From assembly GCA_903862935.1 (NCBI GenBank), contig CAIOZY010000015.1, positions 1-64,000 of the forward strand: a stretch of 64,000 nucleotides of DNA. The letters are read 5' to 3'. Both the position numbers and the translations under genes were made by a program. How positions within the stretch are numbered: position 1 is the first letter of the stretch; the number at the start of each line of letters is the position of its first letter. Origin of the DNA: an uncultured Opitutaceae bacterium. Lineage in GTDB: Bacteria; Verrucomicrobiota; Verrucomicrobiia; Opitutales; Opitutaceae. Below the pieces are notes generated by a model that searched no databases, had not been told where the DNA came from, and saw only the letters and a program-made list of their open reading frames with translations. Positions 1-64,000 of the stretch are shown piece after piece.

Positions 1-150
1 CAGTTCCTGCAGGCAGGACGGATCGGCCGTCCGGGGCAGATGATCGAGCGCGTTGCGCAGGAAGTGCACGTAGCAACGCTGCCAGAGGGCCGTGGGCAGG
101 ATCTCGGCGATGGCCTGGCGCAGGCCGGGATGGTCGTCGGTATCGGCGAC
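1..150 (-). mobile_element. IS256/Mutator-family transposase fragment, 5'-truncated, runs off the left edge
   Basis: Read on the minus strand, positions 150 to 1 stay open and encode DDHPGLRQAIAEILP, then WQRCYVHFLRNALDHLP and CLQEL. This is the characteristic central region of IS256-family (Mutator-type) transposases, including the DDH.GL catalytic-aspartate neighbourhood and the WQRC.VH block. The N-terminal half would lie above position 150, but that sequence belongs to an MFS transporter. An in-frame stop also lies just upstream at about 152-154. The element is therefore truncated at its 5' end, and no terminal inverted repeat is visible at the junction. The C-terminal part lies outside the window. 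The family call is from motif memory, not a search. Confidence 0.75.
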
Positions 151-151
151 A

Positions 152-595
152 GGCTACCTTCAGGTCAGTGGATTTTGCAGCGTTTTTGTCGGAGGGATCT
201 GGGCGGACCGATGGAGCCGTCGTCGCCCGGCGGCGCGGGCGTGGGTTGCTGCGATCGGATTCCTGCTGTGCGCCCCCGGGTTGTTTTTGACAGGCGTTGC
301 ACCGGCGCTGTCCTGGGCGGTCCTCGGGCTGCTCGTTTTCGGGGTTGGCCGCGGGCTCTTCGACTCGAACTGCATGCCCATCCTAAGGCAGATCGTTCCC
401 CAGAGGCTAAGCGCGACGGGTTACGGATTCATGAACCTGTTCAGCTGCGCTGCGGGAGGACTCATCGCCTACGGCAGTGGGGCGCTCCTTGATGCAGGCG
501 TCTCGCTGACGATCGTATTCAAGTGTGCGGCAGGGGGAATGGCAGTCGGAGCCCTGGGACTTGCTTTGCTGGTCCCTTCGAAACAACACGAGTAA
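152..595 (+). pseudogene. MFS transporter, C-terminal remnant
   Basis: About 147 residues are readable from the junction to the TAA. They contain four hydrophobic segments: GFCSVFVGGIWAD, an AIGFLLCAPGLF stretch, SWAVLGLLVFGVGRGLF, and GYGFMNLFSCAAGGLIAYG, followed by a last one before the C terminus. The loop GGIWADRWSRR is the conserved MFS A-like motif (G..ADR.GRR) and NCMPILRQIVP.RL.ATGYG is typical of hexuronate and sialic-acid type MFS carriers. The first six or so helices are missing and replaced by transposase sequence, so this is a broken gene. The frame opens further upstream at position 92, but residues before about 152 translate antisense transposase DNA. It may once have been the inner-membrane importer of the catabolic locus that follows. 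That is inference from position only. Confidence 0.7.
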
Positions 596-984
596 GATCG
601 GTGGCTTCCGCGGCTAGGCTTAGGTTCCCGCGTGGCCTTCGGCATTGCCCTATCGGCAGAGACAGCCTCGATAGTCCCTGAGGAAACGATATCTATTCGG
701 CCTTCTTGTCCGGCCAGTGCACCGGGGAGAGTCCCGCGGTGTACCCGTGTCCAGAACGATTGGCCAATTTTCCGAGAAGGGAATACAGGGCGGCCTCACG
801 ACGGGAGGCTCGGCGAACCCATTCCTGCTGCCTCTGTTACTTGTGGGTTAAAAAAAGTACCAGATCGCGCACGTTGCCTTTGCAGGCGATCGCGATTGCT
901 GATGGCCGCTGTTCGATCGTCTAGGCGGTCGCCCAGTTCCACCAAACCCCGAGACAAGCAACGCCCCAAAACCTCAGGACTACT
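596..984. other. Intergenic region upstream of the TonB-dependent receptor
   Basis: These 389 bases hold no convincing gene; the open frames have unnatural residue composition. A 10-bp palindrome ATTGGCCAAT lies at 759-768 and could be an operator. Immediately after it there is only a short A/T-rich patch (GGTTAAAAAAAG at about 846). No cobalamin or other riboswitch core was recognised. Confidence 0.4.
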
Positions 985-3324
985 ATGCATCCAACGCCAT
1001 CCGTACGTTCGTTTGTTCCCCTACTGATTATCGGTTGTTCGGCCGCTTCGCTCGCCACGGGCGCCTTCGGCCAGGGCGCGGCAAAGCCGTCCGACAGCGA
1101 GGTGGTCGTCATGTCGCCCTTCGACGTTAACGCCGCCCAGGACAAGGGATACCTCTCAACAAGCAGCGCGGCAATCACACGCCTGGCTGCCCCGGTGAAG
1201 GACCTGCCCGTCGACGTGATGATCATCAACCCCGACGTCATCAGCGACCTCGGCCACACGAGCCTCTACGATTTCGGGCGGTTTATCGTGGGTTCCAACG
1301 ACCACGGCTCCGCCGGTCAGTGGACCTTCGACATGCGCGGATTCAACAGCGCCGGACTCGACGACACCCAGCGGGACGGCTTCCGCTTCACCGGGCGCCC
1401 AAACGTGTACAATATCGACCGGATCGAGATCATCATGGGGCCGAACTCGGTCGTGCAGGGCGCCGCAGACCCGGGCGGCCAAGTCAACGTCATCACCAAG
1501 TCGGCCCAGGTTAAGCGCCAATTCACGACCTTCACCGGGCAGGTGGGTAGCTTCTCGTCCTGGCGCGCCGCGATCGACTCGAACCAGTCGGCCAAGATTG
1601 GCGATCAGGACCTGGCGATCCGCGTCAACGCGGTCTGCGAGAACGGGGCGACCTTCGTCAAGTTCAGCAAGGACCAGTACCGCGGCATCGCGGTTGCCGG
1701 CAAGGATGAGCTTTGGGGTGGCAAGACGGTCGTCGAAGGCAAGTTCGAATACCTCCACGAAGAGCGGGTTCCGTGGAACAACCTGATTGACCGTTGGTCG
1801 GGCGGCCCGGGGTTGAACGGAGGGTTCGACATCGCCCTGAACCGGCAGATCCCGAAGCTGTACAACTACAACGAGGCGAACGCACTTGAGGGCCCCGATT
1901 CCCTTGAGAAGCGCGACGGCACTTACCTGGAGGGACAGCTGACGCACCGCTTCTCGGACACCCTAAACTTCCTGCTAGTCGGCCAGACCGGCACAGAGAA
2001 GGCGCCTTTCTATCGCCAGGGCGGGGTGAGCCCCTCCGTGAGCTACATCGCCGCAACCAATTCCTACGTCGACAACCGCGCATGGACCTGGGCGGTGAGC
2101 AATGATCGGCGCTACAACATGCGCGCCCTGCTCAATTACGACCTGCGTCTGGGCTGGATGGACCAGCAGATGATCGCCGGATTCTCGTATCTATCTGTTC
2201 GCTACAGTGGCTATCAGGACAACCTCTTCAGCACGGCCACAAGCGCCGCGGTGGTCGACCAGACCCCACTGTTCCCCGGCGGAGTCACAGCAGCCAACTA
2301 CGGCCTTAATATGACAGGCCGGTACTGGAAGGCCCAGGCCGCCAACTCGGACCACGTCGACAGCCCAAGCTATTACCTCAACTCCACGGGAAGCTATTTT
2401 AACGGGAAGATAAAGACCGTCGTGGGCTACAGTTGGAACAGTGCGGACAGGACAGACTACTTCTACGCCGCCCCTGCCGGTGCGTACAATGACCACACCG
2501 CCTCGGTCCCGACCCCGACCCGTTCGGTAGCGTACTCGGTTAAGGCCCCGATCCCGATGATCTCGGTCATCTTCGCCGTAACGCCGGAGATCAACCTGTA
2601 CGCGGACTACTCGAAATCCTTCAAGCCGCAGACGGTCTACTACCCGACCCTGGACCTCACAACCGGGGCCCAGACCGGGTCCCTCGGCCCGATCACCGGT
2701 GTCGGCTATGAGGGCGGCGTGAAGTTCGACTTCTCCAAGGTGGGCCTCACCGGCTCGATTGCCGGGTACAGCTGCGTGGAGCAGAACATCGCAGCAGTGC
2801 TCGACACGAACATCGTGGCGGGGTTGCTCGGAGTCCCCGCCTCGCTCTCCCAGCGGTACTACGTGCCCGGCACGGCGCAGACCGACAAGGGTTTGGAAGT
2901 GCAGCTCTTCTACAGTCCCACGCCCGAGCTGAGCTTCATGGTCAACTACGCGTACAGTTCCGGCTACATCACGCGGAGCGACTTGCTGCCGGCGGTGCTC
3001 GGCCAAGAGGCGAACGTCCACTTCAAGCAGATGGCCAACGCCTTGATGAAGTATACGTGGATGGACGGCCCGATGAAGGGCTGGTTCCTCGGCGCGAACG
3101 GCTTTGCCAGGGGCCGCGAATGGCGCATCCAGAGCATCGAGTACGGCACCAACGCCGGCTATGGCGTCCTCGGCGGCCTTGCCGGCTACTCCGGGAAGTG
3201 GGGGTCAACGCTGTACACGGCCCAGGTGAACGTAGACAACGTCTTCAACAAGATCTATCTGCGCACCTACGCTATGGTTGGTGAGCCGCGACAGTTCTCG
3301 GTCTCACTTAACGTCAAGTTCTGA
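985..3324 (+). CDS. TonB-dependent outer-membrane receptor
   Basis: This 779-residue protein has an N-terminal signal peptide (hydrophobic stretch LLIIGCSAASLATGAFG ending near residue 30). A short linker is followed by the plug start VVVMSPFDVNAAQDKGY, the form common in Verrucomicrobia. The plug domain runs to about residue 200 and includes RIEIIMGPNSVVQGAADPGGQVNVITK cut into the usual RIE...GP...G....GG..N..TK pattern. The rest is a 22-strand barrel ending in the aromatic C-terminal residue F (SVSLNVKF). It should import a TonB-energised ligand across the outer membrane. The substrate is not readable, but the catabolic operon directly downstream suggests an oligosaccharide or acidic sugar rather than a siderophore. 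It is separated from that operon by a strong terminator. No Shine-Dalgarno site precedes the ATG. Confidence 0.9.
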   Translation: MHPTPSVRSFVPLLIIGCSAASLATGAFGQGAAKPSDSEVVVMSPFDVNAAQDKGYLSTSSAAITRLAAPVKDLPVDVMIINPDVISDLGHTSLYDFGRFIVGSNDHGSAGQWTFDMRGFNSAGLDDTQRDGFRFTGRPNVYNIDRIEIIMGPNSVVQGAADPGGQVNVITKSAQVKRQFTTFTGQVGSFSSWRAAIDSNQSAKIGDQDLAIRVNAVCENGATFVKFSKDQYRGIAVAGKDELWGGKTVVEGKFEYLHEERVPWNNLIDRWSGGPGLNGGFDIALNRQIPKLYNYNEANALEGPDSLEKRDGTYLEGQLTHRFSDTLNFLLVGQTGTEKAPFYRQGGVSPSVSYIAATNSYVDNRAWTWAVSNDRRYNMRALLNYDLRLGWMDQQMIAGFSYLSVRYSGYQDNLFSTATSAAVVDQTPLFPGGVTAANYGLNMTGRYWKAQAANSDHVDSPSYYLNSTGSYFNGKIKTVVGYSWNSADRTDYFYAAPAGAYNDHTASVPTPTRSVAYSVKAPIPMISVIFAVTPEINLYADYSKSFKPQTVYYPTLDLTTGAQTGSLGPITGVGYEGGVKFDFSKVGLTGSIAGYSCVEQNIAAVLDTNIVAGLLGVPASLSQRYYVPGTAQTDKGLEVQLFYSPTPELSFMVNYAYSSGYITRSDLLPAVLGQEANVHFKQMANALMKYTWMDGPMKGWFLGANGFARGREWRIQSIEYGTNAGYGVLGGLAGYSGKWGSTLYTAQVNVDNVFNKIYLRTYAMVGEPRQFSVSLNVKF

Positions 3325-3354
3325 GCGGTTCAGCTGGTGTCAGGGTTTGTAGGT

Positions 3355-3392
3355 AGCCCGGCCGGTTCAAGGGCCGGCCGGGCTCAATTTTT
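3355..3392 (+). terminator. Intrinsic terminator after the TonB-dependent receptor
   Basis: An 11-bp perfect stem, AGCCCGGCCGG (3355-3365) with CCGGCCGGGCT (3374-3384), has an 8-base loop and is followed by CAA and five T residues (3388-3392). It ends only six bases before the next start codon, so it may act as an attenuator that lets a fraction of transcription through to the aldolase gene. Confidence 0.8.
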
Positions 3393-3398
3393 CAACAC

Positions 3399-4313
3399 AT
3401 GAAAGACTTCCGCCTATCCGGCCTCATCGCGGCGCCATTCACGCCCTTCAACGCCGACCTGCGGCTCAATCTGGCTGCGGTTCCCAAGATCGCCAGCCAC
3501 CTGGTCCGTCAGGGGGTGAAGGGCGCCTTCATCGCCGGCACCACCGGCGAGTGGTGCTCGCTCACCGAGGAGGAGCGCCTGAGCCTCGCTGTGGCTTGGC
3601 GCAAGGCAGCCGGACCGGAGCTGAAGCTGATCGTCCACGTCGGCCACACCTCGGTCGCCTCCTCGGAGGCCCTGGCCGCCCACGCCGAGAAGATCGGCGC
3701 GGACGCGATCGGATACCTGGCGCCGACCTTCTTCAGGCCCCCCACCCTCGAGGCCCTGGTCGACTGTTGCAGGCGGGTTGCCGGGGCGGCGCCCAAGACG
3801 CCGTTCTACTACTACCACATGCCGGACATGACCGCCGTGGACTTCCGGATGGCCGATTTCCTGCCGCTGGCGAAAGCGGCGATCCCGACCTTCCGGGGCA
3901 TCAAGTTCACGCATGGCGACCTCATGGACTTTGGTCTCACGGTCCAGGCCGCCGGGTCGGACTACGACATCCTCTTCGGCAGGGACGAGTACCTGCTCTC
4001 GGCCCTAGTCCTCGGCGCAAAGGGGGCCGTTGGAAGCACCTACAACTATTCCGCAAAGATCTATCTTCGGATGATGGAGGCCTTCGAGGCCCACCGGCTT
4101 GAGGAGGCCCGTCTGTCTCAGGTCCTCATCCAGAAGACGATCCTACCGCTGGTCCGTCACGGGGGCCTGACGGTCGGAAAGACCTTCATGGCGCTTGCCG
4201 GGGTCGACTGCGGCCCAGCGCGGCCGCCGCTTTCCCCGCTCGCCCCGAAGCTCGTTTCCTCGCTCAAGAAGGATCTGGAGGCCATCGGCTTCTTCGAAGC
4301 GGTCCGCTGCTGA
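3399..4313 (+). CDS. N-acetylneuraminate lyase-type aldolase (DapA/NanA superfamily)
   Basis: 304 residues, the normal length for the family. It is a class I pyruvate aldolase of the DHDPS/NAL superfamily. The GTTGEW motif corresponds to the pyruvate-carboxylate loop (GSTGE). The Schiff-base lysine is K169 in RGIKFTHGDLMDFG and the catalytic tyrosine is Y139 in FYYYHMPDMT. These motifs, the 30-residue Tyr-Lys spacing and the segment LLSALVLGAKGAVGSTYNYSAK match vertebrate-type N-acetylneuraminate pyruvate lyase better than E. coli NanA. The likely reaction is cleavage of a sialic-acid-like 2-keto sugar acid to pyruvate and an aldose. No nanE, nanK or sialidase is nearby, so another keto-acid substrate is possible. 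It starts six bases after a terminator, with no Shine-Dalgarno site, and leads a six-gene run to 12021. Confidence 0.8.
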   Translation: MKDFRLSGLIAAPFTPFNADLRLNLAAVPKIASHLVRQGVKGAFIAGTTGEWCSLTEEERLSLAVAWRKAAGPELKLIVHVGHTSVASSEALAAHAEKIGADAIGYLAPTFFRPPTLEALVDCCRRVAGAAPKTPFYYYHMPDMTAVDFRMADFLPLAKAAIPTFRGIKFTHGDLMDFGLTVQAAGSDYDILFGRDEYLLSALVLGAKGAVGSTYNYSAKIYLRMMEAFEAHRLEEARLSQVLIQKTILPLVRHGGLTVGKTFMALAGVDCGPARPPLSPLAPKLVSSLKKDLEAIGFFEAVRC

Positions 4314-4339
4314 CGCTCCAGCCCCTACCCCTTTATCCT
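4310..4339 (+). promoter_or_regulatory. Candidate internal promoter for the FG-GAP gene, leaderless spacing
   Basis: CTGACG (4310-4315), 18 bases, then TATCCT (4334-4339), with exactly six bases (CCCCCC) before the ATG at 4346. The spacing predicts a transcript beginning at or next to the start codon. The same TA..CT-N6-ATG layout appears before the genes starting at 28276 and 51521. Confidence 0.35.
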
Positions 4340-4345
4340 CCCCCC

Positions 4346-7144
4346 ATGAAACCATGCCCCCGTTCCCGGGCGGCCAGTCTTGGCTTGGCCCGGTTTCTCG
4401 GTCTCTGCCTCACCCTTGGCGCGCTCGGAGCCAGCCGCTCGGCCGCCCAACCCGCGGCCTTTCGAGACAATGACTTCGCCTCGTTCTCGAAGGGCTCCTG
4501 GGAGCCGGCCGACCTGTACGTCACCGCAACCGGTGCCGTGAAGTCGGTCAACCGCTACGACCTGAACAACGACGGCTACTTGGACTTGGTCTTCAACTCC
4601 TCGCACGATGAGCACCGGGCGATCGAGCCGACCTGTGTCGCCGTGCGACGGGGCGAGCGGACCTTTCGAAAACTCCCTCTTCCGACCCTGGGGAGCAGCC
4701 GGGCGGTGGTCGCCGACCTGAACCGGGACGGCTTCCCCGACGCGATTGTGCTGCCCAACAACAACGGCACAACAGTTCGCCGGCCTTTGTCGATCTTCTG
4801 GGGCGGGCCGGACGGCTGGTCAGGAGCGCGCCGGACCAACCTCCTCACCATGGATGCCAGGGCTGCTGCAGTGGCTGACCTGAACGGCGACGGCTGGCCC
4901 GATCTGGTGGTCCTGAACGGCTCGCGCTGGTCCGCGGCGGATGGACCGGAATCAATCCTAAGAGTCTACTGGGGCGGGCCGGACGGCTTCAGCCATGAGA
5001 AACACCACGACATCGTCGTGCCCCATTCAGTCGACTTGATTTCCGCCGATCTGGACGGAGACGGCCGCCCGGACATCGCGGTCCTTACCGGCGGCGCCGA
5101 CGGGGCAATCCTTGTGTTCTGGAGCGGGCCGGGAGGCCTATCGGAGCCCGCCCGGATAGCCCTGGGAATCTCCGACGCGCAACGCCTTACCCTGGTCAAG
5201 GCACCCTCGGCCTCACGCCCGAGCCTGGTTGCCAATGGGGGCGGAAAGGCCCTCCTCAGGCGCGACCCCACGACCGGGAAGGAGGAGTTCCAGTCCTCGC
5301 AGGTCGTCTTTGTTGACCCGGGCTCGGCCCCGCGGGCCTGGCGGGGGCCACGGCAGATGCTCACCCCGCCCTGCTCCGAACTGATCGTCGCCGATCTGAA
5401 AGGCGACGGCTGTCCCGACCTCGTGCTCGCCGACCGGACGGCGCCTGCCGACAGCGTCCATGTCCTCTGGGGTGACACGCAGGGTAACTTTGACGCCGCC
5501 CGGGTGACGACTTTTCCGATCGGCTACGGCTCGGCGCTTGCCGTCGACGATATCGACGGCGATGGCCACCCGGACTTAGTTGTCGGTACAGCCCGCACGG
5601 CGGACACCTATCAGTCCAAGTCCAAAGTCCTCTTCGGGGACGGCAAGGGTAGATTCCGTGAAGGGTTCGAGGTGGACACGGCGGGGGTGGAAGGAGTCTG
5701 CGTAACCCGGGACGACACGCAGGCCCGGATCATCTTTTGCAACGAGATCGAGGGCCGGGTGCACGAGGATCTCCCGGCGATGGTCTACTGGGGCGGGCCC
5801 GAGGGCTTCTCGCCGGAGCGGATGACAAAGTTTCCGATCCGCTCGGGCTACGTGTGCGCAGCCGCCGATCTGAACGACGATGGCTACCCGGACCTAGTCT
5901 TGATGTCGATCGTTCACGCCGACGCGGAGCACCACGCCGGGGTCGGATTCAACATCCTGTGGGGCGGCCCGGACGGGCTGAAGAGCGACCGGCGGACGAT
6001 CCTCAATGACTACGGGGTCTACAGCCTGTGCATCGCCGATGTGAACAAGGATGGCTATCTGGACTTGGTCGCCCGCAGCAACCAGCAGACCGGGGGCCTC
6101 ATCATCTGGTACGGCGGCCCGAACGGATTTTCGAGGGAGCACAGGCAGGTCTTCGGAATCGAGGGGAGCGAGGGCCAGGTCCTGGTCGCCGACTTCAACA
6201 AGGACGGCTACCCCGACATCGCGGTCGCCCGCAATACCGCGAACCTTGTGACGATCTTCTGGGGAGGCAAGGAGGGCTTCTCGATGGGCAACCAGGCCTC
6301 GATCCCGATCGTAGCCCCGGCCGACCTCAACGCCGCCGACCTGAACCGGGACGGCTGGCTCGACCTGACCGTTGCGACCCACAAGCTTCCGGATGACCCC
6401 GAGGAATACGACTTCGGGTCGGTCATTTTCTGGGGCAGCCCGGGCGGTTTTCGCCAGTCGAACTCCCAGCACCTGCCGACCCACGACGGGCTCGGAGCGG
6501 TGATCGCCGACTTCGACGGGGACGGTTGCCTCGACCTGTTCACGCCGAGCTACCACCGCTCATTCACCCGTGAGTCGATCGCTGCGGAGCTCTTCTGGGG
6601 AGGCAAGGAGGGGTTCTCGGACCTGAATCGGACGGACCTAATGCAGGATGGAAGCGACGCCGGGATGGCGGCGGATTTCAACGGGGACGGGAAGATCGAC
6701 CTCGTGGTCGCCTGCCACACCCGAGACGGGAGCCATTTCACAAACTCCCTTCTCTACCTTAACGATGGCGTCCGGTTCACAACGACTGTGCCCCTGAAGC
6801 TGCCCACGGTCGGACCGCATTACATGTACCGTAACGACGTCGGCGCACTGTATGACCGGACCTATCGGAAGGTATACACCTCGTCGGTCATCACCCTCGG
6901 CCATGCGTTCACCAATGGGTCGATCGAGGCGACGGCTGATTGTCCGGGAAAGAGCCGTCTTGAGTTACTTGTACACGGCGCGGCCACGGCGAAGGATCTG
7001 GAGTCGGCGCCTTGGAGGCTTTGCGCCGGCGGCAGATTCGAGATGCGGGCAACCGACCGCTTCCTGCAGTACCGCGCAATCCTCGTCTCGGACAACGGCG
7101 ACCGCTACCCCTCCCTCAAGGGGGTCGTCCTCACCGTCAAATGA
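4346..7144 (+). CDS. Secreted FG-GAP/VCBS repeat beta-propeller protein
   Basis: 932 residues. A signal peptide occupies about residues 1-35 (hydrophobic core LGLARFLGLCLTLGALGA, cleavage near SAAQPA). The body contains twelve copies of a calcium-binding loop D-x-[ND]-x-DG-x-x-D, such as DLNGDGWPDLVV, DIDGDGHPDLVV and DFNKDGYPDIAV. Each is usually followed by a strand ending WGGP.GF, the hallmark of integrin-alpha-like FG-GAP propellers. About 100 C-terminal residues form a beta-rich module with FLQYRAILVSDNG, like the galactose-binding-type tails found in such proteins. It probably binds or presents glycans at the cell surface or in the periplasm; no catalytic residues are evident. Its stop overlaps the next ATG by four bases, so the two are translationally coupled. 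Confidence 0.85.
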   Translation: MKPCPRSRAASLGLARFLGLCLTLGALGASRSAAQPAAFRDNDFASFSKGSWEPADLYVTATGAVKSVNRYDLNNDGYLDLVFNSSHDEHRAIEPTCVAVRRGERTFRKLPLPTLGSSRAVVADLNRDGFPDAIVLPNNNGTTVRRPLSIFWGGPDGWSGARRTNLLTMDARAAAVADLNGDGWPDLVVLNGSRWSAADGPESILRVYWGGPDGFSHEKHHDIVVPHSVDLISADLDGDGRPDIAVLTGGADGAILVFWSGPGGLSEPARIALGISDAQRLTLVKAPSASRPSLVANGGGKALLRRDPTTGKEEFQSSQVVFVDPGSAPRAWRGPRQMLTPPCSELIVADLKGDGCPDLVLADRTAPADSVHVLWGDTQGNFDAARVTTFPIGYGSALAVDDIDGDGHPDLVVGTARTADTYQSKSKVLFGDGKGRFREGFEVDTAGVEGVCVTRDDTQARIIFCNEIEGRVHEDLPAMVYWGGPEGFSPERMTKFPIRSGYVCAAADLNDDGYPDLVLMSIVHADAEHHAGVGFNILWGGPDGLKSDRRTILNDYGVYSLCIADVNKDGYLDLVARSNQQTGGLIIWYGGPNGFSREHRQVFGIEGSEGQVLVADFNKDGYPDIAVARNTANLVTIFWGGKEGFSMGNQASIPIVAPADLNAADLNRDGWLDLTVATHKLPDDPEEYDFGSVIFWGSPGGFRQSNSQHLPTHDGLGAVIADFDGDGCLDLFTPSYHRSFTRESIAAELFWGGKEGFSDLNRTDLMQDGSDAGMAADFNGDGKIDLVVACHTRDGSHFTNSLLYLNDGVRFTTTVPLKLPTVGPHYMYRNDVGALYDRTYRKVYTSSVITLGHAFTNGSIEATADCPGKSRLELLVHGAATAKDLESAPWRLCAGGRFEMRATDRFLQYRAILVSDNGDRYPSLKGVVLTVK

Positions 7145-8982
7145 AGGGCCCTTCGGCGGGCGCGCTTGCTTCTGTCGCGCGGGCTCTCGGCGTCTGCGCC
7201 CTCTCCATTGGCCTTTCCGCCGCGGCCCAGGAATCGCAGAGCTCCCCGCTCCGCTGGCGGGTGATCGAACCTTGGCTTGATCCGGCCAACGGTGCGGGCC
7301 GCTTCAACCACGACCGGGGCCTTCTCACCTGGGAAACGATGCTTTCTGTCGGACCGGACACCGTCCTCGGGCGTTATCTCGAACAGGCGCGGAGCCTGGG
7401 CTTTAACGGGTTCTGCCTCTCCGATACCGACATAGAGGCCAATCCGGCCGCCGTCCGCTCCCTGTGCCACTACCTGAAGGGCCGCGGAATCGCGACCTTC
7501 GCCTACCGCGACTGGAACGAGGCAGAGGGGAGGGTCGCCCACGCAATCGATGATCCGCGGCCTCGGTCCTCGCCAGCCCTCAATCCGTACGGCGCCGCCG
7601 CCCGCGCATTCTGGAAGGGTCGGATCGCCCGGGACTGGGAGATTGTCCCCGAACTGGCGGGCTACCGCATGGACGGGGCCGAGTACTACTTCAGCAACGG
7701 CGCCCCCTGGATGGGTTCGGGGCCTGAGATGGGGGGAAAAACAGGCCGGGAGTGCGCCCGGGAGGCGATTCGACTCGTTGCCGGGGAACTCGCACGGCAC
7801 GGCGGCACGCTCTTTTGGGAAAGCTGCGAGGACGACCCCTGGGGGCAGAGGCAGGAGGCCTGGTATTACCGAGGGATGACCGGCGAGATTCCCGCAAACG
7901 CGTTCGTCATCATCAAGGATCACTACTGGGACTTCCATCCGGGCTGGCCCCCCCACCCCCTGGCGGGAGCGATCACGAAGGATGCCCTCGGGCGCTCGCC
8001 CTACCTCACCTCGATCCAACTCCCCGGCGAGTACACCGGGGCAAACGATGTGCCGTGGTGCCGCACCTCCGACGTCACCGAGGCCCTGAGGCTCATCGCC
8101 GCCAGCGGACAGCAGGGCCTCTGGGTCGTAGACCAGCCTCTTTCCCGGGCTCCCTGGGATCATCCGCTGAACGCCGTCAATTGGTACGCCTTGGGGGCGG
8201 CAATGCGCAACCCGGACGCGGAACCGGCCGCACTGGAGCTTGCCTGGGCCAGGGCAGAATTTGGGCCGCAGGCTGCGCCCGTCCTCATTGAGGTTCTCCA
8301 CAAGACCACCGAGGCGGCCCGCGGCATGTACGAGTTTGCGGGGCTGTGGAACGCCTGTCACAGCCGCTTCCCGGGCTTGAAGTATCTCGACTCGCACTTG
8401 TGCGGGCCGTACCGCCAGGTGCGCCGGATGAGCGGCATGATGGGGTTCATCCTGCCCCTGGATATGTACCCACCCGCCCAGGCGGAGCGGCTGCGGGCCG
8501 ACCCCAGGACCCGGATGGTTTTCAACCAGTATCCGATCACCGAGGAACTGAAGGCGCAGGCGACGGCGGAAAAGGACGGGGCGGTCGCGAGAATGGATGA
8601 GGCGATCGCGCTTTGGGAGTCCGTTCAGGGCAGGGTCGACCCGCAGCGCTATGCGGAGATTCTTTCGGGCCTGAAGGCCAACCGCGACGACGCGATCGCC
8701 TTCCGGTGGATGATGGACCTGTATTTCGATTGGAAGCTCAGGAAACTCACCGAGGCCCGGATAGACGCTGCCCTGGACGCATGCCGGGATCTTGCCGGGA
8801 GCGCCGTGCCGCAACCCCTGGACCCCCGCCCCGCCCAGGTGACCTCGGTGGCCCCCGCCTCGCTTAAGACCTTTGCCGAGGAACTGCGCCGGGAACTACA
8901 CCACCCAGCGCTGGAGGCCTACTGGCAGGCCCACCCGACGGGCGTCGTCTCAGTCGAGCCCGCCACCCAAGACAATTTATGA
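7141..8982 (+). CDS. Secreted glycoside-hydrolase-like protein, function unassigned
   Basis: 613 residues from the ATG that overlaps the preceding stop. The frame stays open upstream to 7012, but that part lies inside the FG-GAP gene. A signal peptide is present (ALASVARALGVCALSIGLSAAAQ). Residues about 30-370 read like a TIM-barrel hydrolase, with AGYRMDGAEYYFSNGAPW, GTLFWESCEDDPWGQ and IKDHYWDFHPGWPP giving acidic and aromatic clusters as in alpha-glucuronidase-type enzymes. The C-terminal half is helical. I cannot assign a GH family. Its place between an FG-GAP protein and URO-D/aldolase enzymes suggests work on a glycan or acidic sugar after uptake or at the envelope. It overlaps the next start by four bases. 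Confidence 0.55.
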   Translation: MKGPSAGALASVARALGVCALSIGLSAAAQESQSSPLRWRVIEPWLDPANGAGRFNHDRGLLTWETMLSVGPDTVLGRYLEQARSLGFNGFCLSDTDIEANPAAVRSLCHYLKGRGIATFAYRDWNEAEGRVAHAIDDPRPRSSPALNPYGAAARAFWKGRIARDWEIVPELAGYRMDGAEYYFSNGAPWMGSGPEMGGKTGRECAREAIRLVAGELARHGGTLFWESCEDDPWGQRQEAWYYRGMTGEIPANAFVIIKDHYWDFHPGWPPHPLAGAITKDALGRSPYLTSIQLPGEYTGANDVPWCRTSDVTEALRLIAASGQQGLWVVDQPLSRAPWDHPLNAVNWYALGAAMRNPDAEPAALELAWARAEFGPQAAPVLIEVLHKTTEAARGMYEFAGLWNACHSRFPGLKYLDSHLCGPYRQVRRMSGMMGFILPLDMYPPAQAERLRADPRTRMVFNQYPITEELKAQATAEKDGAVARMDEAIALWESVQGRVDPQRYAEILSGLKANRDDAIAFRWMMDLYFDWKLRKLTEARIDAALDACRDLAGSAVPQPLDPRPAQVTSVAPASLKTFAEELRRELHHPALEAYWQAHPTGVVSVEPATQDNL

Positions 8983-10049
8983 CATCCAAGGAACGGGTCC
9001 TGACAACCATTGCCCGGAGCATACCCGACCGCATGCCGATGGACTTCGGCGCCAACGCCTTCGTCCTCGCGCGCCTCAAGTCCGAGTTGGGAGCGCCGAC
9101 CCATCGGCAACTCCTCGACACCCTGAAGGCCGACGTGGTCGACCTGCGCGGTGTCGTCGATCCCGCGTTCCAGGGCCCGGTGCCCAAGGAGCGCTGGCTT
9201 CCCGGCGGAATCAAGGAGAACTACTGGGGTTGGCGGACGAAGGTGATGGAGACGGCCATGGGACCCGAGGACGAATATGCGGAGTTTGTACTCTCCGGGG
9301 CCCAGTCCATCGACGAACTCCGGGCTCACCCGTGGCCGAAGGTCGACTGGTTCGACTTCACGGGCTTCGCCGAACGACTCGATGAGTGGTCGGACCGGGC
9401 CGTCCTGGCGACCGGGGCCAGCATCTGGCAGCACCCGACCCTCCTGAGGGGCCTCGAGAACATGTTGGCCGACCTGATCACCGAGCCCGAGATGGCGGCC
9501 TACCTGATGGACCAATTCACGGACTTCTACGTGGCCTTCTTCGAGCGCATGTTCCAGGCCGCCCCGGGCCGGATCGATATCCTGCGGATTGCCGACGACA
9601 TTGGTACCCAGAAGGGGCTGCTGGTCGGAACCGAGATCTTCGACACCTTCTTCGCACCGAGGCTGAAGCGCATAATTGACATGGCACACAGCCATGGTGT
9701 GAGGGTCATGTTTCACTCCTGCGGGAGCATCCAGCCCTTCATCGAGCGGCTGATCGTCCTGGGGATCGATATGCTCGATCCGGTCCAGGTCTCCGCGGTC
9801 GACATGGACCCGGCCGTCCTGAAGGCCCGCTTTGGATCCCGCCTGTGCTTCCACGGGGCGATAGACACCCAGCACCTGCTCCCCAACGGAACACCGGAGG
9901 ACGTCGCGGCAGCAGTGCGTCACATGCGCAAAACTCTGGGGGCAGGCGGGGGTTTCATCCTCGCCCCGAGCCATGTTTTCCAAGTCGACGTGCCCACTGC
10001 GAACATCCTTGCTCTCTACGAGACCGGCCACGCCTGCGGTGCCTACTGA
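8979..10049 (+). CDS. URO-D family protein (uroporphyrinogen decarboxylase-like), non-heme context
   Basis: 356 residues with a URO-D fold throughout: N-terminal TSKERVLTTIARSIPDRMP, the ADDIGTQKGLLVG segment, FHSCGSI (H246, C248) and the late block GGGFILAPSHVFQVDVPTANILALYE. This subgroup is frequent in catabolic loci of Bacteroidetes, Verrucomicrobia and anaerobes, and is not the heme enzyme HemE. Related members are corrinoid or methyl-transfer proteins. The third zinc ligand Cys of MtaA/MtbA is replaced here by Ser-His (APSHVFQ), so metal binding may differ from that of the following paralogue. It starts inside the previous stop (ATGA). The physiological substrate is unknown, and demethylation of a methoxylated compound is only a possibility. 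Confidence 0.8.
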   Translation: MTSKERVLTTIARSIPDRMPMDFGANAFVLARLKSELGAPTHRQLLDTLKADVVDLRGVVDPAFQGPVPKERWLPGGIKENYWGWRTKVMETAMGPEDEYAEFVLSGAQSIDELRAHPWPKVDWFDFTGFAERLDEWSDRAVLATGASIWQHPTLLRGLENMLADLITEPEMAAYLMDQFTDFYVAFFERMFQAAPGRIDILRIADDIGTQKGLLVGTEIFDTFFAPRLKRIIDMAHSHGVRVMFHSCGSIQPFIERLIVLGIDMLDPVQVSAVDMDPAVLKARFGSRLCFHGAIDTQHLLPNGTPEDVAAAVRHMRKTLGAGGGFILAPSHVFQVDVPTANILALYETGHACGAY

Positions 10050-10060
10050 TCGGTCTCAAG

Positions 10061-11059
10061 ATGACCTCCAAAGAGCGCTACCTCGCTGTCCTCCGGGGTG
10101 AAAGGCCCGACTTTCTGCCGCGGCTTCCGATCCTCATGCAGTTCGCGGCCGAGCACATCGGCTCCAACTACGGGGCGTTCGCCTCCGATTACCGGGTGCT
10201 CGCCGAGGCGAACCTAGCCTGCGCCGCAGAGTTTGGGATCGACCAATTGAACACGATGTCGGACCCCTACCGGGAGACGGCCGCATTCGGGGGCCCTATC
10301 GAGTTTCAGAGAGACGGAGTCCCCATCTGCCTGAAACCCCCGCTCGAGCACGACCGGGACCTTGCCCATCTTATCCGCCCCGACCCGCTCCGCGCGGAGC
10401 GGATGCTCGACCGGATCGAGGCGATCCGAACGTACCGACGCCTCTCCGGGGAGCGCTACTCGATCATGGGATGGGTCGAGGGACCGGCGGCGGAGGCGGC
10501 CGACCTGAGAGGGGTCTCGAATTTCTTCATGGATCTTCTAGACGACCCGGACTACTGCACGGCCCTCATGGCCCGCTGCGTGGAGACGGCGATTGAGTTC
10601 GCTTCCCCCCAGGTCGAGGCGGGGGCCGACACAATCGGGATCGGGGACGCCGTTGCAAGCCAGGTCTCGGCCTCGGTCTATGAGTCGATCATACTGCCGC
10701 GCGAAAAGGTCCTCGTCGATGCGCTGCACGAGATGGGCGTCTACGTCCGACTTCACATCTGCGGAAACATCAAACACCTGCTCCCCGGGATCGCGACCCT
10801 TGGCATAGATGTCATCGACGTTGACCACATGGTCTCGCTCCGGGAGGCGCGCCGAATCCTAGGACCCCGCATCGTGCTCGCCGGGAACGTGAATCCGGTC
10901 GCCGGGGTGATGCAGGCGGACCCAGATTCTATCCGGGAGTCGGCCCGGCGTTGCTTCGCCGAGGCGGGAAGCCCCTTCATGGTTAACGCCGGATGTGAGA
11001 TCCCCTCCCGGACACCCATTGAAAACCTAAAGGCCCTCTGCGAGCCGATCACGCCCTAG
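10061..11059 (+). CDS. URO-D family methyltransferase-like protein with complete H-x-C...C metal site
   Basis: 332 residues from the ATG at 10061, eleven bases after the previous stop. The frame opens upstream at 9845 inside the first URO-D gene. It begins MTSKERYLAVLRGERPDFLPR, as its neighbour does, but diverges after that. Key residues are H232 and C234 in LHICGNIKHLL and C312 in NAGCEIPSRTPIENL. Together these give the three-ligand zinc site of MtaA/MtbA-type methyltransferases. Zinc in those proteins activates a thiol acceptor. No cobalamin-binding partner protein is encoded in the window, so either a partner lies elsewhere or the reaction differs. It is co-transcribed with the aldolase genes. 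Confidence 0.8.
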   Translation: MTSKERYLAVLRGERPDFLPRLPILMQFAAEHIGSNYGAFASDYRVLAEANLACAAEFGIDQLNTMSDPYRETAAFGGPIEFQRDGVPICLKPPLEHDRDLAHLIRPDPLRAERMLDRIEAIRTYRRLSGERYSIMGWVEGPAAEAADLRGVSNFFMDLLDDPDYCTALMARCVETAIEFASPQVEAGADTIGIGDAVASQVSASVYESIILPREKVLVDALHEMGVYVRLHICGNIKHLLPGIATLGIDVIDVDHMVSLREARRILGPRIVLAGNVNPVAGVMQADPDSIRESARRCFAEAGSPFMVNAGCEIPSRTPIENLKALCEPITP

Positions 11060-11073
11060 CCAGCCCCCCCAAC

Positions 11074-12021
11074 ATGAAACCTCTCCGGTCCGATGAGATC
11101 CGAGGCAGCTGGGCAACCCTGCTGCTTCCCCTGAACGCCGACGATTCGATCGATTACGGGCTCCTCGCCTCCGAACTCGACTCCTTCGCCGCGGTTAAGG
11201 TGAGCGGCGTCTATTCGAACGGCTCAGCGGGGGAGTTTTACACGCAGAGCGAGGCAGAGTTTGACCTGGTCAACGAACTCCTTGCCACAATATGCGAGAA
11301 GGCCGGCATCGCGTTCCAAATCGGAGCCTCCCACATGAGCCCGCAGATCTCGCGGGAGCGCCTGCGGCGGTCCAAGGCCCTAAAGCCGTCCGCCTTCCAA
11401 GTGACCTTGCCGGACTGGTTCGTTCCCTCATGGAGCGAGATCATTGCGTTCCTGGACACGATGGCCGCCGAGGCGGCGCCCATCCCCTTGATCCTCTATA
11501 ACCCGCCGCACGCCAAGCGTCGCCTCTTGCCGGAGGAATGGCTTGGGATCGCAGAGGCGGTTCCGGGGGTGGTGGGGATGAAGGTGCCTGGAGGTGACGC
11601 CGGCTGGTATCGGACGATGCAGCCGGTTCTCTCCCGGCTTTCGGTGTTCATCCCCGGGCACACGCTTGCGAGCGGCCTGTCCCGTGGCGCCTTGGGAGCC
11701 TATTCGAATGTCGCATGCCTCAGCCCGGCCGGAGCGCAGCGCTGGTACGAACTCTGCATCGCCGACCCGGCGGCAGGACTCGCCCTGGAGACGCGAATCC
11801 TGTCGTTCTGGCAGGCCCATGTGGCTCCGCTCATCACCGGGCAGGGTTTGGCCAACATGGCCGCCGACAAGGCCACGGCGGCCGCGGGAGGCTGGCTGCC
11901 CGGGCTGTCGCCCCGGCTGCGGTGGCCCTACCGTGGGGCATCGGCTGAGACCATCACGAAACTGGCGGCGGCGGCTAGGGCAGCGTTGCCCGAATGGTTT
12001 TTGCCGTCCAGTTCCGATTAG
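11074..12021 (+). CDS. DapA/NAL superfamily class I aldolase, second copy
   Basis: 315 residues. The loop SNGSAGEFYTQSEAE stands at the GTTGE position. The catalytic tyrosine is Y142 (LILYNPPH) and the Schiff-base lysine is K170 (VGMKVPGGD), 28 residues apart as in DHDPS and bacterial NAL. It is clearly diverged from the first aldolase at 3399, which belongs to the NPL-like group with 30-residue spacing, so the two probably cleave different keto-acids. It follows the URO-D gene by 14 bases and is the last gene of the run. A role in sugar-acid breakdown is inferred; lysine biosynthesis (true DapA) is unlikely given the neighbours. Confidence 0.8.
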   Translation: MKPLRSDEIRGSWATLLLPLNADDSIDYGLLASELDSFAAVKVSGVYSNGSAGEFYTQSEAEFDLVNELLATICEKAGIAFQIGASHMSPQISRERLRRSKALKPSAFQVTLPDWFVPSWSEIIAFLDTMAAEAAPIPLILYNPPHAKRRLLPEEWLGIAEAVPGVVGMKVPGGDAGWYRTMQPVLSRLSVFIPGHTLASGLSRGALGAYSNVACLSPAGAQRWYELCIADPAAGLALETRILSFWQAHVAPLITGQGLANMAADKATAAAGGWLPGLSPRLRWPYRGASAETITKLAAAARAALPEWFLPSSSD

Positions 12022-12380
12022 TCCTCGGCATCCGGGCAGCCGTTGGGCTTGCCGTCCAGAGGTGAAGCAAAGCGGGCCATTGCCATGGTTCCCACAGTCT
12101 TACGCTGCTTGCTAGAGCCTACCCGGATCGGAAATTGCGAGAACGCGTGGCTCCGCCACTGCCCCCGCTCGGTTCTTTCTCCACCTTGCGGCAATTTCAT
12201 CCGCCCACTCCAAGATCGAACCCGCCGGGACCATAAGGCTGGCTTCACCAAAATAGCACCTTGCGTAACACCTGTCTCGCTCGGCGCCGAGCGCCTGAGT
12301 TTTGGTTGTCCCGAGCGGAGGAATCGCCTTAATCGCGCCGTCGCGAGCCTCCCCATCGCCTTCCCCACCCCAAGATTGCT
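12022..12380. other. Intergenic region between the catabolic operon and amt
   Basis: 359 bases with no intact gene. The minus strand at 12112-12234 carries a short, protein-like open frame described separately. No sigma-54 (GG-N10-GC) promoter was recognised ahead of amt, although an ammonium transporter might be expected to have one. Confidence 0.4.
12112..12234 (-). pseudogene. Possible gene remnant, 40-residue tail
   Basis: The minus strand reads an ATG at 12234 and then MVPAGSILEWADEIAARW, RKNRAGAVAEPRVLAISDPG and RL before a TAG at 12112-12114. The frame also stays open for at least another 16 codons upstream of that ATG. The composition (amphipathic EWADEIAARW helix, ordinary codon use) looks coding rather than random. 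I do not recognise the family. It may be the C-terminal remnant of a gene or of an insertion-sequence accessory frame. A real small protein cannot be excluded. Confidence 0.25.
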
Positions 12381-13610
12381 ATGAGCACCATCGATATTGG
12401 TTCCACCGGCTTCATGCTGTTATCGGCCAGCCTCGTCATGATCATGACGCCGGCCCTTGCGTTTTTCTACGGTGGCCTGGCCACGAAGCGAAACATTCTC
12501 GGGATCATGATCCAGAGCTTCGCCTCGCTGGGATGGACGACGGTGCTGTGGGTCGCCTTCGGCTATTCGCTTTGCTTCAGCGGCGGTCCGGGGGAGTTCT
12601 TTGGCAACTTCGACAAGGCCTTCCTGCGCGGTGTGACGATCGACTCGATCTATGCCGGCAACGGCAAGATCCCCGAGACCGTCTTCATCGCCTACCAGAT
12701 GATGTTCGCGATCATAACCCCCGCCCTGATCACGGGGGCGTTCGTCAATCGGGTGACGTTCAAGGCGTACATGATCTTTCTGACCCTCTGGCAGATATTG
12801 GTGTACTACCCGTTCGTCCACATGGTCTGGGGCGGCGGGCTGCTCGCGCAATGGGGCGTCCTCGACTTTGCCGGCGGGATCGTCGTGCATGCGACCGCCG
12901 GGTTCGCCGCCCTCGCCTCGGTCTTCTACGTCGGCGCCCGGGTGGACAAGAATTCAACACCCAACAGCATTCCGCTAGTGGCGATCGGCACCGGCCTGCT
13001 GTGGTTCGGATGGTACGGGTTCAATGCCGGAAGCGAACTGCAGGTGGACAAGGTCACAGCCCTCGCCTTCCTGAACACGGATGTTGCCGCCTCCTTCGCG
13101 ACGGCCATCTGGGTGGTCATCGAGTGGATCCACCATGGCAAGCCGAAGCTGCTCGGCCTCTTGACAGGATCGGTCGCGGGACTGGCCACCGTCACTCCGT
13201 GCGCGGGCTTCGTCCCCCTGTGGACAGCGCCCCTGATCGGAATGGCCGCCGGCGGCGGCTGTTACATCGCCGTGCAATGGAAGAATTCCCGGAACTGGGA
13301 TGACGCGCTCGACGTCTGGGGCGTCCACGGTGTGGGCGGTTTTCTCGGCGTCGTCTTATTGGGCGTCTTCGCCAACAAGTCCGTCAATCCGGCTGTGACC
13401 GTGAACGGATTGGCGTTCGGGCAGACGAGCTTCTTCGTGAAGGAACTCATGGCGGTTCTGGCCGCGTCGGCCTACGCCTTCATCTTCACCTACGTGATGC
13501 TCGGACTGATCAACCTGGTCGTAAAGGTCCGGGTGCCTACGGATCAGGAAAAAGCCGGGCTCGATCTCTCCCTCCACGGCGAGAAGGCCTACGACGAGGG
13601 CAGTCTGTAG
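12381..13610 (+). CDS. amt: Ammonium transporter, Amt/MEP/Rh family
   Basis: 409 residues with eleven predicted membrane helices. The two pore histidines are in GGIVVHATAGFAAL (about residue 173) and VWGVHGVGGFLG (about residue 317). The periplasmic recruitment site aromatics (FGYSLCF, MVWGGGLLAQ) and the family signature D.AGG.VVH.TAG are present. It should conduct NH3/NH4+ across the inner membrane. There is no uncleaved long signal sequence; the N terminus starts directly with helix 1 (GFMLLSASLVMIMTPALAFFYGG). No glnK/glnB gene is adjacent on either side, unlike the usual amtB-glnK pair. Confidence 0.95.
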   Translation: MSTIDIGSTGFMLLSASLVMIMTPALAFFYGGLATKRNILGIMIQSFASLGWTTVLWVAFGYSLCFSGGPGEFFGNFDKAFLRGVTIDSIYAGNGKIPETVFIAYQMMFAIITPALITGAFVNRVTFKAYMIFLTLWQILVYYPFVHMVWGGGLLAQWGVLDFAGGIVVHATAGFAALASVFYVGARVDKNSTPNSIPLVAIGTGLLWFGWYGFNAGSELQVDKVTALAFLNTDVAASFATAIWVVIEWIHHGKPKLLGLLTGSVAGLATVTPCAGFVPLWTAPLIGMAAGGGCYIAVQWKNSRNWDDALDVWGVHGVGGFLGVVLLGVFANKSVNPAVTVNGLAFGQTSFFVKELMAVLAASAYAFIFTYVMLGLINLVVKVRVPTDQEKAGLDLSLHGEKAYDEGSL

Positions 13611-13670
13611 TCCTCGTTCCGCCGGGCCGCCATCGCCATCGATTCGCATTTCGGGGCGTTCAACCGCCGG

Positions 13671-13693
13671 GCCTTCTCAGAATCCGAGAAGGC
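13671..13693. terminator. Hairpin between convergent amt and oxidoreductase genes
   Basis: A perfect 8-bp stem, GCCTTCTC (13671-13678) with GAGAAGGC (13686-13693), has a 7-base loop. It sits in the 142-base convergent gap. There is no clear T-run on either strand, so it is a weak or bidirectional terminator candidate. Confidence 0.45.
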
Positions 13694-13752
13694 GAACGGC
13701 TTCCTTTAGCGATAGCGACGGCGGAGCACTTCTAGGCGGTTGCGGGCGCCCA

Positions 13753-14736
13753 CTACACCCATGCACCCCGGCTTACGCTGGCCACCAGGGACTCGATGAC
13801 GCGCATATTCTCCACCGCATCCGAAAGCGGCGTGGGCACCGGGGTATCGTTGAGAATAGCCTCCGCGAATAGGTCACCCTGAATCGTGTAGTGGTTACAG
13901 ACGTCGACTTGGTGTTCGGTGACCGTTGCTCCCCTCTGGTGCAGCACCTTGCATCCGCGGTCGAGCGGTGCGTTGAACGGCCGCTCCAGTTCGATGCGGC
14001 CCTCGGTCCCAAATATATTAACGCGCTCATAGGGAGCCAGTTGCGTCGAACAGGTAAAAGTGGCCGTGCCCCCTTCAAATTCCAAAATCCCCGAGGTCAT
14101 TCGGTCTGTGCCAAATGCAGGGTCGCGCTCTGCAATCCCGATAACCCGGCGCGGCTCCGAACCGAACAGGAACCGCGACAGCGAAATGCAATAGCAGCCG
14201 ATATCCATCAATCCCCCTCCACCGATGTCAGCCTGGTTGCGGATATTATGGGGATCGAGGTTTGAGTACGAGAAGAGCGACTGAACCGTCCGGAGTTTTC
14301 CTATGCCCCCCTCGGCGACCAGCTGGCGGGCCTTCAGCCACTGCGGGTGGTGCCGGTACATGAAGGCCTCCATCACCTTCAGCCGCGGATGCAACCTTGC
14401 GGCTTCGACCAGCCGCTGGGCGTCGCGGGAGTCGAGAGCGATGGGCTTTTCACAGAGCACATGCTTTCCCGCCTTCATCGCCTCGATGGACCACGCGACA
14501 TGCAGGTGATTCGGCAACGGAATATACACCGCATCGATCCCAGGATCGGCGAGCAGTTCCTCATACGATCCGTAGAACCGCGGGATTCCCAGTCTCCGCG
14601 CTACCTCCTCTGCCCGCGCCCCATCTCTCGAGGCGATCGCTGCAACAACCCCGCGCCGGGAGCCCTGCAGGGCCGGAATCACCTTATTGAGGCCGATTTT
14701 TGCGGTACTGAGAACACCCCAGTTTACGTGTTTCAT
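13753..14736 (-). CDS. Gfo/Idh/MocA family NAD(P)-dependent oxidoreductase
   Basis: 327 residues. The N-terminal Rossmann domain runs to about residue 120, with WGVLSTAKIG at the dinucleotide fold, YIPLPNHLH, and the family lysine in HVLCEKPIALDS. The C-terminal substrate domain includes GGGGLMDIGCYCISLSRFLFG, the usual metal-free DIG.Y catalytic block. It likely oxidises a sugar or cyclitol hydroxyl, or reduces the corresponding ketone, in the cytoplasm. The exact substrate is not inferable. It stands alone between the amt gene (convergent) and a small membrane-protein gene on the same strand. Confidence 0.88.
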   Translation of the reverse strand: MKHVNWGVLSTAKIGLNKVIPALQGSRRGVVAAIASRDGARAEEVARRLGIPRFYGSYEELLADPGIDAVYIPLPNHLHVAWSIEAMKAGKHVLCEKPIALDSRDAQRLVEAARLHPRLKVMEAFMYRHHPQWLKARQLVAEGGIGKLRTVQSLFSYSNLDPHNIRNQADIGGGGLMDIGCYCISLSRFLFGSEPRRVIGIAERDPAFGTDRMTSGILEFEGGTATFTCSTQLAPYERVNIFGTEGRIELERPFNAPLDRGCKVLHQRGATVTEHQVDVCNHYTIQGDLFAEAILNDTPVPTPLSDAVENMRVIESLVASVSRGAWV

Positions 14737-14852
14737 GCTACGCGTTGAATGCTGGTTTCTTTGAGATCGGATAGGAAGTGCGAAGGCAGCCGCTGAAGAT
14801 GGGGGACCTGGGTTACTGCGCTGCCGATCTGAAAAGCGAATCTTTCTTCCGT

Positions 14853-14877
14853 CCCGGCTGCCCTGGGTTCAGCCGGG
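14853..14877 (-). terminator. Hairpin after the 37-residue membrane protein
   Basis: An 8-bp perfect stem, CCCGGCTG (14853-14860) with CAGCCGGG (14870-14877), begins three bases after the stop of the minus-strand small gene. The T-run (TTTT) lies on the opposite strand at 14878-14881, so termination on the minus strand would rest on the stem alone. Confidence 0.4.
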
Positions 14878-14880
14878 TTT

Positions 14881-14994
14881 TCAGCGAAAAATCCAGAACA
14901 GGACAAACGGCAGCGCGACAAAGAGGGCCATCACGGCGTACAGCACCATCTGGGCCCTGCGGCCTTTGGCCTTTTCAGCATCGTTGGGAGGCAT
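14881..14994 (-). CDS. Small single-pass membrane protein (37 residues)
   Basis: A 38-codon frame reads MPPNDAEKAKGRRAQ, then a hydrophobic stretch MVLYAVMALFVALPFVLFW, and ends IFR. The charged, basic N-terminal segment followed by one membrane helix is a typical small membrane protein with a cytoplasmic N terminus by the positive-inside rule. It lies alone between the divergent EVE gene and the oxidoreductase, with a hairpin directly after its stop. I do not know a function. The composition, the terminator and its position make it more than a chance frame. Confidence 0.6.
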   Translation of the reverse strand: MPPNDAEKAKGRRAQMVLYAVMALFVALPFVLFWIFR

Positions 14995-15014
14995 TTAGAT
15001 TCCGGTTCGACCCG

Positions 15015-15425
15015 ATGAAACCACACTACTGGCTGGTGAAGCAAGAGCCGGAGAGCTACCCTTGGGAGGCCTTTGCACGCGAAGGCCGGACCTCATGGGA
15101 GGGAGTGCGCAACTACCAGGCTCGCAACAACCTGAAGGGCATGAAGGTGGGAGACCGGGTGCTCTTCTACGCAAGCGGTGGCACCAAGGCCGTGATGGGG
15201 CTTGCGGAGGTCGCAACTGAGGCCTTCCCCGACCCCACCGCCGAGGAGGACGGCTGGGTCGCCGTGGAGCTGAAGGCCGGCCCCGCCCTCGCCCACCCGG
15301 TTCCGCTGGGCCGCATCCGGCAAGAACCCGCGCTCGCCAAGATCGCGCTCATTCGCAATAGTCGCCTCTCGGTCTCCCCGCTCAGCCCCGACGAGTTCGC
15401 CTGCATCGTCAGGCTTGGCGCCTGA
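15015..15425 (+). CDS. EVE domain-containing protein
   Basis: 136 residues from the ATG at 15015; the frame runs on upstream, but the family begins at this Met. It starts HYWLVKQEPESYPWEAF and contains TSWEGVRNYQARNNLK.MKVGDRVLFYAS, both diagnostic of EVE proteins (PUA-like fold; E. coli-type YafA/thymocyte nuclear protein 1 relatives). EVE domains bind modified bases in DNA or RNA. In bacteria they can be stand-alone housekeeping proteins or parts of modified-DNA restriction systems. No methylase or nuclease is adjacent here. It is followed after 15 bases by tyrA. Confidence 0.9.
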   Translation: MKPHYWLVKQEPESYPWEAFAREGRTSWEGVRNYQARNNLKGMKVGDRVLFYASGGTKAVMGLAEVATEAFPDPTAEEDGWVAVELKAGPALAHPVPLGRIRQEPALAKIALIRNSRLSVSPLSPDEFACIVRLGA

Positions 15426-15440
15426 GCCCTTTTCTTCCCG

Positions 15441-16289
15441 ATGCTCGATCAACTGACGATCCTAGCCCCCGGCCTGCTCGGAGGATCCGTGGCCCGGGCG
15501 GCCCGCGCCCGCGGGGTCGCGCGCCGCATCGTCATCTGGGCCCGCCGCCGCGAGGCCGCAAAGTCAATTGCTGGCCAGCCCTGGTGCGACGCGGTGGTGG
15601 ACAGCCCCGAGGAGGCGGCCGAGGGGGCAAGCCTGGTCGTCGTGGCCGCCCCGGTCGACGCGATCGTCCCTTTGATCCGTCGGATCGCCCCGCGCCTATC
15701 CGCCGGTTCGCTTGTCACCGACGTCGGCAGCGTCAAGGGAAGGATCACGCGCGAGGCCCACGCCGTCCTCGGGACCAACGCCCACTTCGTCGGGGCCCAT
15801 CCCATGGCTGGGTCCGAGAGGACCGGCTGGGAGTCCGGAAGTGCGACCCTTTTCGAGGGCCGGACCTGCTTTGTGACACCCTTGCCCGAGACGGATGCCG
15901 GTGCGGTGGGTGCCGTGAGCCGGTTCTGGTCCGGCCTTGGGGCGATTGTGGCCACCGTCGATCCCGACCAGCACGACCAGATCGTTGCCCACATCAGCCA
16001 TCTGCCCCAGCTTGCGGCCTCCGCCCTGTGCTCCGTCCTGGCGGGCGCTCAGCCGGCGTGGCGGCGCTACGCGGGCGGCGGGCTTCGGGACACGACCCGA
16101 ATCGCCGGCAGCGACCCCAAGCTCTGGCGGACGATCCTCGAGGAGAACCGCGACGAGGTCCGCCGGGCTCTCCGCCGCTATCAGGACGAGCTTCACGCCT
16201 TCGACGCGGCCCTTGCACGGAAAGACTGGGACGAGGTCACCGCCCGACTGGCCCGAGCCAAGGATTACCGGGACGGGTTCGGAGCCTGA
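15441..16289 (+). CDS. tyrA: Prephenate dehydrogenase family protein
   Basis: 282 residues. It has an N-terminal NAD-binding domain with the nucleotide loop APGLLGGSVARAA, where the first Gly of the usual GLGLIGGS is Ala-Pro. TDVGSVKG and the active-site block FVGAHPMAGSERTGW follow, then a helical dimerisation domain with HISHLPQLAASAL. It converts prephenate (or arogenate) to the tyrosine precursor. No C-terminal ACT domain is present, so feedback control by tyrosine would differ from that of regulated TyrA forms. It lies directly before aroA (four bases between stop and start). Confidence 0.92.
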   Translation: MLDQLTILAPGLLGGSVARAARARGVARRIVIWARRREAAKSIAGQPWCDAVVDSPEEAAEGASLVVVAAPVDAIVPLIRRIAPRLSAGSLVTDVGSVKGRITREAHAVLGTNAHFVGAHPMAGSERTGWESGSATLFEGRTCFVTPLPETDAGAVGAVSRFWSGLGAIVATVDPDQHDQIVAHISHLPQLAASALCSVLAGAQPAWRRYAGGGLRDTTRIAGSDPKLWRTILEENRDEVRRALRRYQDELHAFDAALARKDWDEVTARLARAKDYRDGFGA

Positions 16290-16293
16290 GGTC

Positions 16294-17715
16294 ATGGTCC
16301 TTCCCGAAACCCTCGCGGTCCGGCCCTTCACGCACCCGGTGCGGGGAGAGGTCGTCCCGCCGGGTTCCAAGAGCCTGACCAACCGCGCGCTCCTGCTTGC
16401 GGCCCTGTGCGACGGGCCCGTCACGCTCCGGGGGGCATTGTTCAGCGAGGACACCTCGGTCATGGCCGCAGCCCTCAAGGCCCTGGGATTCTCCGTAGCC
16501 GAAGACCCTGCTCACGCAGAACTTCGGGTGGATGGCCGTGCGGGGGCGATCCCCGCGGCCAAGGCGGAGCTTTTTGTCGGCCTTGCCGGGACTGCCGCGA
16601 GGTTCCTGACAGCCCTGTGCTCGGCCGCCCCCTCCGGGGTCTTCCGGATCGACGGGGTCCCCCAGATGCGTCGCCGGCCCATGAAGGGGCTGATCGACAG
16701 CCTGAGGTCCCTGGGGGCGGACATCCGGTGCCTCGGTGCGGAGGGTCACTTTCCCATCGAGGTGCGGGCCCGTGGGCTGCGCCGGGGTTCGGTCCGAATC
16801 GACGCAAGCGAGAGCAGCCAGATGCTGTCGGCTCTCCTGATGGTCTCCCCCCTCGCGGGGCAGGGAACGGGCGAGCCGCAGGCCCCCGCCGGAGACACCG
16901 CGGTCTCCGTCGCACTGTCGGCCTCCGTGCGGGAGCCTTTCGTCGAGATGACGATGCAATTGATGCGGCAGTTCGGGGTTCCCGTAAGCCACGATGCCGA
17001 GGGTTTTCACATTCCGCGCCGGCACTATCACATCGAGGGCAGAACGTTCACGGTCGAGCCGGATGCGACCGCAGCAAGCTACTTTCTTGCGCTGCCGTTC
17101 GCGGCCGGAGGCGCGGTTATGGTAAGGGGCCTCGGGAGGAGTGATCCCGCGGGAGGCCCGTTGCAGGGGGACCTGCGGTTCGCGAGCGTCCTCGAGTCGG
17201 CGGGCATGACGATCCGCGCCGGAGGCGACGGAATGAGGGCCGAGTCCCCGCCCTCCTCTCCCCGGCGAGGCGGCAACTGGGATTTCCGGGAGTTCTCCGA
17301 CACCTTCCTCACCCTAGCGGCGGTGGCCCCGCTGCTTGACGGCCCGACACGGATCAGCGGGATCGCCCACACGCGAAAGCAGGAGACCGACCGGATCGTC
17401 GCCATGGCAACCGAGCTGCGGAAGATCCTCGGAGAGAGCAGTGTCCTGACGACCCACGACTCCCTGGAAATCAGCCCCGTGCCCGTCGAGGAGGTGCGGC
17501 GCAGGGCCGCGCGGCAGCCTGAGGGGTCATTCGCCATCGAAACCTATGGCGACCACCGGGTGGCGATGAGTTTCGCGATTCTCGGCTCCCACCCTCTCTT
17601 CGGCGACGACAACCCGTGGATCCGGATCCGGAATCCATCCTGCTGCGCAAAAACATTCCCGAATTTTTTCGACGAACTGGACCGTCTGCGCGAGGATTCC
17701 GCCAAGAACCCGTGA
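16294..17715 (+). CDS. aroA: 3-phosphoshikimate 1-carboxyvinyltransferase (EPSP synthase)
   Basis: 473 residues from the ATG at 16294; the frame is open further upstream inside tyrA. Family motifs are PPGSKSLTNRALLLA, the PEP-site loop VGLAGTAARFL (usually GNAGT, so Leu replaces Asn), IDASESSQMLSALLM, EFSDTFLTLA, RKQETDRI and ETYGDHRVAMSF. It is about 40 residues longer than typical AroA, with extra length around SPPSSPRRGG and the C terminus. It joins PEP to shikimate-3-phosphate in aromatic amino acid synthesis. Coupling to tyrA is expected. The stop overlaps the cmk GTG. Confidence 0.95.
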   Translation: MVLPETLAVRPFTHPVRGEVVPPGSKSLTNRALLLAALCDGPVTLRGALFSEDTSVMAAALKALGFSVAEDPAHAELRVDGRAGAIPAAKAELFVGLAGTAARFLTALCSAAPSGVFRIDGVPQMRRRPMKGLIDSLRSLGADIRCLGAEGHFPIEVRARGLRRGSVRIDASESSQMLSALLMVSPLAGQGTGEPQAPAGDTAVSVALSASVREPFVEMTMQLMRQFGVPVSHDAEGFHIPRRHYHIEGRTFTVEPDATAASYFLALPFAAGGAVMVRGLGRSDPAGGPLQGDLRFASVLESAGMTIRAGGDGMRAESPPSSPRRGGNWDFREFSDTFLTLAAVAPLLDGPTRISGIAHTRKQETDRIVAMATELRKILGESSVLTTHDSLEISPVPVEEVRRRAARQPEGSFAIETYGDHRVAMSFAILGSHPLFGDDNPWIRIRNPSCCAKTFPNFFDELDRLREDSAKNP

Positions 17716-18383
17716 AACAGCCCCTCTTTATCATCGTGGCCATCGACGGCGGCGCGGCCGCAGGCAAGTCCTCGACGGCCAGGGTGTTGAGCGAACGCTT
17801 CAACCTGATGCACGCCGACACGGGCAGCTACTTCAGGGCGCTTACAGCCGAGATGCTCCGCCGCGGCGTCTCGCCGGGCGACCTTCCCGCCGTGCGGGCC
17901 GCCTTGGCCGACATGAAGCTCGCGACCCGGATTGCGAGCCGCTCGGCCCTGATCGAGATCGGGGGACGCCTGATCGGCTCCGAGATCCGCAGCCCCGAGG
18001 TCAACGCGGCGGTTTCGCACTTTGCGGCAATTCCCGAGCTCCGGTCGGTCCTTCTCGAGTACGAGCGCGGCCAGGCCGCGGTCGCCAGGGAGCGGGGCTT
18101 CCGCGGGCTTGTGATGGACGGCCGGGACATAGGAACGGTGATTTTTCCGGACGCCGACTTCCGGTTCTTCCTCCATGCGGACCCGGCCGAGAGGGCACGG
18201 CGGCGCGAGAAGGAGGGCGAGCGTGACGCCGTCGCCGAACGCGACCGCATCGACTCCTCCCGAAAGACCGCTCCCCTCGCCTGCCCCGCCGGGGCGACCT
18301 CGATCGACTCGACCCACATGACCCTGCAGCAGGTGATCGAGCGCATGGCCTCTTCCCTGGCTGAGGCGCTGGGCCAGACATGA
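17712..18383 (+). CDS. cmk: Cytidylate kinase
   Basis: 223 residues from a GTG that overlaps the aroA stop (GTGA). The frame is open upstream to 17616, but that part is inside aroA and outside the family. The P-loop is AIDGGAAAGKSSTA. HADTGSYFRALT is the DTGA.YRA CMP-site block, and MDGRDIGTVIFPDADFRFFL and RERGFRGLVMDGRD are typical. It phosphorylates CMP/dCMP. The aroA-cmk order is common in bacteria. The 4-base overlap on both sides indicates one translationally coupled operon with plsC. Confidence 0.93.
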   Translation: MKQPLFIIVAIDGGAAAGKSSTARVLSERFNLMHADTGSYFRALTAEMLRRGVSPGDLPAVRAALADMKLATRIASRSALIEIGGRLIGSEIRSPEVNAAVSHFAAIPELRSVLLEYERGQAAVARERGFRGLVMDGRDIGTVIFPDADFRFFLHADPAERARRREKEGERDAVAERDRIDSSRKTAPLACPAGATSIDSTHMTLQQVIERMASSLAEALGQT

Positions 18384-19039
18384 GCCGGACCTACACCCAG
18401 CTCGACATGGAGCCGCTGTACGGCTTCAGCCACCGGATGCTCATGGCAATCTACGGGCTGTGCTTCCGGGGCGAGATCTCCGGCCAGGAAAATCTCCCTG
18501 CCGAAGGGGGGTATCTTGTGGCCTGCAACCATACGAGCATGCTGGACCCTCCAATCGTGGGTCTTTTCCTGCGCCAGCAGGTCGTCTTCTTCGCCCGCAA
18601 GACCCTGTGGAAGCCGGGGATAGTCACGTTCTGGCTGGACGGTGTGAGCACGATCCCCGTGGATCGGGACGGCGGCACCGATGTGGCCGCCTTCAAGCGG
18701 GTGCTCAATGCCCTCAAGCAGAACCGGGTGATCATCCTGTTTCCCGAGGGGACTAGATCGCCCGACGGAAACCTCCAGAAGCCCAAGCCCGGGATCGGCC
18801 TCATCGCATGCAGGGCCCAGGTTCCGATTGTCCCGGCCCGCATCTTCGGCGCGGCCAAGGCCTTCGGGAGAGGGGGCCGCGTGCGCCTGGGAACCCCGGT
18901 GTCGGTCACCTACGGCAAACCCCTGTCCCCGGCCGACTACGACGATCCGCGCGACGGGAAGCAACGCTACCAGCGGACCGCCGAGCGCATCATGGCGGCC
19001 ATCGCCAGGCTCCAGCTCCCGCCCGAGACGGTCATCTGA
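18380..19039 (+). CDS. plsC: 1-acyl-sn-glycerol-3-phosphate acyltransferase (PlsC family)
   Basis: 219 residues. The catalytic NHTSMLDP motif (H51, D56) and the phosphate-binding LFPEGTRSPDG block are both present, with VPIVPARIFGA downstream. It acylates lysophosphatidic acid at the inner membrane for phospholipid synthesis. It has no strong transmembrane helix; the hydrophobic MLMAIYGLCF may be a membrane anchor. It is the last gene of tyrA-aroA-cmk-plsC, and its ATG overlaps the cmk stop. It faces trpS with 13 bases between the stops. Confidence 0.93.
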   Translation: MSRTYTQLDMEPLYGFSHRMLMAIYGLCFRGEISGQENLPAEGGYLVACNHTSMLDPPIVGLFLRQQVVFFARKTLWKPGIVTFWLDGVSTIPVDRDGGTDVAAFKRVLNALKQNRVIILFPEGTRSPDGNLQKPKPGIGLIACRAQVPIVPARIFGAAKAFGRGGRVRLGTPVSVTYGKPLSPADYDDPRDGKQRYQRTAERIMAAIARLQLPPETVI

Positions 19040-19052
19040 AGGCCCGCAGCGC

Positions 19053-20015
19053 CTAGTCGAGCCCGGCCGCCCTGCGGACCCGGCCCAAGACGGAGGAGGC
19101 GACCGCGCGGGCGCGCTCCGTGCCGTCCTTCAGAACCCGGTCAATGTAACCCGGGTCGGCGGCGATCTCCGCCCGCCGAGTCCGGGCCGCCGCAAAGAAG
19201 TTCCAGGTGTGCTCGAAGAGCGCCTTCTTCAGGTCCCCGTAGCCTAAACCGCCGGCGCGAAGCCGAGCCTCATAGTCGGAGGCCTGGGCCGGGGCGACGA
19301 GCTTGAGGATCTGGATGGCAAGGTTGCGGTCCGCGTCCGGCTTCGGTTCGGCCGGGGAGCGGCTGTCCATGACGATCCCCATGATCCTCTTCTTGAGGGC
19401 CTTCTCGTCGCAGAACAACTCGATCGTGTTGCCGTAACTCTTGCTCATCTTCTGGCCGTCCAGGCCCGGAACCACCGCGACGTCCTCGCGGATCTCGGGC
19501 TCGGGTACGACGAGGGTTTCCCCGTAGGTCTGGTTAAACTTGATCGCGATGTCGCGGGTCATCTCCAGGTGCTGCTTCTGGTCCTGGCCGACCGGCACCA
19601 CATTCGTGTCGTAGAGCAGGATGTCGGCCGCCATGAGCACCGGATAGGCGAAGAGTCCGAAGTTCGGGGAGATGCCCTTGGCCGTCTTGTCCTTGTAGCT
19701 GTGCGCCCGCTCCAGAAGCCCCATCGGGGTCACGCTCCCCAGGATCCATGTCAGTTCGCACACCTCGGGAACGTCGCTTTGGCGCCAGAAGACGCTTCTT
19801 GCCGGGTCCAGACCGCAGGCGAGCCAGTCCAGGGCGATCCCGCGGCCGTTTTTCCTGCGTTCCTCCGGACCGAAGACCGCCGTCATGGAGTGGTAGTCGG
19901 CGATGAAGTAGAAGCACTCCCCGCGCGTCTGCGCCTCGATGGCCGGGCGCATCGCGCCGAAGTAGTTGCCGAGGTGGAGCGTGCCCGAGGGTGTGATGCC
20001 GGTTAGGGTGCGCAT
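19053..20015 (-). CDS. trpS: Tryptophan--tRNA ligase
   Basis: 320 residues, a normal length for the bacterial class I enzyme. The HIGH-equivalent is PSGTLHLGNYFGA at the N terminus. Tryptophan-site blocks are FYFIADYHSMTA and the long helix PVLMAADILLYDTNVVPVGQDQKQHLEMTRD. The KMSKS signature is DGQKMSKSYGNTI. It charges tRNA-Trp with tryptophan. It is the last of the minus-strand genes 20754-19053 and converges on plsC. Confidence 0.96.
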   Translation of the reverse strand: MRTLTGITPSGTLHLGNYFGAMRPAIEAQTRGECFYFIADYHSMTAVFGPEERRKNGRGIALDWLACGLDPARSVFWRQSDVPEVCELTWILGSVTPMGLLERAHSYKDKTAKGISPNFGLFAYPVLMAADILLYDTNVVPVGQDQKQHLEMTRDIAIKFNQTYGETLVVPEPEIREDVAVVPGLDGQKMSKSYGNTIELFCDEKALKKRIMGIVMDSRSPAEPKPDADRNLAIQILKLVAPAQASDYEARLRAGGLGYGDLKKALFEHTWNFFAAARTRRAEIAADPGYIDRVLKDGTERARAVASSVLGRVRRAAGLD

Positions 20016-20067
20016 GGGAGCAAGCCCACAACCGTGGGCGCCGGCGCCGTAAAGGCAATTCCCAAGC

Positions 20068-20754
20068 CTAGACGCCGCGGCGGGGGATCAGCGACACTGC
20101 AGACCGCGCGGAGCGGGCGATCATGGCCTCCGGAAGGCATCCCCCGTAGGCCATCGCCGGCATGACGAGCGAGCGCCGCCCCAGCAGCGTTCCCGGGTTC
20201 AGGACCGCGTTGCAGCCGACCTCGGCCTCCTCTCCGATGATCGCCCCGAACTTCCTCAAACCTGTCGGGATGGGGCCCTCCGGGCCCTGGACGACGACAG
20301 GCTTTCGGTCCAAGCGCAGGTTCGCGCAGATTGCCCCGGCCCCCAGGTGGGAGCGGCTTCCCAGGATCGAGTCGCCGACGTAGTTGAAGTGCGCGGTCTC
20401 GACCTTGTCCATCAGCAGGCACTGCTTGTACTCGCAGGAGTTGCCCAGCACGCAGTTCGCGCCCGCGATCACGTTGCCCCGGATGAAGGCGCCGGGGGCG
20501 ATGCGGGTCTCTGGCCCGATCCAGACCGGGCCTATGATCGTCGCATAGGCGGGAAGGCGAACGGTCGGGTGCAGGTACACGGGCCCCTCGATCCGCACCC
20601 CCGCGGGAACAGTTTGAACCGCCGCCACAAAATTCCAGCTCTCAAGGGCGGGCCCGATCTGGGGAAGCCACTCCCAGGGTCTCAGGTCGGCGGCAAAGTA
20701 CGCCGCAAACGGCGCAAGGGAAGCCGGCAGGGTGAAATAGTCGGAGGCCTTCAT
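20068..20754 (-). CDS. Left-handed beta-helix (hexapeptide repeat) nucleotidyltransferase/acyltransferase-like protein
   Basis: 228 residues. The first 50 are helical. From about residue 55 onward there are hexapeptide repeats (IEGPVYLHPTVRLPAYATIIGPVWIG, split by turns), then GAFIRGNVIAGANCVLGN, NYVGDSILGSRSHLGAGAICANLRLDRKP and IGEEAEVGCNAVLNPGTLLG. This pattern resembles the C-terminal half of GlmU without its uridylyltransferase domain, as in stand-alone LbH proteins of cell-envelope sugar metabolism. The specific acceptor is unknown. It precedes trpS by 52 bases on the same strand. Confidence 0.8.
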   Translation of the reverse strand: MKASDYFTLPASLAPFAAYFAADLRPWEWLPQIGPALESWNFVAAVQTVPAGVRIEGPVYLHPTVRLPAYATIIGPVWIGPETRIAPGAFIRGNVIAGANCVLGNSCEYKQCLLMDKVETAHFNYVGDSILGSRSHLGAGAICANLRLDRKPVVVQGPEGPIPTGLRKFGAIIGEEAEVGCNAVLNPGTLLGRRSLVMPAMAYGGCLPEAMIARSARSAVSLIPRRGV

Positions 20755-20859
20755 TGGGTGCCATATCTGCTGTGGCGGGAACGGCCCTCGATGGCAATGC
20801 CCTTTGCCAGGGACGCCGGGGATGACTCACCTGGGGATTCAAGAATCCGGCTCGGGACC

Positions 20860-21366
20860 TCAGGGAGGCCCGTCTGCCAAACCTTTGGTATCCCGCACGG
20901 CGAAGCGATCGTCGGCGGCTCCATTCACCCCGTCAGCGATCCGGCTGCACCAGCCGATCCTCTGGGCCGCAAACGAATCGAAAAGCGGCACATAGGGCTT
21001 AATGTCGATGAGGGGCGTCCCGTCAAGAATGTCGATATCCGCGACCCGAAGCAGATGGCCTTCAACTCCGATCAGGCGCACAGGCGAGAAGCCGAGGGGA
21101 TTGGGGCGGCACGGAGCCCGCGTGGCGAAGATCCCGCGGGGCTCGGTGTCGAGATAGGGGGTCACTTCGAGTCGGGCGGGGACTGCCCGGTCGAACCAGT
21201 AGATGAGCCAGATCCTCTCGAATCCCGCCAGGTCCTTTACCCCACCGGAATACTCCGGAAATATCTCCACCGTGCCGACCGATCCGCCGGCAAAGGCAAC
21301 CTGCGCCGGGGCGCCGGCCGCCCTCTGGTGCGGGGAATGGATGATGCCGATGGACTTGAGCTCCAT
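20860..21366 (-). CDS. trmO: tRNA (N6-threonylcarbamoyladenosine37-N6)-methyltransferase, TrmO/TsaA-like
   Basis: 168 residues from the ATG at 21366, which places the family start MELKSIGIIHSP correctly. A GTG at 21390 overlapping the preceding stop (GTGA) would add eight residues and is the alternative. The SAM-binding motif RAPCRPNPLGFSPVRL and LAGFERIWLIYWF are diagnostic of the UPF0066/TrmO family. DIDILDGTPLIDIKPYVP follows. It methylates t6A37 in tRNAs reading ACY. Its overlap with the CoA-disulfide-reductase gene is unusual company and may be simple operon hitch-hiking. Confidence 0.88.
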   Translation of the reverse strand: MELKSIGIIHSPHQRAAGAPAQVAFAGGSVGTVEIFPEYSGGVKDLAGFERIWLIYWFDRAVPARLEVTPYLDTEPRGIFATRAPCRPNPLGFSPVRLIGVEGHLLRVADIDILDGTPLIDIKPYVPLFDSFAAQRIGWCSRIADGVNGAADDRFAVRDTKGLADGPP

Positions 21367-21386
21367 CGTTCTCGATCGGAGCGCCG

Positions 21387-23066
21387 TCACGGGGTCGGCA
21401 GTTTGGCCGGGCTGCGGGGATCAAAGTGCGCCCGGATTCCGCCGGTGAGGGAAGCCACCTGGAATCCATTCTGTGCGAGGATGCGGGCCGCGAAATAGGC
21501 CGTCTTGCCCATGGCGCAGACAGTCACGACGGGCTGGGTCCGGTCGAGTTCCCCGAGCCGGCCGCGGAGCTGCGCCAGGGGTATGTTCACAACGCGAGGC
21601 CGGGGCAGCGGATGGGCCTTCGCTAACGGCGGGGGGCGAACGTCAAGCACCTGCACCGCGGGGTCGTCGGGCAACGAATCGACCGGGGTGACGAGTCCGT
21701 CTCGCGTGTTGCAGGCAGCGAAGCCGGCCAGGTTCACAATGTCCTTGGCCGACCCGAAAGGCGGGGCGTAGGCAAGTTCAAGCTGGGCAAGTTCGTCGAT
21801 GGTGAGCTTTCCGCTGATGGCTGCAGCGATCACGTCGATTCGCTTGTCCACGCCGCCCAACCCGGTCACCTGGGCTCCGAGCACCCGACCGCTCTCCGGC
21901 TCCCACAGCAACTTCAGGAGGATCGGCTTCGCACCGGGGAAGTAGCCCGCGTGATGGTTGTCGTTGACGGTCACGGTCCGAAAGGGCCGGCCGGCCGCGC
22001 GAAGCCGCTTTTCCGTCCACCCGGTGAGACCGGCGGCCACGTCAAACACGCGGACGATGGCGGTGCCAAGGGAGCCCGGATACGGTCTGGCGCCGGCGGG
22101 GCGAAAGATGTGGTCGGCCACAAGCCGCCCTTGCCGGTTTGCGGGGCCGCCGAGCGGGACTGCGACAGGCTCGTGAGAGACAAAATCCTCAATCTCGACG
22201 GCGTCCCCTGCCGCATAGATGTCCGGGTCGCTCGTCTGCATGAAAGCGTTCACCCGGATGTGCCCGCGCTTCCCCAGTTCAAGCCCGGCACTGCGGGCGA
22301 GAGCCGTGTCGGGACGAACGCCGATACACAGCACCACAAGATCGGCGGCGACACTCCGCCCTGAGGAAAGTCGGCAGGTCAGCGAGGAGCCGTCCTCAAA
22401 TGCGCCCACGCTGTCGCCGAGCAGCACCTCGACCCGGCGTTTGCGCAGCTCATCCTCGAGGAGCCGGGTCATCAGGGGGTCGAGCGGCGGCAGCACCTGC
22501 CCGGTCAGCTCTACCAACGTCACCTGCTTCCCAAGGCGGATGAGCTGTTCGGCCATCTCCAGGCCGATGAATCCGGCACCGATGATGGCGACCCGCTGGG
22601 CTGCGGTCGCCGCAGCCTTGATTCGGTCCATGTCCTGGAGGGACCTGAGGGTCATGATCCGGGTGTCCTCAACGCCCGTCAGCGCAGGGCGGACCGGGAC
22701 GGCGCCCGGCGCAAGCAAGAGCTTGTCGAAAGAGAGCGTCTCAGTCGTCCCGGAGGCGAGGTTTCGCACCTGCACGCGCTTGGCCACCCGGTCGATTGCC
22801 ACGGCCTCAGTGCTAGTCCGCACGTCGATATTCAGCAGCCCCTTCAGGGTCTGCGGGGTCTGCACGGCGAGCGCGTCGCGCTGCGTGATCTCGCCGCCAA
22901 TGAAATACGGCAGACCGCAGTTCGCGAACGACACGTCGGGGCCCCGCTCGATCAGCGTGATAGAGGCGCGCTCGTCGAGCCGCCTGGCACGAGCGGCGGC
23001 CGAGGCACCGGCGGCCACGCCGCCAATGATGACAAAACGCAAACCTGGGGAACCTGGAGTGGTCAT
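21387..23066 (-). CDS. CoA-disulfide reductase-type FAD oxidoreductase with C-terminal rhodanese domain
   Basis: 559 residues. The FAD domain starts RFVIIGGVAAGASAAARARR. The single redox-active Cys is C50 in DVSFANCGLPYFIGG. The NADH-binding Rossmann is RVAIIGAGFIGLEMAEQL. DPDIYAAGDAVE is the FAD second motif, and the dimerisation domain covers about residues 320-445. From about 465, a rhodanese domain carries the active Cys in PVVTVCAMGKTAYFAARIL. This fits the CoADR-Rhd/NADH-dependent persulfide-reductase family. It likely reduces CoA- or protein persulfides and disulfides in the cytoplasm. It lies in the ArsR-headed operon downstream of the mini-thioredoxin. Confidence 0.92.
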   Translation of the reverse strand: MTTPGSPGLRFVIIGGVAAGASAAARARRLDERASITLIERGPDVSFANCGLPYFIGGEITQRDALAVQTPQTLKGLLNIDVRTSTEAVAIDRVAKRVQVRNLASGTTETLSFDKLLLAPGAVPVRPALTGVEDTRIMTLRSLQDMDRIKAAATAAQRVAIIGAGFIGLEMAEQLIRLGKQVTLVELTGQVLPPLDPLMTRLLEDELRKRRVEVLLGDSVGAFEDGSSLTCRLSSGRSVAADLVVLCIGVRPDTALARSAGLELGKRGHIRVNAFMQTSDPDIYAAGDAVEIEDFVSHEPVAVPLGGPANRQGRLVADHIFRPAGARPYPGSLGTAIVRVFDVAAGLTGWTEKRLRAAGRPFRTVTVNDNHHAGYFPGAKPILLKLLWEPESGRVLGAQVTGLGGVDKRIDVIAAAISGKLTIDELAQLELAYAPPFGSAKDIVNLAGFAACNTRDGLVTPVDSLPDDPAVQVLDVRPPPLAKAHPLPRPRVVNIPLAQLRGRLGELDRTQPVVTVCAMGKTAYFAARILAQNGFQVASLTGGIRAHFDPRSPAKLPTP

Positions 23067-23171
23067 GTTAAAAAGGGAAATTTGCCGCTCGGCCGAGGAT
23101 TCGGGCGCGCGACCTTCCTCTGACGCTGATTGGGCCTGAGTTTGATCCGCCCGCGGCGCATCTGCAAGGAG

Positions 23172-23405
23172 TCAACCGAGCAGGGGCCTGATCTGGTCGG
23201 GTGTGAGCAACCGGCCCTGGGACTTCACCATGCCATCGACCACAAGCGCCGGCGTAGAAAGGACGCCAAAACCCATGATGGCGGAGACTTCGGTGACTTT
23301 CTCCAGTTTGTAGGGAATGCCGAGGGCCTTTGCGGCGGCTTCCGTGTTTTGGGCGAGGGCCTGGCACTTCGGGCAGCCCGAACCGAGGATTTGGAGTTTC
23401 TTCAT
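23172..23405 (-). CDS. Mini-thioredoxin (redox-active disulfide protein 2 type)
   Basis: 77 residues from ATG 23405; upstream codons in the same frame fall in the intergenic space. It reads MKKLQILGSGCPKCQAL with the CxxC pair C11/C14, and includes VLSTPALVVDGMVKSQGRLL (cis-proline TPA), a compact glutaredoxin/thioredoxin-like fold. Proteins of this size are regularly encoded next to ArsP/UPF0718 permeases and ArsR regulators. It may deliver electrons to the permease CSC motif or to a metal-thiol substrate, which is inference from context. It is 19 bases downstream of the permease. Confidence 0.9.
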   Translation of the reverse strand: MKKLQILGSGCPKCQALAQNTEAAAKALGIPYKLEKVTEVSAIMGFGVLSTPALVVDGMVKSQGRLLTPDQIRPLLG

Positions 23406-23424
23406 GGGAGGGAGGGAAATTGGG

Positions 23425-24492
23425 CTAGAGCAGGGCGTTGAAAAGAAAGCCGACAAACATGATGCCAAGGGCCACGATGCCGAAGAATGCCCAGATCAAC
23501 CGGGGCTTGAGCACCCGGCGCAGAATGATCGCCTCGGGCAGGGACAACGCGATGACCGACATCATGAAGGCCAGCACCGTTCCCAGGGCAGCGCCTTTGC
23601 CGAGGAGCGCCTGCACGATCGGGATTATGCCCGCGGCATTGGAATACATGGGAACTCCGATCAGGACGGCGAGGGGGACTGACCACCAGGCCCCCCTGCC
23701 CATGATGGAGGCCATGAAGTTCTCCGGGACGTAGCCGTGGATGCCGGCGCCGACAGCGATGCCCAGGAGGACAAACGGCCAGACCCGCCCGACAATGTCC
23801 CGCACCGCCTCGGCTCCTCGGTCGATCCGGTCTGCCCAGGTCAACGCCTCCTCCACCCCGGCTGCGCCGGTTTTTGTGGCGTAAACCCACTCCTCGATTT
23901 GGCTCTCCAGGCGCAGCCTGCCCAGGACCCAGCCGGCCACGATTACTATGGCCAGGCCTGTTCCCAGATAGATGGCGGCCACTTTCCAGCCGAAGAGCCC
24001 AAACAACAGCACTAAGGCGACCTCGTTCACCATGGGGGCAGAGATCAGGAACGAGAAGGTGACGCCAAGGGGCACTCCGGTCGTGACGAACCCGATGAAC
24101 AGCGGCACGGCCGAGCAGGAGCAAAACGGGGTCACAACCCCAAGAAGCGCCGCCAGAACGCTTCCCGCGGACTCGCGCCTGCCGGAGAGGATCCTGCGGG
24201 TGCGCTCGGGTGTGAAGAATGACCGGATGATCCCGACCCCGAAGACGACCAGGGTCAGAAGCATCAGGACCTTGGGGACCTCGTAGATGAAGAACTCCAC
24301 GGCGCTCCCCAAGCGGGATGCGGAGGAAAGTCCTGCCACGCCATAGGTTAACCAGCGTGCCAGCGCCCCCAACTGCCCGTACGCAAACCACCAGAGGCCA
24401 AGGCCCACGGCTCCCCAGACGAGGCGCCGGAAGGCGGCCGGAGGGCGTGCCGGAACGGAGGTCGGGGCAAGCGGGGAGTCAGCGGAGTTCAT
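23425..24492 (-). CDS. ArsP-type permease (UPF0718/DUF318 family)
   Basis: 355 residues with about ten membrane helices. The signature TPFCSCSAVPLFIGF sits in the first half and GVPMYSNAAGIIPI in the second, the two conserved halves of this permease family. Characterised ArsP members export trivalent organoarsenicals through the cysteine site; others are uncharacterised. A cytoplasmic loop near residues 180-220 is charged. It is preceded by an ArsR-type regulator (23-base gap) and followed by a mini-thioredoxin, a conserved arrangement that supports metalloid or thiol-adduct efflux. Confidence 0.88.
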   Translation of the reverse strand: MNSADSPLAPTSVPARPPAAFRRLVWGAVGLGLWWFAYGQLGALARWLTYGVAGLSSASRLGSAVEFFIYEVPKVLMLLTLVVFGVGIIRSFFTPERTRRILSGRRESAGSVLAALLGVVTPFCSCSAVPLFIGFVTTGVPLGVTFSFLISAPMVNEVALVLLFGLFGWKVAAIYLGTGLAIVIVAGWVLGRLRLESQIEEWVYATKTGAAGVEEALTWADRIDRGAEAVRDIVGRVWPFVLLGIAVGAGIHGYVPENFMASIMGRGAWWSVPLAVLIGVPMYSNAAGIIPIVQALLGKGAALGTVLAFMMSVIALSLPEAIILRRVLKPRLIWAFFGIVALGIMFVGFLFNALL

Positions 24493-24515
24493 AGGCTTAG
24501 AGCACCGAGCGCTGC

Positions 24516-24839
24516 TCAGCCGCAGCAGCGGCGCACTTCCACAGCTTCACCTCTTCGGGCCGCGTCCAGGCAGGCCATGAAGGATGGAACGCAGGGTAGC
24601 GCCAACCGGTAGAAGACCTGGAGACCGCGCTTTTGGTCCGCCACGATCCCCGCCTCCTTCAGGACCGACAAATGTCGCGACACCGTCGACCAGGCCGACT
24701 CGACGGCTTTCACCAGTTCGCACACACAGCGCTCGCCGTCGGCCAGTTCCTCGACCATGCGGAGCCTGTCGGGGTGGCTCAGGGCCTTGAAGACCAGGGC
24801 CCGAGCGTCGAGGGTTCGTCTGGAAACGAGGGTTTTCAC
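24516..24839 (-). CDS. ArsR/SmtB-family transcriptional repressor
   Basis: 107 residues from the GTG at 24839. The frame extends to a TTG at 24875, but that stretch is the operator itself, so the GTG is preferred. The winged-helix core is ALVFKALSHPDRLRMVEEL, then CVCELVKAVESAWSTVSRHLSVLKEAGIV, with the alpha-3 ELADGERCVCEL cysteines in the classic ArsR metal-binding position. A second Cys-rich element lies at the C terminus (RRCCG). It probably releases DNA on binding As(III), Sb(III) or another thiophilic ligand. The promoter and operator are immediately upstream, and the gene heads the minus-strand operon down to trmO. Confidence 0.92.
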   Translation of the reverse strand: MKTLVSRRTLDARALVFKALSHPDRLRMVEELADGERCVCELVKAVESAWSTVSRHLSVLKEAGIVADQKRGLQVFYRLALPCVPSFMACLDAARRGEAVEVRRCCG

Positions 24840-24846
24840 GGCAGCT

Positions 24847-24875
24847 ACTATTTCGCGGTTTTGCGAAATAGTCAA
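24847..24875 (-). promoter_or_regulatory. ArsR operator embedded in its own promoter
   Basis: On the minus strand, TTGACT (24875-24870) is followed after 17 bases by AATAGT (24852-24847). A perfect 10-bp inverted repeat, ACTATTTCGC and GCGAAATAGT (24847-24856 and 24863-24872, 6-base spacer), covers almost the whole -35 to -10 interval. The -10 lies seven bases before the GTG of arsR, so the transcript would be nearly leaderless. A bound dimer would block RNA polymerase directly. The site lies about 100 bases from the divergent CDF gene start at 24973 and could control that gene as well. Confidence 0.75.
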
Positions 24876-24972
24876 AGAAATCCCCTACCCCGCTTGATCT
24901 CCCTTTCGGATGCCACCAGAATCTACGGACAATAGGCTCGTTATCGAGAGCGGGGCGGCTGAGGTTGGGAGC

Positions 24973-25632
24973 ATGCGAGTTCCGCCGAATGAGTTTTTGA
25001 ACTCAGTCGAACCCCCCGCCCTCCGGGCTGCGGATGCAGCCTTGGGGCGGCGGCTTGAATATTACACCTTGGGCTGGAGTGCGCTGGAGGCGGTGGTGGC
25101 CGTGGGCGCGGGGCTGGCGGCCGGCAGCATTGCCTTGCTCGGATTCGGGATCGACTCCGTGATCGAGAGCTTGTCGGGGGCGGTCCTGTTGTGGCGCCTG
25201 TGGGCCCACGAGGCCGATGAGGACCGGGAACGCCGCGCCCTTAAGCTTGTGGGCTGGTCGTTTGTAATTCTGGCCGTCTATGTGGCCTGGGAAGCGAGCC
25301 TGTCGCTCTTTCACAGGGAGCACCCCGCGCCGAGTACCGTGGGGATCACGCTTTCGGTTCTGACCGTCATTGTCATGCCCCTTCTGGCTCGGAAGAAAAG
25401 GCTGATTGCGGCGCGGATGAAAAGCCGGGCCCTGGAGGCCGACTCGCGGCAGTCGTCCCTGTGCGCCTACCTCTCGGCAATCCTGCTGGGAGGATTGGTG
25501 CTCAACGCCTGGGTCGGGTGGTGGTGGGCCGACCCGCTGGCCGCGCTCGCGATGGTGCCGATCATCGCCCGTGAGGGACTGGAGGCGCTGCGAGGAGAGA
25601 CCTGCGCCGACTGCCAACGCACGCTGCGGTAG
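24973..25632 (+). CDS. Cation diffusion facilitator-like transporter
   Basis: 219 residues from the ATG at 24973, which has a GAGG eight bases upstream; an in-frame ATG at 24910 would add 21 residues. Five to six membrane segments are visible. LEAVVAVGAGLAAGSIALLGFGIDSVIESLSG is CDF helix 1-2, with the metal-site Asp in GIDSVIE. ALEADSRQSSLCAYLSAILLGGLVLNAW carries the second Asp pair position. A short C-terminal tail ends in CADCQ. It should export a divalent metal. It is divergent from the ArsR operon, and shared control is plausible. Confidence 0.8.
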   Translation: MRVPPNEFLNSVEPPALRAADAALGRRLEYYTLGWSALEAVVAVGAGLAAGSIALLGFGIDSVIESLSGAVLLWRLWAHEADEDRERRALKLVGWSFVILAVYVAWEASLSLFHREHPAPSTVGITLSVLTVIVMPLLARKKRLIAARMKSRALEADSRQSSLCAYLSAILLGGLVLNAWVGWWWADPLAALAMVPIIAREGLEALRGETCADCQRTLR

Positions 25633-25730
25633 GTCAGCGCAGGGGCCTTTTCCGCAACGGGTGCGGGCCGCGCAAAGAAACTCCCGAGGGGCGCCGGAAC
25701 CCAGGGATATCTAGAAACCTGCTGGAGAAA

Positions 25731-25784
25731 TTCACCTAAGTTTTCAAAAATCCCGCCGGGGTTGATGTGATGAATGTTCTCAAA
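25731..25784 (+). repeat. Intergenic repeat, copy A
   Basis: It contains the 18-base core TCACCTAAGTTTTCAAAA (25732-25749), identical to the reverse complement of copy B. CCGGGG and then GAATGTTCTCAAA follow in the same order as in copy C. Compared with copy C it carries an extra stretch of about ten bases between CCGGGG and GAATGTT. Copies B and C lie inverted relative to this one. Confidence 0.65.
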
Positions 25785-26019
25785 CCTACAGGCCATCCGT
25801 GAGAATCGCATTGGGTCATTTTAAAAAAAACGAGACCCTAATGGGCTGGACACGAAAACGGCGGTTTAGGGTGCCTTTCTTTTAAGTTCAAGATTATGGC
25901 GATTCACCTATCTCGTCTTGTATCATCAGGTAACCGTGACGGAGGGTTTTAGAAAGAGCCCAATTTGATCTGAATGTTCCTTACGGCCTGTGAGGGATGG
26001 ATTCCCTCCCGAGCCCCTA

Positions 26020-26034
26020 GGGTAGAAGCTACCC
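26020..26034 (-). terminator. Small hairpin after the 26036-28276 gene
   Basis: GGGTAG (26020-26025) pairs with CTACCC (26029-26034) over a 3-base loop, one base past the stop codon. There is no T-run on the minus strand, so this is a weak candidate. Confidence 0.3.
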
Positions 26035-26035
26035 G

Positions 26036-28276
26036 CTACGGCCCTATGAACAGGTAGTCTGTATTGCCGACATAGGGTGTTAGCTGGTTGGGATCGATGA
26101 TGATGTCCGAGTAGAGGAAGTAGGTGCTGCAGGTGGTGAAGTCGTACGGGGTGCCGTTCGCGTAGGTCCCGGTCATGATCGACCGGCGCAGGGCCGCTAG
26201 GCGGGTCTTCTGGTCGGCGGAAAGGCTGTGATAAACCTGGGCGAACGTGGTCGCGTACGCGCAGTTGTCCTCACCGTCGAGGTCCCCGTAGGTCCCCGAT
26301 AGAGCGAGGAGCTGGGCTCGGACCGAGGCGCTGTTGGCCGTCGAGACGAGAAGCCCGCGCAGGAGCGCGGCAATCTGTGTGCGGACCTGGACGATGTTCG
26401 TCGCTCCGGCGTACAGGTTATTCCTCTGTGTTTCGACCAGCGCATTGAACTGGGCTGCCTGGGCGGCCGTGACGTATCCCTTGGAGCTGTCCGAGAGAGC
26501 GGCCCCCGCGGTGGCGGTGAGCTGCTCGGAGATGCTGTAGCCGGGCACGTTCACCGCCGGCGCATCCTTGATGTAGAATCCCCCGTAGTAGGTTCCGTGC
26601 CGCTCGGGGCAGAAGTACACATCCGAGTCCAGCGACCCCGCGTACCAGCTGAAGATGTCCCCGGCGTAGGTCATGACAGCGACGACGACACCGTTGGGCA
26701 ACCCCCGCATCCTCGCGGTGATCGAGGTGAGCTGGGCGGCCGAAAGGACGGGCCACCCCGCCGAGCCGCTCCGCGTGTTCTTCATGGCGTCGAGGTAGGC
26801 AAGCTGGGTAGTGCCCGGGTCGCTGTTGCAGGGAGTGCCGTTCGCCATCGAGCCGTAGATCGAGGCGTAAAGAATAGCCCGGTCGAATGCGATCTGGCCG
26901 TCCGTCACATAGAGCGCCCGCGATGCTTTCTTCACGGAGTCCACGTTCAAGCCCGCCGAGCCCGACGGGAGGTCGCCGTCGAGCAGGCGCCGAAACGCCT
27001 TCATCAGGGCGTACCGCCCGTAGCCGTAGGAGCTGATGTCGGCCTGCTGCGCGGTCCCGAGGGCGATCAGCTGGGCGAGCTGCGTGTCGTTCAGGATGTA
27101 CAGGACGTTGTTGGCAACATTCGTCATGAAGTCGGTGTTGTGCCCCTGGTTCGCCGGGTCGTTGTCCCGCAGGTACTGGAACCCGGTATAGTCGGCCACC
27201 TTGCCCGGGGGGAAGAACGACTGGGCCTGCAGGTTGCCGGTCATCAGGGCGAGCCCCGAGAAGGCCAGGGTCGTCCGCTGGGCCTCATCCGAGAGGGTCT
27301 GCGCCATGGAGAAGGGGGCCGTGCTGCCGGCGGCGTAGAGTTCGACCAGGGCCGTCCCCGTGGCGGATCCGGAGCCGCTCACGGAAGCTGTGTAGGACCC
27401 CGCCGGGAGGTCGACCAGGATCGCGGCGTCGCGGCTGCCGGCCGAGAGGGAGAAGGCCCCGACTGCCGCCGCGGTTGAGGCAATGTCAGCCGCATTCGCC
27501 GCATCCGACCAGTTGTCGTTGGTCGCCAGGGCGGTTGTTCCGCTGTAGAGCGTGATCACCGGGTCTGCGAGGGCGCCTGAGACGCCGTAGTTTCCCAGTG
27601 TGGGCCCGACCGCCCGCACCAGCATGCGCAGGGTTCCGGGCCCTCCGACGACAAATCCCGGAACTAGCACGGAGCCGCTGGTGCCGACGAAGGCGCGCAC
27701 GGAGGCGTTGGCGATCGGCGCCGCGTTCGAGTTGGATACGTCGTAGAGCTCGAGCAGGGCGACGCCTGTCCCACCGTCGGACGCGGAGACGGGGGCCGTG
27801 TAGGCGCCGGGGGAGAGCGTCGCGACAATCGCGGCGTCGCGGCTGCCAGCGGTGAACGGGAAGGCGAAGGCCGCGCCCATCGCGGAGGAGTCCTTGGCGA
27901 GCCAGTTGTCGTTGCTCGCGACCTGGGTTGTGCCGAAAAGCAGTGAGAGAGCCGGATCGGCGAGTGCGTTGGCGACCCCGAAAGCCCCGAGAGCCGGACC
28001 CGCGGCCCGGAGTAACACCGGCTTGGAGCCGCTCCCCCCGATCACAAATCCGGCGACCGGCGTTCCGGCGCCACCCCCCACCTGGGCGCGGGCGGAGACA
28101 TTGAGAAGCCATGCCGACTCGCCTGCGCCAGCCGGAGCGGCAGTCGCAGCCAGCAGGGCCACTGCAAATCCGACAGAGCCAAGTCTGCGCCGGACCCCGG
28201 AGCTGGGCGAGACGCGGAAGGCAAGGGCGCCCGCACGCGGTTGGAATGCTAGTCCTGTGCGCAAACTGTCTTTCAT
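26036..28276 (-). CDS. Secreted protein with two verrucomicrobial tail-type repeats and an unknown C-terminal domain
   Basis: 746 residues. A long signal sequence has its hydrophobic core at about residues 36-50 (GFAVALLAATAAPAGAG). Two tandem copies of the roughly 130-residue module 'NVSARAQVG...VAGFVIGG...VLLRAAGPALGAFGV' follow, ending near residue 320. The remaining 420 residues show no recognised family. They contain LQAQSFFPPGKVADYTGFQYLRD, four Cys (CNSDPG, FCPERHG, DNCAYA, TTCSTY) and LSADQKTRLAALRRSIMTG. Unlike the other three proteins of this type, the repeat module is N-terminal here. It is divergently transcribed from the OmpR-type regulator with a matching promoter motif, so it probably belongs to that regulon. 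Confidence 0.7.
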   Translation of the reverse strand: MKDSLRTGLAFQPRAGALAFRVSPSSGVRRRLGSVGFAVALLAATAAPAGAGESAWLLNVSARAQVGGGAGTPVAGFVIGGSGSKPVLLRAAGPALGAFGVANALADPALSLLFGTTQVASNDNWLAKDSSAMGAAFAFPFTAGSRDAAIVATLSPGAYTAPVSASDGGTGVALLELYDVSNSNAAPIANASVRAFVGTSGSVLVPGFVVGGPGTLRMLVRAVGPTLGNYGVSGALADPVITLYSGTTALATNDNWSDAANAADIASTAAAVGAFSLSAGSRDAAILVDLPAGSYTASVSGSGSATGTALVELYAAGSTAPFSMAQTLSDEAQRTTLAFSGLALMTGNLQAQSFFPPGKVADYTGFQYLRDNDPANQGHNTDFMTNVANNVLYILNDTQLAQLIALGTAQQADISSYGYGRYALMKAFRRLLDGDLPSGSAGLNVDSVKKASRALYVTDGQIAFDRAILYASIYGSMANGTPCNSDPGTTQLAYLDAMKNTRSGSAGWPVLSAAQLTSITARMRGLPNGVVVAVMTYAGDIFSWYAGSLDSDVYFCPERHGTYYGGFYIKDAPAVNVPGYSISEQLTATAGAALSDSSKGYVTAAQAAQFNALVETQRNNLYAGATNIVQVRTQIAALLRGLLVSTANSASVRAQLLALSGTYGDLDGEDNCAYATTFAQVYHSLSADQKTRLAALRRSIMTGTYANGTPYDFTTCSTYFLYSDIIIDPNQLTPYVGNTDYLFIGP

Positions 28277-28282
28277 GGCGCG

Positions 28283-28316
28283 AGTCTACGCCCGGGACCC
28301 TTAAGGAGGCGTGAAG
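28283..28316 (-). promoter_or_regulatory. Response-regulator-type promoter of the 26036-28276 gene
   Basis: On the minus strand: CTTCA (28316-28312), then CTTAA 11 bp on (28305-28301), then 12 bases, then the -10-like TAGACT (28288-28283), then six bases and the ATG. Half sites 11 bp apart directly upstream of the -10 are the normal target of OmpR/PhoB-type dimers. The same layout occurs at 28341-28374 and 36357-36390. Confidence 0.6.
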
Positions 28317-28340
28317 CCCGGAAAAATTTTCGGCTGCTGC

Positions 28341-28374
28341 CTTAATCTCCGCTTAAGGCGGCTTGTGCGAGACT
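28341..28374 (+). promoter_or_regulatory. Response-regulator-type promoter of the two-component operon (autoregulation)
   Basis: CTTAA (28341-28345), CTTAA 11 bp on (28352-28356), 12 bases, then GAGACT (28369-28374), about 40 bases before the regulator ATG. The two CTTAA sites also sit inside a 7-bp inverted repeat, GCCTTAA/TTAAGGC (28339-28345 and 28353-28359). The arrangement mirrors the divergent promoter 25-60 bases away. Confidence 0.6.
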
Positions 28375-28415
28375 GCCCGACCAGCCAGACTCCACAGAGC
28401 CTCCCGAGCCCGAAC

Positions 28416-29066
28416 ATGAAGATCCTGATTGTCGAAGACGAGCCCGACCTGCTTGCCGGGCTGGCCCGCGGCCTCAGGGAAGAGGAGTACGCCGTGGACA
28501 CCGCGGCGGATGGCGAGGAGGGGCTCTACAAGGCCTCGAACTCCGACTACGACGCGATTGTCCTCGACGTGCTGCTCCCGCGCCTTGACGGCTGGATGGT
28601 CCTTGAGCGCCTCCGGGAGAAGAAGAAGACGCCGGTGCTCATGCTCACCGCCCGCGACGCCGCGCGCGACCGGGTCCGGGGCCTCGATGCCGGAGCAGAC
28701 GACTACATGGCCAAGCCGTTCGACTTCGGGGAGCTGCTTGCGCGCCTGCGGGCGCTCATCCGCCGGTCGGCGGGTCTCACGCGAAACCGGATTCTCCTGG
28801 GCGCGGTTGCGATCGACACGGCGTCGCGGCAGGTGACCCGCGGCGGCGAGCCGGTGCCGCTGACCGCACGCGAGTATGCGCTGGTTGAGTTCCTTGCGCT
28901 CCATCGGGGGGAGGTCGTCACCCGGTCCGACCTCTACGAGCACCTGTTCGATGAGAACGACAGCACCCTGTCGAACCTGCTCGATGTGCATGTCTCCAAC
29001 ATCCGCAAGAAGCTGGGAGCCGACTTCATCGTCACCCGGCGAGGTTTCGGCTACTGCATAGAATGA
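28416..29066 (+). CDS. OmpR-family response regulator
   Basis: 216 residues from the ATG at 28416; the frame is open upstream through the promoter region. The receiver domain has phospho-acceptor D51 (AIVLDVLLPRLDG), acidic pocket E7-D8, switch Thr in VLMLTARD and Lys in DDYMAKPFD. The winged-helix domain starts near residue 125 and ends HVSNIRKKLGADFIVTRRGFGYCIE. It resembles CusR/QseB-type regulators more than NtrC types. The histidine kinase gene overlaps its stop by four bases. Two OmpR-type sites flank the promoter region upstream. Confidence 0.93.
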   Translation: MKILIVEDEPDLLAGLARGLREEEYAVDTAADGEEGLYKASNSDYDAIVLDVLLPRLDGWMVLERLREKKKTPVLMLTARDAARDRVRGLDAGADDYMAKPFDFGELLARLRALIRRSAGLTRNRILLGAVAIDTASRQVTRGGEPVPLTAREYALVEFLALHRGEVVTRSDLYEHLFDENDSTLSNLLDVHVSNIRKKLGADFIVTRRGFGYCIE

Positions 29067-30592
29067 AATTTTTACAATCGATCCGCTGGCGCCTGCAACT
29101 GTGGCATGGCCTGCTCCTCGGGCTTGTCCTTGCCGGCTTCGGCTTCACCGGCTGGCGGCTGGAGTGGGCAAACCGGCTGCGCGCCGTGGACCAGGCCCTT
29201 GACGAGCGGATCTCGGTTGTGGCCGGCGTCCTGCCCCACGGTCCCTCCGGAGGGGAGCAGCCCCGCGAGGGCCGCCGCAATCCGGACCGGCCTCCGCCGC
29301 GTCAGGATATCCAAGAGGATTCGCCCCCGCAGGACGGTCCCCCGCAGGACCAGCCGGAGATGGGCGAGCGGCCGGCGGAGCGCAAGATCGTTCTTTCGGC
29401 GCACGATTCGGGCTTCTTCGATGGGACTTCAGGAGGGGCCTATTACTACACGGTGTGGCTTCCCGGCGAGCGGTTGCTGTCCCGGTCGGATTGGGCCCCG
29501 GCCGCGGTTCCCCTCCCCGGGCGCGAAGCGGGCCCCCGCGGCTCGCGGGTCAGGGGAACCGTGCGGGAGTCCTACCACTTCACCCCGCAGGGTTTCTGCG
29601 TGCTGGTCGGCCGGGACATTTCTGAAGAGCTGGCCGGCATGAGGCGTCTGGGCCTGCTTTTTGCGGGGGCGGGAGGGGCCGTCTTCCTCCTGGGCCTGGC
29701 GGGAGGCTGGTGGATATCGATGCGCGCCCTCCGCCCGATCGGCGAAATCAGCGCGACAGCGTCCAAGATCGCGCACGGGGACCTCGCCCAGCGCATTCCT
29801 ACGGCGGGTGCCGGGTCTGAGCTTCGCGAGCTGGCGGGGGTCCTCAACGAGACCTTCACCCGCCTCCAGGCTGCATTCGCCCGGCAGGCGCAGTTCACGG
29901 CCGATGCGGCCCATGAGCTCCGCACGCCCGTGTCGGTCGTCCTCACCGAGACCCAAACGGTGCTCGCGCGAGAGCGTAGCGCCGCCGAGTACCGGGCAAG
30001 CCTTGAGGCCTGCCAGCGCTCCGCTCAGCGCATGCGTCGGCTGACGGAGAACCTCCTGGCGCTGGCCCGGCTGGACTCCGGCGAAGCCGCCGCAAGCCGC
30101 GACTCCTGTGACCTGGCCGAAATTGTGGGGGGGGTTGTGGATATGCTCCGCCCCTTGGCTGCGGAGAGGCAGCTGTCCTTCGATTTGGGGCTCCAGGCGG
30201 TCTCCTGCAAGGGCAGCGCCGAGCAGCTCGGACGGGCGGTCACGAACCTCGTCACCAACGCGATCCACTACAACCGCTCCGGCGGAAGCGTGCGGGTCAC
30301 CCTGGAGGCGCGCCCCGGCTCAGCGGTACTCTCGGTCGCCGACACGGGCCAGGGAATCGCCCCCGAGGACATCCCCCATGTTTTCGAACGGTTCTACCGC
30401 GCGGACAGGGCCCGTTCGAACCCAAGCGGCCGAACCGGGCTCGGGCTCGCCATAACCAAGGCCATAGTCGAGGCCCACGGGGGCACGATCGGCGTCGTGA
30501 GCGAGCCAGGGGCAGGGAGCACGTTCACCGTATGCCTCCCGCTCGATCCCCAGGGGCAGGACACAGGGGCTGCTGCCCCTACCGGATCCTGA
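29063..30592 (+). CDS. Membrane sensor histidine kinase with Pro/Asp/Gln-rich sensor domain
   Basis: 509 residues. TM1 (LWHGLLLGLVLAGFGF) lies near residues 15-30 and TM2 (LLFAGAGGAVFLLGLAGGWW) near 197-216. The periplasmic part between them includes a low-complexity tract at about residues 60-110, rich in Pro, Asp, Gln and Glu. After TM2 come HAMP, the phospho-acceptor H284 in AHELRTPVSVVL, N-box NLVTNAIHYN, G1 VADTGQGI and G2 GRTGLGLAI. It is the partner of the overlapping OmpR regulator. The last 14 bases overlap, in antisense, the end of the cytochrome c gene. The tract could be an extended linker or a cation-binding sensor; that is inference. Confidence 0.92.
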   Translation: MKFLQSIRWRLQLWHGLLLGLVLAGFGFTGWRLEWANRLRAVDQALDERISVVAGVLPHGPSGGEQPREGRRNPDRPPPRQDIQEDSPPQDGPPQDQPEMGERPAERKIVLSAHDSGFFDGTSGGAYYYTVWLPGERLLSRSDWAPAAVPLPGREAGPRGSRVRGTVRESYHFTPQGFCVLVGRDISEELAGMRRLGLLFAGAGGAVFLLGLAGGWWISMRALRPIGEISATASKIAHGDLAQRIPTAGAGSELRELAGVLNETFTRLQAAFARQAQFTADAAHELRTPVSVVLTETQTVLARERSAAEYRASLEACQRSAQRMRRLTENLLALARLDSGEAAASRDSCDLAEIVGGVVDMLRPLAAERQLSFDLGLQAVSCKGSAEQLGRAVTNLVTNAIHYNRSGGSVRVTLEARPGSAVLSVADTGQGIAPEDIPHVFERFYRADRARSNPSGRTGLGLAITKAIVEAHGGTIGVVSEPGAGSTFTVCLPLDPQGQDTGAAAPTGS

Positions 30593-31184
30593 GCAGTTCC
30601 TCCGCCGTCCACTCCCGGTGGCCAACCACCCGGGCGCGGACCCGCGCGACAGCCTCAGGGGTGACCGGCGCGGCCTCGTTGCTCCAAGCCGCCCGAATGT
30701 AGGTGAGCACATCGGCAATCCTCTGGTCGCTCCAGTCAAAGCCGGGCCGGCCGAATGCAGGCATGGACCGGTCCCCGGGGTAGAAGACCGCGCTCACGCT
30801 GACCGGTCCCCTCAGTCCGCAGAGGAGGATCCGGATCAGCCGGTCCTCGCGGCCATTGACCCACTCCGAACCGGCAAGGGGCGGAATCTTTCCCGAAATT
30901 CCCTTACCGTCGGACGGGTGGCAGGTAAAGCAACCGCTCTGGGGAATGCGAAAGTCGCGGGCCCCAGGCCGGGAAAGGTCATAGGTCCGCGGGAAGGAGA
31001 CCGGCGTCGCCTCAGCCACCCGCGGCGGCCGGGGCGCTGCGGCCTCGGGCCGGGGAATCGTGCACGCCGGCAACACGAGCCCGCCGGCAATTCCAAGACA
31101 GAGGAGCAGGGACACGGCCCTCACCGATCGCTCCGCAGGCCGGCGGCGGCGCGGCTGAGAAAAGGGCTGCTTCTCGGGCTTCAC
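30579..31184 (-). CDS. Lipoprotein mono-heme cytochrome c
   Basis: 201 residues. A basic N-region (RRRR) is followed by the hydrophobic LLLCLGIAGGLVLPAC with a lipobox Cys at 41 (LPAC), so the protein is probably anchored to a membrane by lipid. The single heme site is CFTCH (C85, C88, H89), and the axial Met is likely that in RSMPAFGRPG. Between them PPLAGSEWVNG is typical of class I cytochromes of the PQQ-dehydrogenase/oxidase type. It ends the minus-strand operon of two metallophosphoesterases (nine bases after their last stop). An electron carrier in such an operon is unexpected. Confidence 0.88.
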   Translation of the reverse strand: MKPEKQPFSQPRRRRPAERSVRAVSLLLCLGIAGGLVLPACTIPRPEAAAPRPPRVAEATPVSFPRTYDLSRPGARDFRIPQSGCFTCHPSDGKGISGKIPPLAGSEWVNGREDRLIRILLCGLRGPVSVSAVFYPGDRSMPAFGRPGFDWSDQRIADVLTYIRAAWSNEAAPVTPEAVARVRARVVGHREWTAEELLRIR

Positions 31185-31193
31185 GGGCAGGGC

Positions 31194-33755
31194 TCAGGGC
31201 ACCTCGTAAGCATCGACAAGGACGGATCCCGCAGCACCGCTGGCGCTTGCGGCGACCGCGGTGTACGACCCGGGCGGGAGGGTCACCAGGATCGCGCAGT
31301 CGCGGCTTTGCAGGGGGTTGGGCTGGGCCCCGACCGCGCTCATCGCAGCCGAAAGCTGCGGGTCGCTGCCCCACCCGGCGTTTGAGGCGATCGCAGAGGC
31401 CCCGCTGTTCAAGGTGAGCACCGGGTCGGGCATCGCCCCGGCCACCCCGTAGGCGGCGAGACCCGGGCCCACCGCGCGGATCAGCACCGTCCGGGAGGTC
31501 GCGCCGCCAATGTAGAATCCATTCGTCAGGCTCCCGTTCGCCGGAACCGCTATCCGGCAGGACAGGTTCATGAGCCGCGGGGTCGCCAGGGTGTAAGCCC
31601 CCGCGGCGGTGTCATCGTAAACCTCGGCCAGCGTCCGGCCCGAGTCCCCCGAGCTGCCGTCGACGTGAACGGTATATCCCGGGCTTGCCCCAAGCGAGAG
31701 GACGCCGGCCGAGTCCAGGCTCGAGGGGTCGGTGTAGACTAGGCCCGCCCCGCTGTTGGCCTGGGCCACACTGACCAGGGCCGTGTTTCCGGCCGGCGTT
31801 CCCCACCCTGCGTTGGCGGCGATCTGGACTCCCTGGGCGCTGAAAACCCTGAATTCCGGGTCCGGCAGGACTCCGGCCACCCCGTAGGAGGCCAGCGCCG
31901 GACCCGACGCCCGGATCAGCAGCCTTTGGGAGCCCGCCGTGCCGGCGCCCCCGGTCACAAAGCCCATGATCAGCTCCGAGCTGACGACCGCGTTGACCGA
32001 CAGGTTCACCATCCGGCCCGGGTTGCCGCTTGGTGTCACGCTCAAGGTTGCCGCCTGGCTGGTCATTGATCCGGCCGGGTTCGTGACGACGCATTGGTAG
32101 TTTCCCGCGTTGGCTGCGGAGACCCCGGAAAGAACCAACGAAGGCCCTGTTGCCCCGGAAACGCCCGCTCCATTCAACAAAGGGGTTCCCTGGAAGAGCC
32201 ACTGGTAGACCAGGCCCGAGCCCGAGGCCTGTGTGCCGAGAACAACCGTTCCCCCGGAGACCGTCTGCGACACAGGCCCGGCCGTGATCACCGGGGCCGT
32301 GCCGGAGGCAACGGAGATGGTGTAGTTGTACATGACCGCGCCGTTCGGGACCCCGGCGCTCGGGTCGGCCGGCGCCCCAGCCCGGACATACGACACGGTC
32401 ACCTGGGCAGGGGAAACCCGGACCCTGAGGTGGCCGGAGCTGGGGTACATGACGCCGGAGAGGTAGCCGTAGGGAAATGCGGAGTTTGTGCTCTGGTTGC
32501 TCCGGCTCGGCTGCGGCACCTCCTGGTAGATCAGCCCCGCCGCCCCGGCCCCGGTGGCGAGGCTCTGCCTCACATAGAGGTGGTCGTGCCCGTGGAAGAC
32601 CGCCGTGACGCCGTGGGCGAGTAGCAGGTCCTGGATCGGCATCGCCCAGCCGGGGCGCTGCGCCGCGAAGCCGGGCGTGTCGTCGATGTTGCTGCCCCCC
32701 CACTCGTAATAGGGCGCGACCTCGGCACCGCCCCGCGCCTGGCCGTCGAGGCTGCCCCCGACCAGGTGGTGGATGAACACGAACTTGAAGGTTGCCTTGC
32801 TCTGCTCGAGGGTCGCCTTGAGCCAGTCGTACTGCGCCCTGCCGAGGGTCCACGACCACGGGTCCTTGGAGTGCGCCGTGGTCTGGCAGGTGTACCAGAA
32901 CGGGTCGAGCGCGATGAACAGGGCGTCACCCCACTGGAACGCGTAGTAGGCGTCCCTCGGCGCCCCGGTGTAGGGATCGGCAGCCGTGGCCCCGGAGTAG
33001 AAGGCCCCCGCCACGGGGCACGGGAAGTACAGCTGCCGCGCCTGGACGCCCCAGGTCGCCACGTTGGCGTGGGGCTGCGCGGCGCTCAGCAGCCAGCCGA
33101 GCTCGGGATCGTGGTTTCCGCTCACGAGGAAAAGCGGCACGGATTGCCCGATCTGGGCGAAGAACTGGGAGCGCACGGTCCTGTGGCTCAGCACGACCTG
33201 GTCGCTGGTCGTCGCCCCGAACTTCTCGTCCATGAAGGTGTCGCCGATGTCCACGAGGAAGTCGGGCTTGTCCGCCAGGATGTTCGCAAGCGTCTGGTCC
33301 CAGACCGGCGGCTCGTCATCCTGGTAGTGGGGGTCGGCCTCGATCGCGAAGATGAAGGTCCTGCCCGAGGCCCGCTGTGTGACGAAACCCGCCTCCGGGG
33401 CCGCCGCGAACGAGGACGTCCCCGGGTCCCGATAACGGATGCGGTAGACGTAGGCGCTGTCCGCCTGAAGGGAGTCGAGCGTCACGACGGAGGGGGCCCC
33501 CGCCGCAAGGGTCGTGACCGGGCTCGAACCGGGATAGACGCCCGTCTGCGTGCCGTAATCGACGACGATCTCCAGGCCTTGGGTCGCCAGCACGCTGAGT
33601 GCCACCGAGTGATCCGTGGGCCGGCCGAGAAGGACGTCGAAGGGCAGCGACCCGGAGCTCTGGGCCAAGAGTCCGGCCGGAATGCAGGCGAGGATGACCA
33701 GTCCGAGGATGGGCCTGATCCCGGGGAAGGCGGCGGTCACAAAAGCGCTGGGCAT
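31194..33755 (-). CDS. Secreted calcineurin-like metallophosphoesterase, Ig domain and repeat tail (copy 2)
   Basis: 853 residues. The signal peptide is LGLVILACIPAGLLAQ. A fibronectin-like N-terminal domain runs to about residue 125, as in purple acid phosphatases. The metal-binding phosphoesterase motifs are EADPHY, VDIGDTFMD, SGNHDPE, FVFIHHLVGG and VFHGHDHLYVRQ. An Ig-like domain (SGGTVVLGTQASGSGLVYQW) starts near residue 490. Two tandem tail modules end in EVP. Substrates are likely phosphomonoesters or diesters outside the cell or in the periplasm. It is the second gene of the operon starting at 36305, 18 bases after the first copy. The tail is nearly the same as in copy 1, while the catalytic part is much more diverged. 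Confidence 0.85.
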   Translation of the reverse strand: MPSAFVTAAFPGIRPILGLVILACIPAGLLAQSSGSLPFDVLLGRPTDHSVALSVLATQGLEIVVDYGTQTGVYPGSSPVTTLAAGAPSVVTLDSLQADSAYVYRIRYRDPGTSSFAAAPEAGFVTQRASGRTFIFAIEADPHYQDDEPPVWDQTLANILADKPDFLVDIGDTFMDEKFGATTSDQVVLSHRTVRSQFFAQIGQSVPLFLVSGNHDPELGWLLSAAQPHANVATWGVQARQLYFPCPVAGAFYSGATAADPYTGAPRDAYYAFQWGDALFIALDPFWYTCQTTAHSKDPWSWTLGRAQYDWLKATLEQSKATFKFVFIHHLVGGSLDGQARGGAEVAPYYEWGGSNIDDTPGFAAQRPGWAMPIQDLLLAHGVTAVFHGHDHLYVRQSLATGAGAAGLIYQEVPQPSRSNQSTNSAFPYGYLSGVMYPSSGHLRVRVSPAQVTVSYVRAGAPADPSAGVPNGAVMYNYTISVASGTAPVITAGPVSQTVSGGTVVLGTQASGSGLVYQWLFQGTPLLNGAGVSGATGPSLVLSGVSAANAGNYQCVVTNPAGSMTSQAATLSVTPSGNPGRMVNLSVNAVVSSELIMGFVTGGAGTAGSQRLLIRASGPALASYGVAGVLPDPEFRVFSAQGVQIAANAGWGTPAGNTALVSVAQANSGAGLVYTDPSSLDSAGVLSLGASPGYTVHVDGSSGDSGRTLAEVYDDTAAGAYTLATPRLMNLSCRIAVPANGSLTNGFYIGGATSRTVLIRAVGPGLAAYGVAGAMPDPVLTLNSGASAIASNAGWGSDPQLSAAMSAVGAQPNPLQSRDCAILVTLPPGSYTAVAASASGAAGSVLVDAYEVP

Positions 33756-33773
33756 GGGGTCATCGGGCGCGGC

Positions 33774-36305
33774 TCAGGGCACCTCGTAGATATCGAGCAG
33801 CACGCCTCCGGCCGCCCCGCCGGCGCTGGCCGCGACTGCGGTGTACGAGCCTGGTGTTAACGTGATCAGTAAGGCCGAGTCCCCTGCTTGGAGGGGATTG
33901 GGCAGGGCTCCGACCGCGGCCATCGCGGCCGCAATCTGGGGATCCGCGCCCCAGCCGGCATTTGAGGCTATCGCAGTCGAGCCGTTGTTGAGCGTGAGGA
34001 CCGGGTCGGGCATCGGCCCAGTCACCCCGTAGGCCGCAAGCCCCGGGCCCACCGCCCGGACGAGCACCGTCTTAGAGGTCGATCCTCCGATATAGAAGCC
34101 GTTCGTCAGGCCGCCGCCGGCGGGCACCTGAATCCGGCAGGACAGGTTCACCAGGCGCGGGGTGGAGGGCGTGTAGGCGTTGGCAGGGGTGTCGTCGTAG
34201 ACCTCCGCGAGGGTCCGGCCCGAGTCGCCGGAGCGGCCGTCGACGTGGACGGTGTAGCCCGGGCTTGCGGGCAGCGAGAGGACGGCCGCCGAGTCCAGGC
34301 TTGAGGCGTTGCCGAAGACCAGCCCCGCCCCGGTGTTGGACTGGGCCAGGCTTACGCTCGCCGGGTTCCCGGCGGGGCTTCCCCAGCCTGCGTTCGAGGC
34401 GATCTGGACTCCCTGGGGGCTGAACACCTTGAATTCCGGGTCCGGGAGGACCCCGGTGACGCCGTAGGGGACAAGCGCCGGGCCCGCCGCCCGGATCAGC
34501 AGGGTCTGGGATCCCGCGGTTCCGGCCCCGCCGGTCACAAACCCCATGATGAGCTCCGAGGCCACGACGGCGTTGACCGAGAGGTTCACCAGCCGACCCG
34601 GGTTACCGGAGGGGGCCACGGTCAGGGTCGCCGCCTGGCTAGTCACGGATCCGGCCGAATTGGTGGCGATGCACTGGTAGCTTCCCGCGCTGGCACCGGA
34701 GACCCCTGAGAGGACCAGGTTTGGCCCCGTCGCCCCGGAGACGGCGGGACCGTTCGACAGGGCGCCGCCCTGGAAGAGCCACTGGTAGGACAGGCCGGAG
34801 CCCGAGGCCTGCGTCCGAAACACCGCGGTCCCCCCGGAGACCGCCTGGGAGACAGGCTCTGCCGTGATGAGCGGGGCGGTACCCTGGCCTGTCATCGTTC
34901 CGATCGTGTAGCTGTAGGCTACTGAACCGGAGACCTTGCCCGGGCCCTCGTCGGCCGGCAGGTAGGTGCGGACATAGTCCACCTTGACCCCGGTCGGGCT
35001 GACCGTCACCCGGGCGTACCCGGTTGCGGGAATCACGACGCCCGAAGTGTAGGCGTCCGCGTTGTACAGGCCGTAGTTGGGGTCCGCCGCATAGGGCACC
35101 TCCTGGTACGTCACCCCGTCGAGCTTCTGGTAGGCAAAGCAGTGGTCGTGCCCCTGGAAGAAGATGGTCACCCCGTACTTGACGAACATCTGGTGGATCG
35201 GCAGGTCCCATCCCGGGCGCTTCTGGGCGAAGAGGTTGGCGCCCGACCCCTTGTCGGTCCCGCCCCACTCGTAAAGGGTGGCGTTCTCGATCCCCCCCCT
35301 GAAGGTCCCGAGCACATGGTGCGCGAACACGAACTTGAACCTGGCCGTGCTCTGCCGGAGAGTCTGCTCAAGCCAGGCGTACTGGGCTGTGCCCAGGGTG
35401 ATGACCCAAGGGTCGGTCAAGACGTGGGTCTGCCCCCCGAGGAGGCTGTCGACGCACTGGGGGGAACTCCAGTAGAAGTCGATGTCGACAAAGAGGGCAT
35501 CGCCCCAGGTCCAGGCATAGTAGTTTCGCAGGAGTCCGATGTAGTCCACGGGCACCGCGTTCCCGGAATAGAACGAGTCGGGAGCGGGTTCGGAGTAATA
35601 GAGGTTCCGCGCTGTCTGGGCCCAGACGGCGACGTTGTTCGACGTCCCGTCGAGCAAATACTGGGCCGCCTGCTCGTGGTTGCCGTTTGTGAGAAACAAG
35701 GGGGCCGAGGGGGCGATCAGGTTGAAGTAGGGAAGCTGCAGGGTGTAGCGGCCCCCCACGGTCGCCGCGGAGTAGGTCGACAGCGTGTCCACGCTGAAGT
35801 CGTCCCCCGAGCAGATGAAGAAGTCGGGCTTGTCCGCAGCGGCTGTCGTCAGAGTGCGGGTGTACAGGGCCGAGTTGAACGCCGTCTTGTCCCGCTCCGG
35901 ATGGGAGTCGCCCTGGAGGCAGAAGGTGAACGTGCTTCCCGGAGGCCTCTGGGTCATGAAGGCGTACTCCGGGGTCGCTGCGTAAGTCGATAACCCCAAG
36001 GGGGCGAAGCGCAGGCGGTAGTAGTAGCGCGTGTTCGGCTTGAGCGGGGTCAGGGTGAACTCAAACGGCAAATTCGCCGCGAGTGACTGCGGGGTGGTCT
36101 GGACCGGGTAAGCCCCCGTCTGGGTGCCGTACTCGATGTAGGCCGTCCCGCCGGCCGGCGACATCACGTTGGCAACGATCGACGTGTCCTCGGGCCGGCC
36201 CAGAATGATGGTGCCCGCAAACTGGGCGCAGAGCGACTGCACCGAAAAACCCAAGACGCACAGGGCGAGCAGAATGCGTGGATCCTGGGTAAACTTCATG
36301 GGCAA
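33774..36305 (-). CDS. Secreted calcineurin-like metallophosphoesterase, Ig domain and repeat tail (copy 1)
   Basis: 843 residues with the same domain order as the following gene: signal peptide (LLALCVLGFSVQSLCAQ), fibronectin-like domain, and phosphoesterase with QGDSHPERD, ICSGDDFSVD, TNGNHEQA, FVFAHHVLG and FFQGHDHCFAYQ. An Ig-like domain and two tail modules follow, ending in EVP. In the first motif DSH replaces the usual DxH pair arrangement but keeps Asp and His. It is the first gene of a three-gene minus-strand operon, transcribed from a promoter at 36357-36390 that shares its architecture with the two-component promoter. No phosphate-transport genes are present nearby. Confidence 0.85.
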   Translation of the reverse strand: MPMKFTQDPRILLALCVLGFSVQSLCAQFAGTIILGRPEDTSIVANVMSPAGGTAYIEYGTQTGAYPVQTTPQSLAANLPFEFTLTPLKPNTRYYYRLRFAPLGLSTYAATPEYAFMTQRPPGSTFTFCLQGDSHPERDKTAFNSALYTRTLTTAAADKPDFFICSGDDFSVDTLSTYSAATVGGRYTLQLPYFNLIAPSAPLFLTNGNHEQAAQYLLDGTSNNVAVWAQTARNLYYSEPAPDSFYSGNAVPVDYIGLLRNYYAWTWGDALFVDIDFYWSSPQCVDSLLGGQTHVLTDPWVITLGTAQYAWLEQTLRQSTARFKFVFAHHVLGTFRGGIENATLYEWGGTDKGSGANLFAQKRPGWDLPIHQMFVKYGVTIFFQGHDHCFAYQKLDGVTYQEVPYAADPNYGLYNADAYTSGVVIPATGYARVTVSPTGVKVDYVRTYLPADEGPGKVSGSVAYSYTIGTMTGQGTAPLITAEPVSQAVSGGTAVFRTQASGSGLSYQWLFQGGALSNGPAVSGATGPNLVLSGVSGASAGSYQCIATNSAGSVTSQAATLTVAPSGNPGRLVNLSVNAVVASELIMGFVTGGAGTAGSQTLLIRAAGPALVPYGVTGVLPDPEFKVFSPQGVQIASNAGWGSPAGNPASVSLAQSNTGAGLVFGNASSLDSAAVLSLPASPGYTVHVDGRSGDSGRTLAEVYDDTPANAYTPSTPRLVNLSCRIQVPAGGGLTNGFYIGGSTSKTVLVRAVGPGLAAYGVTGPMPDPVLTLNNGSTAIASNAGWGADPQIAAAMAAVGALPNPLQAGDSALLITLTPGSYTAVAASAGGAAGGVLLDIYEVP

Positions 36306-36356
36306 CGTATCAGGTCGGGGTGTGATGTGGGCTCCTGCCGGCGAGTGCCAACGTCC

Positions 36357-36390
36357 ACCCTATCCGAGGGAACCTTAATCCTAGGTTAAG
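36357..36390 (-). promoter_or_regulatory. Response-regulator-type promoter of the phosphoesterase operon
   Basis: On the minus strand: CTTAA (36390-36386), ATTAA 11 bp on (36379-36375), 12 bases, then TAGGGT (36362-36357), about 50 bases before the ATG at 36305. Half-site spacing and the 12-base distance to the -10-like hexamer equal those of the two promoters between 28283 and 28374. Confidence 0.55.
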
Positions 36391-36581
36391 AAGTCCGGGC
36401 GCTGGGCACTTCCCGATCCTGGAGCCACGATCTGTGATCTGCTGGCGGGTAGGCTGAAATTGGATTCGCTGTCGACAGAGCCTTTGTCTCCAAGAGGAGG
36501 AGCTACTCTCGAAGTGACCCGAGGAAAGCGCTTTCAACTAGAAAGCAAAAAGACCGAGATCTCGCCATCACGGCCTGATCT

Positions 36582-36615
36582 CCCTCCAAGGGGTACCTGG
36601 GTACCCCTTGGAGGG
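36582..36615. repeat. 34-bp near-perfect palindrome
   Basis: Arms CCCTCCAAGGGGTACC (36582-36597) and GGTACCCCTTGGAGGG (36600-36615) are exact inverted copies separated by TG. GGTACC is itself palindromic, so the centre can refold. There is no T-run beyond it. It may be a cruciform, a protein-binding site or a terminator. Confidence 0.7.
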
Positions 36616-36630
36616 TGTAGAGCATAGAAA

Positions 36631-36699
36631 CGGCCGCAACGATTTCCAAAAGGTCTTTTTTTAAACATTCTCCAGTTTTGAAAACTTAGGTGATTTTCA
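36631..36699 (-). repeat. Intergenic repeat, copy B
   Basis: It begins CGGCCGC and contains TTTTGAAAACTTAGGTGA (36676-36693). Aligned base by base with copy C over about 70 bases, it differs at roughly a dozen positions. Inside it, TTTTGAAAA and TTTTCAAAA (36676-36684 and 36694-36702) form a perfect 9-bp inverted repeat around CTTAGGTGA. Confidence 0.7.
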
Positions 36700-36846
36700 A
36701 AAACAGGGCCCTCATCACCTACCCCTGTGTGCGCAAGATAGGTTGTCCAGGGCGGATACCGAAACTCTCCCAAGGGGGCCGACAATGCAGGTCGATTAAG
36801 TTGCAAGTTTTTAGCCGCCAATCACTAATACAAAACACCTACTTGG

Positions 36847-36860
36847 GGGGGCCTACCCCC
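36847..36860 (-). terminator. G/C hairpin after the Gloeo/Verruco repeat gene
   Basis: GGGGG (36847-36851), CCTA, CCCCC (36856-36860) lies just past the stop at 36864-36866. On the minus strand a TTTT follows about 15 bases later, so it is only a weak intrinsic terminator. Confidence 0.35.
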
Positions 36861-36863
36861 GAC

Positions 36864-39116
36864 TCACGGCACATCATAGACTTCTACTAGGACAATTCCT
36901 GTCGCCCCGCTTACGCCATTCACCTGGGCTGTGTATGCGCCCGGCGGCAGGGTAATAACCATGGCACAATCGTTTGACCCGGCTGGCAGCGAAAAGGCGT
37001 AGACTTTTGACATTAAGCCCGGCGTTGCCACCAGGGGATAAGACTGCACCGGGGATGAACCCGCGGATGGGCTGTTACTCCAGCCAACATTGGTGGCGAT
37101 TATCTTGCCGTCGCTATCAAAGAGGGTGAGTTGGGGCGCCACCAGCGCTCCGAGAATCCCGTATTGAGCGAGCGTGGGACCCACTGCCCTGATGAGCAGG
37201 GTTTCCGATGAGTTGCCTCCGACGACAAACCCCGCCACCACGACTTGGGATCCAGGGCCGGAGAAGGCCCGGGCTGACAAGTTTACCACGCGAGCCGGCG
37301 CGCTTCCGGAATCAAGGTCGTAGAGTTCAGCCAATGCAACCCCGACCGTATTCCCGACCCCGCTCACCTGGGCGGTGTACGAAGCTGAGGGCAGGGACGC
37401 CACCATCGAACTGTCGGGGGACCCGGTCGGCAACGGGAACGCCTGAACCTGGGTGAACACGGACGATGATGCTGCGGAAATCGTCGCCGAAGTGGAGGAC
37501 GACCCGATAACGGGAGAATTTCCCCAGCCAACATCAGTCGCAATTGTTGCCGCAGCCCCGTCAAAAAGCGTCAACTGGGGCGCAGCAAGTGTCCCGGCGA
37601 CCGAGTACTGGCCTAATGTCGGGCCCACAGCTCGAATCAACAGCTGTTTGGGATTCGGGCCACTGGCGGAGAAACCGGCCACGAGGTTCTGCGAGCCCGG
37701 GCCAACGTAGCTGCGCGCTGACAGGTTCATGAGGCGGGCATCGACAGAGACGCTAATCGTGGCCGGAACGGAAATACCGCTGGTTGGCCCCGTGGTTATC
37801 AGGAGCCGGTATTGGCCAGCCTGAGCAGTGCCAATGTTTGGCAATTGTAGCGTCGGGGTGGTCGCGCCCGCGATAGGGGTTCCGTTAAAGGACCATTGAT
37901 AGGTCAGCCCCGGCACCGATACCCCCACGCTGAGCAGGCCCGTTGACCCAGCCGGTACAGTTTGGGCCCCTGGGGAATAAGTGATCAACGGAAGCGTGTA
38001 GGCGTAGATCGTCGCGTTCATCCCGCCGTAGAGGACGCCGTTACTGCCGATGGAAAGGGGGCTGTAACTACTGCTGAACACATAGAGCGACGAGAAATTC
38101 GCCCCGGCTTTGTTAAGGACAAACATCCTTGCGGCGTTCGGTACGGCGCCCCGGCTGCCCGGCACCAATTCCGTTGTGCCGTACAGCTGCCCGTCAACGC
38201 CTTCGATCAGATAAATCGGCCAGCCGCCATCAGCGCCGTTCGTGAAGTCGTGGAGCGTTAAGAACTCGGAACTGTTCAAATTTGCCTTGAAGACCGTCCC
38301 ATAACCATAGGCCCCGCCCCCCTGCGTCACCCCGTAGAGCCGCCCGTCGCATCCCTGGAGGAGGGAGGCCGCCTCACAGCTGAAGAGCGGGGTGAAACCA
38401 GTCCCGTCAGGATTGATCGCAAAGACAACGGGCGCGGTAAGGGGAAAACCGGCATAGCCGACCGTTCCGTAAAGCCGTCCGTCGGCGCCCTGGAGGAAAA
38501 TATAAGGGTTTGGGTAGACCGTCGCAGCCGATGAAGCGCTGTAGAGCGGCACAAAGGCGCTGCCGTCGGAATTAATCGCAAAGAGCGTCCATGAGTTGCT
38601 GGCTGTCAGGGCCTCCGCACCGAAAATTCTGCCGTCCTTGGACTGAACCAGCCCCTCAACAGTGCCACCATCCAAGAAGGTGTGAAGCGTGGCAAAGCCG
38701 GTTCCGTCAGGATTGATTGCGAAGATCGTCGCAAAGAAGCTCCCGTTCGCCGCGGTGGAGCCATAACCGTACAGGCGCCCGTCAGCCCCCTGAAACAGCG
38801 ACTTGGCGTCGTAGACGTAGGGAAAACTGTGCAGGACGACGAACCCGGTGCCGTCAGCGTTCACGGCGAAGACCATGGCCATGTTTTGTGACCCGCCGGC
38901 AGGGGACGCCCCATAGAGCCGGCCATCATTCCCTTGAAATACCGAGGTAACGACAACCCCGCTAGTGTTGCCGTTCGGATAGGCGTAAAGGGTGCTTAGG
39001 GATTGCCCTATGCTGCGCGCAGGCAGACTCATCAAGAGAGTCGATGCAAAGGGGATCAACCAGCGACCGAGAGCACCCAATAACTTTGATTGACGCGCCG
39101 TTATCCATGGCCTCAT
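36864..39116 (-). CDS. Secreted Gloeo/Verruco-repeat beta-propeller protein with Ig domain and repeat tail
   Basis: 750 residues. The signal peptide is LIPFASTLLMSLPARSIGQ. About eight beta-propeller repeats follow, of the form F.G.DGRLYG......G...FA.N.DGTGF..LH.F, the Gloeo_Verruco repeat, up to about residue 370. An Ig-like domain (GLTYQWSFNGTPIAGAT) and two tail modules related to those of the phosphoesterases come next, ending in VYDVP. No catalytic motif is present. It is likely surface-exposed and ligand-binding. The gene is visibly less GC-rich than its neighbours. It is bracketed by repeat copies B and C in the same orientation, suggesting arrival or mobility as a unit. Confidence 0.82.
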   Translation of the reverse strand: MRPWITARQSKLLGALGRWLIPFASTLLMSLPARSIGQSLSTLYAYPNGNTSGVVVTSVFQGNDGRLYGASPAGGSQNMAMVFAVNADGTGFVVLHSFPYVYDAKSLFQGADGRLYGYGSTAANGSFFATIFAINPDGTGFATLHTFLDGGTVEGLVQSKDGRIFGAEALTASNSWTLFAINSDGSAFVPLYSASSAATVYPNPYIFLQGADGRLYGTVGYAGFPLTAPVVFAINPDGTGFTPLFSCEAASLLQGCDGRLYGVTQGGGAYGYGTVFKANLNSSEFLTLHDFTNGADGGWPIYLIEGVDGQLYGTTELVPGSRGAVPNAARMFVLNKAGANFSSLYVFSSSYSPLSIGSNGVLYGGMNATIYAYTLPLITYSPGAQTVPAGSTGLLSVGVSVPGLTYQWSFNGTPIAGATTPTLQLPNIGTAQAGQYRLLITTGPTSGISVPATISVSVDARLMNLSARSYVGPGSQNLVAGFSASGPNPKQLLIRAVGPTLGQYSVAGTLAAPQLTLFDGAAATIATDVGWGNSPVIGSSSTSATISAASSSVFTQVQAFPLPTGSPDSSMVASLPSASYTAQVSGVGNTVGVALAELYDLDSGSAPARVVNLSARAFSGPGSQVVVAGFVVGGNSSETLLIRAVGPTLAQYGILGALVAPQLTLFDSDGKIIATNVGWSNSPSAGSSPVQSYPLVATPGLMSKVYAFSLPAGSNDCAMVITLPPGAYTAQVNGVSGATGIVLVEVYDVP

Positions 39117-39232
39117 CAGGCCGCAACCCTAGGTGTGTCATGGCACGCCGTCACCAACAAAGCCCGAGGTCGACGTAATCCGAAATCAACCGGGATGATC
39201 GATAGCTCCCCGGGGGGTTCCGGGCGAAGAAG

Positions 39233-39302
39233 CGGCCGCTATGATTTTCAAAAAGTCTTTTTTGAAAACATTCCCCGGTTCTGAAAACTTAGGTGATCTT
39301 CA
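39233..39302 (-). repeat. Intergenic repeat, copy C
   Basis: It starts CGGCCGC and contains TTCTGAAAACTTAGGTGA (39279-39296). It also holds TTTTCAAAA and TTTTGAAAA in the left half. It lies 117 bases upstream of the Gloeo/Verruco gene and ends 13 bases before the stop of the DsbD-like gene. Copy B lies 2602 bases away in the same orientation. Confidence 0.7.
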
Positions 39303-39314
39303 CCACCTGCGCAT

Positions 39315-41435
39315 TCAGCCACCGGACCGCAGAGCCTTGAGCACGATCTCGGGCGTGAGCAGTTCCGGCAGCGCGACCGGCTCGGTCTTTCCCGGAAACC
39401 AGATGACGTTGAAGGGAACCGCGCTGCGGTTGTACTTGGCGAGTTCAGCCGTGATCTGCGGGTCCTTGTTCGTCCAGTCGCCCCGCAGGGTTGCCACGTT
39501 GCGCTCGCGCAGGACCTTGAGGACCTCCTCGGAGTGGAAGACCAGGCGCTTGTTCGCCTGACAGGTCGCGCACCAGCGGGCGGTGAAGTCGACGTAAACC
39601 ACCCTCCCCTCACTGCGGAGCGAGGCCACCGCCTCCGGGCTCCACTTTCCCCAGGTCACATCCGTCGGGGCCGGCGCCTGCGGCCACCCGGTCCATGTTC
39701 CGAGCGCGATAAGGGCCAGCCCGGCTAAGAGGCCGAAGCGCGCCCGGCCCGCCGAGGCGCCCGGGGCATGCCAGCGCCCGTAGGCCCAGATGCCCATCGC
39801 GATCACGACCAGCCCGAAGAACACAGCAAGTTGACCGGTCTCGGTCACCTGGCCGGCCAGTACCCAGACGAGATAGCCCACCGTAGCGTAGAGGGGGAAC
39901 GCCATGAACTGCTTGAAGGTCTCCATCCAGGCGCCCGGCCTGGGGAGGACTTTCACGGCCCCGGGGAAAATCGACAGCAGCAGGTACGGCGTCGACATGC
40001 CCAAAGCAATCACCGTGAAAACCGCGAGGGACTGGCCGGCCGAGAGCGCCAGGGCGGCGCCCAGGGCGGGCGCGAGGAACGGCGCGCTGCAGGGGGTAGC
40101 GACTACGGTTGCGAGGACTCCGGTGAAGAAGGACCCGGTGTAGCCAGACTTCGTCTGGAGGTCCGAGCCGACGCCAGTCGCAGAGAGCCCAAACTCGAAG
40201 ACGCCGCTCAAGTTCATCGCGAAGACGAGCATCCCCGCAGCCAGCGCGAAAACAAAACCCGGCGACTGCAGCTGGAAACCCCAGCCGAGCTGGTCGCCGC
40301 TGGCCCGCAGCGCAATCAGGAGCCCGGCAAGGATCCAGAACGATGCCAGGACCCCCGAAGTGAAGACGAGCCCGTGGGCGACCACCTTTCCCCGGTCCGT
40401 CCCGGACTGGCCCACGAACCCGAGAATCTTGATCCCCAGGACCGGAAAGACGCAGGGCATGAGGTTCAGGATCAAACCGCCCACGAACGCAAGGGCGAGG
40501 GTTCCCAAGAGCCCGGCGCCGGTCGTGCCAGCGGGAGCGGTCGGCGCCGACGGGGCGACCGCTGCCTTCACGCTCCGGGCCGCGGCCCCAAATTCCACGT
40601 CGACCCTGAGCCCCGGAAGCGATCCGTCGGGCCGCCATCCGCTGGCAGAGGCGAGGACGCCGGTCAGCCTGGGGTGGTCCTTGGGAGCATCGGAGGAGAT
40701 CGCCAGGGTGAGGACGAACCCGCCCTTGCCATCCGGGCGGACGGCCTGCGGCGCCTCATACGGGACGTAATTGTCGTCAGCGAAAAAATGAAGCCCGTTG
40801 GGAACAGTCCCCGCCGCCCCGGTTGGGGCCACGGCCAGGGCGACCGACGCGCCATCGCGGTTTGCGGACACGGCCCAGGCCGGGTCGGTCTGGGGCAGCC
40901 CCGCCACCGTGGCCCGGATCCGGTCGCCCCAGGTTGCATCCTTCGCCGGGACGTCCGCCGAGACGGGAAGCGAGACCGAAACCGTGGAGCTACCGGGCAT
41001 GCACGAGTCCTTGCACATGAGCCACTCGGCCGCCGCCGAGAGTTCGACCGTCGTCCCGGGCTTCAGGTCGGCCGGAGGCGTGAGCGTCACAGGCAAGAGG
41101 ACATCCCTCTCATCGTAGCCGTTTCCGACCACCGCGCCGCTCGAGTCGGTCAGCGCCTTCGGCGCCGGCCACTGGATCTCGCCCGCCTTCCACCCGGGCG
41201 GAAGGGTCCACGCAAGCGTGGTCGCAAGCCCGGTTCCCGGATTCACCCAGTAGGTGTGCCAGTGTGGGGTCTGCTCCAAACGCAGGGCGACCGTGATGGG
41301 CCTGCCGGGCTGAATCGAGGCATCGGCGGCGACCAGGCTCGCCTGGACCTGGGCCCGGGCCGCGGGGGCCGAGGTGGCGATCCAGCACAGGGCGCCCATC
41401 GCGGGCAGGAGGGATCTGATGAGGGGCAATTTCAT
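39315..41435 (-). CDS. dsbD: DsbD-like protein-disulfide reductase with C-terminal thioredoxin domain
   Basis: 706 residues from the ATG at 41435, which overlaps the stop of the protease gene (ATGA). A signal peptide is present (LLPAMGALCWIATSAPAARAQ). The periplasmic N-terminal domain has a CKDSC pair. The membrane core of about eight helices has Cys in NLMPCVFPVLGIK and VVATPCSAPFLAP, the electron-carrying pair of the DsbD/CcdA type. The C-terminal thioredoxin domain has WCATCQANK. The domain order matches full-length DsbD. It carries electrons from cytoplasmic thioredoxin to periplasmic disulfides, for instance for cytochrome c maturation or metal-thiol repair. Confidence 0.93.
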   Translation of the reverse strand: MKLPLIRSLLPAMGALCWIATSAPAARAQVQASLVAADASIQPGRPITVALRLEQTPHWHTYWVNPGTGLATTLAWTLPPGWKAGEIQWPAPKALTDSSGAVVGNGYDERDVLLPVTLTPPADLKPGTTVELSAAAEWLMCKDSCMPGSSTVSVSLPVSADVPAKDATWGDRIRATVAGLPQTDPAWAVSANRDGASVALAVAPTGAAGTVPNGLHFFADDNYVPYEAPQAVRPDGKGGFVLTLAISSDAPKDHPRLTGVLASASGWRPDGSLPGLRVDVEFGAAARSVKAAVAPSAPTAPAGTTGAGLLGTLALAFVGGLILNLMPCVFPVLGIKILGFVGQSGTDRGKVVAHGLVFTSGVLASFWILAGLLIALRASGDQLGWGFQLQSPGFVFALAAGMLVFAMNLSGVFEFGLSATGVGSDLQTKSGYTGSFFTGVLATVVATPCSAPFLAPALGAALALSAGQSLAVFTVIALGMSTPYLLLSIFPGAVKVLPRPGAWMETFKQFMAFPLYATVGYLVWVLAGQVTETGQLAVFFGLVVIAMGIWAYGRWHAPGASAGRARFGLLAGLALIALGTWTGWPQAPAPTDVTWGKWSPEAVASLRSEGRVVYVDFTARWCATCQANKRLVFHSEEVLKVLRERNVATLRGDWTNKDPQITAELAKYNRSAVPFNVIWFPGKTEPVALPELLTPEIVLKALRSGG

Positions 41436-44257
41436 GGGGTAGATTTTTCGGGGAGGATGATGAACCGGCTGGCGCGAGCGGGGTCGAGGTACCTCGCGGC
41501 CAGTTGGTCGAGCTCGGCCTTGGTGATCTTCTCGATGTCGGCCTGGCGGGTGCGGGCCCACTCCAGGCGCTGCGGCTCTTCCTGGGCGCTCGCGAGGACC
41601 GAGTCGAGCCAGTAGCGGTTCGTACGGGCCGACTCGCGGATCTCGGTCAGGGCGGGCTTGCGCGCCCGCTCAAGTTCGTCGGACGTCACCCCCCCGCGGC
41701 ACAGGTCCCCGGCGATTGCGAGGACCGCCTGGGAAATCTTTCCCGCCAGGGCGGGGTCGACCGTCACGTACGCCGAGATCGAGCCGTAGCCCGGGAAGAC
41801 CGTGCTCGCGCTGCTCGAGGCGTAGGGGCTGTAGGCCCCGCTCATCTCGTTTCGAATCCTCAGGCGCAAGCGGTCGGCGAAAACCTGGCTCAGGATCCCC
41901 ATGCGCCGGGCCGTGTGGGCGTCGCGCCCGTCGGTCGTCGGCCAGACCTCGAGGATCAGCCCCTTCGGGATCTCCGTCGGAACGGAGTAGTCCTTCACCA
42001 CCGGCTCGGCGGGAAGCGCCAGCCTGCGCTCCCGCTCATAGGCCGGCTTCGCGGTCCTCGTCGGCAGCGCCCCTAGGGTCCGGGCCACGGCGTCGATTGC
42101 GGCCGCCGTGTCAAAGTCCCCGGCGAGCCCAACTTCGATCGGGCCCGAGGCAAACTGTGGAGAGAGCCAAGCCTTCACCTCCTCCAGGGTCCGGGCCGTA
42201 AGCTCGGGTTCGCTCGGGACCCCGAAGCGGGGGTCGCCTCCTGCGAGGATCCGCGCGATCTTCGTGTGGATCAGCCCCTCGGGGGTGTGCGCGAGCTTGC
42301 GGTAGGCCTGCGGGATCCCCTTGCGGGCGGTCCAGAGGGCCTCGGGCCGGTAGCCCGGGTCCGTGAGGTAGGCGGTGATCAGCTGGAACTCCAGGGCGAG
42401 GTCGGGAGCGTCCGTCGAGCCGGCCAGGCTGAAGGCGTCGTCTGCGACCCCGAAGCGGAAGCCCACGGTCCTGCCGGCAAGGACCCGCTCGAGTTCGTCA
42501 ATCCCAAGCTTTCCCAGGCCGCCCGCGTTGAACGTGGCGTCCGCAAGCCGGGCGATCCCGGGCTGGGAAGAAGCCGGCTCGGTCAGCCTGCCCCCGCCCA
42601 CCCTCAGGCTCACCCGCACCTTGTGGGCCTCGAAGTCGGTCTTCTTCAGGTTGAGCCGGACTCCGTTTGAGAAGGTGATCTCGGTGATCCCGAGATCGGG
42701 AATCTCTGCGCGCGAGGCGACCGTGCCCGGGATCCCAAATGAGGAATACGGAAAGAACTCCGAGGCGATCCCCTCCGGCGGCTCGACAGCCGCGGCCCGG
42801 CTCGCCTCATAGGCCGCGCGGATCTCGCGGTCGGGCTCCTTCAGTTCCACGTTCCCGGAGACCAGGATTTCCCGGCCCGATGCAGCCCAGGCCTCGCGCA
42901 GCGCCGCCGCGCAGTCCTCCGGGGTGATCCGATCGAGGGCGGCCCCGTAAAAGGCGAGGTCCTGGGCGGGCGAGGTGAACACCTCGCGCTCGACCAGCCC
43001 CTCATAAAGCTCGTCGGCCAGCCGGTTCGACCGCCGCGTGGCTGCCCCCTTGGCCGATTGCTCAAGCTCGTTGCGGACATTCGCCGCGACCTCCTTCAAC
43101 TCCGCGGGCTGGAAACCGTAGGTCAGGGCCCGGCGCAGTTCGTGCTCGGCCACCGCCAGGGCCTTCGTCCAAGACTCGGGCTTGCACCCAATCCGGATCC
43201 CCGCCTCGCGGAACAGGAAGTAACTCTCCTCGACCGAGGTGGAGGCCTCGGTGAAAGGCGCGTCCTGCTTTCGGGAGAGGATCTCGAACCGGCGATTGAG
43301 CATCCACACCGCCAGGTCCCGCTTGAGGTGCCTGACGCGCAGGGCCGCCGTGTCCGGCTCCACCTTCAGCGGGGTGACCGCCTCGAGGTCGACGTGGACC
43401 AGCGGGGCCTCCGGCTCGGGATGGAAGCTCGTGCGGATTCCCTCGGACGATGCCACCCGCCCCAGATCCGGATCCCGGGGAGCCGGCGAGCGGGCCTTGA
43501 GGCTTCCGAGGCTGTCCCGGATCATCGCCTCCACGGCCGCCGGATCAAAGTCACCGACGGCGACCACGGACAGCTTCTCGGGCCGGTACCAGGTGTTGTA
43601 GAACGCGGCGAAACGGTCCCGGCCCGCCTTCTCGATGACATCGGCAAGACCGATCGGAAGGCGCTGGGCAACCCGGGTGTCCGGCAGGAGGAAGCCAACC
43701 TGCGCCACGTAGGTGCGGTAGGCGACCGAGTCGCGGTCGCGCTTCTCGCTTAAAATCACGCCCCGCTCGGACTCGATCTGGTCGGCCTGAAGGAGAAGAG
43801 AACCCGCATAGTCGGCGAAGATCCGCAGGCCTTCGGCGAGGGTCTCCGGCTTGGTATCGGGCAGTTCCAGCAGAAACACGGTGTGGTCGAAACTGGTCGA
43901 GGCGTTCGTGTCGGCCCCGAAGCGCATTCCCAGCCGCTGCAGTTTCTCGATCAGGGTCCCCGGCGGATAGTGGGCGCTGCCCTTGAAGGCCATGTGCTCG
44001 AGGAAGTGCGCCAGGCCCCGCTGATCCTCCGACTCGTTGAAGGAGCCCGCCGCGACGAGCAGGCGCAGGCTTGCCCGGTCCCGGGGCTCGTGGTTGGTGA
44101 GGACGACCGATCGGACGCCGTTGGGCAGGGTCGCAAAGCGAACGGCCGGATCGGCTGCAATGTCGCTTTGGTCCTGGGGGAACCCCGGGGCCCCGGCAAG
44201 CGGGGACAAGATCAGCAGGCACAGGGCGGCTAGGCAGGGAAGGGTCAGTCGCGGCAT
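41432..44257 (-). CDS. Secreted M16-family zinc metalloprotease
   Basis: 941 residues from ATG 44257; the frame extends 46 codons upstream without a signal. The signal peptide is LTLPCLAALCLLILSPLAG. Zinc motif HFLEH (H84, E87, H88) lies in QRGLAHFLEHMAFKG, and the downstream Glu is expected in the helix about 75 residues later. There are two M16 repeats (N-terminal active, C-terminal inactive), as in pitrilysin and PqqL-like two-domain proteins. It should degrade peptides in the periplasm or envelope. It is coupled by a 4-base overlap to dsbD. Confidence 0.92.
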   Translation of the reverse strand: MPRLTLPCLAALCLLILSPLAGAPGFPQDQSDIAADPAVRFATLPNGVRSVVLTNHEPRDRASLRLLVAAGSFNESEDQRGLAHFLEHMAFKGSAHYPPGTLIEKLQRLGMRFGADTNASTSFDHTVFLLELPDTKPETLAEGLRIFADYAGSLLLQADQIESERGVILSEKRDRDSVAYRTYVAQVGFLLPDTRVAQRLPIGLADVIEKAGRDRFAAFYNTWYRPEKLSVVAVGDFDPAAVEAMIRDSLGSLKARSPAPRDPDLGRVASSEGIRTSFHPEPEAPLVHVDLEAVTPLKVEPDTAALRVRHLKRDLAVWMLNRRFEILSRKQDAPFTEASTSVEESYFLFREAGIRIGCKPESWTKALAVAEHELRRALTYGFQPAELKEVAANVRNELEQSAKGAATRRSNRLADELYEGLVEREVFTSPAQDLAFYGAALDRITPEDCAAALREAWAASGREILVSGNVELKEPDREIRAAYEASRAAAVEPPEGIASEFFPYSSFGIPGTVASRAEIPDLGITEITFSNGVRLNLKKTDFEAHKVRVSLRVGGGRLTEPASSQPGIARLADATFNAGGLGKLGIDELERVLAGRTVGFRFGVADDAFSLAGSTDAPDLALEFQLITAYLTDPGYRPEALWTARKGIPQAYRKLAHTPEGLIHTKIARILAGGDPRFGVPSEPELTARTLEEVKAWLSPQFASGPIEVGLAGDFDTAAAIDAVARTLGALPTRTAKPAYERERRLALPAEPVVKDYSVPTEIPKGLILEVWPTTDGRDAHTARRMGILSQVFADRLRLRIRNEMSGAYSPYASSSASTVFPGYGSISAYVTVDPALAGKISQAVLAIAGDLCRGGVTSDELERARKPALTEIRESARTNRYWLDSVLASAQEEPQRLEWARTRQADIEKITKAELDQLAARYLDPARASRFIILPEKSTP

Positions 44258-44444
44258 GGGTAAAAGGGGGCGTTGGTGCCCGCGAAGTGGGCGCGGGTCA
44301 ATCAACGTGGCGAGAAGTCGGGATTGGGCAAGACGGCCCGGCGCCCCCTGCGATACCTCTATTTGCAGTCCCATTGGGATATAGGACGCAGACAACCGTC
44401 ATTACCACAGAGGCGGATTGGTTAAATCCTGATCCCCAAAGAGA

Positions 44445-44520
<76 letters not shown>

Positions 44521-44597
44521 GAAGCAGGGGATCATGACTAGGCAAGACGATCCGGCCGTCAACCTGAATCTTCCCCGCTGCGAAAAGCCCCCGCCGG

Positions 44598-45971
44598 TCA
44601 CTTGTCCGTGACGTCGAGCTCCGGCCACTGGGCCAACTTCCGGTGCAGGGTGCGCCGGCTGATCCCCATCAGTTCGGCCGCTTTCGTGCGGTTTCCCCGG
44701 ACCTTGAGGAGAGCCTCCTTGAGGATCCGCTTCTCGTTCTGCTCGACGGACAGCTGGTTTGCCGACGAGGCCCCCGGGACCGAGCCCGCGCCCCCCGCTC
44801 CGCCGTCCCGGTACTTCGGGTCCAGGTCGTACTCGGTCAGTTTTCCCCCGCGGCGGGTCACCACGGCGTTCTCGCAGAAGTTGCGCAATTCCCGGATGTT
44901 TCCCGGCCAGCGGTAAGCCTGCAGGGTGCCCAGGGCCCCGGGCTCGATCGAAAGGGGGGCGACCTTGTTCTCGTCGGAGAATACTTTGATGTAGTGGGCC
45001 AGAAGAAGCGGTATGTCCTCGGTCCGATCCCTGAGCGGCGGGAGGACCAGTCGGACGACATTCAGTCGGAAGAACAGGTCCTCGCGGAACTTTCCCGTGC
45101 GGCACAATTCCTCCAGGTTCCGGTTGGTCGCGGCCACAAGCCGCACGTCGAGCTCGATCGGCTTGGAGCCTCCCACCCTCTCGATCGACTTGGTCTCCAA
45201 GAAGCGAAGGAGCTTCACCTGGGTAGCCGGGGAAATCTCGCTGATCTCGTCCAGGAAAAGCGTTCCGGTGTCGGCGGACTCGAACCGGCCGATCCGGCGC
45301 TCGGCCGCGCCGGTGAAGGCCCCCTTCTCGTGGCCGAACAGCTCGCTCTCCAGAAGGCTCTCGGAAAGGGCTGCGCAGTGGACGGCGATGAAGGGCGATC
45401 GGGCGCGGGGACTCGACTGGTGGATCGCCTGGGCGATCAGCTCCTTGCCGCTTCCCGACTCCCCCTCGATGAGCACGGTGGCGCGCGAGGGAGCGACGAG
45501 CTTAACCTGGTCGATCACCGCCTGTAATTTCGGCGAATGCCCGAGGATCCCCTCGAAGTTGTATTTCTCGTCGAGGCGCTCGTGGAGCTGCTTGACCTCG
45601 ATCTCGAGGGTCTTCGTCCGAAGCGCCCGCTGGATCAGCGCCTCGAGTCTCTCGATGCTGACGGGCTTGGTGATGAAGTCGACCGCCCCGCGCTTCATGG
45701 CCTCTACAGCGGTCTCGATCGTGCCGTAGGCGGTCATTACCAAGACCGCCGGCTTGTTCGGCTGCACCAGCGCCTGGTCGATCACCTTCAGCCCCGACTT
45801 GCCCGGCATGCGCAGGTCCGTGATGACGACGTCAAAGGGCTGCGCCTGCATGAGGTTGAACGCCTCCTCGGCGCTCGCGGCAACCGTGACATCGTGACCC
45901 TCGGCCAGGGCCTGCTGGAGACCCTCGCGGGTGTGCTTCTCGTCGTCGACGATGAGGACACTTGGCACCAT
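44598..45971 (-). CDS. NtrC-family sigma-54-dependent response regulator
   Basis: 457 residues from the ATG at 45971; the longer frame begins with a TTG and six extra codons. The receiver domain has D52 (VVITDLRMPG) and Lys in DFITKPVS. The AAA+ domain has Walker A GESGSGKELIAQ, the sigma-54 contact loop ESELFGHEKGAFTGA, Walker B GTLFLDEIS and the R-finger region. The C-terminal Fis-like helix-turn-helix is NRTKAAELMGISRRTLHRKL. It activates sigma-54 promoters on phosphorylation. The likely kinase is the cytosolic NtrB-like protein at 48445-49623. It follows the sigma/sensor genes on the same strand. Confidence 0.94.
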   Translation of the reverse strand: MVPSVLIVDDEKHTREGLQQALAEGHDVTVAASAEEAFNLMQAQPFDVVITDLRMPGKSGLKVIDQALVQPNKPAVLVMTAYGTIETAVEAMKRGAVDFITKPVSIERLEALIQRALRTKTLEIEVKQLHERLDEKYNFEGILGHSPKLQAVIDQVKLVAPSRATVLIEGESGSGKELIAQAIHQSSPRARSPFIAVHCAALSESLLESELFGHEKGAFTGAAERRIGRFESADTGTLFLDEISEISPATQVKLLRFLETKSIERVGGSKPIELDVRLVAATNRNLEELCRTGKFREDLFFRLNVVRLVLPPLRDRTEDIPLLLAHYIKVFSDENKVAPLSIEPGALGTLQAYRWPGNIRELRNFCENAVVTRRGGKLTEYDLDPKYRDGGAGGAGSVPGASSANQLSVEQNEKRILKEALLKVRGNRTKAAELMGISRRTLHRKLAQWPELDVTDK

Positions 45972-46010
45972 GGGGCCATTCACGCTCAATGGCGCCCGTG
46001 GGTCAAGTTG

Positions 46011-46667
46011 TCACTTCGGCTCAGGAGGAGGGGGAGGCGGCTCGGCCATCCTCTGGATCATCGGGACGAGCCGGCTCAGGGTGACGCTTGGAGGCGGGGA
46101 GCTGTCGATAAGCTGCAAGAACTTGTCCCTGCGTGTTTTGAGAAGAACTTGAACCTTCTGCCTCTGGGCGTCATCGAGCTTGTAAACCCGGGTCAGCACA
46201 TCCAGGCGAAGCGGGATCACGACATCCCAAAGGACAGTTCGGGCCGGCTGGTCTCTGAGCATGAACCCGAGCTGGTCGTCGGACAGGGGCTTTTTTCCCT
46301 CTTTGGGCTCCGGGCGTTCCTCGCGGGCCCTGCGGTTCGCAAAGTCGGCCCGCTTGGCTCTCTGCTCGGGGGTCAGAATCTGCTCGAGCTGCTTGTCGAA
46401 CTCGGCGTCGATTTCACCCATCTTGGTGCGGAACACCTCAAGCTGCGGCCTGAGCTGCTCCACCTTGGCGATCAGTTCGGCGCGGCTGAGCGGCCGCTCG
46501 CGGCGTGCCTCCCCCATCATGCCGGGGGGATGCTGGTGGGAGAACTCAGCCCCGAAGCCTCCCGGGGGCGGCGGCAGCGGGCGGTGCCGGTCGGTCCACA
46601 CCCGGGTCCAGAAGCCGGCCGCGAAGACGAGCGCGGTCACCAACGCTACGAGGAGTGTCTTTTTCAT
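46011..46667 (-). CDS. Membrane-anchored periplasmic sensor protein, CnrX/Spy-like
   Basis: 218 residues. It has one N-terminal membrane helix (LLVALVTALVFAAGFW). A Pro/Gly-rich linker holds H44, H46, M50 and M51 (FSHQHPPGMM), followed by long amphipathic helices (ELIAKVEQLRPQLEVFRTKMGEI and FDKQLEQILTPEQRAKRADF) with an LTPEQR block as in the Spy/CnrX/ZraP helical family. The C terminus is proline-rich. In CnrX-type systems such a protein binds metal and releases an ECF sigma factor through a small membrane anti-sigma protein. The same order of genes is present here, so this is a proposed sensor. The metal is unknown. Confidence 0.6.
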   Translation of the reverse strand: MKKTLLVALVTALVFAAGFWTRVWTDRHRPLPPPPGGFGAEFSHQHPPGMMGEARRERPLSRAELIAKVEQLRPQLEVFRTKMGEIDAEFDKQLEQILTPEQRAKRADFANRRAREERPEPKEGKKPLSDDQLGFMLRDQPARTVLWDVVIPLRLDVLTRVYKLDDAQRQKVQVLLKTRRDKFLQLIDSSPPPSVTLSRLVPMIQRMAEPPPPPPEPK

Positions 46668-46942
46668 TGGGCTAGGCTTGAGTCATCAACCGCCGAGGCG
46701 ACCTGGTTCCAGTCGGCGAGGCTGTTCAGGTCCTGGGCGCTTGTATCGTGGGAGTGGTAGATCGCGATCGCCAGGAAGCACAGGGCCGCGGTGGCGGCGC
46801 TCAGGGCGAGCTGGCCGAAAAGCGACGGGGAGCGGTCGGGGCGCTGGCGGGACGCGCGCAGGACCCGTTCGGCAAAATCCCCCGGGAGCCGGGCGTCGGC
46901 CCGGTCGCAGAGCTCCTGCCAGGCTTTGTTTTCAGGATTCAT
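46664..46942 (-). CDS. Small single-pass membrane protein, probable anti-sigma factor
   Basis: 92 residues from ATG 46942; earlier codons belong to the sigma factor overlap. The N-terminal cytoplasmic part (about 40 residues) includes an acidic/basic helix FAERVLRASRQRPDR. One membrane helix lies at about 42-61 (FGQLALSAATAALCFLAIAI). The periplasmic tail is Asp-rich. Size, topology and position between an ECF sigma factor gene (11-base overlap) and the sensor gene (4-base overlap) match anti-sigma proteins such as CnrY. Sequence similarity is not claimed. Confidence 0.6.
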   Translation of the reverse strand: MNPENKAWQELCDRADARLPGDFAERVLRASRQRPDRSPSLFGQLALSAATAALCFLAIAIYHSHDTSAQDLNSLADWNQVASAVDDSSLAQ

Positions 46943-47480
46943 ATTGGGGTTGGTAATGCTCTCTGAGCTGCTCGCGGGCACGGTGCAATCGGGCCTTTAC
47001 GGCGGCAACGCTGGACTTGAGGGTCTGGGCGATCTCGGCGTGGCTGCGCCCCTCCTGGACGAGGGCGATCAGTGCCCGGTCCTTCGGCCGAAGCTTCGCC
47101 AGGGCGTGCCGGAGGGCGTCCAATTCCTCGGTCCCGACCGCGCCGGGCGGCTCGGGCACGTCCTCGTGCTCGGGGCCGAACGGGACGAAGATTCGGCGCA
47201 GCTTCTGGCGCCGGAGGTGATCGATGCAGGTGTTGCGCGCCAGGCGGAAGAGCCATGACTCGAACTGGGCGGGGGCCTGGAGACTGTCGAGGGCGCGGAT
47301 CATCTTGATGAAGACCGTCTGGGCGATGTCCTCGATCGCGTCGCTGCGGCCGGTGATGGCATAGACAAACCCGGCGATCCGCCGTTGGTAGCTGAGGATG
47401 AGCTCGCGCTGCGCGGACTCCTCCCCGCGCTGCGCGCGCCGGACGAGGTCGACCAGTTCGGTCGTTGGGTCGGGATCCAT
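46932..47480 (-). CDS. RNA polymerase sigma factor, ECF subfamily
   Basis: 182 residues from ATG 47480; upstream codons in frame look non-coding. Region 2 spans ELVDLVRRAQRGEESAQRELILSY through FIKMIRALDSLQAPAQFESWLFRLARNTCIDHLRRQK, the ECF sigma-2 core. Region 4 is ALAKLRPKDRALIALVQEGRSHAEIAQTLKSSVAAVKARLHRAREQLREH. It recruits RNA polymerase to its own promoter set. It begins an operon with the proposed anti-sigma and sensor genes, then the NtrC-type activator. It is divergent from the lipoprotein gene at 47624. Confidence 0.93.
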   Translation of the reverse strand: MDPDPTTELVDLVRRAQRGEESAQRELILSYQRRIAGFVYAITGRSDAIEDIAQTVFIKMIRALDSLQAPAQFESWLFRLARNTCIDHLRRQKLRRIFVPFGPEHEDVPEPPGAVGTEELDALRHALAKLRPKDRALIALVQEGRSHAEIAQTLKSSVAAVKARLHRAREQLREHYQPQYES

Positions 47481-47589
47481 GCGTGGTGAAACATCTTCTT
47501 TCCGTCTGCCCAGCCAGACGCCGGCAACGGCGGAAGGATGCGCTTTTTCAATTGGCTGATGGCGGGGCCCCGTGCAACCTTTCAATTCC

Positions 47590-47606
47590 CCGGCTGTCAC
47601 AGCCGG
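47590..47606. promoter_or_regulatory. 8-bp inverted repeat just before the lipoprotein gene
   Basis: CCGGCTGT (47590-47597), one base, then ACAGCCGG (47599-47606), is a perfect palindrome 18 bases before the ATG at 47624. It lies in the divergent space with the ECF sigma gene. It may be an operator or an RNA hairpin masking the start. Confidence 0.4.
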
Positions 47607-47623
47607 CGATCTGCCCCAACCCA

Positions 47624-48430
47624 ATGACCATGACTCCGATCCGCCTCCGCCGCGACCCCAACGCCGTCCGTTCTTGCGCCGCCCTGCTCTGCGTTCTTGC
47701 CCTTGGCGCGGCCGGCTGTGCCGAGCATAGGCCGCCGGACGAGCTCGCGCAGGCCGTCGCCATGGGCGAGCGACCCGTGGCGATGCAGGGCGCCCAGGCG
47801 TTCTTCGGCGGCCGGGTTGCGGCCACGGTCACGATTAGCCGCGGCATCGGCAAAGGCTTCTCCGGCGCGAACCAGCACAAGCGGACCAAGTTGACCGGAA
47901 GCAGCTCCACGGTGGGGCTGCCCGGAACCGTCGGAGGAGGAAACGGCATGATCGGCCCGGCGGTCCAGGGCGTCTCCGGGGGAGGCAGCGCGGGCGCGTC
48001 GATCGGCGGGCCGCCGACGGGCCCGACAGCGGGAATGCCCGATGCGGCGGGGCAGATGCCGGCCAACCGGACCGATCTCCCCGACATCGGGGGGATGGAG
48101 CAGGAGGAGGCGGAGGCCTACATCAAGGCGAAGGTCGCGATCGGAAGCCCGCTGCCCCCCGTCACCCTGCACCTGCGTGTCGAGAACCTCTCCGAGAAGA
48201 AGCTCGCCGTGGAGATCGATGATTTCAGCTCGGACCTGGGAAATTTCGCGGTGCAGCCCGGGACACTGGTCCTCGAACCGTTCAAGGCGAGCGAGCCCGA
48301 TCCCATGATCTCCCAATTGGGGGTCACCTCCGACGAGATCCCGGTCCGGGTCACTCTGAAGATGGGCGGGGTGAAGGAAACCCGCACGGTCCTCGTCCGG
48401 AGCCTGGGCTCCGGGCAACCGCCGCGGTAG
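47624..48430 (+). CDS. Gly-rich lipoprotein, unknown function
   Basis: 268 residues from ATG 47624. The lipobox is LALGAAGC (Cys 29), so it is membrane-anchored. Residues about 60-130 form a low-complexity Gly/Ser/Pro region (GLPGTVGGGNGMIGPAVQGV). The C-terminal 110 residues look like a beta-rich domain, VTLHLRVENLSEKKLAVEIDDFSSDLGNFAVQPGTLVLEP, with a DEIPVRVTLKMGG strand pair. The family is not recognised. It is divergent from the sigma-factor operon and could be one of its targets. Its stop faces the NtrB-like kinase gene 14 bases away. Confidence 0.6.
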   Translation: MTMTPIRLRRDPNAVRSCAALLCVLALGAAGCAEHRPPDELAQAVAMGERPVAMQGAQAFFGGRVAATVTISRGIGKGFSGANQHKRTKLTGSSSTVGLPGTVGGGNGMIGPAVQGVSGGGSAGASIGGPPTGPTAGMPDAAGQMPANRTDLPDIGGMEQEEAEAYIKAKVAIGSPLPPVTLHLRVENLSEKKLAVEIDDFSSDLGNFAVQPGTLVLEPFKASEPDPMISQLGVTSDEIPVRVTLKMGGVKETRTVLVRSLGSGQPPR

Positions 48431-48444
48431 GGCCCGGGGCCCGC

Positions 48445-49623
48445 CTAGCTCTGGAGCATCTTCACCCGGCGGTCCTTCCGCGGGAACTGCAGCGTCACAA
48501 TCGTCCCCACCCCCTCCTTGCTCTCGATGGCGACCTGGCCGCCGTGCGCGCGCATGATCCGCTGCACGATCATCAGGCCCAGGCCGTGCCCCCCGGGCTT
48601 GGTCGTGTGGTAGGGGTGGAAGAGCCGGACAAGGTCCTCCTGCCGGATCCCGCTGCCGCTGTCTCCGAAGAGCAGGAACACCGACGAGTCGTCCGACCGG
48701 GACTTGATCTTCAGGCGCCCGCCCGGCTGCATCGCCTCCAGGGCGTTCTTCGTCAGGTTGAAGAAGACCTGCTTGACCTGGTCGCGGTCCGCGAGGACCG
48801 GCGGCAGGACCCCGGAACTTTCAGCCTCGACCGCGATCCCGCGGTCGGCGAACTCGTGCCGCTGGACCTTCAGGACCTCCGCCAGGGGATCGGCGAGGTT
48901 TAACTCCACCAAGTTCGGGGGCCGCGGCCGAATGGCCTCGAGGAAATTGCGGATGATCCCGTCGAGCCTCGTCACCTCGTCGCGGCAGACCCGGATCGAC
49001 TCGGACAGGGCCTCGGAGTCCGGGGAGGCCTTCAGTTTCTTGAGTTTGCGGGCCGCAAGCTGCAGGTGGATCGTCAGCGAGTTGAGCGGGTTCCCCAGCT
49101 CGTGGGCCACGCCCCCGGCCAATAGCAGGATCGAGGAGATCCGCTCATCCTCGATCTGGCGGCCGGCCGCCTCCTTGTCGCGGGTGATGTCGGTGAGGAT
49201 GACGGCGAAGCGCCGGGCCGACCCGCTTCCGCCCTGGAAGGGCACCATGTACAGGCGGACCGTCCGGCGCTCGGGGTAGGCGAGCTCAAAGTCCCGGGTG
49301 AGGACCGGCTGGGCGCCCTTGTTTCCCGCCCCCTCGAGGGACCCCTCGAGCGAGCTGCGCAATTCCGGGACCAACCGCCACAGGACGCGACCCGTGAGCT
49401 CGTCGCCGGGAAGCCCGATCAGCTGGTGCGCCGCCTCGTTGGCGTACTCGACCACGCCCTCCGAACTGATGAGGAGGACCCCCTCCTGGAGGGTGTTGAA
49501 AATCTCCTCAAACAACGCCCGCTCCCGCGCGAGCCGCTGCACGAGGTTCGCCATGTTGACCGAGTCGAGCGTGTCCAGGCGCCCGAGCACGCGGTCCAGG
49601 GAGGAGATCTTCTTTCCGGCCAT
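48445..49623 (-). CDS. Cytosolic PAS-domain histidine kinase, NtrB-like
   Basis: 392 residues without membrane helices. The PAS domain covers roughly residues 30-150 (LQEGVLLISSEGVVEYANEAAHQLIG). The phospho-acceptor is in GGVAHELGNPLNSLTIHL, N-box FFNLTKNALEAMQPGG, G1 FGDSGSGIRQEDL and G2 PGGHGLGLMIVQRI. This class pairs with NtrC-type regulators, and one lies at 44598-45971 on the same strand. It follows rnhB by 15 bases on the minus strand, so it may be transcribed with the two RNase H genes. Confidence 0.9.
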   Translation of the reverse strand: MAGKKISSLDRVLGRLDTLDSVNMANLVQRLARERALFEEIFNTLQEGVLLISSEGVVEYANEAAHQLIGLPGDELTGRVLWRLVPELRSSLEGSLEGAGNKGAQPVLTRDFELAYPERRTVRLYMVPFQGGSGSARRFAVILTDITRDKEAAGRQIEDERISSILLLAGGVAHELGNPLNSLTIHLQLAARKLKKLKASPDSEALSESIRVCRDEVTRLDGIIRNFLEAIRPRPPNLVELNLADPLAEVLKVQRHEFADRGIAVEAESSGVLPPVLADRDQVKQVFFNLTKNALEAMQPGGRLKIKSRSDDSSVFLLFGDSGSGIRQEDLVRLFHPYHTTKPGGHGLGLMIVQRIMRAHGGQVAIESKEGVGTIVTLQFPRKDRRVKMLQS

Positions 49624-49638
49624 CGTCGAGCAATGCAG

Positions 49639-50412
49639 TTAAGCGCCCGGCTGCCCGGGCGCGAGGAAATCCATCTGGTTGGGGTCGACCCGGTCGCTGA
49701 AGAGTTTGCGCAGGAAACTCTCCCGATGCTGGGGCGAGCGGCCCAACTCGAGCAGGGCCGCGCGGTGCTCGTCGGTCCCGTAGCCCTTGTGCTGCGCGAA
49801 CCCGTAGCCCGGAAGCTGGGCGTCCAGTTCCCGCATCATCCGATCGCGGGCCACCTTGGCCACGATCGAGGCCATGGCGATGCACAGGGACCGGGCGTCG
49901 CCGTTGACGATCGCGGTGTGGGGGTACGGAAACTGCCTGAGGGGGAGCCCGTCGACAATGATCCGGCAGGAGGCCGCCGGTTGGACAGGGGCCCTTTCCT
50001 CGACCCCGGAGAACAGGTCCGGCTCCGTCCGCCGCACGAAGGCCTCCGGGGGGTAAATCCCCCCGATCGCTCGCCGCATGGCGAGCTTGGTGGCCCCCAG
50101 GATGTTGAAGCGCTCGATCTCGTCGACCGCCGCCGAGCCGAAGTGGGCGTGGATCTGGCCGTGGGCCGCCAGAATCTCGAACTCCCCCCACAGCTCATCG
50201 CGCTGTGCCCCGCTCAGCAGCTTCGAGTCGTTCACGCGGCCCGAGCGCGTGAGGGCCCACCTCCCCTCCAAAAAATCTCGGGTCACGAGGACAGCCCCGG
50301 CCACAACCGGGCCCGCGAAGGCGCCCCGGCCCGCCTCGTCGACCCCGATTAGGCCCGAGAAGCCCTCAACTTGCTTCAGGTCAAACCCGCGGAGCTGCCG
50401 GCGCTTCGGCAT
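49639..50412 (-). CDS. rnhB: Ribonuclease HII
   Basis: 257 residues from ATG 50412. It has the acidic active site D25-E26 in LIGVDEAGRGAFAGPVVAGAV, NDSKLLS, IIVDG for the third Asp, and SIVAKVARDRMM. It removes ribonucleotides misincorporated in DNA and RNA primers. It is seven bases downstream of rnhC on the same strand, an uncommon adjacency of the two RNase H type 2 paralogues. Confidence 0.95.
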   Translation of the reverse strand: MPKRRQLRGFDLKQVEGFSGLIGVDEAGRGAFAGPVVAGAVLVTRDFLEGRWALTRSGRVNDSKLLSGAQRDELWGEFEILAAHGQIHAHFGSAAVDEIERFNILGATKLAMRRAIGGIYPPEAFVRRTEPDLFSGVEERAPVQPAASCRIIVDGLPLRQFPYPHTAIVNGDARSLCIAMASIVAKVARDRMMRELDAQLPGYGFAQHKGYGTDEHRAALLELGRSPQHRESFLRKLFSDRVDPNQMDFLAPGQPGA

Positions 50413-50419
50413 GGAGGCC

Positions 50420-51424
50420 TCACCGCCGCCATTCGACCTTGGCCTTCGGCTCCGGCAGGGGCAGTTCACCGAGCTTCCCCGCTGCCGAGACGGCCTCGTA
50501 GGCGGTCCGGAAGTGCAGCTTCGCGAAATCGCCCAGGCTTCGGGCCCCGAACTTCTGGATGATCTCGGAGGCCTGCTCCTTGACCTTCGGCCCGGCCCCC
50601 TTCTGGAGCTTGGCCCCGAAGCGCCGGGACAGGGTGTGCATCTGGTGGACGTACTCGGCGCGGGCCACGACGGAGGCCGCGGCGACAACAGGGTCCTCCT
50701 CGGCCCGGGTGCGCATCCTCAGGTCAAACTTGGGGAGCCCCTTCTTCGCAAGCTCCCGCTGGGCCAGGGGCTGCACGCTGAACTGGTCCAAAAGCGCCCA
50801 GGCGACGGGTTTGACCGCGAGTGCCTGCTCGAGGGCGGTCGCGTGCTGCCAGGCCAGGAGCCGGTTCAGGTTGGCCCCGGGCCGCGACATGAGCTCGTTG
50901 TACTTCGCCATCCCGCAGTGGCAGGTCCTGACGACCACCCCGGCCGTGCCGCGGATCAGTTTGTCGAGCTTCACGATCTGGGTGTCGGCGATCTTCTTCG
51001 AGTCCTTCACCCCCGCCTTGATCCACGCCTCTATCACCGAGCGGTCCGCGATCACGGTCGCCGCGATGACCGGGCCGAAGAAGTCGCCCTTGCCGCTCTC
51101 GTCCATCCCGGCGTGGGGCTCGAACCAGTCGGGGTGCAAGACGGCGTCGTAGCCGAGCTTCGGGGCCTGGGTCACCTCGGCCTCCAGGGTGTGCAGCACG
51201 AAGTCCTCGGTTCCCTTGCCGGCGATCACGGCCTTGCCGCTGGCGTAGGCCGTCACGTTGCAGTCGGGTCCCCGGAAGGCGTAGCGGGCGTAGGCGACCT
51301 CGAAGGCCTCCCATCCTCGGGCCTCGAGGATCGCCCGCAGTTTGTCCATCTGGGCCTCGTCCAGCTTGGCCGTGTAGGTCGACAGCTTCTTCGGGGCTTC
51401 CTCGTCGGGGATCTTCTTGGGCAT
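50420..51424 (-). CDS. rnhC: Ribonuclease HIII
   Basis: 334 residues from ATG 51424. The N-terminal substrate-binding TBP-like domain (residues about 15-95, ARGWEAFEVAYARYAFRGPDCNVTAYASGKAVIAG) distinguishes it from RNase HII. The catalytic domain opens with AGMDESGKGDFFGPVIAA (Asp and Glu) and continues with VKDSKKI, AWALLDQFSVQPLAQ and AAASVVARAEYVHQM. It degrades RNA of RNA/DNA hybrids. The next gene downstream is rnhB. Confidence 0.94.
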   Translation of the reverse strand: MPKKIPDEEAPKKLSTYTAKLDEAQMDKLRAILEARGWEAFEVAYARYAFRGPDCNVTAYASGKAVIAGKGTEDFVLHTLEAEVTQAPKLGYDAVLHPDWFEPHAGMDESGKGDFFGPVIAATVIADRSVIEAWIKAGVKDSKKIADTQIVKLDKLIRGTAGVVVRTCHCGMAKYNELMSRPGANLNRLLAWQHATALEQALAVKPVAWALLDQFSVQPLAQRELAKKGLPKFDLRMRTRAEEDPVVAAASVVARAEYVHQMHTLSRRFGAKLQKGAGPKVKEQASEIIQKFGARSLGDFAKLHFRTAYEAVSAAGKLGELPLPEPKAKVEWRR

Positions 51425-51483
51425 GCGAAGGGGATCGGCGCGAGGACATCCGAGCGGCCCCGAAAGCGCAAAAGGAAAATGCT

Positions 51484-51514
51484 TTGCGTCGCGGGCCGAG
51501 GGCGGCGCTACACT
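51484..51514 (+). promoter_or_regulatory. Candidate promoter of the oligopeptide-binding protein gene, leaderless spacing
   Basis: TTGCGT (51484-51489), 19 bases, TACACT (51509-51514), six bases, then ATG at 51521. The -10 to ATG distance equals that before the genes at 4346 and 28276. Confidence 0.35.
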
Positions 51515-51520
51515 GGGCCC

Positions 51521-53134
51521 ATGATCCGGAGCCTGACCTTGCTTGCCGCGGCCGCCGCGCTGTCGGCCGGAGCGGGCTGCTCCCGACCTACCCGGGCCGA
51601 GTTGGGGGCCAGGGAGGGGGTCCTGCACCTGGGGAACGGCGCCGAGCCCAGGGACCTCGATCCGCAGACCCTGGAAACCTCGAACGAATACACGATCAGC
51701 ACCGCCCTGTTCGAGGGCCTGGTGGACCTCTCCAGCGACGGCCGGACAATCCTTCCCGGGGTCGCCGAGCGCTGGGAGGTCTCCCCGGACGGGCTCTTGT
51801 GGCGCTTCCACCTCAGGCCCGACGCCCGCTGGTCCGATGGGTCGGCCGTCACCGCAGGCGACGTTGTGTACGCTTTCCGCCGGGCCTTCTCCCCCGCCCT
51901 GGCCTGCGAGGGGGCCCCGTACGGGTTCGCCATACGGGGGGCGAGGGCATTCTCCCAGGGGAAGGAGTCCCCGCAGACCCCCCTGGGCGTGGCCGCCCCG
52001 GACGAGCGAACGGTTGAGATCCGGCTTGAGTACCCGGCGCCGTACCTGGGGTACGTCCTTTCCGGTTCCCCCTTTGCGCCCGTGCCGCAGGCGGTCGTGG
52101 AGCGCTTCGGGGGCGGCTCCCGCCGGGGGACGGCCTGGACCCGGCCGGGCAACCTCGTCGGAAACGGGCCGTTTGTGCTCAAGTCCTGGAGCCCGGGAGC
52201 CGACCTGGTCGTCGTGAAAAATCCCTGGTACTGGGACCGGCGGCGCGTGCGCCTAAAGGAGGTCCATTTCTACCCCTTGGACAACGCAGGCGCCGAGGAG
52301 CGGGCCTTCCGAGCCGGGCAGCTGCACGCGACCTACACTCTTCCGTCCGCGAAGATCGCCGCGTACGCGAGCGCCCCGGCGGGGCTCCTGCACGTGACGG
52401 CGCAGCTGAACACGGTCTACCTCGTATTCAACACCGAGAAAGCTCCCTTCGACAACGCCGACGTCCGGAGGGCCCTCTCGCTCTCGATCGACCGGGACCG
52501 GCTGGTTGCCCGGGTCCTTGGTGAGCGGGGCTCCCCGGCCCACGCCCTGACCCGGCCGGGGACAGGCGGCTACGAGCCCGCTCCGAAGATCGACTGGGAC
52601 CCGCGGCTTGCCCGGGAGCTCCTCGCCCGGGCCGGATTCCCCGCCGGTGCCGGTTTCCCTAGAGCGGAGATCAAGGTACCCGCGGACTTTCCGGCGGAGT
52701 TTGCGCAGGCCCTCCAGGAGGCCTGGCGGCGCGAGCTCGGGATCGCCCTCGAAATTTTCTCCGGGGAGAAGAAGGCCGTCTTCAGCGACCTGGCGACCGG
52801 GTCCTTCCAGGTCGGCGCGATGCCGTTTTTCTACGCGGTGAACGCCCCGGAGATGATCCTGCTCGTTCCCTTAAGCGACTCGCCGTACAACTTCAGCCGC
52901 TGGAAAAGCCCCGCCTATGACCAAGCCTACCGCCGGGCGACCGCAGCCCCGACAACGCCCGACCGCAGGAGAGCCTTCGACGAGATGGAGGGGATCCTCG
53001 CGGCCCATGCCCCGTTCGCCCCGCTCTACTACGTGAACCAGTGCTTCGCTGTCCGTGCCGAAGTCCGGGGCTGGAGGGACAACCCCCTCGGGCAGATTGA
53101 CTGGAGGGACCTGTCCCTGGAGGGGGCACCATGA
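51521..53134 (+). CDS. Peptide/oligopeptide-binding lipoprotein (family 5 extracellular solute-binding)
   Basis: 537 residues from ATG 51521; the longer open frame upstream overlaps rnhC in antisense. The lipobox is LSAGAGC (Cys 20). It contains the SBP_bac_5 pattern LDPQTLETSNEYTISTALFEGL, then WSDGSAVTAGDVVYAFRRAF, VGNGPFVLKSW, NVRRALSLSIDR (with FDNADV before it) and the late LYYVNQCFAVRAEVRGW. It is the periplasmic receptor of an OppA/DppA-type ABC importer. The permease and ATPase genes are not in the window. The mutY start overlaps its stop. Confidence 0.92.
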   Translation: MIRSLTLLAAAAALSAGAGCSRPTRAELGAREGVLHLGNGAEPRDLDPQTLETSNEYTISTALFEGLVDLSSDGRTILPGVAERWEVSPDGLLWRFHLRPDARWSDGSAVTAGDVVYAFRRAFSPALACEGAPYGFAIRGARAFSQGKESPQTPLGVAAPDERTVEIRLEYPAPYLGYVLSGSPFAPVPQAVVERFGGGSRRGTAWTRPGNLVGNGPFVLKSWSPGADLVVVKNPWYWDRRRVRLKEVHFYPLDNAGAEERAFRAGQLHATYTLPSAKIAAYASAPAGLLHVTAQLNTVYLVFNTEKAPFDNADVRRALSLSIDRDRLVARVLGERGSPAHALTRPGTGGYEPAPKIDWDPRLARELLARAGFPAGAGFPRAEIKVPADFPAEFAQALQEAWRRELGIALEIFSGEKKAVFSDLATGSFQVGAMPFFYAVNAPEMILLVPLSDSPYNFSRWKSPAYDQAYRRATAAPTTPDRRRAFDEMEGILAAHAPFAPLYYVNQCFAVRAEVRGWRDNPLGQIDWRDLSLEGAP

Positions 53135-54210
53135 GGACCCCCGGCCGGAAGGAAGCGGGAGCCCTGTCCCTGGAGGTCCACCGCGCGGACTTCCAAAAGG
53201 CCCTGTTGACCTGGTACCGCCACCAGGCGCGCGCGCTCCCTTGGCGGGAGTCGCCCTCCCTCTATTCTACGGTCGTCAGCGAGTTCATGCTGCAGCAGAC
53301 CCAGGTGAAGACCGTGCTGCCCTACTTCGCGCGTTGGATCGCCGAACTGCCAGACTTTGCCGAGCTCGCCCGGGCCCCGGCCGCGAGGGTCCTCAAGCTG
53401 TGGGAGGGGCTCGGCTACTACGCCCGCGCCCGGAATCTGCACCGCCTCGCCCAGGCCGTGCAGGAGCGGGGCTCCCCGCCCCGCACCGCGCAAGACTGGC
53501 GGGAGATGCCCGGGGTCGGCCCGTACACGGCCGCCGCGATCGCGAGCATAGCCTTTGGGGAGCCGGTCGCCTGCGTGGACGGCAATGTCGTGCGAATCCT
53601 GGCCCGGCTCACAGCCGACGGGACGGAGTTTCGGGACGGCGCCACCGCGGCCAAGGCGTTCTCCCCCGTGGCCGGCCGGCTCGTCCCAGCGCACAACCCC
53701 GGCGACCACAACCAGGCCATGATGGAGCTCGGCGCAACCGTGTGCCTTCGCCGGGCCCCGCACTGCCCGTCCTGCCCGGTGCGGGGGCACTGCGCAGCGG
53801 CCCGTACAGGGAACCCCGAGGCCTACCCCCGCCTCGCGCAGAAGGAGGTCATCCTCCAGGAGCTCACGCGGGCGTGGTGCGAGCGCAGCGGCAGCCTCCT
53901 TCTCCACCGCGTGCCTTCCGGGGCCCGGCGCCTGGCCGACCTGCACGAGCTGCCCACGGCGGCCCAGGCCGGGATCCGGCCGCAGGCCCTGGAGACGGGC
54001 CGGCTGCTGGCCAAGCATGTGAGGGGGATAGCCCGCCACCGGATCACCGAGTCGATCCGGGTTTTCGCCGCGCCCGGCGGCCGGCCGAGGCCCGGGCTCT
54101 GCTGGGTCCCCTTGGACCAGATCGAGGCGATAACGCTTTCGGGACCCCACCGCCGGTGGGTGCGCGAGATCCTTTCGGCCTCCCGGGCGGGGCAGGCGCC
54201 CTCTGCCTAG
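53131..54210 (+). CDS. mutY: A/G-specific adenine DNA glycosylase
   Basis: 359 residues; ATG overlaps the preceding stop. EFMLQQTQVKTVLPYF carries the catalytic Glu. The helix-hairpin-helix MPGVGPYTAAAIASIAF is followed by the Asp in CVDGNVVRILAR, and AHNPGDHNQAMMELGATVC. The [4Fe-4S] cysteines are CLRRAPHCPSCPVRGHC (C-x6-C-x2-C-x5-C). The C-terminal NUDIX-like recognition domain (from about residue 230) is shorter and less conserved than in E. coli. It excises adenine opposite 8-oxoguanine. Its last four bases overlap the convergent isomerase gene. Confidence 0.95.
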   Translation: MRTPGRKEAGALSLEVHRADFQKALLTWYRHQARALPWRESPSLYSTVVSEFMLQQTQVKTVLPYFARWIAELPDFAELARAPAARVLKLWEGLGYYARARNLHRLAQAVQERGSPPRTAQDWREMPGVGPYTAAAIASIAFGEPVACVDGNVVRILARLTADGTEFRDGATAAKAFSPVAGRLVPAHNPGDHNQAMMELGATVCLRRAPHCPSCPVRGHCAAARTGNPEAYPRLAQKEVILQELTRAWCERSGSLLLHRVPSGARRLADLHELPTAAQAGIRPQALETGRLLAKHVRGIARHRITESIRVFAAPGGRPRPGLCWVPLDQIEAITLSGPHRRWVREILSASRAGQAPSA

Positions 54211-55163
54211 GGAAACCGGGCGGCGATCAGGTTCTCGATCCGGCGCCGGGAACTCCTGACGTCGTCGGCGCTGATACGGGGGCCGAGCTCCAGAGTGAGC
54301 CGGTGCTCGGGCCTCCAAAACGAGCTGACGAGTCCGAAGTCGACCTTGCCGCTTCCGACCGGCTGGTGGTCCAGGCCGTCGGTGCTCACGTCGTGCAGGT
54401 GAAACCCGAGGATGCGGGCCGCATTGCGCTCGAGGTAGGCCTTCGGCTCCATGAGCCCCATCATCTCCTTCAGACGGGCGTGGCCCGTGTCGTGCCACAG
54501 GCCCAAGGGGGCGTCGGCCGGCAGCCCGGAAAGAAACTCGGGCATATCGGCGTCCAGCGGCAGCTCCTCGAACTTCTCCCGGTTCTCGAAGGCGAGGCTG
54601 ACCCCCTTGTCGCGCGCGTAGGTGCACACCTGCTTGACGCACTCCAGGGTGTGGGCCCAGTACGGGCCCATCCGCTTGCGGAGTTTCCCCAGGCACTTGA
54701 CCACCAGGGCCGCGTACTCCTTGTCCGAGTCCACGGCCACCTCCGGGTTGCGCCGCCTGTAACGGCGCAGCGCCCAGACCGGGTTCAGCCAGAAAAAGAT
54801 GACGCTGCCCAGGTGGCAGACCGCCACGCCGGTCCCGATCTGGGCGGCGAAATCGATTGTGCGCTTGGTGTGGCGCATCCACTGGCTGCGCTCGCGGGCG
54901 TCGACCGAGGAGGGCTCGAACAGGTTAGGGGCGGCCTGGGTCACGCCCGCCGGAAGCGGGCAGAAATTGTGGACCGAGCTCACCCGGACCGTCCCCTCCT
55001 CAAGGGCCTTGAGGACCCCGGGGATCAGGCTGATGCGGACCCCGTGGCTGAGCTCGACATGGCTGAACCCCAGCTCGGCCATCTCGGCAATCATGGCATA
55101 GCCGTCCGTATGGCGGTGCGAGCACCATGCCGTGGACAGCGCGAGTACGGGCCTGCCGCTCAT
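54207..55163 (-). CDS. Sugar phosphate isomerase/epimerase-like TIM-barrel protein
   Basis: 318 residues of xylose-isomerase-like fold (AP endonuclease 2 family). The N-terminal strand is LALSTAWCSHRHTDGYAMIAEMAELGFSHVELSHG. Further metal-site blocks are SVHNFCPLP, AVCHLGS, SLAFENREKFEELPLD, GLWHDTGHARL and FHLHDVSTDGLDHQPVGSGKVDF. Glu, Asp and His at these strand ends form the divalent metal centre. The substrate is unknown; the family includes sugar epimerases and DNA endonucleases. It is convergent with mutY (4-base overlap) and lies next to rpsU on the same strand. Confidence 0.82.
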   Translation of the reverse strand: MSGRPVLALSTAWCSHRHTDGYAMIAEMAELGFSHVELSHGVRISLIPGVLKALEEGTVRVSSVHNFCPLPAGVTQAAPNLFEPSSVDARERSQWMRHTKRTIDFAAQIGTGVAVCHLGSVIFFWLNPVWALRRYRRRNPEVAVDSDKEYAALVVKCLGKLRKRMGPYWAHTLECVKQVCTYARDKGVSLAFENREKFEELPLDADMPEFLSGLPADAPLGLWHDTGHARLKEMMGLMEPKAYLERNAARILGFHLHDVSTDGLDHQPVGSGKVDFGLVSSFWRPEHRLTLELGPRISADDVRSSRRRIENLIAARFP

Positions 55164-55187
55164 GGGAATGAGCGCGCGCGGAGCTGT

Positions 55188-55385
55188 CTAGCTCTCGTAG
55201 CGCCGGCGAAGCATCGCCGTGAACGCCTGGACCTTGTTCTTCCGGCGGCGCTTCTCACAGGGCTTCTCGTAGTAACGCTTGGCGCGCACACCCTTAATGA
55301 TGTTTTCGCGATCGAGCTTCTTCTTCATCCGGCGCAGGGCGCGGTCAATGGGCTCGTTCTTGCGAATCTTGATTTCAATGGACAT
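55188..55385 (-). CDS. rpsU: 30S ribosomal protein S21
   Basis: 65 residues from ATG 55385; 20 upstream codons in frame are non-homologous. It begins MSIEIKIRKNEPIDRALRRM and continues KKLDRENIIKGVRAKRYYEKPCEKRRRK, the whole S21 family sequence. It binds the 3' region of 16S rRNA in the small subunit. It lies divergent to dnaE and upstream of the isomerase gene on the minus strand. Confidence 0.95.
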   Translation of the reverse strand: MSIEIKIRKNEPIDRALRRMKKKLDRENIIKGVRAKRYYEKPCEKRRRKNKVQAFTAMLRRRYES

Positions 55386-55419
55386 GAGACGGCAGGGTGT
55401 TGGAAGGGAGAAAAACGGA

Positions 55420-55450
55420 AGATTAGGCTGAACCGTCGACGGCACGTCAA
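55420..55450 (-). promoter_or_regulatory. Candidate rpsU promoter
   Basis: On the minus strand TTGACG (55450-55445), 19 bases, then TAATCT (55425-55420), leaving a 34-base leader with a pyrimidine-rich run before the ATG. The spacing is two bases longer than ideal. Confidence 0.35.
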
Positions 55451-55501
55451 TGGGATTTTTCCGCGCTTGCGCGGCGGGCGCGGCGGGCTTCCCCTAGGCC
55501 C

Positions 55502-58500
55502 GTGCCGTCCGCAGACCCGAACTTCGTCCACCTGCATGTCCACTCCGACTACAGCCTGCTGGACGGAGCCTGCCGGATAGACCGGCTCACGGAGCGGGCG
55601 GTCGAGCTCGGCCAGGGCGCCCTGGCCCTCACCGACCACGGGAACTTGTTCGGCGCCATAGAATTCTACAACACAGCCAAGGCCAAGGGCATCAAGCCGC
55701 TCGTGGGGTGCGAACTGTACCTGGTCGAGGGTTCCCGGCTCGAGCGCCAGGGCCGCTCCGACGAGGGCAAGACGATCTTCCACCTGGGGTTGCTGGCCCG
55801 CAACCTCGCCGGCTACCAGAACCTCCTAAAACTGGTCTCCGACGCCCACATCCAGGGTTTCTACTACAAGCCGCGGACCGACTTTGAGACCCTGGCCAAG
55901 CACGCCGAGGGCCTGATCGGGTTCACCGGGTGCCTCGCCTCGCTCGTGCCCCAGCACCTGATGAACGACCGCTGGGACGAGGCCCGCGAGGCCTGCGCCC
56001 GCTTCGTCGACATCTTCGGCCGCGAGAACTACTTCGTGGAAATCCAGGACCACGGCCTGGCCCCGCAGAAGAAGATCGTGCCGGGGCTGCTCAGGCTCGC
56101 CGAGGAATTCGGGCTGAAGATCGTCTGCACCAACGACGTCCACTACGTGAACGCCTCGGACGCCGGGCCCCACGACACGATGCTGTGCATCCAGACCGGC
56201 GCGAAGGTCGAGGACGAGAAGCGGATGCGCTTTGACAGCGCGCAGTTCTACCTGAAAAGCCGCGCCGAGATGGAGCGGCTGTGCTTGGAGTTTCCCCAGG
56301 CGGTGATCAACACCCAGGCGGTGGCCGAGATGTGCGACCTGAAGATCCCCTTCCCGAAGGGGAGCGAGCGGTACCCGAAGTATCCCCTGCCCGCCGAGGT
56401 GACGACCGACCGGGCCGGGTACCTGAGGCAGCTGTGCCTGAAGGGCCTGAAGACACGCTACGGGGTCGACTACGCCCCGGGCCAATCCGGGCTCGCGGGG
56501 ACCTTGTCGGCGCAGCTCGACTACGAGCTTCGCGTCATCGCCGAGACGGGGTTTGTCGACTACTTCCTGGTCGTCTGGGACTTTATCGACTGGGCCAAGT
56601 CCCAGGGGATCCCCGTCGGGCCCGGGCGCGGCTCCGGGGCCGGGTGCCTGGTGGCGTATGTGTTGGGGATCACGAACCTCGACCCCCTGCGCTTCCGGCT
56701 GCTGTTCGAGCGCTTCCTCAACCCGGAGCGGGTCTCGCCGCCGGACTTCGACATCGATTTTTGCATGCGCCGCCGCGGCGAGGTGATCGACTACGTGCGC
56801 AAGAAGTACGGCGAGGCCTGCGTGGCAAACATCATCACCTATGGCACCCTCGGGGCGAAGATGGTCGTGCGCGACGTCGCCCGAGTCCACAACGTCCCCT
56901 TCGCCGACGCCGACCGGCTGGCGAAAATGATCCCCGAGGAGTTAAACATCACCCTCGAGCAGGCGGTCGCCAAGTCGGCGGAGCTGCGCGAGGAGGTCGA
57001 GAAAAACCCGGTCGCAAAGAAGATCTTCGAGCAGGCCCGGGTCCTTGAGGGGCTGGTCCGCAACACCGGCAAGCACGCCGCAGGCATCATCATCACCGAC
57101 CGGCCGCTCTCGGACTTCGTCCCCCTCACCCTGCAGGAGGGCGACGTCACCGTGCAGTTCGACATGAACGCCGTGGGGAAGCTGGGGCTGCTGAAGATGG
57201 ACTTCCTCGGCCTGAAGACCCTCACCGTGATCGCCGACGCCGTGGACAACATCCGGCGGACGGCCGACCCGGCCTTCGACATCGAGAAGATCCCCTTCGA
57301 GGACCCGAAGACCTTCGCCCTCCTGAACGCCGGCCGGACGACGGGGGTCTTCCAGCTGGAGTCGCCCGGCATGCAAAACCTCTGCCGGCAGCTGCAGGTC
57401 TCCTCGATCGACGAGATCGTCGCTCTGATCGCCCTCTACCGCCCCGGGCCCATGGAGTGGATCCCCGACTACATCAGGGGTAAGAAGGACCCGAGCACCG
57501 TGACCTTCCCCCACCCGCTCCTGGAGGAACTGTGCCGGGAGACGCACGGGGTTATGGTCTACCAGGAGCAGGTCATGGAGGCGGCAAAGATCATCGCCGG
57601 CTACACCCTCGGCGGGGCCGATATGCTGCGGCGGGCGATGGGGAAAAAGGACCCCGCGGCGATGGCGATGGAGCGCGAGAAATTCGTGGCGGGCGCCGCC
57701 CAGCTGCACGCCATCGACGAGAAGACCTCCAACGCTATCTTCGACATCCTCGCCAAGTTCGCCGGCTACGGATTCAACAAGTCGCACTCGGCCGCCTACG
57801 CGATCCTCAGCTACCAGACGGGCTTCCTCAAGGCGAACTACCCCGTCCAGTTCATGGCGGCCACGCTCGGCAGCGAACTCGGGAACGCCGACAAGGTCGC
57901 CCACTTCATCGCCGAGTGCGAGGCCATGGGCATCCAGGTCCTCGGCCCCGACGTGAACGAGAGCCGCGAGACGTTCACCCCTGTCGGCGACAAGATCCGC
58001 TTCGGCCTGGCCGGGATCAAGGGTGTCGGCGAGCAGGCCGCCGCCCGGATCATCGAGGAGCGCGAGAAGTGCGGCCCCTTCGCCGGGTTCGACCCGTTCA
58101 TCGCTCGGGTCGACGGCAGGGCGATCAACAAGCGGGTCCTCGAGCACCTGGTGAAGACCGGGGCCTTCGACTTCAGCGGCGCCTCGCGCAAGGCCCTCTT
58201 CGGCCTCCTGGACACCGCGGTCGCCGCGGTGGCTGCGAACGCCCGGGACCGGGCAGCAGGCCAGCACAGTTTCCTCGACATGCTCGGGGCCGGAGAACCC
58301 GCAGCTCCCGCGCCCCAGGCCGATGGCGCCGCCCCGGCGGGGGCCGCGGAGGACTTTCCGGACGGCGAGCGGCTGGCCTTCGAAAAGGAGCTCCTGGGCT
58401 TCTACATCTCGGGACACCCCATGGATGCCTACCGGGACCTGGCCGAGGCGGTCGACACCTTCACGATCGAGGAGTTGCACCGCCAGGGCGGCCGGACGGA

Positions 58501-59044
58501 GTTCAGGCTGTGCGGGGTGGCCGGCGGGATTGCAAAGAAGCTCTCGAAGAAGGACAACCGGCCCTGGGCCGCCTTCACCCTGGCGACCCGTACCGCCACG
58601 GTGGCGCTGAACATGTTTGCCGACGCGTACTCCTCCTACAGTTCCGCCCTCGCGGAGAACGCCACGGTCCTGGTCGCCGGCAACGTGATCGTCGGGACCG
58701 ACGGGGCACGGATTAACGTGAAGGAGTGCTATCCGCTGGCCGCCGCGGTGACCTCGCTTGTGCGGAAGGTGACCTGGATCCTGGACCCCGAGAATCCCGG
58801 GGTCCCCGGCTTCCTGAAGGCCCTGCGCCAAAGCGTCAACGAGCAGTCCGGCGACACGCGCCTGGAGATCGCCTTCGCCTTCGGCGGGTCCGCGGCCGCG
58901 GTCGCCGAGGCGAGCCCGGCCCTTGGCTGGAGACTCACGGCCGAGGCCTTCCGCAGACTCCGCGCCCACCCGGCGGTCGCCGGAGTCCGCATTGAGACCA
59001 AGCGCCTGGAACTGAAGGCGGACCGCCGCTGGGACCGCCGCTAG
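55502..59044 (+). CDS. dnaE: DNA polymerase III subunit alpha
   Basis: 1180 residues from a GTG start (VPSADPNFVHLHVHSDYSLLDG). The PHP domain comes first (HVHSDYSLLDG, LTDHGNLFGAIEF). The polymerase palm aspartates are in PPDFDIDFCMRRRGEVIDYV, with GRGSGAGCLVAYVLGIT before it. The fingers and thumb include HAAGIIITDRPLSDFVPL. The helix-hairpin-helix and OB-fold C-terminal region contains RLAFEKELLGFYISGHPMDAY. Full length for the DnaE1 type. It copies DNA as the replicase catalytic subunit. It is divergent from rpsU and followed 16 bases later by the RNA methyltransferase gene. Confidence 0.97.
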   Translation: MPSADPNFVHLHVHSDYSLLDGACRIDRLTERAVELGQGALALTDHGNLFGAIEFYNTAKAKGIKPLVGCELYLVEGSRLERQGRSDEGKTIFHLGLLARNLAGYQNLLKLVSDAHIQGFYYKPRTDFETLAKHAEGLIGFTGCLASLVPQHLMNDRWDEAREACARFVDIFGRENYFVEIQDHGLAPQKKIVPGLLRLAEEFGLKIVCTNDVHYVNASDAGPHDTMLCIQTGAKVEDEKRMRFDSAQFYLKSRAEMERLCLEFPQAVINTQAVAEMCDLKIPFPKGSERYPKYPLPAEVTTDRAGYLRQLCLKGLKTRYGVDYAPGQSGLAGTLSAQLDYELRVIAETGFVDYFLVVWDFIDWAKSQGIPVGPGRGSGAGCLVAYVLGITNLDPLRFRLLFERFLNPERVSPPDFDIDFCMRRRGEVIDYVRKKYGEACVANIITYGTLGAKMVVRDVARVHNVPFADADRLAKMIPEELNITLEQAVAKSAELREEVEKNPVAKKIFEQARVLEGLVRNTGKHAAGIIITDRPLSDFVPLTLQEGDVTVQFDMNAVGKLGLLKMDFLGLKTLTVIADAVDNIRRTADPAFDIEKIPFEDPKTFALLNAGRTTGVFQLESPGMQNLCRQLQVSSIDEIVALIALYRPGPMEWIPDYIRGKKDPSTVTFPHPLLEELCRETHGVMVYQEQVMEAAKIIAGYTLGGADMLRRAMGKKDPAAMAMEREKFVAGAAQLHAIDEKTSNAIFDILAKFAGYGFNKSHSAAYAILSYQTGFLKANYPVQFMAATLGSELGNADKVAHFIAECEAMGIQVLGPDVNESRETFTPVGDKIRFGLAGIKGVGEQAAARIIEEREKCGPFAGFDPFIARVDGRAINKRVLEHLVKTGAFDFSGASRKALFGLLDTAVAAVAANARDRAAGQHSFLDMLGAGEPAAPAPQADGAAPAGAAEDFPDGERLAFEKELLGFYISGHPMDAYRDLAEAVDTFTIEELHRQGGRTEFRLCGVAGGIAKKLSKKDNRPWAAFTLATRTATVALNMFADAYSSYSSALAENATVLVAGNVIVGTDGARINVKECYPLAAAVTSLVRKVTWILDPENPGVPGFLKALRQSVNEQSGDTRLEIAFAFGGSAAAVAEASPALGWRLTAEAFRRLRAHPAVAGVRIETKRLELKADRRWDRR

Positions 59045-59060
59045 GAAAAGCCCACGCCCC

Positions 59061-60203
59061 ATGACCGAATCCTTTGTCCTCAACCACGCCGCCCGTGTCC
59101 TCGCCTCCGTGCAGCCCGGGCACCCTGCCGACCAGGTCCTGCGCCATTACCTGTCGGGGGGCCAGCGCATGGGGCCCGCGGAGCGCCGGGCGGTCAGCAA
59201 GGCGGTCTTCTGCTACTACCGCTGGAGGTCCTGGCTGGAGGAGCGATCCTCCCTGCAGACGAGGATCAGCCAAGCCCTGGCCCTGGCCGCGCGCTTCGAG
59301 GCGGACCCCAAGTCGGTGAAGCCCGAGGCCCTGGCCGCCCTGGCCGTGCCGGCGTGGCTGAAGGCCGAGGCCTCCTTCCCGGTGGAGTCGCTCCTCCAGC
59401 TGCAGCGCGAGCCCGCGCTGTGGCTTCGGGCCCGGCCCGGCACCGGGGCGCACTTGGCGGCAGAACTCGGCGAGTGCGAGGCCTCCGCCGCCTGCTCAGA
59501 CGCCCTGCGCTACCGGGGGGGCCTGGACCTTTTCCTCACGCCCCAGTTCAAGACCGGCGCCTTCGAGATCCAGGACCTGGCCTCCCAGGCGGTGGGGCTG
59601 TGCGCGGCCCCCAACCCCGGGGAACTGTGGTGGGACGCATGCGCCGGCGAGGGCGGGAAGACCCTGCACCTGGCCGACCTCATGAAGAACCGGGGGCTTG
59701 TCTGGGCGAGCGACCGGTCCGCCGGCCGCCTCGAGGTCCTCAAGCGCCGCGCCGCGCGGGCCAAGCTCTTCAACTACCGGACCGTCCTGTGGGACGGCTC
59801 GGCCAAGCTACCGGTGCGCTCTCGGTTCGACGGCGTCCTCCTCGACGCACCGTGCAGCGGCGTCGGGACCTGGCAGCGAAATCCCCACGCCCGATGGAGC
59901 GCGACCCCGCAGGATGTCGCCGAACTCGCCGTGATCCAGGCGGCCCTCCTCGAGGCCGTGGCCCCGGCCGTCGGACCGGGCGGGCGCCTGGTGTACGCCG
60001 TGTGCACGGTCACGCAGCGGGAGACGGCGGGGGTCGCCGCGGCCTTCTCGGCTGCCCACCCGGAGTTCGAGCCGGCCGCCTGCCTGCCCCCGGAATGCCG
60101 CCCGGCCTCCGGCGCAGTCGAGGGTCCCGGATCGGTCCTCCTGTGGCCCCACGCCCTAGGCGGCAACGGGATGTTTATCGCAGCCTGGAAGAAAAAATCA
60201 TGA
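59061..60203 (+). CDS. NOL1/NOP2/Sun-family RNA (cytosine-5) methyltransferase, RsmB-like
   Basis: 380 residues. The helical N-terminal part to about residue 145 is NusB-like and short. The SAM-binding core follows: QDLASQAVGLCAAPNPGELWWDACAGEGGKTLHLAD, VWASDRSAGRLEVLKRRA, then DGVLLDAPCSGVGTWQRNP and LVYAVCTVTQRETAGV. The two conserved cysteines are in APCSG and AVCTVT. It methylates cytosines in rRNA or tRNA, probably 16S rRNA; the target cannot be fixed from sequence alone. It is followed with a 4-base overlap by another methyltransferase gene. Confidence 0.9.
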   Translation: MTESFVLNHAARVLASVQPGHPADQVLRHYLSGGQRMGPAERRAVSKAVFCYYRWRSWLEERSSLQTRISQALALAARFEADPKSVKPEALAALAVPAWLKAEASFPVESLLQLQREPALWLRARPGTGAHLAAELGECEASAACSDALRYRGGLDLFLTPQFKTGAFEIQDLASQAVGLCAAPNPGELWWDACAGEGGKTLHLADLMKNRGLVWASDRSAGRLEVLKRRAARAKLFNYRTVLWDGSAKLPVRSRFDGVLLDAPCSGVGTWQRNPHARWSATPQDVAELAVIQAALLEAVAPAVGPGGRLVYAVCTVTQRETAGVAAAFSAAHPEFEPAACLPPECRPASGAVEGPGSVLLWPHALGGNGMFIAAWKKKS

Positions 60204-61000
60204 ACCAGGGCCGGATAACCGGCGAGGTGGTCAGGACCGACTTCAACGCACCCCAGGCCGTGCTCCACTACACCCGGGCCGCGCACTTCCTGGGCCTGTG
60301 GGAGTCGGAGCGGATCCTGATGGAGCGGTTCTTCCCGGACCGGAGCCTGCATCTGCTCGAGGCCGGATGCGGGGCCGGGCGGGCCACCCTGGGCCTGTGG
60401 CATCTGGGATTCACCCGGATCACCGCCTTCGACTTCGCCGGGGAGCTCCTCGAGCAGGCCCGGGCGCTCGCGCGGGCCCTCGGCGCCGGGCAAATCGAGT
60501 TTGTCGAGGCCGACGCCTGCGACCTGTCGCGCTCGCTGGCGCTCGCCGGGGGAAATTTTGACGGCGTCGTCTTCACCTTCAACGGGCTCATGCAAATCCC
60601 CGGCCGGAGCAACCGCGAGCGGGCGCTGCGGGGCCTGAGGTCGGCGTGCCGGCCTGGGGCCACGATCCTGTTCACCACGCACGACCGGGAGGCCACGGGC
60701 CCGGAGGAGCACCAGGCGTGGGCGGCTGAGGCCGTCCGCTGGAGCCGCGGGGAGCAGGACCGACGCCTGGCGGAGTTCGGCGACCGCTATTTCAGCGACC
60801 CGTCCGGCTCCACCTTCATGCACCTGCCCGACCGCGCCGAGGTCCTGGGGAGCCTCGCGGCGGCCGGCTGGGAGCACGCCTTCGACGCCCTGCGCCGCGA
60901 GGTCGCCGCGGAGTCCCAGGCCGTCCGGGATTTCTCCGACGAGTGCCGCTTCTGGGCGGCCGTGAACCCCGGGACTTGCCAGAGCGCCCCCGATGCCTAG
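60200..61000 (+). CDS. Class I SAM-dependent methyltransferase, substrate unknown
   Basis: 266 residues from ATG 60200, which overlaps the preceding stop; the open frame starts earlier only in the antisense of that gene. The SAM fold is LHLLEAGCGAGRATLGLWHLGF (motif I), ITAFDFAGELLEQARALA, FVEADACDL and FDGVVFTFNGLMQIPGR (post-motif), with SACRPGATILFTTHDRE. A family for the substrate cannot be named. The C-terminal extension has a tryptophan-rich helix, EEHQAWAAEAVRWS. It is followed with an 8-base overlap by the ccsA-like gene. Confidence 0.85.
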   Translation: MNQGRITGEVVRTDFNAPQAVLHYTRAAHFLGLWESERILMERFFPDRSLHLLEAGCGAGRATLGLWHLGFTRITAFDFAGELLEQARALARALGAGQIEFVEADACDLSRSLALAGGNFDGVVFTFNGLMQIPGRSNRERALRGLRSACRPGATILFTTHDREATGPEEHQAWAAEAVRWSRGEQDRRLAEFGDRYFSDPSGSTFMHLPDRAEVLGSLAAAGWEHAFDALRREVAAESQAVRDFSDECRFWAAVNPGTCQSAPDA

Positions 61001-61865
61001 CTTGGGCCCCGTGATTCTCAACGTTCTGACCGACCGCCAGTGGATGTGGATCGCCTCCGGCTTTTACGTCGGCGGGTTCCTGCTGGGGACCTGGGAGCTC
61101 GTGCGCCGCGGAAGGCCCTCGGGCGTCGCCATGTACACCCTGATCGCCGTGGGCTACGCGCTGCAGTGGCTCGGGCTGGGCCTGAGGGGCCGCGCCGTGG
61201 GCGGATGCCCCCTGGGCAACACCTTCGAGACCTTCCAGTTCACGGCCTGGTCGGCAGTCTCGCTGTACCTGCTGGTGGGAGTCACCTTCCGCTCAAGCAT
61301 GCTCGGGTACTTCAGCTCCTGCCTGGGCGCGGCCCTCACGGTGCTCTCGCTGTCGATCCCGGCCTGGGACGCCACCCGGAGAACCCACATCTTCGGCAAC
61401 AACCCCTGGATCGAGTTCCACGCGGCCCTGGCCCTGTTCAGCTACGGGGTCTTCGCGCTGCTGGCCCTCACCTCGGGGCTGTTCCTGCTCCGGCTCTTTT
61501 CCCTCCAGTCCAAGCGGATCGGCGGATGGTTCTCCTTCCTGCCCTCGATCATGGCCCTGGACCACATCGGGCTGCGGCTGCTCCAGGCCGGGGTTACCCT
61601 CCTCGGCCTCTCCCTGGCCGTCGGCTCGGTCTACTGGCTTCGGGACACGGGAAGCGTCAGCCACGCGAAACTCCTGATCACGGTCGGCCTGTGGGTGGCC
61701 TACGCCGCGGCGCTTTACTTTAGGCTGCGCGGGCGCCTGCTCGCCAAGCGCTTCGCCTGGACGTGCCTGATCCTGTTCGCCGCGGCCCTGGCCTCCCTGG
61801 GGCCGGTCGACGCGAGCCGCCGCACGCCGCCGGCCGCCGCCGTCCACACCCCGCGCGCCGCATGA
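60993..61865 (+). CDS. Cytochrome c assembly protein, CcsA/HemX family
   Basis: 290 residues with about eight membrane helices. Conserved features of the HemX/CcsA family are LGLGLRGRAVGGCPLGNTFETFQFTAWSAV (WWD-like loop region) and HAALALFSYGVFALLALTSGLFLL. Its histidines (IEFHAALALFSYG and VSHAKLLITV) are potential heme ligands. It probably helps heme delivery for c-type cytochromes. It precedes hemA with a 4-base overlap, the hemX-hemA pairing seen also in Bacillus. Confidence 0.85.
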   Translation: MPSLGPVILNVLTDRQWMWIASGFYVGGFLLGTWELVRRGRPSGVAMYTLIAVGYALQWLGLGLRGRAVGGCPLGNTFETFQFTAWSAVSLYLLVGVTFRSSMLGYFSSCLGAALTVLSLSIPAWDATRRTHIFGNNPWIEFHAALALFSYGVFALLALTSGLFLLRLFSLQSKRIGGWFSFLPSIMALDHIGLRLLQAGVTLLGLSLAVGSVYWLRDTGSVSHAKLLITVGLWVAYAAALYFRLRGRLLAKRFAWTCLILFAAALASLGPVDASRRTPPAAAVHTPRAA

Positions 61866-62953
61866 GCACCCCCCACGTCTTTGTCATCGGGGCCAACCAC
61901 CACAAGGTCCCGATCGAGGTTCGCGAGAAGCTCGCCGTCGACGCCGGGAAGGCCGAGGCGCTGCAGGCGGACCTGGCGGGGATCGACGGGCTGCGGGAGT
62001 TCGCGGTCCTGAGCACCTGCAACCGGATCGAGTTCTACGGGGTCGGAAGCGACGCGGCGGCGGCCGAGCGGGTGCAGGCCGCCTTCTGCGCCCGGCAGCA
62101 CTTCGACGGGGCCGAGTTCGAGAAGTTCAGGATGGACCTGCGCGGTCGAGAGGCCCTGCAGCACCTGCTCGAGGTGGCGGCCGGACTCGACTCGCAGATG
62201 CTCGGCGAGACTGAAATCTTCGGCCAGATCAAGGAAGCCTACGCCGCGGCGCAGGCCCGCAAGTCGACCGGACCGGTCTTAAACCGGGTCTTCCAGAAGG
62301 CCTTTCAGGCGGCCAAGCACGTGCGCACCGCCACCGCCATCACCGTGGGGCAGGTGAGCGTCGCCAACGTCGCCGTGGAGCTCGCCCTGGACATCTTCGG
62401 AAGCCTCGGGTCCGCCCGGATCCTGCTCCTCGGGGCGGGCGACATCGGGGAGAAGACCGCCAAGGCCTTCCAGAGCCGCGGCGCGGCGACCCTGACCGTC
62501 TCCAGCCGCACGTTCGAGCGAGCGATGGAGCTGGCGACCTCCCTGGGCGCGGGTGCCATCCCCTTCGATCAACGGGAGGCCCGGCTGCCGGACTTCGACG
62601 TCGTCGTTTGCAGCACGTCGGCGCCGACGACCGTCGTCTCGCACCCGGCCGTCGATGCCGCGATGAGGAAGAGGCCGGCCCAGCCGCTGTTCTTCATCGA
62701 CCTGGCGCTCCCCCGCGACGTCGAGCCCTCCGTGGCGCGGCTGGACAATGTCTTTTTGTACAACCTGGACGATCTGGCGAAGATCGCCGATGAGAACCGG
62801 GCCGCCCGCGAGGCGGAGATCGCCAAGTGCCGCGCGCTCCTGGCGGAGCGCACCGAGACCCTCTGGAAGCACATCGAGCCCCAGTTGAAGGGGCTCCCCG
62901 GCCTAAATCACGGGGCCGGCGCAGACCCCGCGCCCAGCACGACCTCGACGTGA
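61862..62953 (+). CDS. hemA: Glutamyl-tRNA reductase, short form lacking most of the dimerisation domain
   Basis: 363 residues from ATG 61862. The catalytic domain has [16 protein letters not shown] and the nucleophilic C53 in [11 protein letters not shown], then [21 protein letters not shown]. The NADPH domain is [21 protein letters not shown] with [14 protein letters not shown]. Length is about 50-100 residues less than usual: after [25 protein letters not shown] the helical C-terminal dimerisation domain is replaced by a short Pro/Ser/Thr tail. It starts tetrapyrrole synthesis from glutamyl-tRNA. The 3' end overlaps the opposite-strand kinase gene by 46 bases. Confidence 0.92.
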
Positions 62954-64000
62954 AAGGCCGAGCCCCGCCCGGGCTCGCTCTCGGCCCAGATGCGGCCGCC
63001 CATCATGTCGACCAGGTCCTTGCAGATCGCAAGGCCGAGCCCGGTCCCGCCGAAGCGGCGGGTGTCCGAGGCATCCGCCTGCCAAAACGACTGGAAGAGC
63101 CGCCCCATCGCCGCCGGGGCGATCCCGATCCCAGTGTCCCGGACCGTGAAGCACAGCACAGTCTTTTCCCCGGCCTCGGGCCGCGCCTTCACCTCCACGG
63201 TGACCCAGCCCTTTTCGGTGAACTTGACCGCGTTGTCTACCAGGTTTGAGAGGACCTGCCTCAGGCGCTTGGGGTCGCCCCGGACCACGGCGGGTGCCGC
63301 TGGGTCGAACTCGCAGCGCAGCTTCAGCCCTTTCTCCTTTGCCCTCGGGGCCAGCCGGGACACCGCGCCCAGGACGCATTCGCGCAGACTGAACTCAACG
63401 GGCTCGAGCTGGAGCCGCCCGAACTCCATCATCGAGAAGTCGAGGATGTCCTCGACGATTGAGAGCAGCATCTGGCAGCACTGGCGGGCCGTGTCGTTGT
63501 ACTCGCGCTGCTCGGGGGTGAGGGTTGTCCCGGTCAGCAGGTTCGTCATCCCGATGATTCCGTTCAGGGGGGTGCGGATCTCGTGGCTGATCGTGGCCAG
63601 GAAGCGGCTCTTCGCGGCGGTGGCGACCTCCGAGGCCTCCTTCGCCGCCCTGAGTTCCGCCCCCTGCCGCCTCAGGTCCGCCGTCATGCGGGCGGCCTGG
63701 GCCTCGGCCCGATCCTGGATGCGGGCGGACACCCAGGCGAGCGCGGCTGCAAGCACCGTGATCACGAGCCCGCCGGCCAGGATGAGCCAGGGAAGCCGCT
63801 CGGTCTGGGGGTCCACCGGCCCCAGGGCGTCCAGGACGAGGGTCCAGCGCTGGCCGTACATCTCGATCGGGAGCGCCGCGCGCAGGTTCCCGCTGTCGGG
63901 CCCGCCGGAGAACCCGCCAAATCGGTTCGGGTTGACGTTATCGCTGGCGTAGACGAGCCGGTCGGGAGCCTCGGCGGCTCCCTCGAAGATCCGGCAGCTG
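62908..64000 (-). CDS. Sensor histidine kinase with CHASE-like extracytoplasmic domain (partial at right edge)
   Basis: The frame stays open to the right edge (position 64000), so the N-terminal part is missing; the visible part is about 363 residues. It starts in a periplasmic segment ([20 protein letters not shown], then [10 protein letters not shown], the CHASE-type tail). A membrane helix [21 protein letters not shown], a short coiled coil, the phospho-acceptor [19 protein letters not shown]-box [13 protein letters not shown]1 RDTGIGIAP and G2 GGTGLGLAI follow. The C terminus ends at the ATP-binding domain without a receiver domain. The ligand is unknown. The last 46 bases overlap hemA in antisense. 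Confidence 0.9.

Follow-up and report, generated by a model that had tools for sequence, protein, structure and literature searches.

Three promoters in the window, which is the whole 64,000-nucleotide stretch analysed here, carry the same box, and a two-component system of the OmpR/PhoB family quite probably activates all three of them, its own promoter included. The response regulator (28416..29066, plus strand, 216 aa) consists of a receiver and a winged-helix effector (Response_reg and Trans_reg_C), and the neighboring gene encodes a sensor histidine kinase (29063..30592, plus strand, 509 aa) with HAMP, HisKA, and HATPase_c domains, which is the OmpR/PhoB-type architecture. The domain search recognized none in the kinase region ahead of HAMP. 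In the circuit that we infer, the kinase would sense a periplasmic stress and then phosphorylate the regulator, whose dimer would occupy, in head-to-tail orientation, a pair of half-sites spaced by 11 bp. These half-sites would overlap the −35 position, 12 bases ahead of the −10 element, and the bound regulator would recruit RNA polymerase, acting as an activator rather than a repressor on three transcription units: the regulator-kinase operon itself, the secreted-protein gene divergent from it, and an operon of two metallophosphoesterases (MPE1 and MPE2) and a cytochrome c. The elements of this circuit that were observed are the sites, their spacing, their conservation, and their co-occurrence with the regulator family.

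The regulator promoter (28341–28374, plus strand) has CTTAA at 28341–28345, CTTAA at 28352–28356, and GAGACT at 28369–28374. The secreted-protein promoter (28283–28316, minus strand, read from 28316 to 28283) is spelled CTTCA-N6-CTTAA-N12-TAGACT, and the phosphoesterase-operon promoter (36357–36390, minus strand, read from 36390 to 36357) CTTAA-N6-ATTAA-N12-TAGGGT. All three had been placed and spelled in this way by the first-pass annotation, and the re-read letters were exact throughout; the tandem half-sites about 11 bp apart beside the −10, which it had named as typical of OmpR/PhoB-type regulators, are present at each. Its description of the three hexamers as −10-like holds for TAGACT and TAGGGT, but not for GAGACT, which departs from TANNNT and is a poor −10 for the regulator's own promoter. 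A degenerate pattern drawn from these same three sites matched the window exactly 3 times and 100 dinucleotide shuffles not at all. In the own genome (3,345,969 bases in 62 contigs, 95.55% complete), its exact matches again numbered three, every one of them within the window. Allowing one mismatch gave 2 further matches, one of which overlapped the 28341 site, and a reversed control pattern gave 2 + 2 matches in the same genome. A second perfect CTTAA-N6-CTTAA of the genome is located at C41:31582 and scored 15.4 bits.

As the degenerate pattern came from the three sites themselves, a matrix that leaves the window out is the stronger test. This was built from 19 sites of relatives, initially chosen with the window's own pattern, and it assigned 26.3, 25.8, and 24.1 bits to the window sites, while the next-best site in the window reached 7.7 bits and the top site in 400 kb of background 16.4 bits. 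A covariance-model version reported two of the three sites in the own genome with weak E-values of 0.15 and 0.66, and the third was absent from that search at E ≤ 10. The motif was also recovered by a dyad search performed without a seed on 36 loci, the window excluded. Ranking by raw count put GC-rich words on top, and ranking against shuffles was used instead; the 15 best dyads were then all fragments of one motif, which is the box, with 13 of them above the null maxima (6.6–7.4 among the 5 replicates listed) and 2 tied.

Many relatives, spread across the phylum, carry the same box, with its 11-bp step and 12-base gap to the −10, ahead of the orthologous regulator or a neighboring operon. 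Of 14 orthologous loci, 13 have it at the regulator and/or the adjoining operon, a count made after some rows had been dropped, and L064 had no good box. Among loci kept out of training, 15 of 25 regulator orthologs lay near a box scoring 19 bits or more; the other 10 had none within the stretch examined, which for one of them comprised short flanks only. Model matches occurred in 15 of the 16 family genomes with a close kinase match versus 2 of the 25 without one. The kept-out loci weigh more than this comparison, because 11 of the 16 kinase-bearing genomes supplied training sites. The 25 control genomes gave two single weak matches (G026 and G018), and a match in G012 was set aside as chance since it lies inside a uvrA-like gene. 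In six further genomes, box and regulator ortholog agreed in five, and boxes stood before SEC, YHYH, and MPE-cluster genes with no regulator adjoining; G333 has boxes and lacks a close regulator ortholog. The small self-controlling OmpR-type regulon proposed by the first-pass annotation is supported in that the equally spaced box adjoins orthologous regulators and accompanies targets with no regulator beside them.

Judged from their letters, box and recognition helix alike belong to the PmrA type. The published PmrA box consensus is YTTAAK-N5-YTTAAK, and the 28341 site (CTTAAT-CTCCG-CTTAAG) fits it letter for letter, whereas the other two window sites (28316 and 36390) deviate, as does the first half-site of the relatives, which is mostly CTTCA (CTTCA or ATTCA in 13/19). 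Published DNA contacts of PmrA (BasR of enterobacteria) are Thr187, Asn188, Val192, His195, Asn196, and Arg210. Four of the six are identical in the window's regulator (Asn188, Val192, Asn196, and Arg210) and the others are replaced by Ser (Thr187 and His195); its recognition helix reads SNLLDVHVSN, and its solved-structure relatives are 8jo2 and 4s04. Asn188, Val192, and Arg210 were retained in 19/19 orthologs and Asn196 in 15/19. Plain membership in either PmrA or CusR is not claimed, as the family-model cutoffs were missed: the regulator scored 210.6 bits against the PmrA equivalog model of NCBIfam (cutoff 330) and a level 210.9 bits against TIGR01387 of the CusRS/CzcRS/SilRS/CopRS systems (cutoff 279.2), and the kinase, for which TIGR01386 was the best model, scored 277.1 bits (cutoff 292.55). 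The CusR-type palindrome ATTAC-N6-GTAAT was absent by reading from the two promoter regions, and no LPS or lipid A modification genes were recognized among the box-bearing genes read.

Two other explanations concern the sites themselves. They could be real and bound by another OmpR-type regulator of this genome, which has at least eight others; this is improbable, because the box co-occurs with the present ortholog group and, in each of the eight others that were read, Asn is missing from position 188, 196, or both. Alternatively, AT-rich promoter words might resemble one another by chance against a GC-rich genome, given that five bases make a short half-site and that the degenerate pattern was made from the sites. 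Such an origin is contradicted by the leave-window-out matrix scores, shuffles, genome counts, and seedless dyads, along with the kept-out loci and the conserved 11-bp and 12-base spacing, and is very unlikely.

Downstream of the divergent box is a secreted protein of 746 aa (26036..28276, minus strand), whose N-terminal half is of repeat type. The −10 of its promoter ends 6 bases ahead of the ATG, so that the transcript would have no leader or almost none. Its C-terminal domain (27310–26039) is mostly helical and undescribed: it had no Pfam match, its relatives occur in 7 of 288 genomes of the phylum, own genome included, and no description of it was found in the literature. The predicted model of this domain had a pTM of 0.83 and a mean pLDDT of 77.9. 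No fold is named for it, because a PDB fold search with this model gave no match at E ≤ 0.001; TM-scores were at most 0.20 among the 50 matches listed. Repeats resembling Leu-Thr-x-x-Gln recall the Spy/LTXXQ proteins, a likeness seen by eye in the alignment rather than returned by a tool. The third box precedes MPE1 (33774..36299, minus strand; start at ATG 36299 or TTG 36305), which has a purple-acid-phosphatase-like N-terminal stretch and an Ig domain, and whose relatives were found in MPE/SEC clusters. MPE2, also with an Ig domain (31194..33755, minus strand), follows after 18 bases, and the last gene of the operon encodes a c-type cytochrome (30579..31184, minus strand; GTG start at 31184 or 31115), whose end converges with that of the kinase gene. 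A relative of this cytochrome, 54% identical, lies behind a YHYH gene in a genome of the same genus.

Copper or a similar metal is our first choice for the signal, and we consider it the likelier reading. This estimate was raised because a multicopper oxidase-CusB-CusA operon lies under the box in L280, a close relative whose regulator is 72% identical and whose CusB-like adaptor has a heavy-metal binding domain. A CusA/CzcA gene behind the box in a relative passed TIGR00914 with 1088.6 bits (cutoff 701.45); metal-efflux and copper-oxidase targets were seen behind the box in a relative and none in the window. Alternatively, what triggers the same circuit may be antibiotics, cationic peptides, or damage to the envelope in general, in the manner of PmrAB and MacAB systems, with the phosphoesterases remodeling the cell surface. 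Many orthologs belong to TolC-MFP-MacB-permease-RR-HK operons preceded by the box, and the system of L058 is paired with an AcrB-type pump. In the regulator tree, however, the window's regulator falls outside the main MacAB branch (9 rows, support 97/96), as does one MacAB row, L268; its nearest rows by tree path are L182, L183, L184, L062, and L060, of which L184 is the locus read as L280, with its box-driven copper operon. A signal of this kind is the less likely one, although not negligibly so. A phosphate-starvation regulon of the PhoB type, which the two secreted metallophosphoesterases in one operon might suggest, is far less probable and was rejected on model scores: the regulator reached 156.3 bits against the TIGR02154 cutoff of 296.2, about 54 bits under its heavy-metal and PmrA model scores, and no classical Pho genes were recognized among the box-bearing genes read.

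The first-pass annotation knew of no described system combining these parts. This stands for the target set, of which no description was found in the literature, and for the domain of the secreted protein, but not for the box and helix with their PmrA-type features. The pair of regulator and box comes from a poorly studied phylum and is directly testable in vitro, and the promoter signature singles out co-regulated genes of unknown function. In relatives, the box stands before MacAB or RND pumps, or before a secretome that includes YHYH proteins, metallophosphoesterases, and proteins of the MbnP/MbnH type. YHYH proteins (PF14240) occur together with MPEs in the box-bearing clusters of L060, L070, L141, and L147. 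Of two papers on YHYH, one predicts a metal-dependent hydrolase in phage tails (PMC7824862) and the other surveys diatoms (PMC11992049). No role was found described in the literature for YHYH, these metallophosphoesterases, or the new helical domain. MbnP+MbnH-type fusion genes were located behind the box in L282, as the last of a YHYH-YHYH run behind the box in L280, behind a box-bearing YHYH gene in L281, and directly after the RR-HK genes, without a box, in L278. The MbnP+MbnH-type genes of relatives score under the cutoffs of the MbnH and MbnP NCBIfam models; the window yielded none, and the partner there is the small c-type cytochrome. Those of L213 and L220 were discarded as box-driven candidates, as wider stretches show boxes pointing away.

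It is a fair possibility, though short of an even chance, that the box marks a copper-handling secretome recurring patchily in several families, a view strengthened by the multicopper oxidase-CusB-CusA operon of L280. YHYH, the paired MPEs, and the helical domain would then be undescribed copper-handling parts of the periplasm or cell surface, alongside MbnP/MbnH-type proteins, multicopper oxidases, and Cus-type pumps, and lineages would place the cluster under either a PmrA-type or a CusR-type system. If the copper reading is true, a role is indicated for these three components, and an OmpR-type family would have kept a PmrA-like box while its targets changed, being efflux pumps in some cases and a metal secretome in others. 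In other families, systems with a CusR-like helix adjoin MPE/SEC genes, and three of the four have the ATTAC-N6-GTAAT palindrome.

The three promoter sites proposed in the first-pass annotation, each with two half-sites 11 bp apart (the box) and a −10-like hexamer, were located as it had described them at 28316–28283 (minus), 28341–28374 (plus) and 36390–36357 (minus) by sequence reading and pattern search. The genome search that it had suggested for the full pattern was run, and gave three exact matches in 3,345,969 bases, all within the window; no match was obtained in 100 shuffles of the window. Plain CTTAA-N6-CTTAA with at most one mismatch gave 21 rows in the same genome (10 forward and 11 reverse, some being double readings of one place) versus 25 + 25 rows for its reversed control, and perfect copies were found only at 28341 and at position 31582 of contig C41. 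These counts indicate that the half-sites by themselves are not rare, whereas the full layout is. The OmpR-type regulator (28416–29066, plus; receiver and winged-helix domains) scored almost equally with the heavy-metal (210.9 bits) and PmrA (210.6 bits) models, both under cutoff, and the kinase (29063–30592, plus; HAMP, HisKA and HATPase) scored 277.1 bits with the heavy-metal kinase model (cutoff 292.55). Two metallophosphoesterases, MPE1 (33774–36299) and MPE2 (31194–33755), and a small c-type cytochrome form a minus-strand operon with spacings of 18 and 9 bases, when the GTG start at 31184 is taken. The secreted protein (26036–28276, minus) exhibited no Pfam match at E 0.1. Only 6 bases separate the end of its −10 hexamer from the ATG (28276–28288, minus), so that its mRNA may be leaderless; a comparably short gap, 9 bases to an ATG, was observed in the related locus L059. 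A repeat domain is common to the secreted protein, both metallophosphoesterases (31194–36299) and a GloVer-type protein (36864–39116), all on the minus strand, and is also present in the related loci L062 and L070. At 46011–47480 (minus), an ECF sigma-like gene with two small genes behind it was recognized by eye, and the last of these is His/Pro-rich and resembles a Spy/CnrX-type metal sensor; a similar trio lies upstream of the secreted-protein gene in locus L086. The combination of the two-component system, the secreted protein and the phosphoesterase operon under one promoter layout was not found in print in the open-access literature searched.

Kinase relatives were searched in 61 family genomes. 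Matches below 1e-75 came from 19 of these, including the window's own, and 20 neighbourhoods were retrieved. In 13 of 14 orthologous loci a box was observed at the regulator, at a neighbouring operon, or at both. It occurred at the regulator as well as a divergent diheme DHOR gene (L057, L062), at the regulator and an RND pump (L058), at the regulator and upstream of YHYH-PEBP and MPE genes (L060), at the regulator, MPE1 and a YHYH gene (L070), upstream of TolC in TolC-MacAB-regulator-kinase operons (L063, L065, L066, L068, L076), and in either or both of these positions, regulator or adjoining operon, in L059, L069 and L075; L064 contained no box above 16.8 bits. Outside the 14 are L061 (a near copy of L060), L067 (no box; from the genus of L064), L071 (contig starting within the operon), L073 (regulator not readable), and L072 and L074, which were held out and exhibited boxes of 30.0 and 29.8 bits upstream of a MauG-type diheme gene preceding the regulator and kinase genes. 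A matrix built from 19 sites of relatives, excluding the window, scored 24.0–38.7 bits on these training sites and 26.3, 25.8 and 24.1 bits on the window's three sites; the next site in the window scored 7.7, and the background maximum was 16.4 bits (20 stretches of 20 kb from nine relatives). At E ≤ 10 in the own genome, a covariance model matched two of the window's sites (E 0.15 and 0.66) and did not match the third. It gave matches at E ≤ 1 in 15 of 16 family genomes having the system, and 21 of the 24 matches were no more than about 10 kb from a regulator or kinase ortholog, the other 3 elsewhere. Two of 25 genomes examined, out of 42 lacking a kinase match better than 1e-75, showed one weak match each; this contrast is not independent, as 11 of the 16 were sources of training sites, and two of these sources have G017 and G051 as close relatives. 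In larger genomes scoring was restricted to 150 first-look candidates. When dyads were counted without a seed in the intergenic gaps of 36 loci (47,783 bases), the top 15 were all pieces of this one box motif, 13 above and 2 tied with the null maxima of the five replicates shown (6.6–7.4).

Regulator orthologs were detected in 36 of 288 phylum genomes at E ≤ 1e-75, giving 29 loci besides the window, of which 4 belong to training genomes and 25 do not (six further genomes without a locus were left out). Within about 1.5 kb, 6 of the 25 held-out loci had a box scoring 19 bits or more. Longer stretches, read for 18 of the remaining 19, revealed a box in 9, of which 8 were upstream of MacAB-type operons. 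With genome G272 counted once, among the first six, the total was 15 of 25; the other 10, including G282 with short flanks only, had no box in the stretch read. Thirteen loci were obtained when an MPE relative served as query, two being repeats of L060/L061. In none of the eight other Verrucomicrobia loci (L141–L148) was this regulator beside the MPE cluster, and five had boxes of 21–36 bits upstream of the secreted-protein gene, YHYH or another gene in or adjoining the cluster; no box was found in L144, L146 and L148, nor in the three MPE loci of other phyla. MPE relatives occur on contigs labelled Dehalococcoidia (L149, L150), with three in a row in L150. Of six MPE-locus genomes searched, three carry a regulator of 70–72% identity at another place, with adjacent boxes. 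Model matches in G332–G337 numbered 6, 2, 4, 0, 6 and 0, with the regulator present in the first, third and fifth, so that the two agree in five of six, the exception being G333.

The box at 28341, CTTAAT-CTCCG-CTTAAG, matches at every position the PmrA consensus (C/T)TTAA(G/T)-N5-(C/T)TTAA(G/T) of PMC10729948; PmrA half-sites CTTAAT and CCTAAG, arranged head-to-tail, are given in PMC3973317. In the PmrA–DNA structure (PMC4660055), Asn188 and Asn196 recognize bases, Thr187, Val192 and His195 touch bases, and Arg210 enters the minor groove. Asn188, Val192 and Arg210 are invariant in the alignment of 19 orthologs, window included, and at position 196, 15 of them have Asn, 3 Lys and 1 His. None of the eight other OmpR-type regulators read from the own genome has Asn at both 188 and 196, a comparison that leaves out a ninth, weaker match. 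In a tree, the 29 orthologs were joined (92/92) with an own-genome paralog (L153) adjoining; nine MacAB rows formed a branch (97/96), one MacAB row fell outside, and the window's regulator was placed only approximately. The secreted protein's C-terminal domain was detected in seven of the 288 phylum genomes, counting the own one, over seven families, and in three loci from the MPE search (L142, L143, L148). Among the eight non-own loci of the phylum-wide domain search, six have an MPE relative within the stretch read and four a heavy-metal-type regulator and kinase. These four regulators have a CusR-like helix with Arg at 196, and in three of the loci (L089, L092, L093) reading of the sequence showed ATTAC-N6-GTAAT, the dyad of the CusR/HprR box published in PMC9302797.

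In locus L280 of G332, whose regulator is 72% identical to the window's, a box pair separates the regulator and kinase genes from three divergently transcribed genes. These encode a multicopper oxidase (above the Pfam cutoff; top NCBIfam model CueO at 294.5 bits, cutoff 525), a CusB/HlyD-type adaptor carrying a heavy-metal binding domain, and a pump of the CusA/CzcA family (1088.6 bits for TIGR00914, cutoff 701.45). Two YHYH genes and, after them, an MbnP+MbnH-type gene lie behind a second box of this locus, and a receiver-like gene together with a weakly Spy-like one behind a third. A box is followed by YHYH and an MbnP+MbnH-type gene in L281, and by the latter alone at about 310 bases in L282; in L226 another box lies upstream of a HupE/UreJ-like gene. 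Pfam scores for MbnP, MauG-type and YHYH were above cutoff; NCBIfam MbnH and MbnP and all Spy/LTXXQ scores were below. A 2013 paper describes the MbnP/MbnH pair as of unclear role, with close homologs then without copper data (PMC3621798). In L278 an MbnP+MbnH-type gene directly follows the regulator and kinase genes, near which no box was found. Later work is said to give MbnP/MbnH a direct copper role. On this basis, copper would be the best single guess for the signal of the window's system. A 34.6-bit box at L133:1501 (G051:C1:1366500), far from the regulator, lies upstream of a polyferredoxin gene, a possible distal regulon member, and in a same-genus genome a 30.3-bit box at L138:1532 (G038:C24:15308) was observed upstream of a weakly Spy-like gene.
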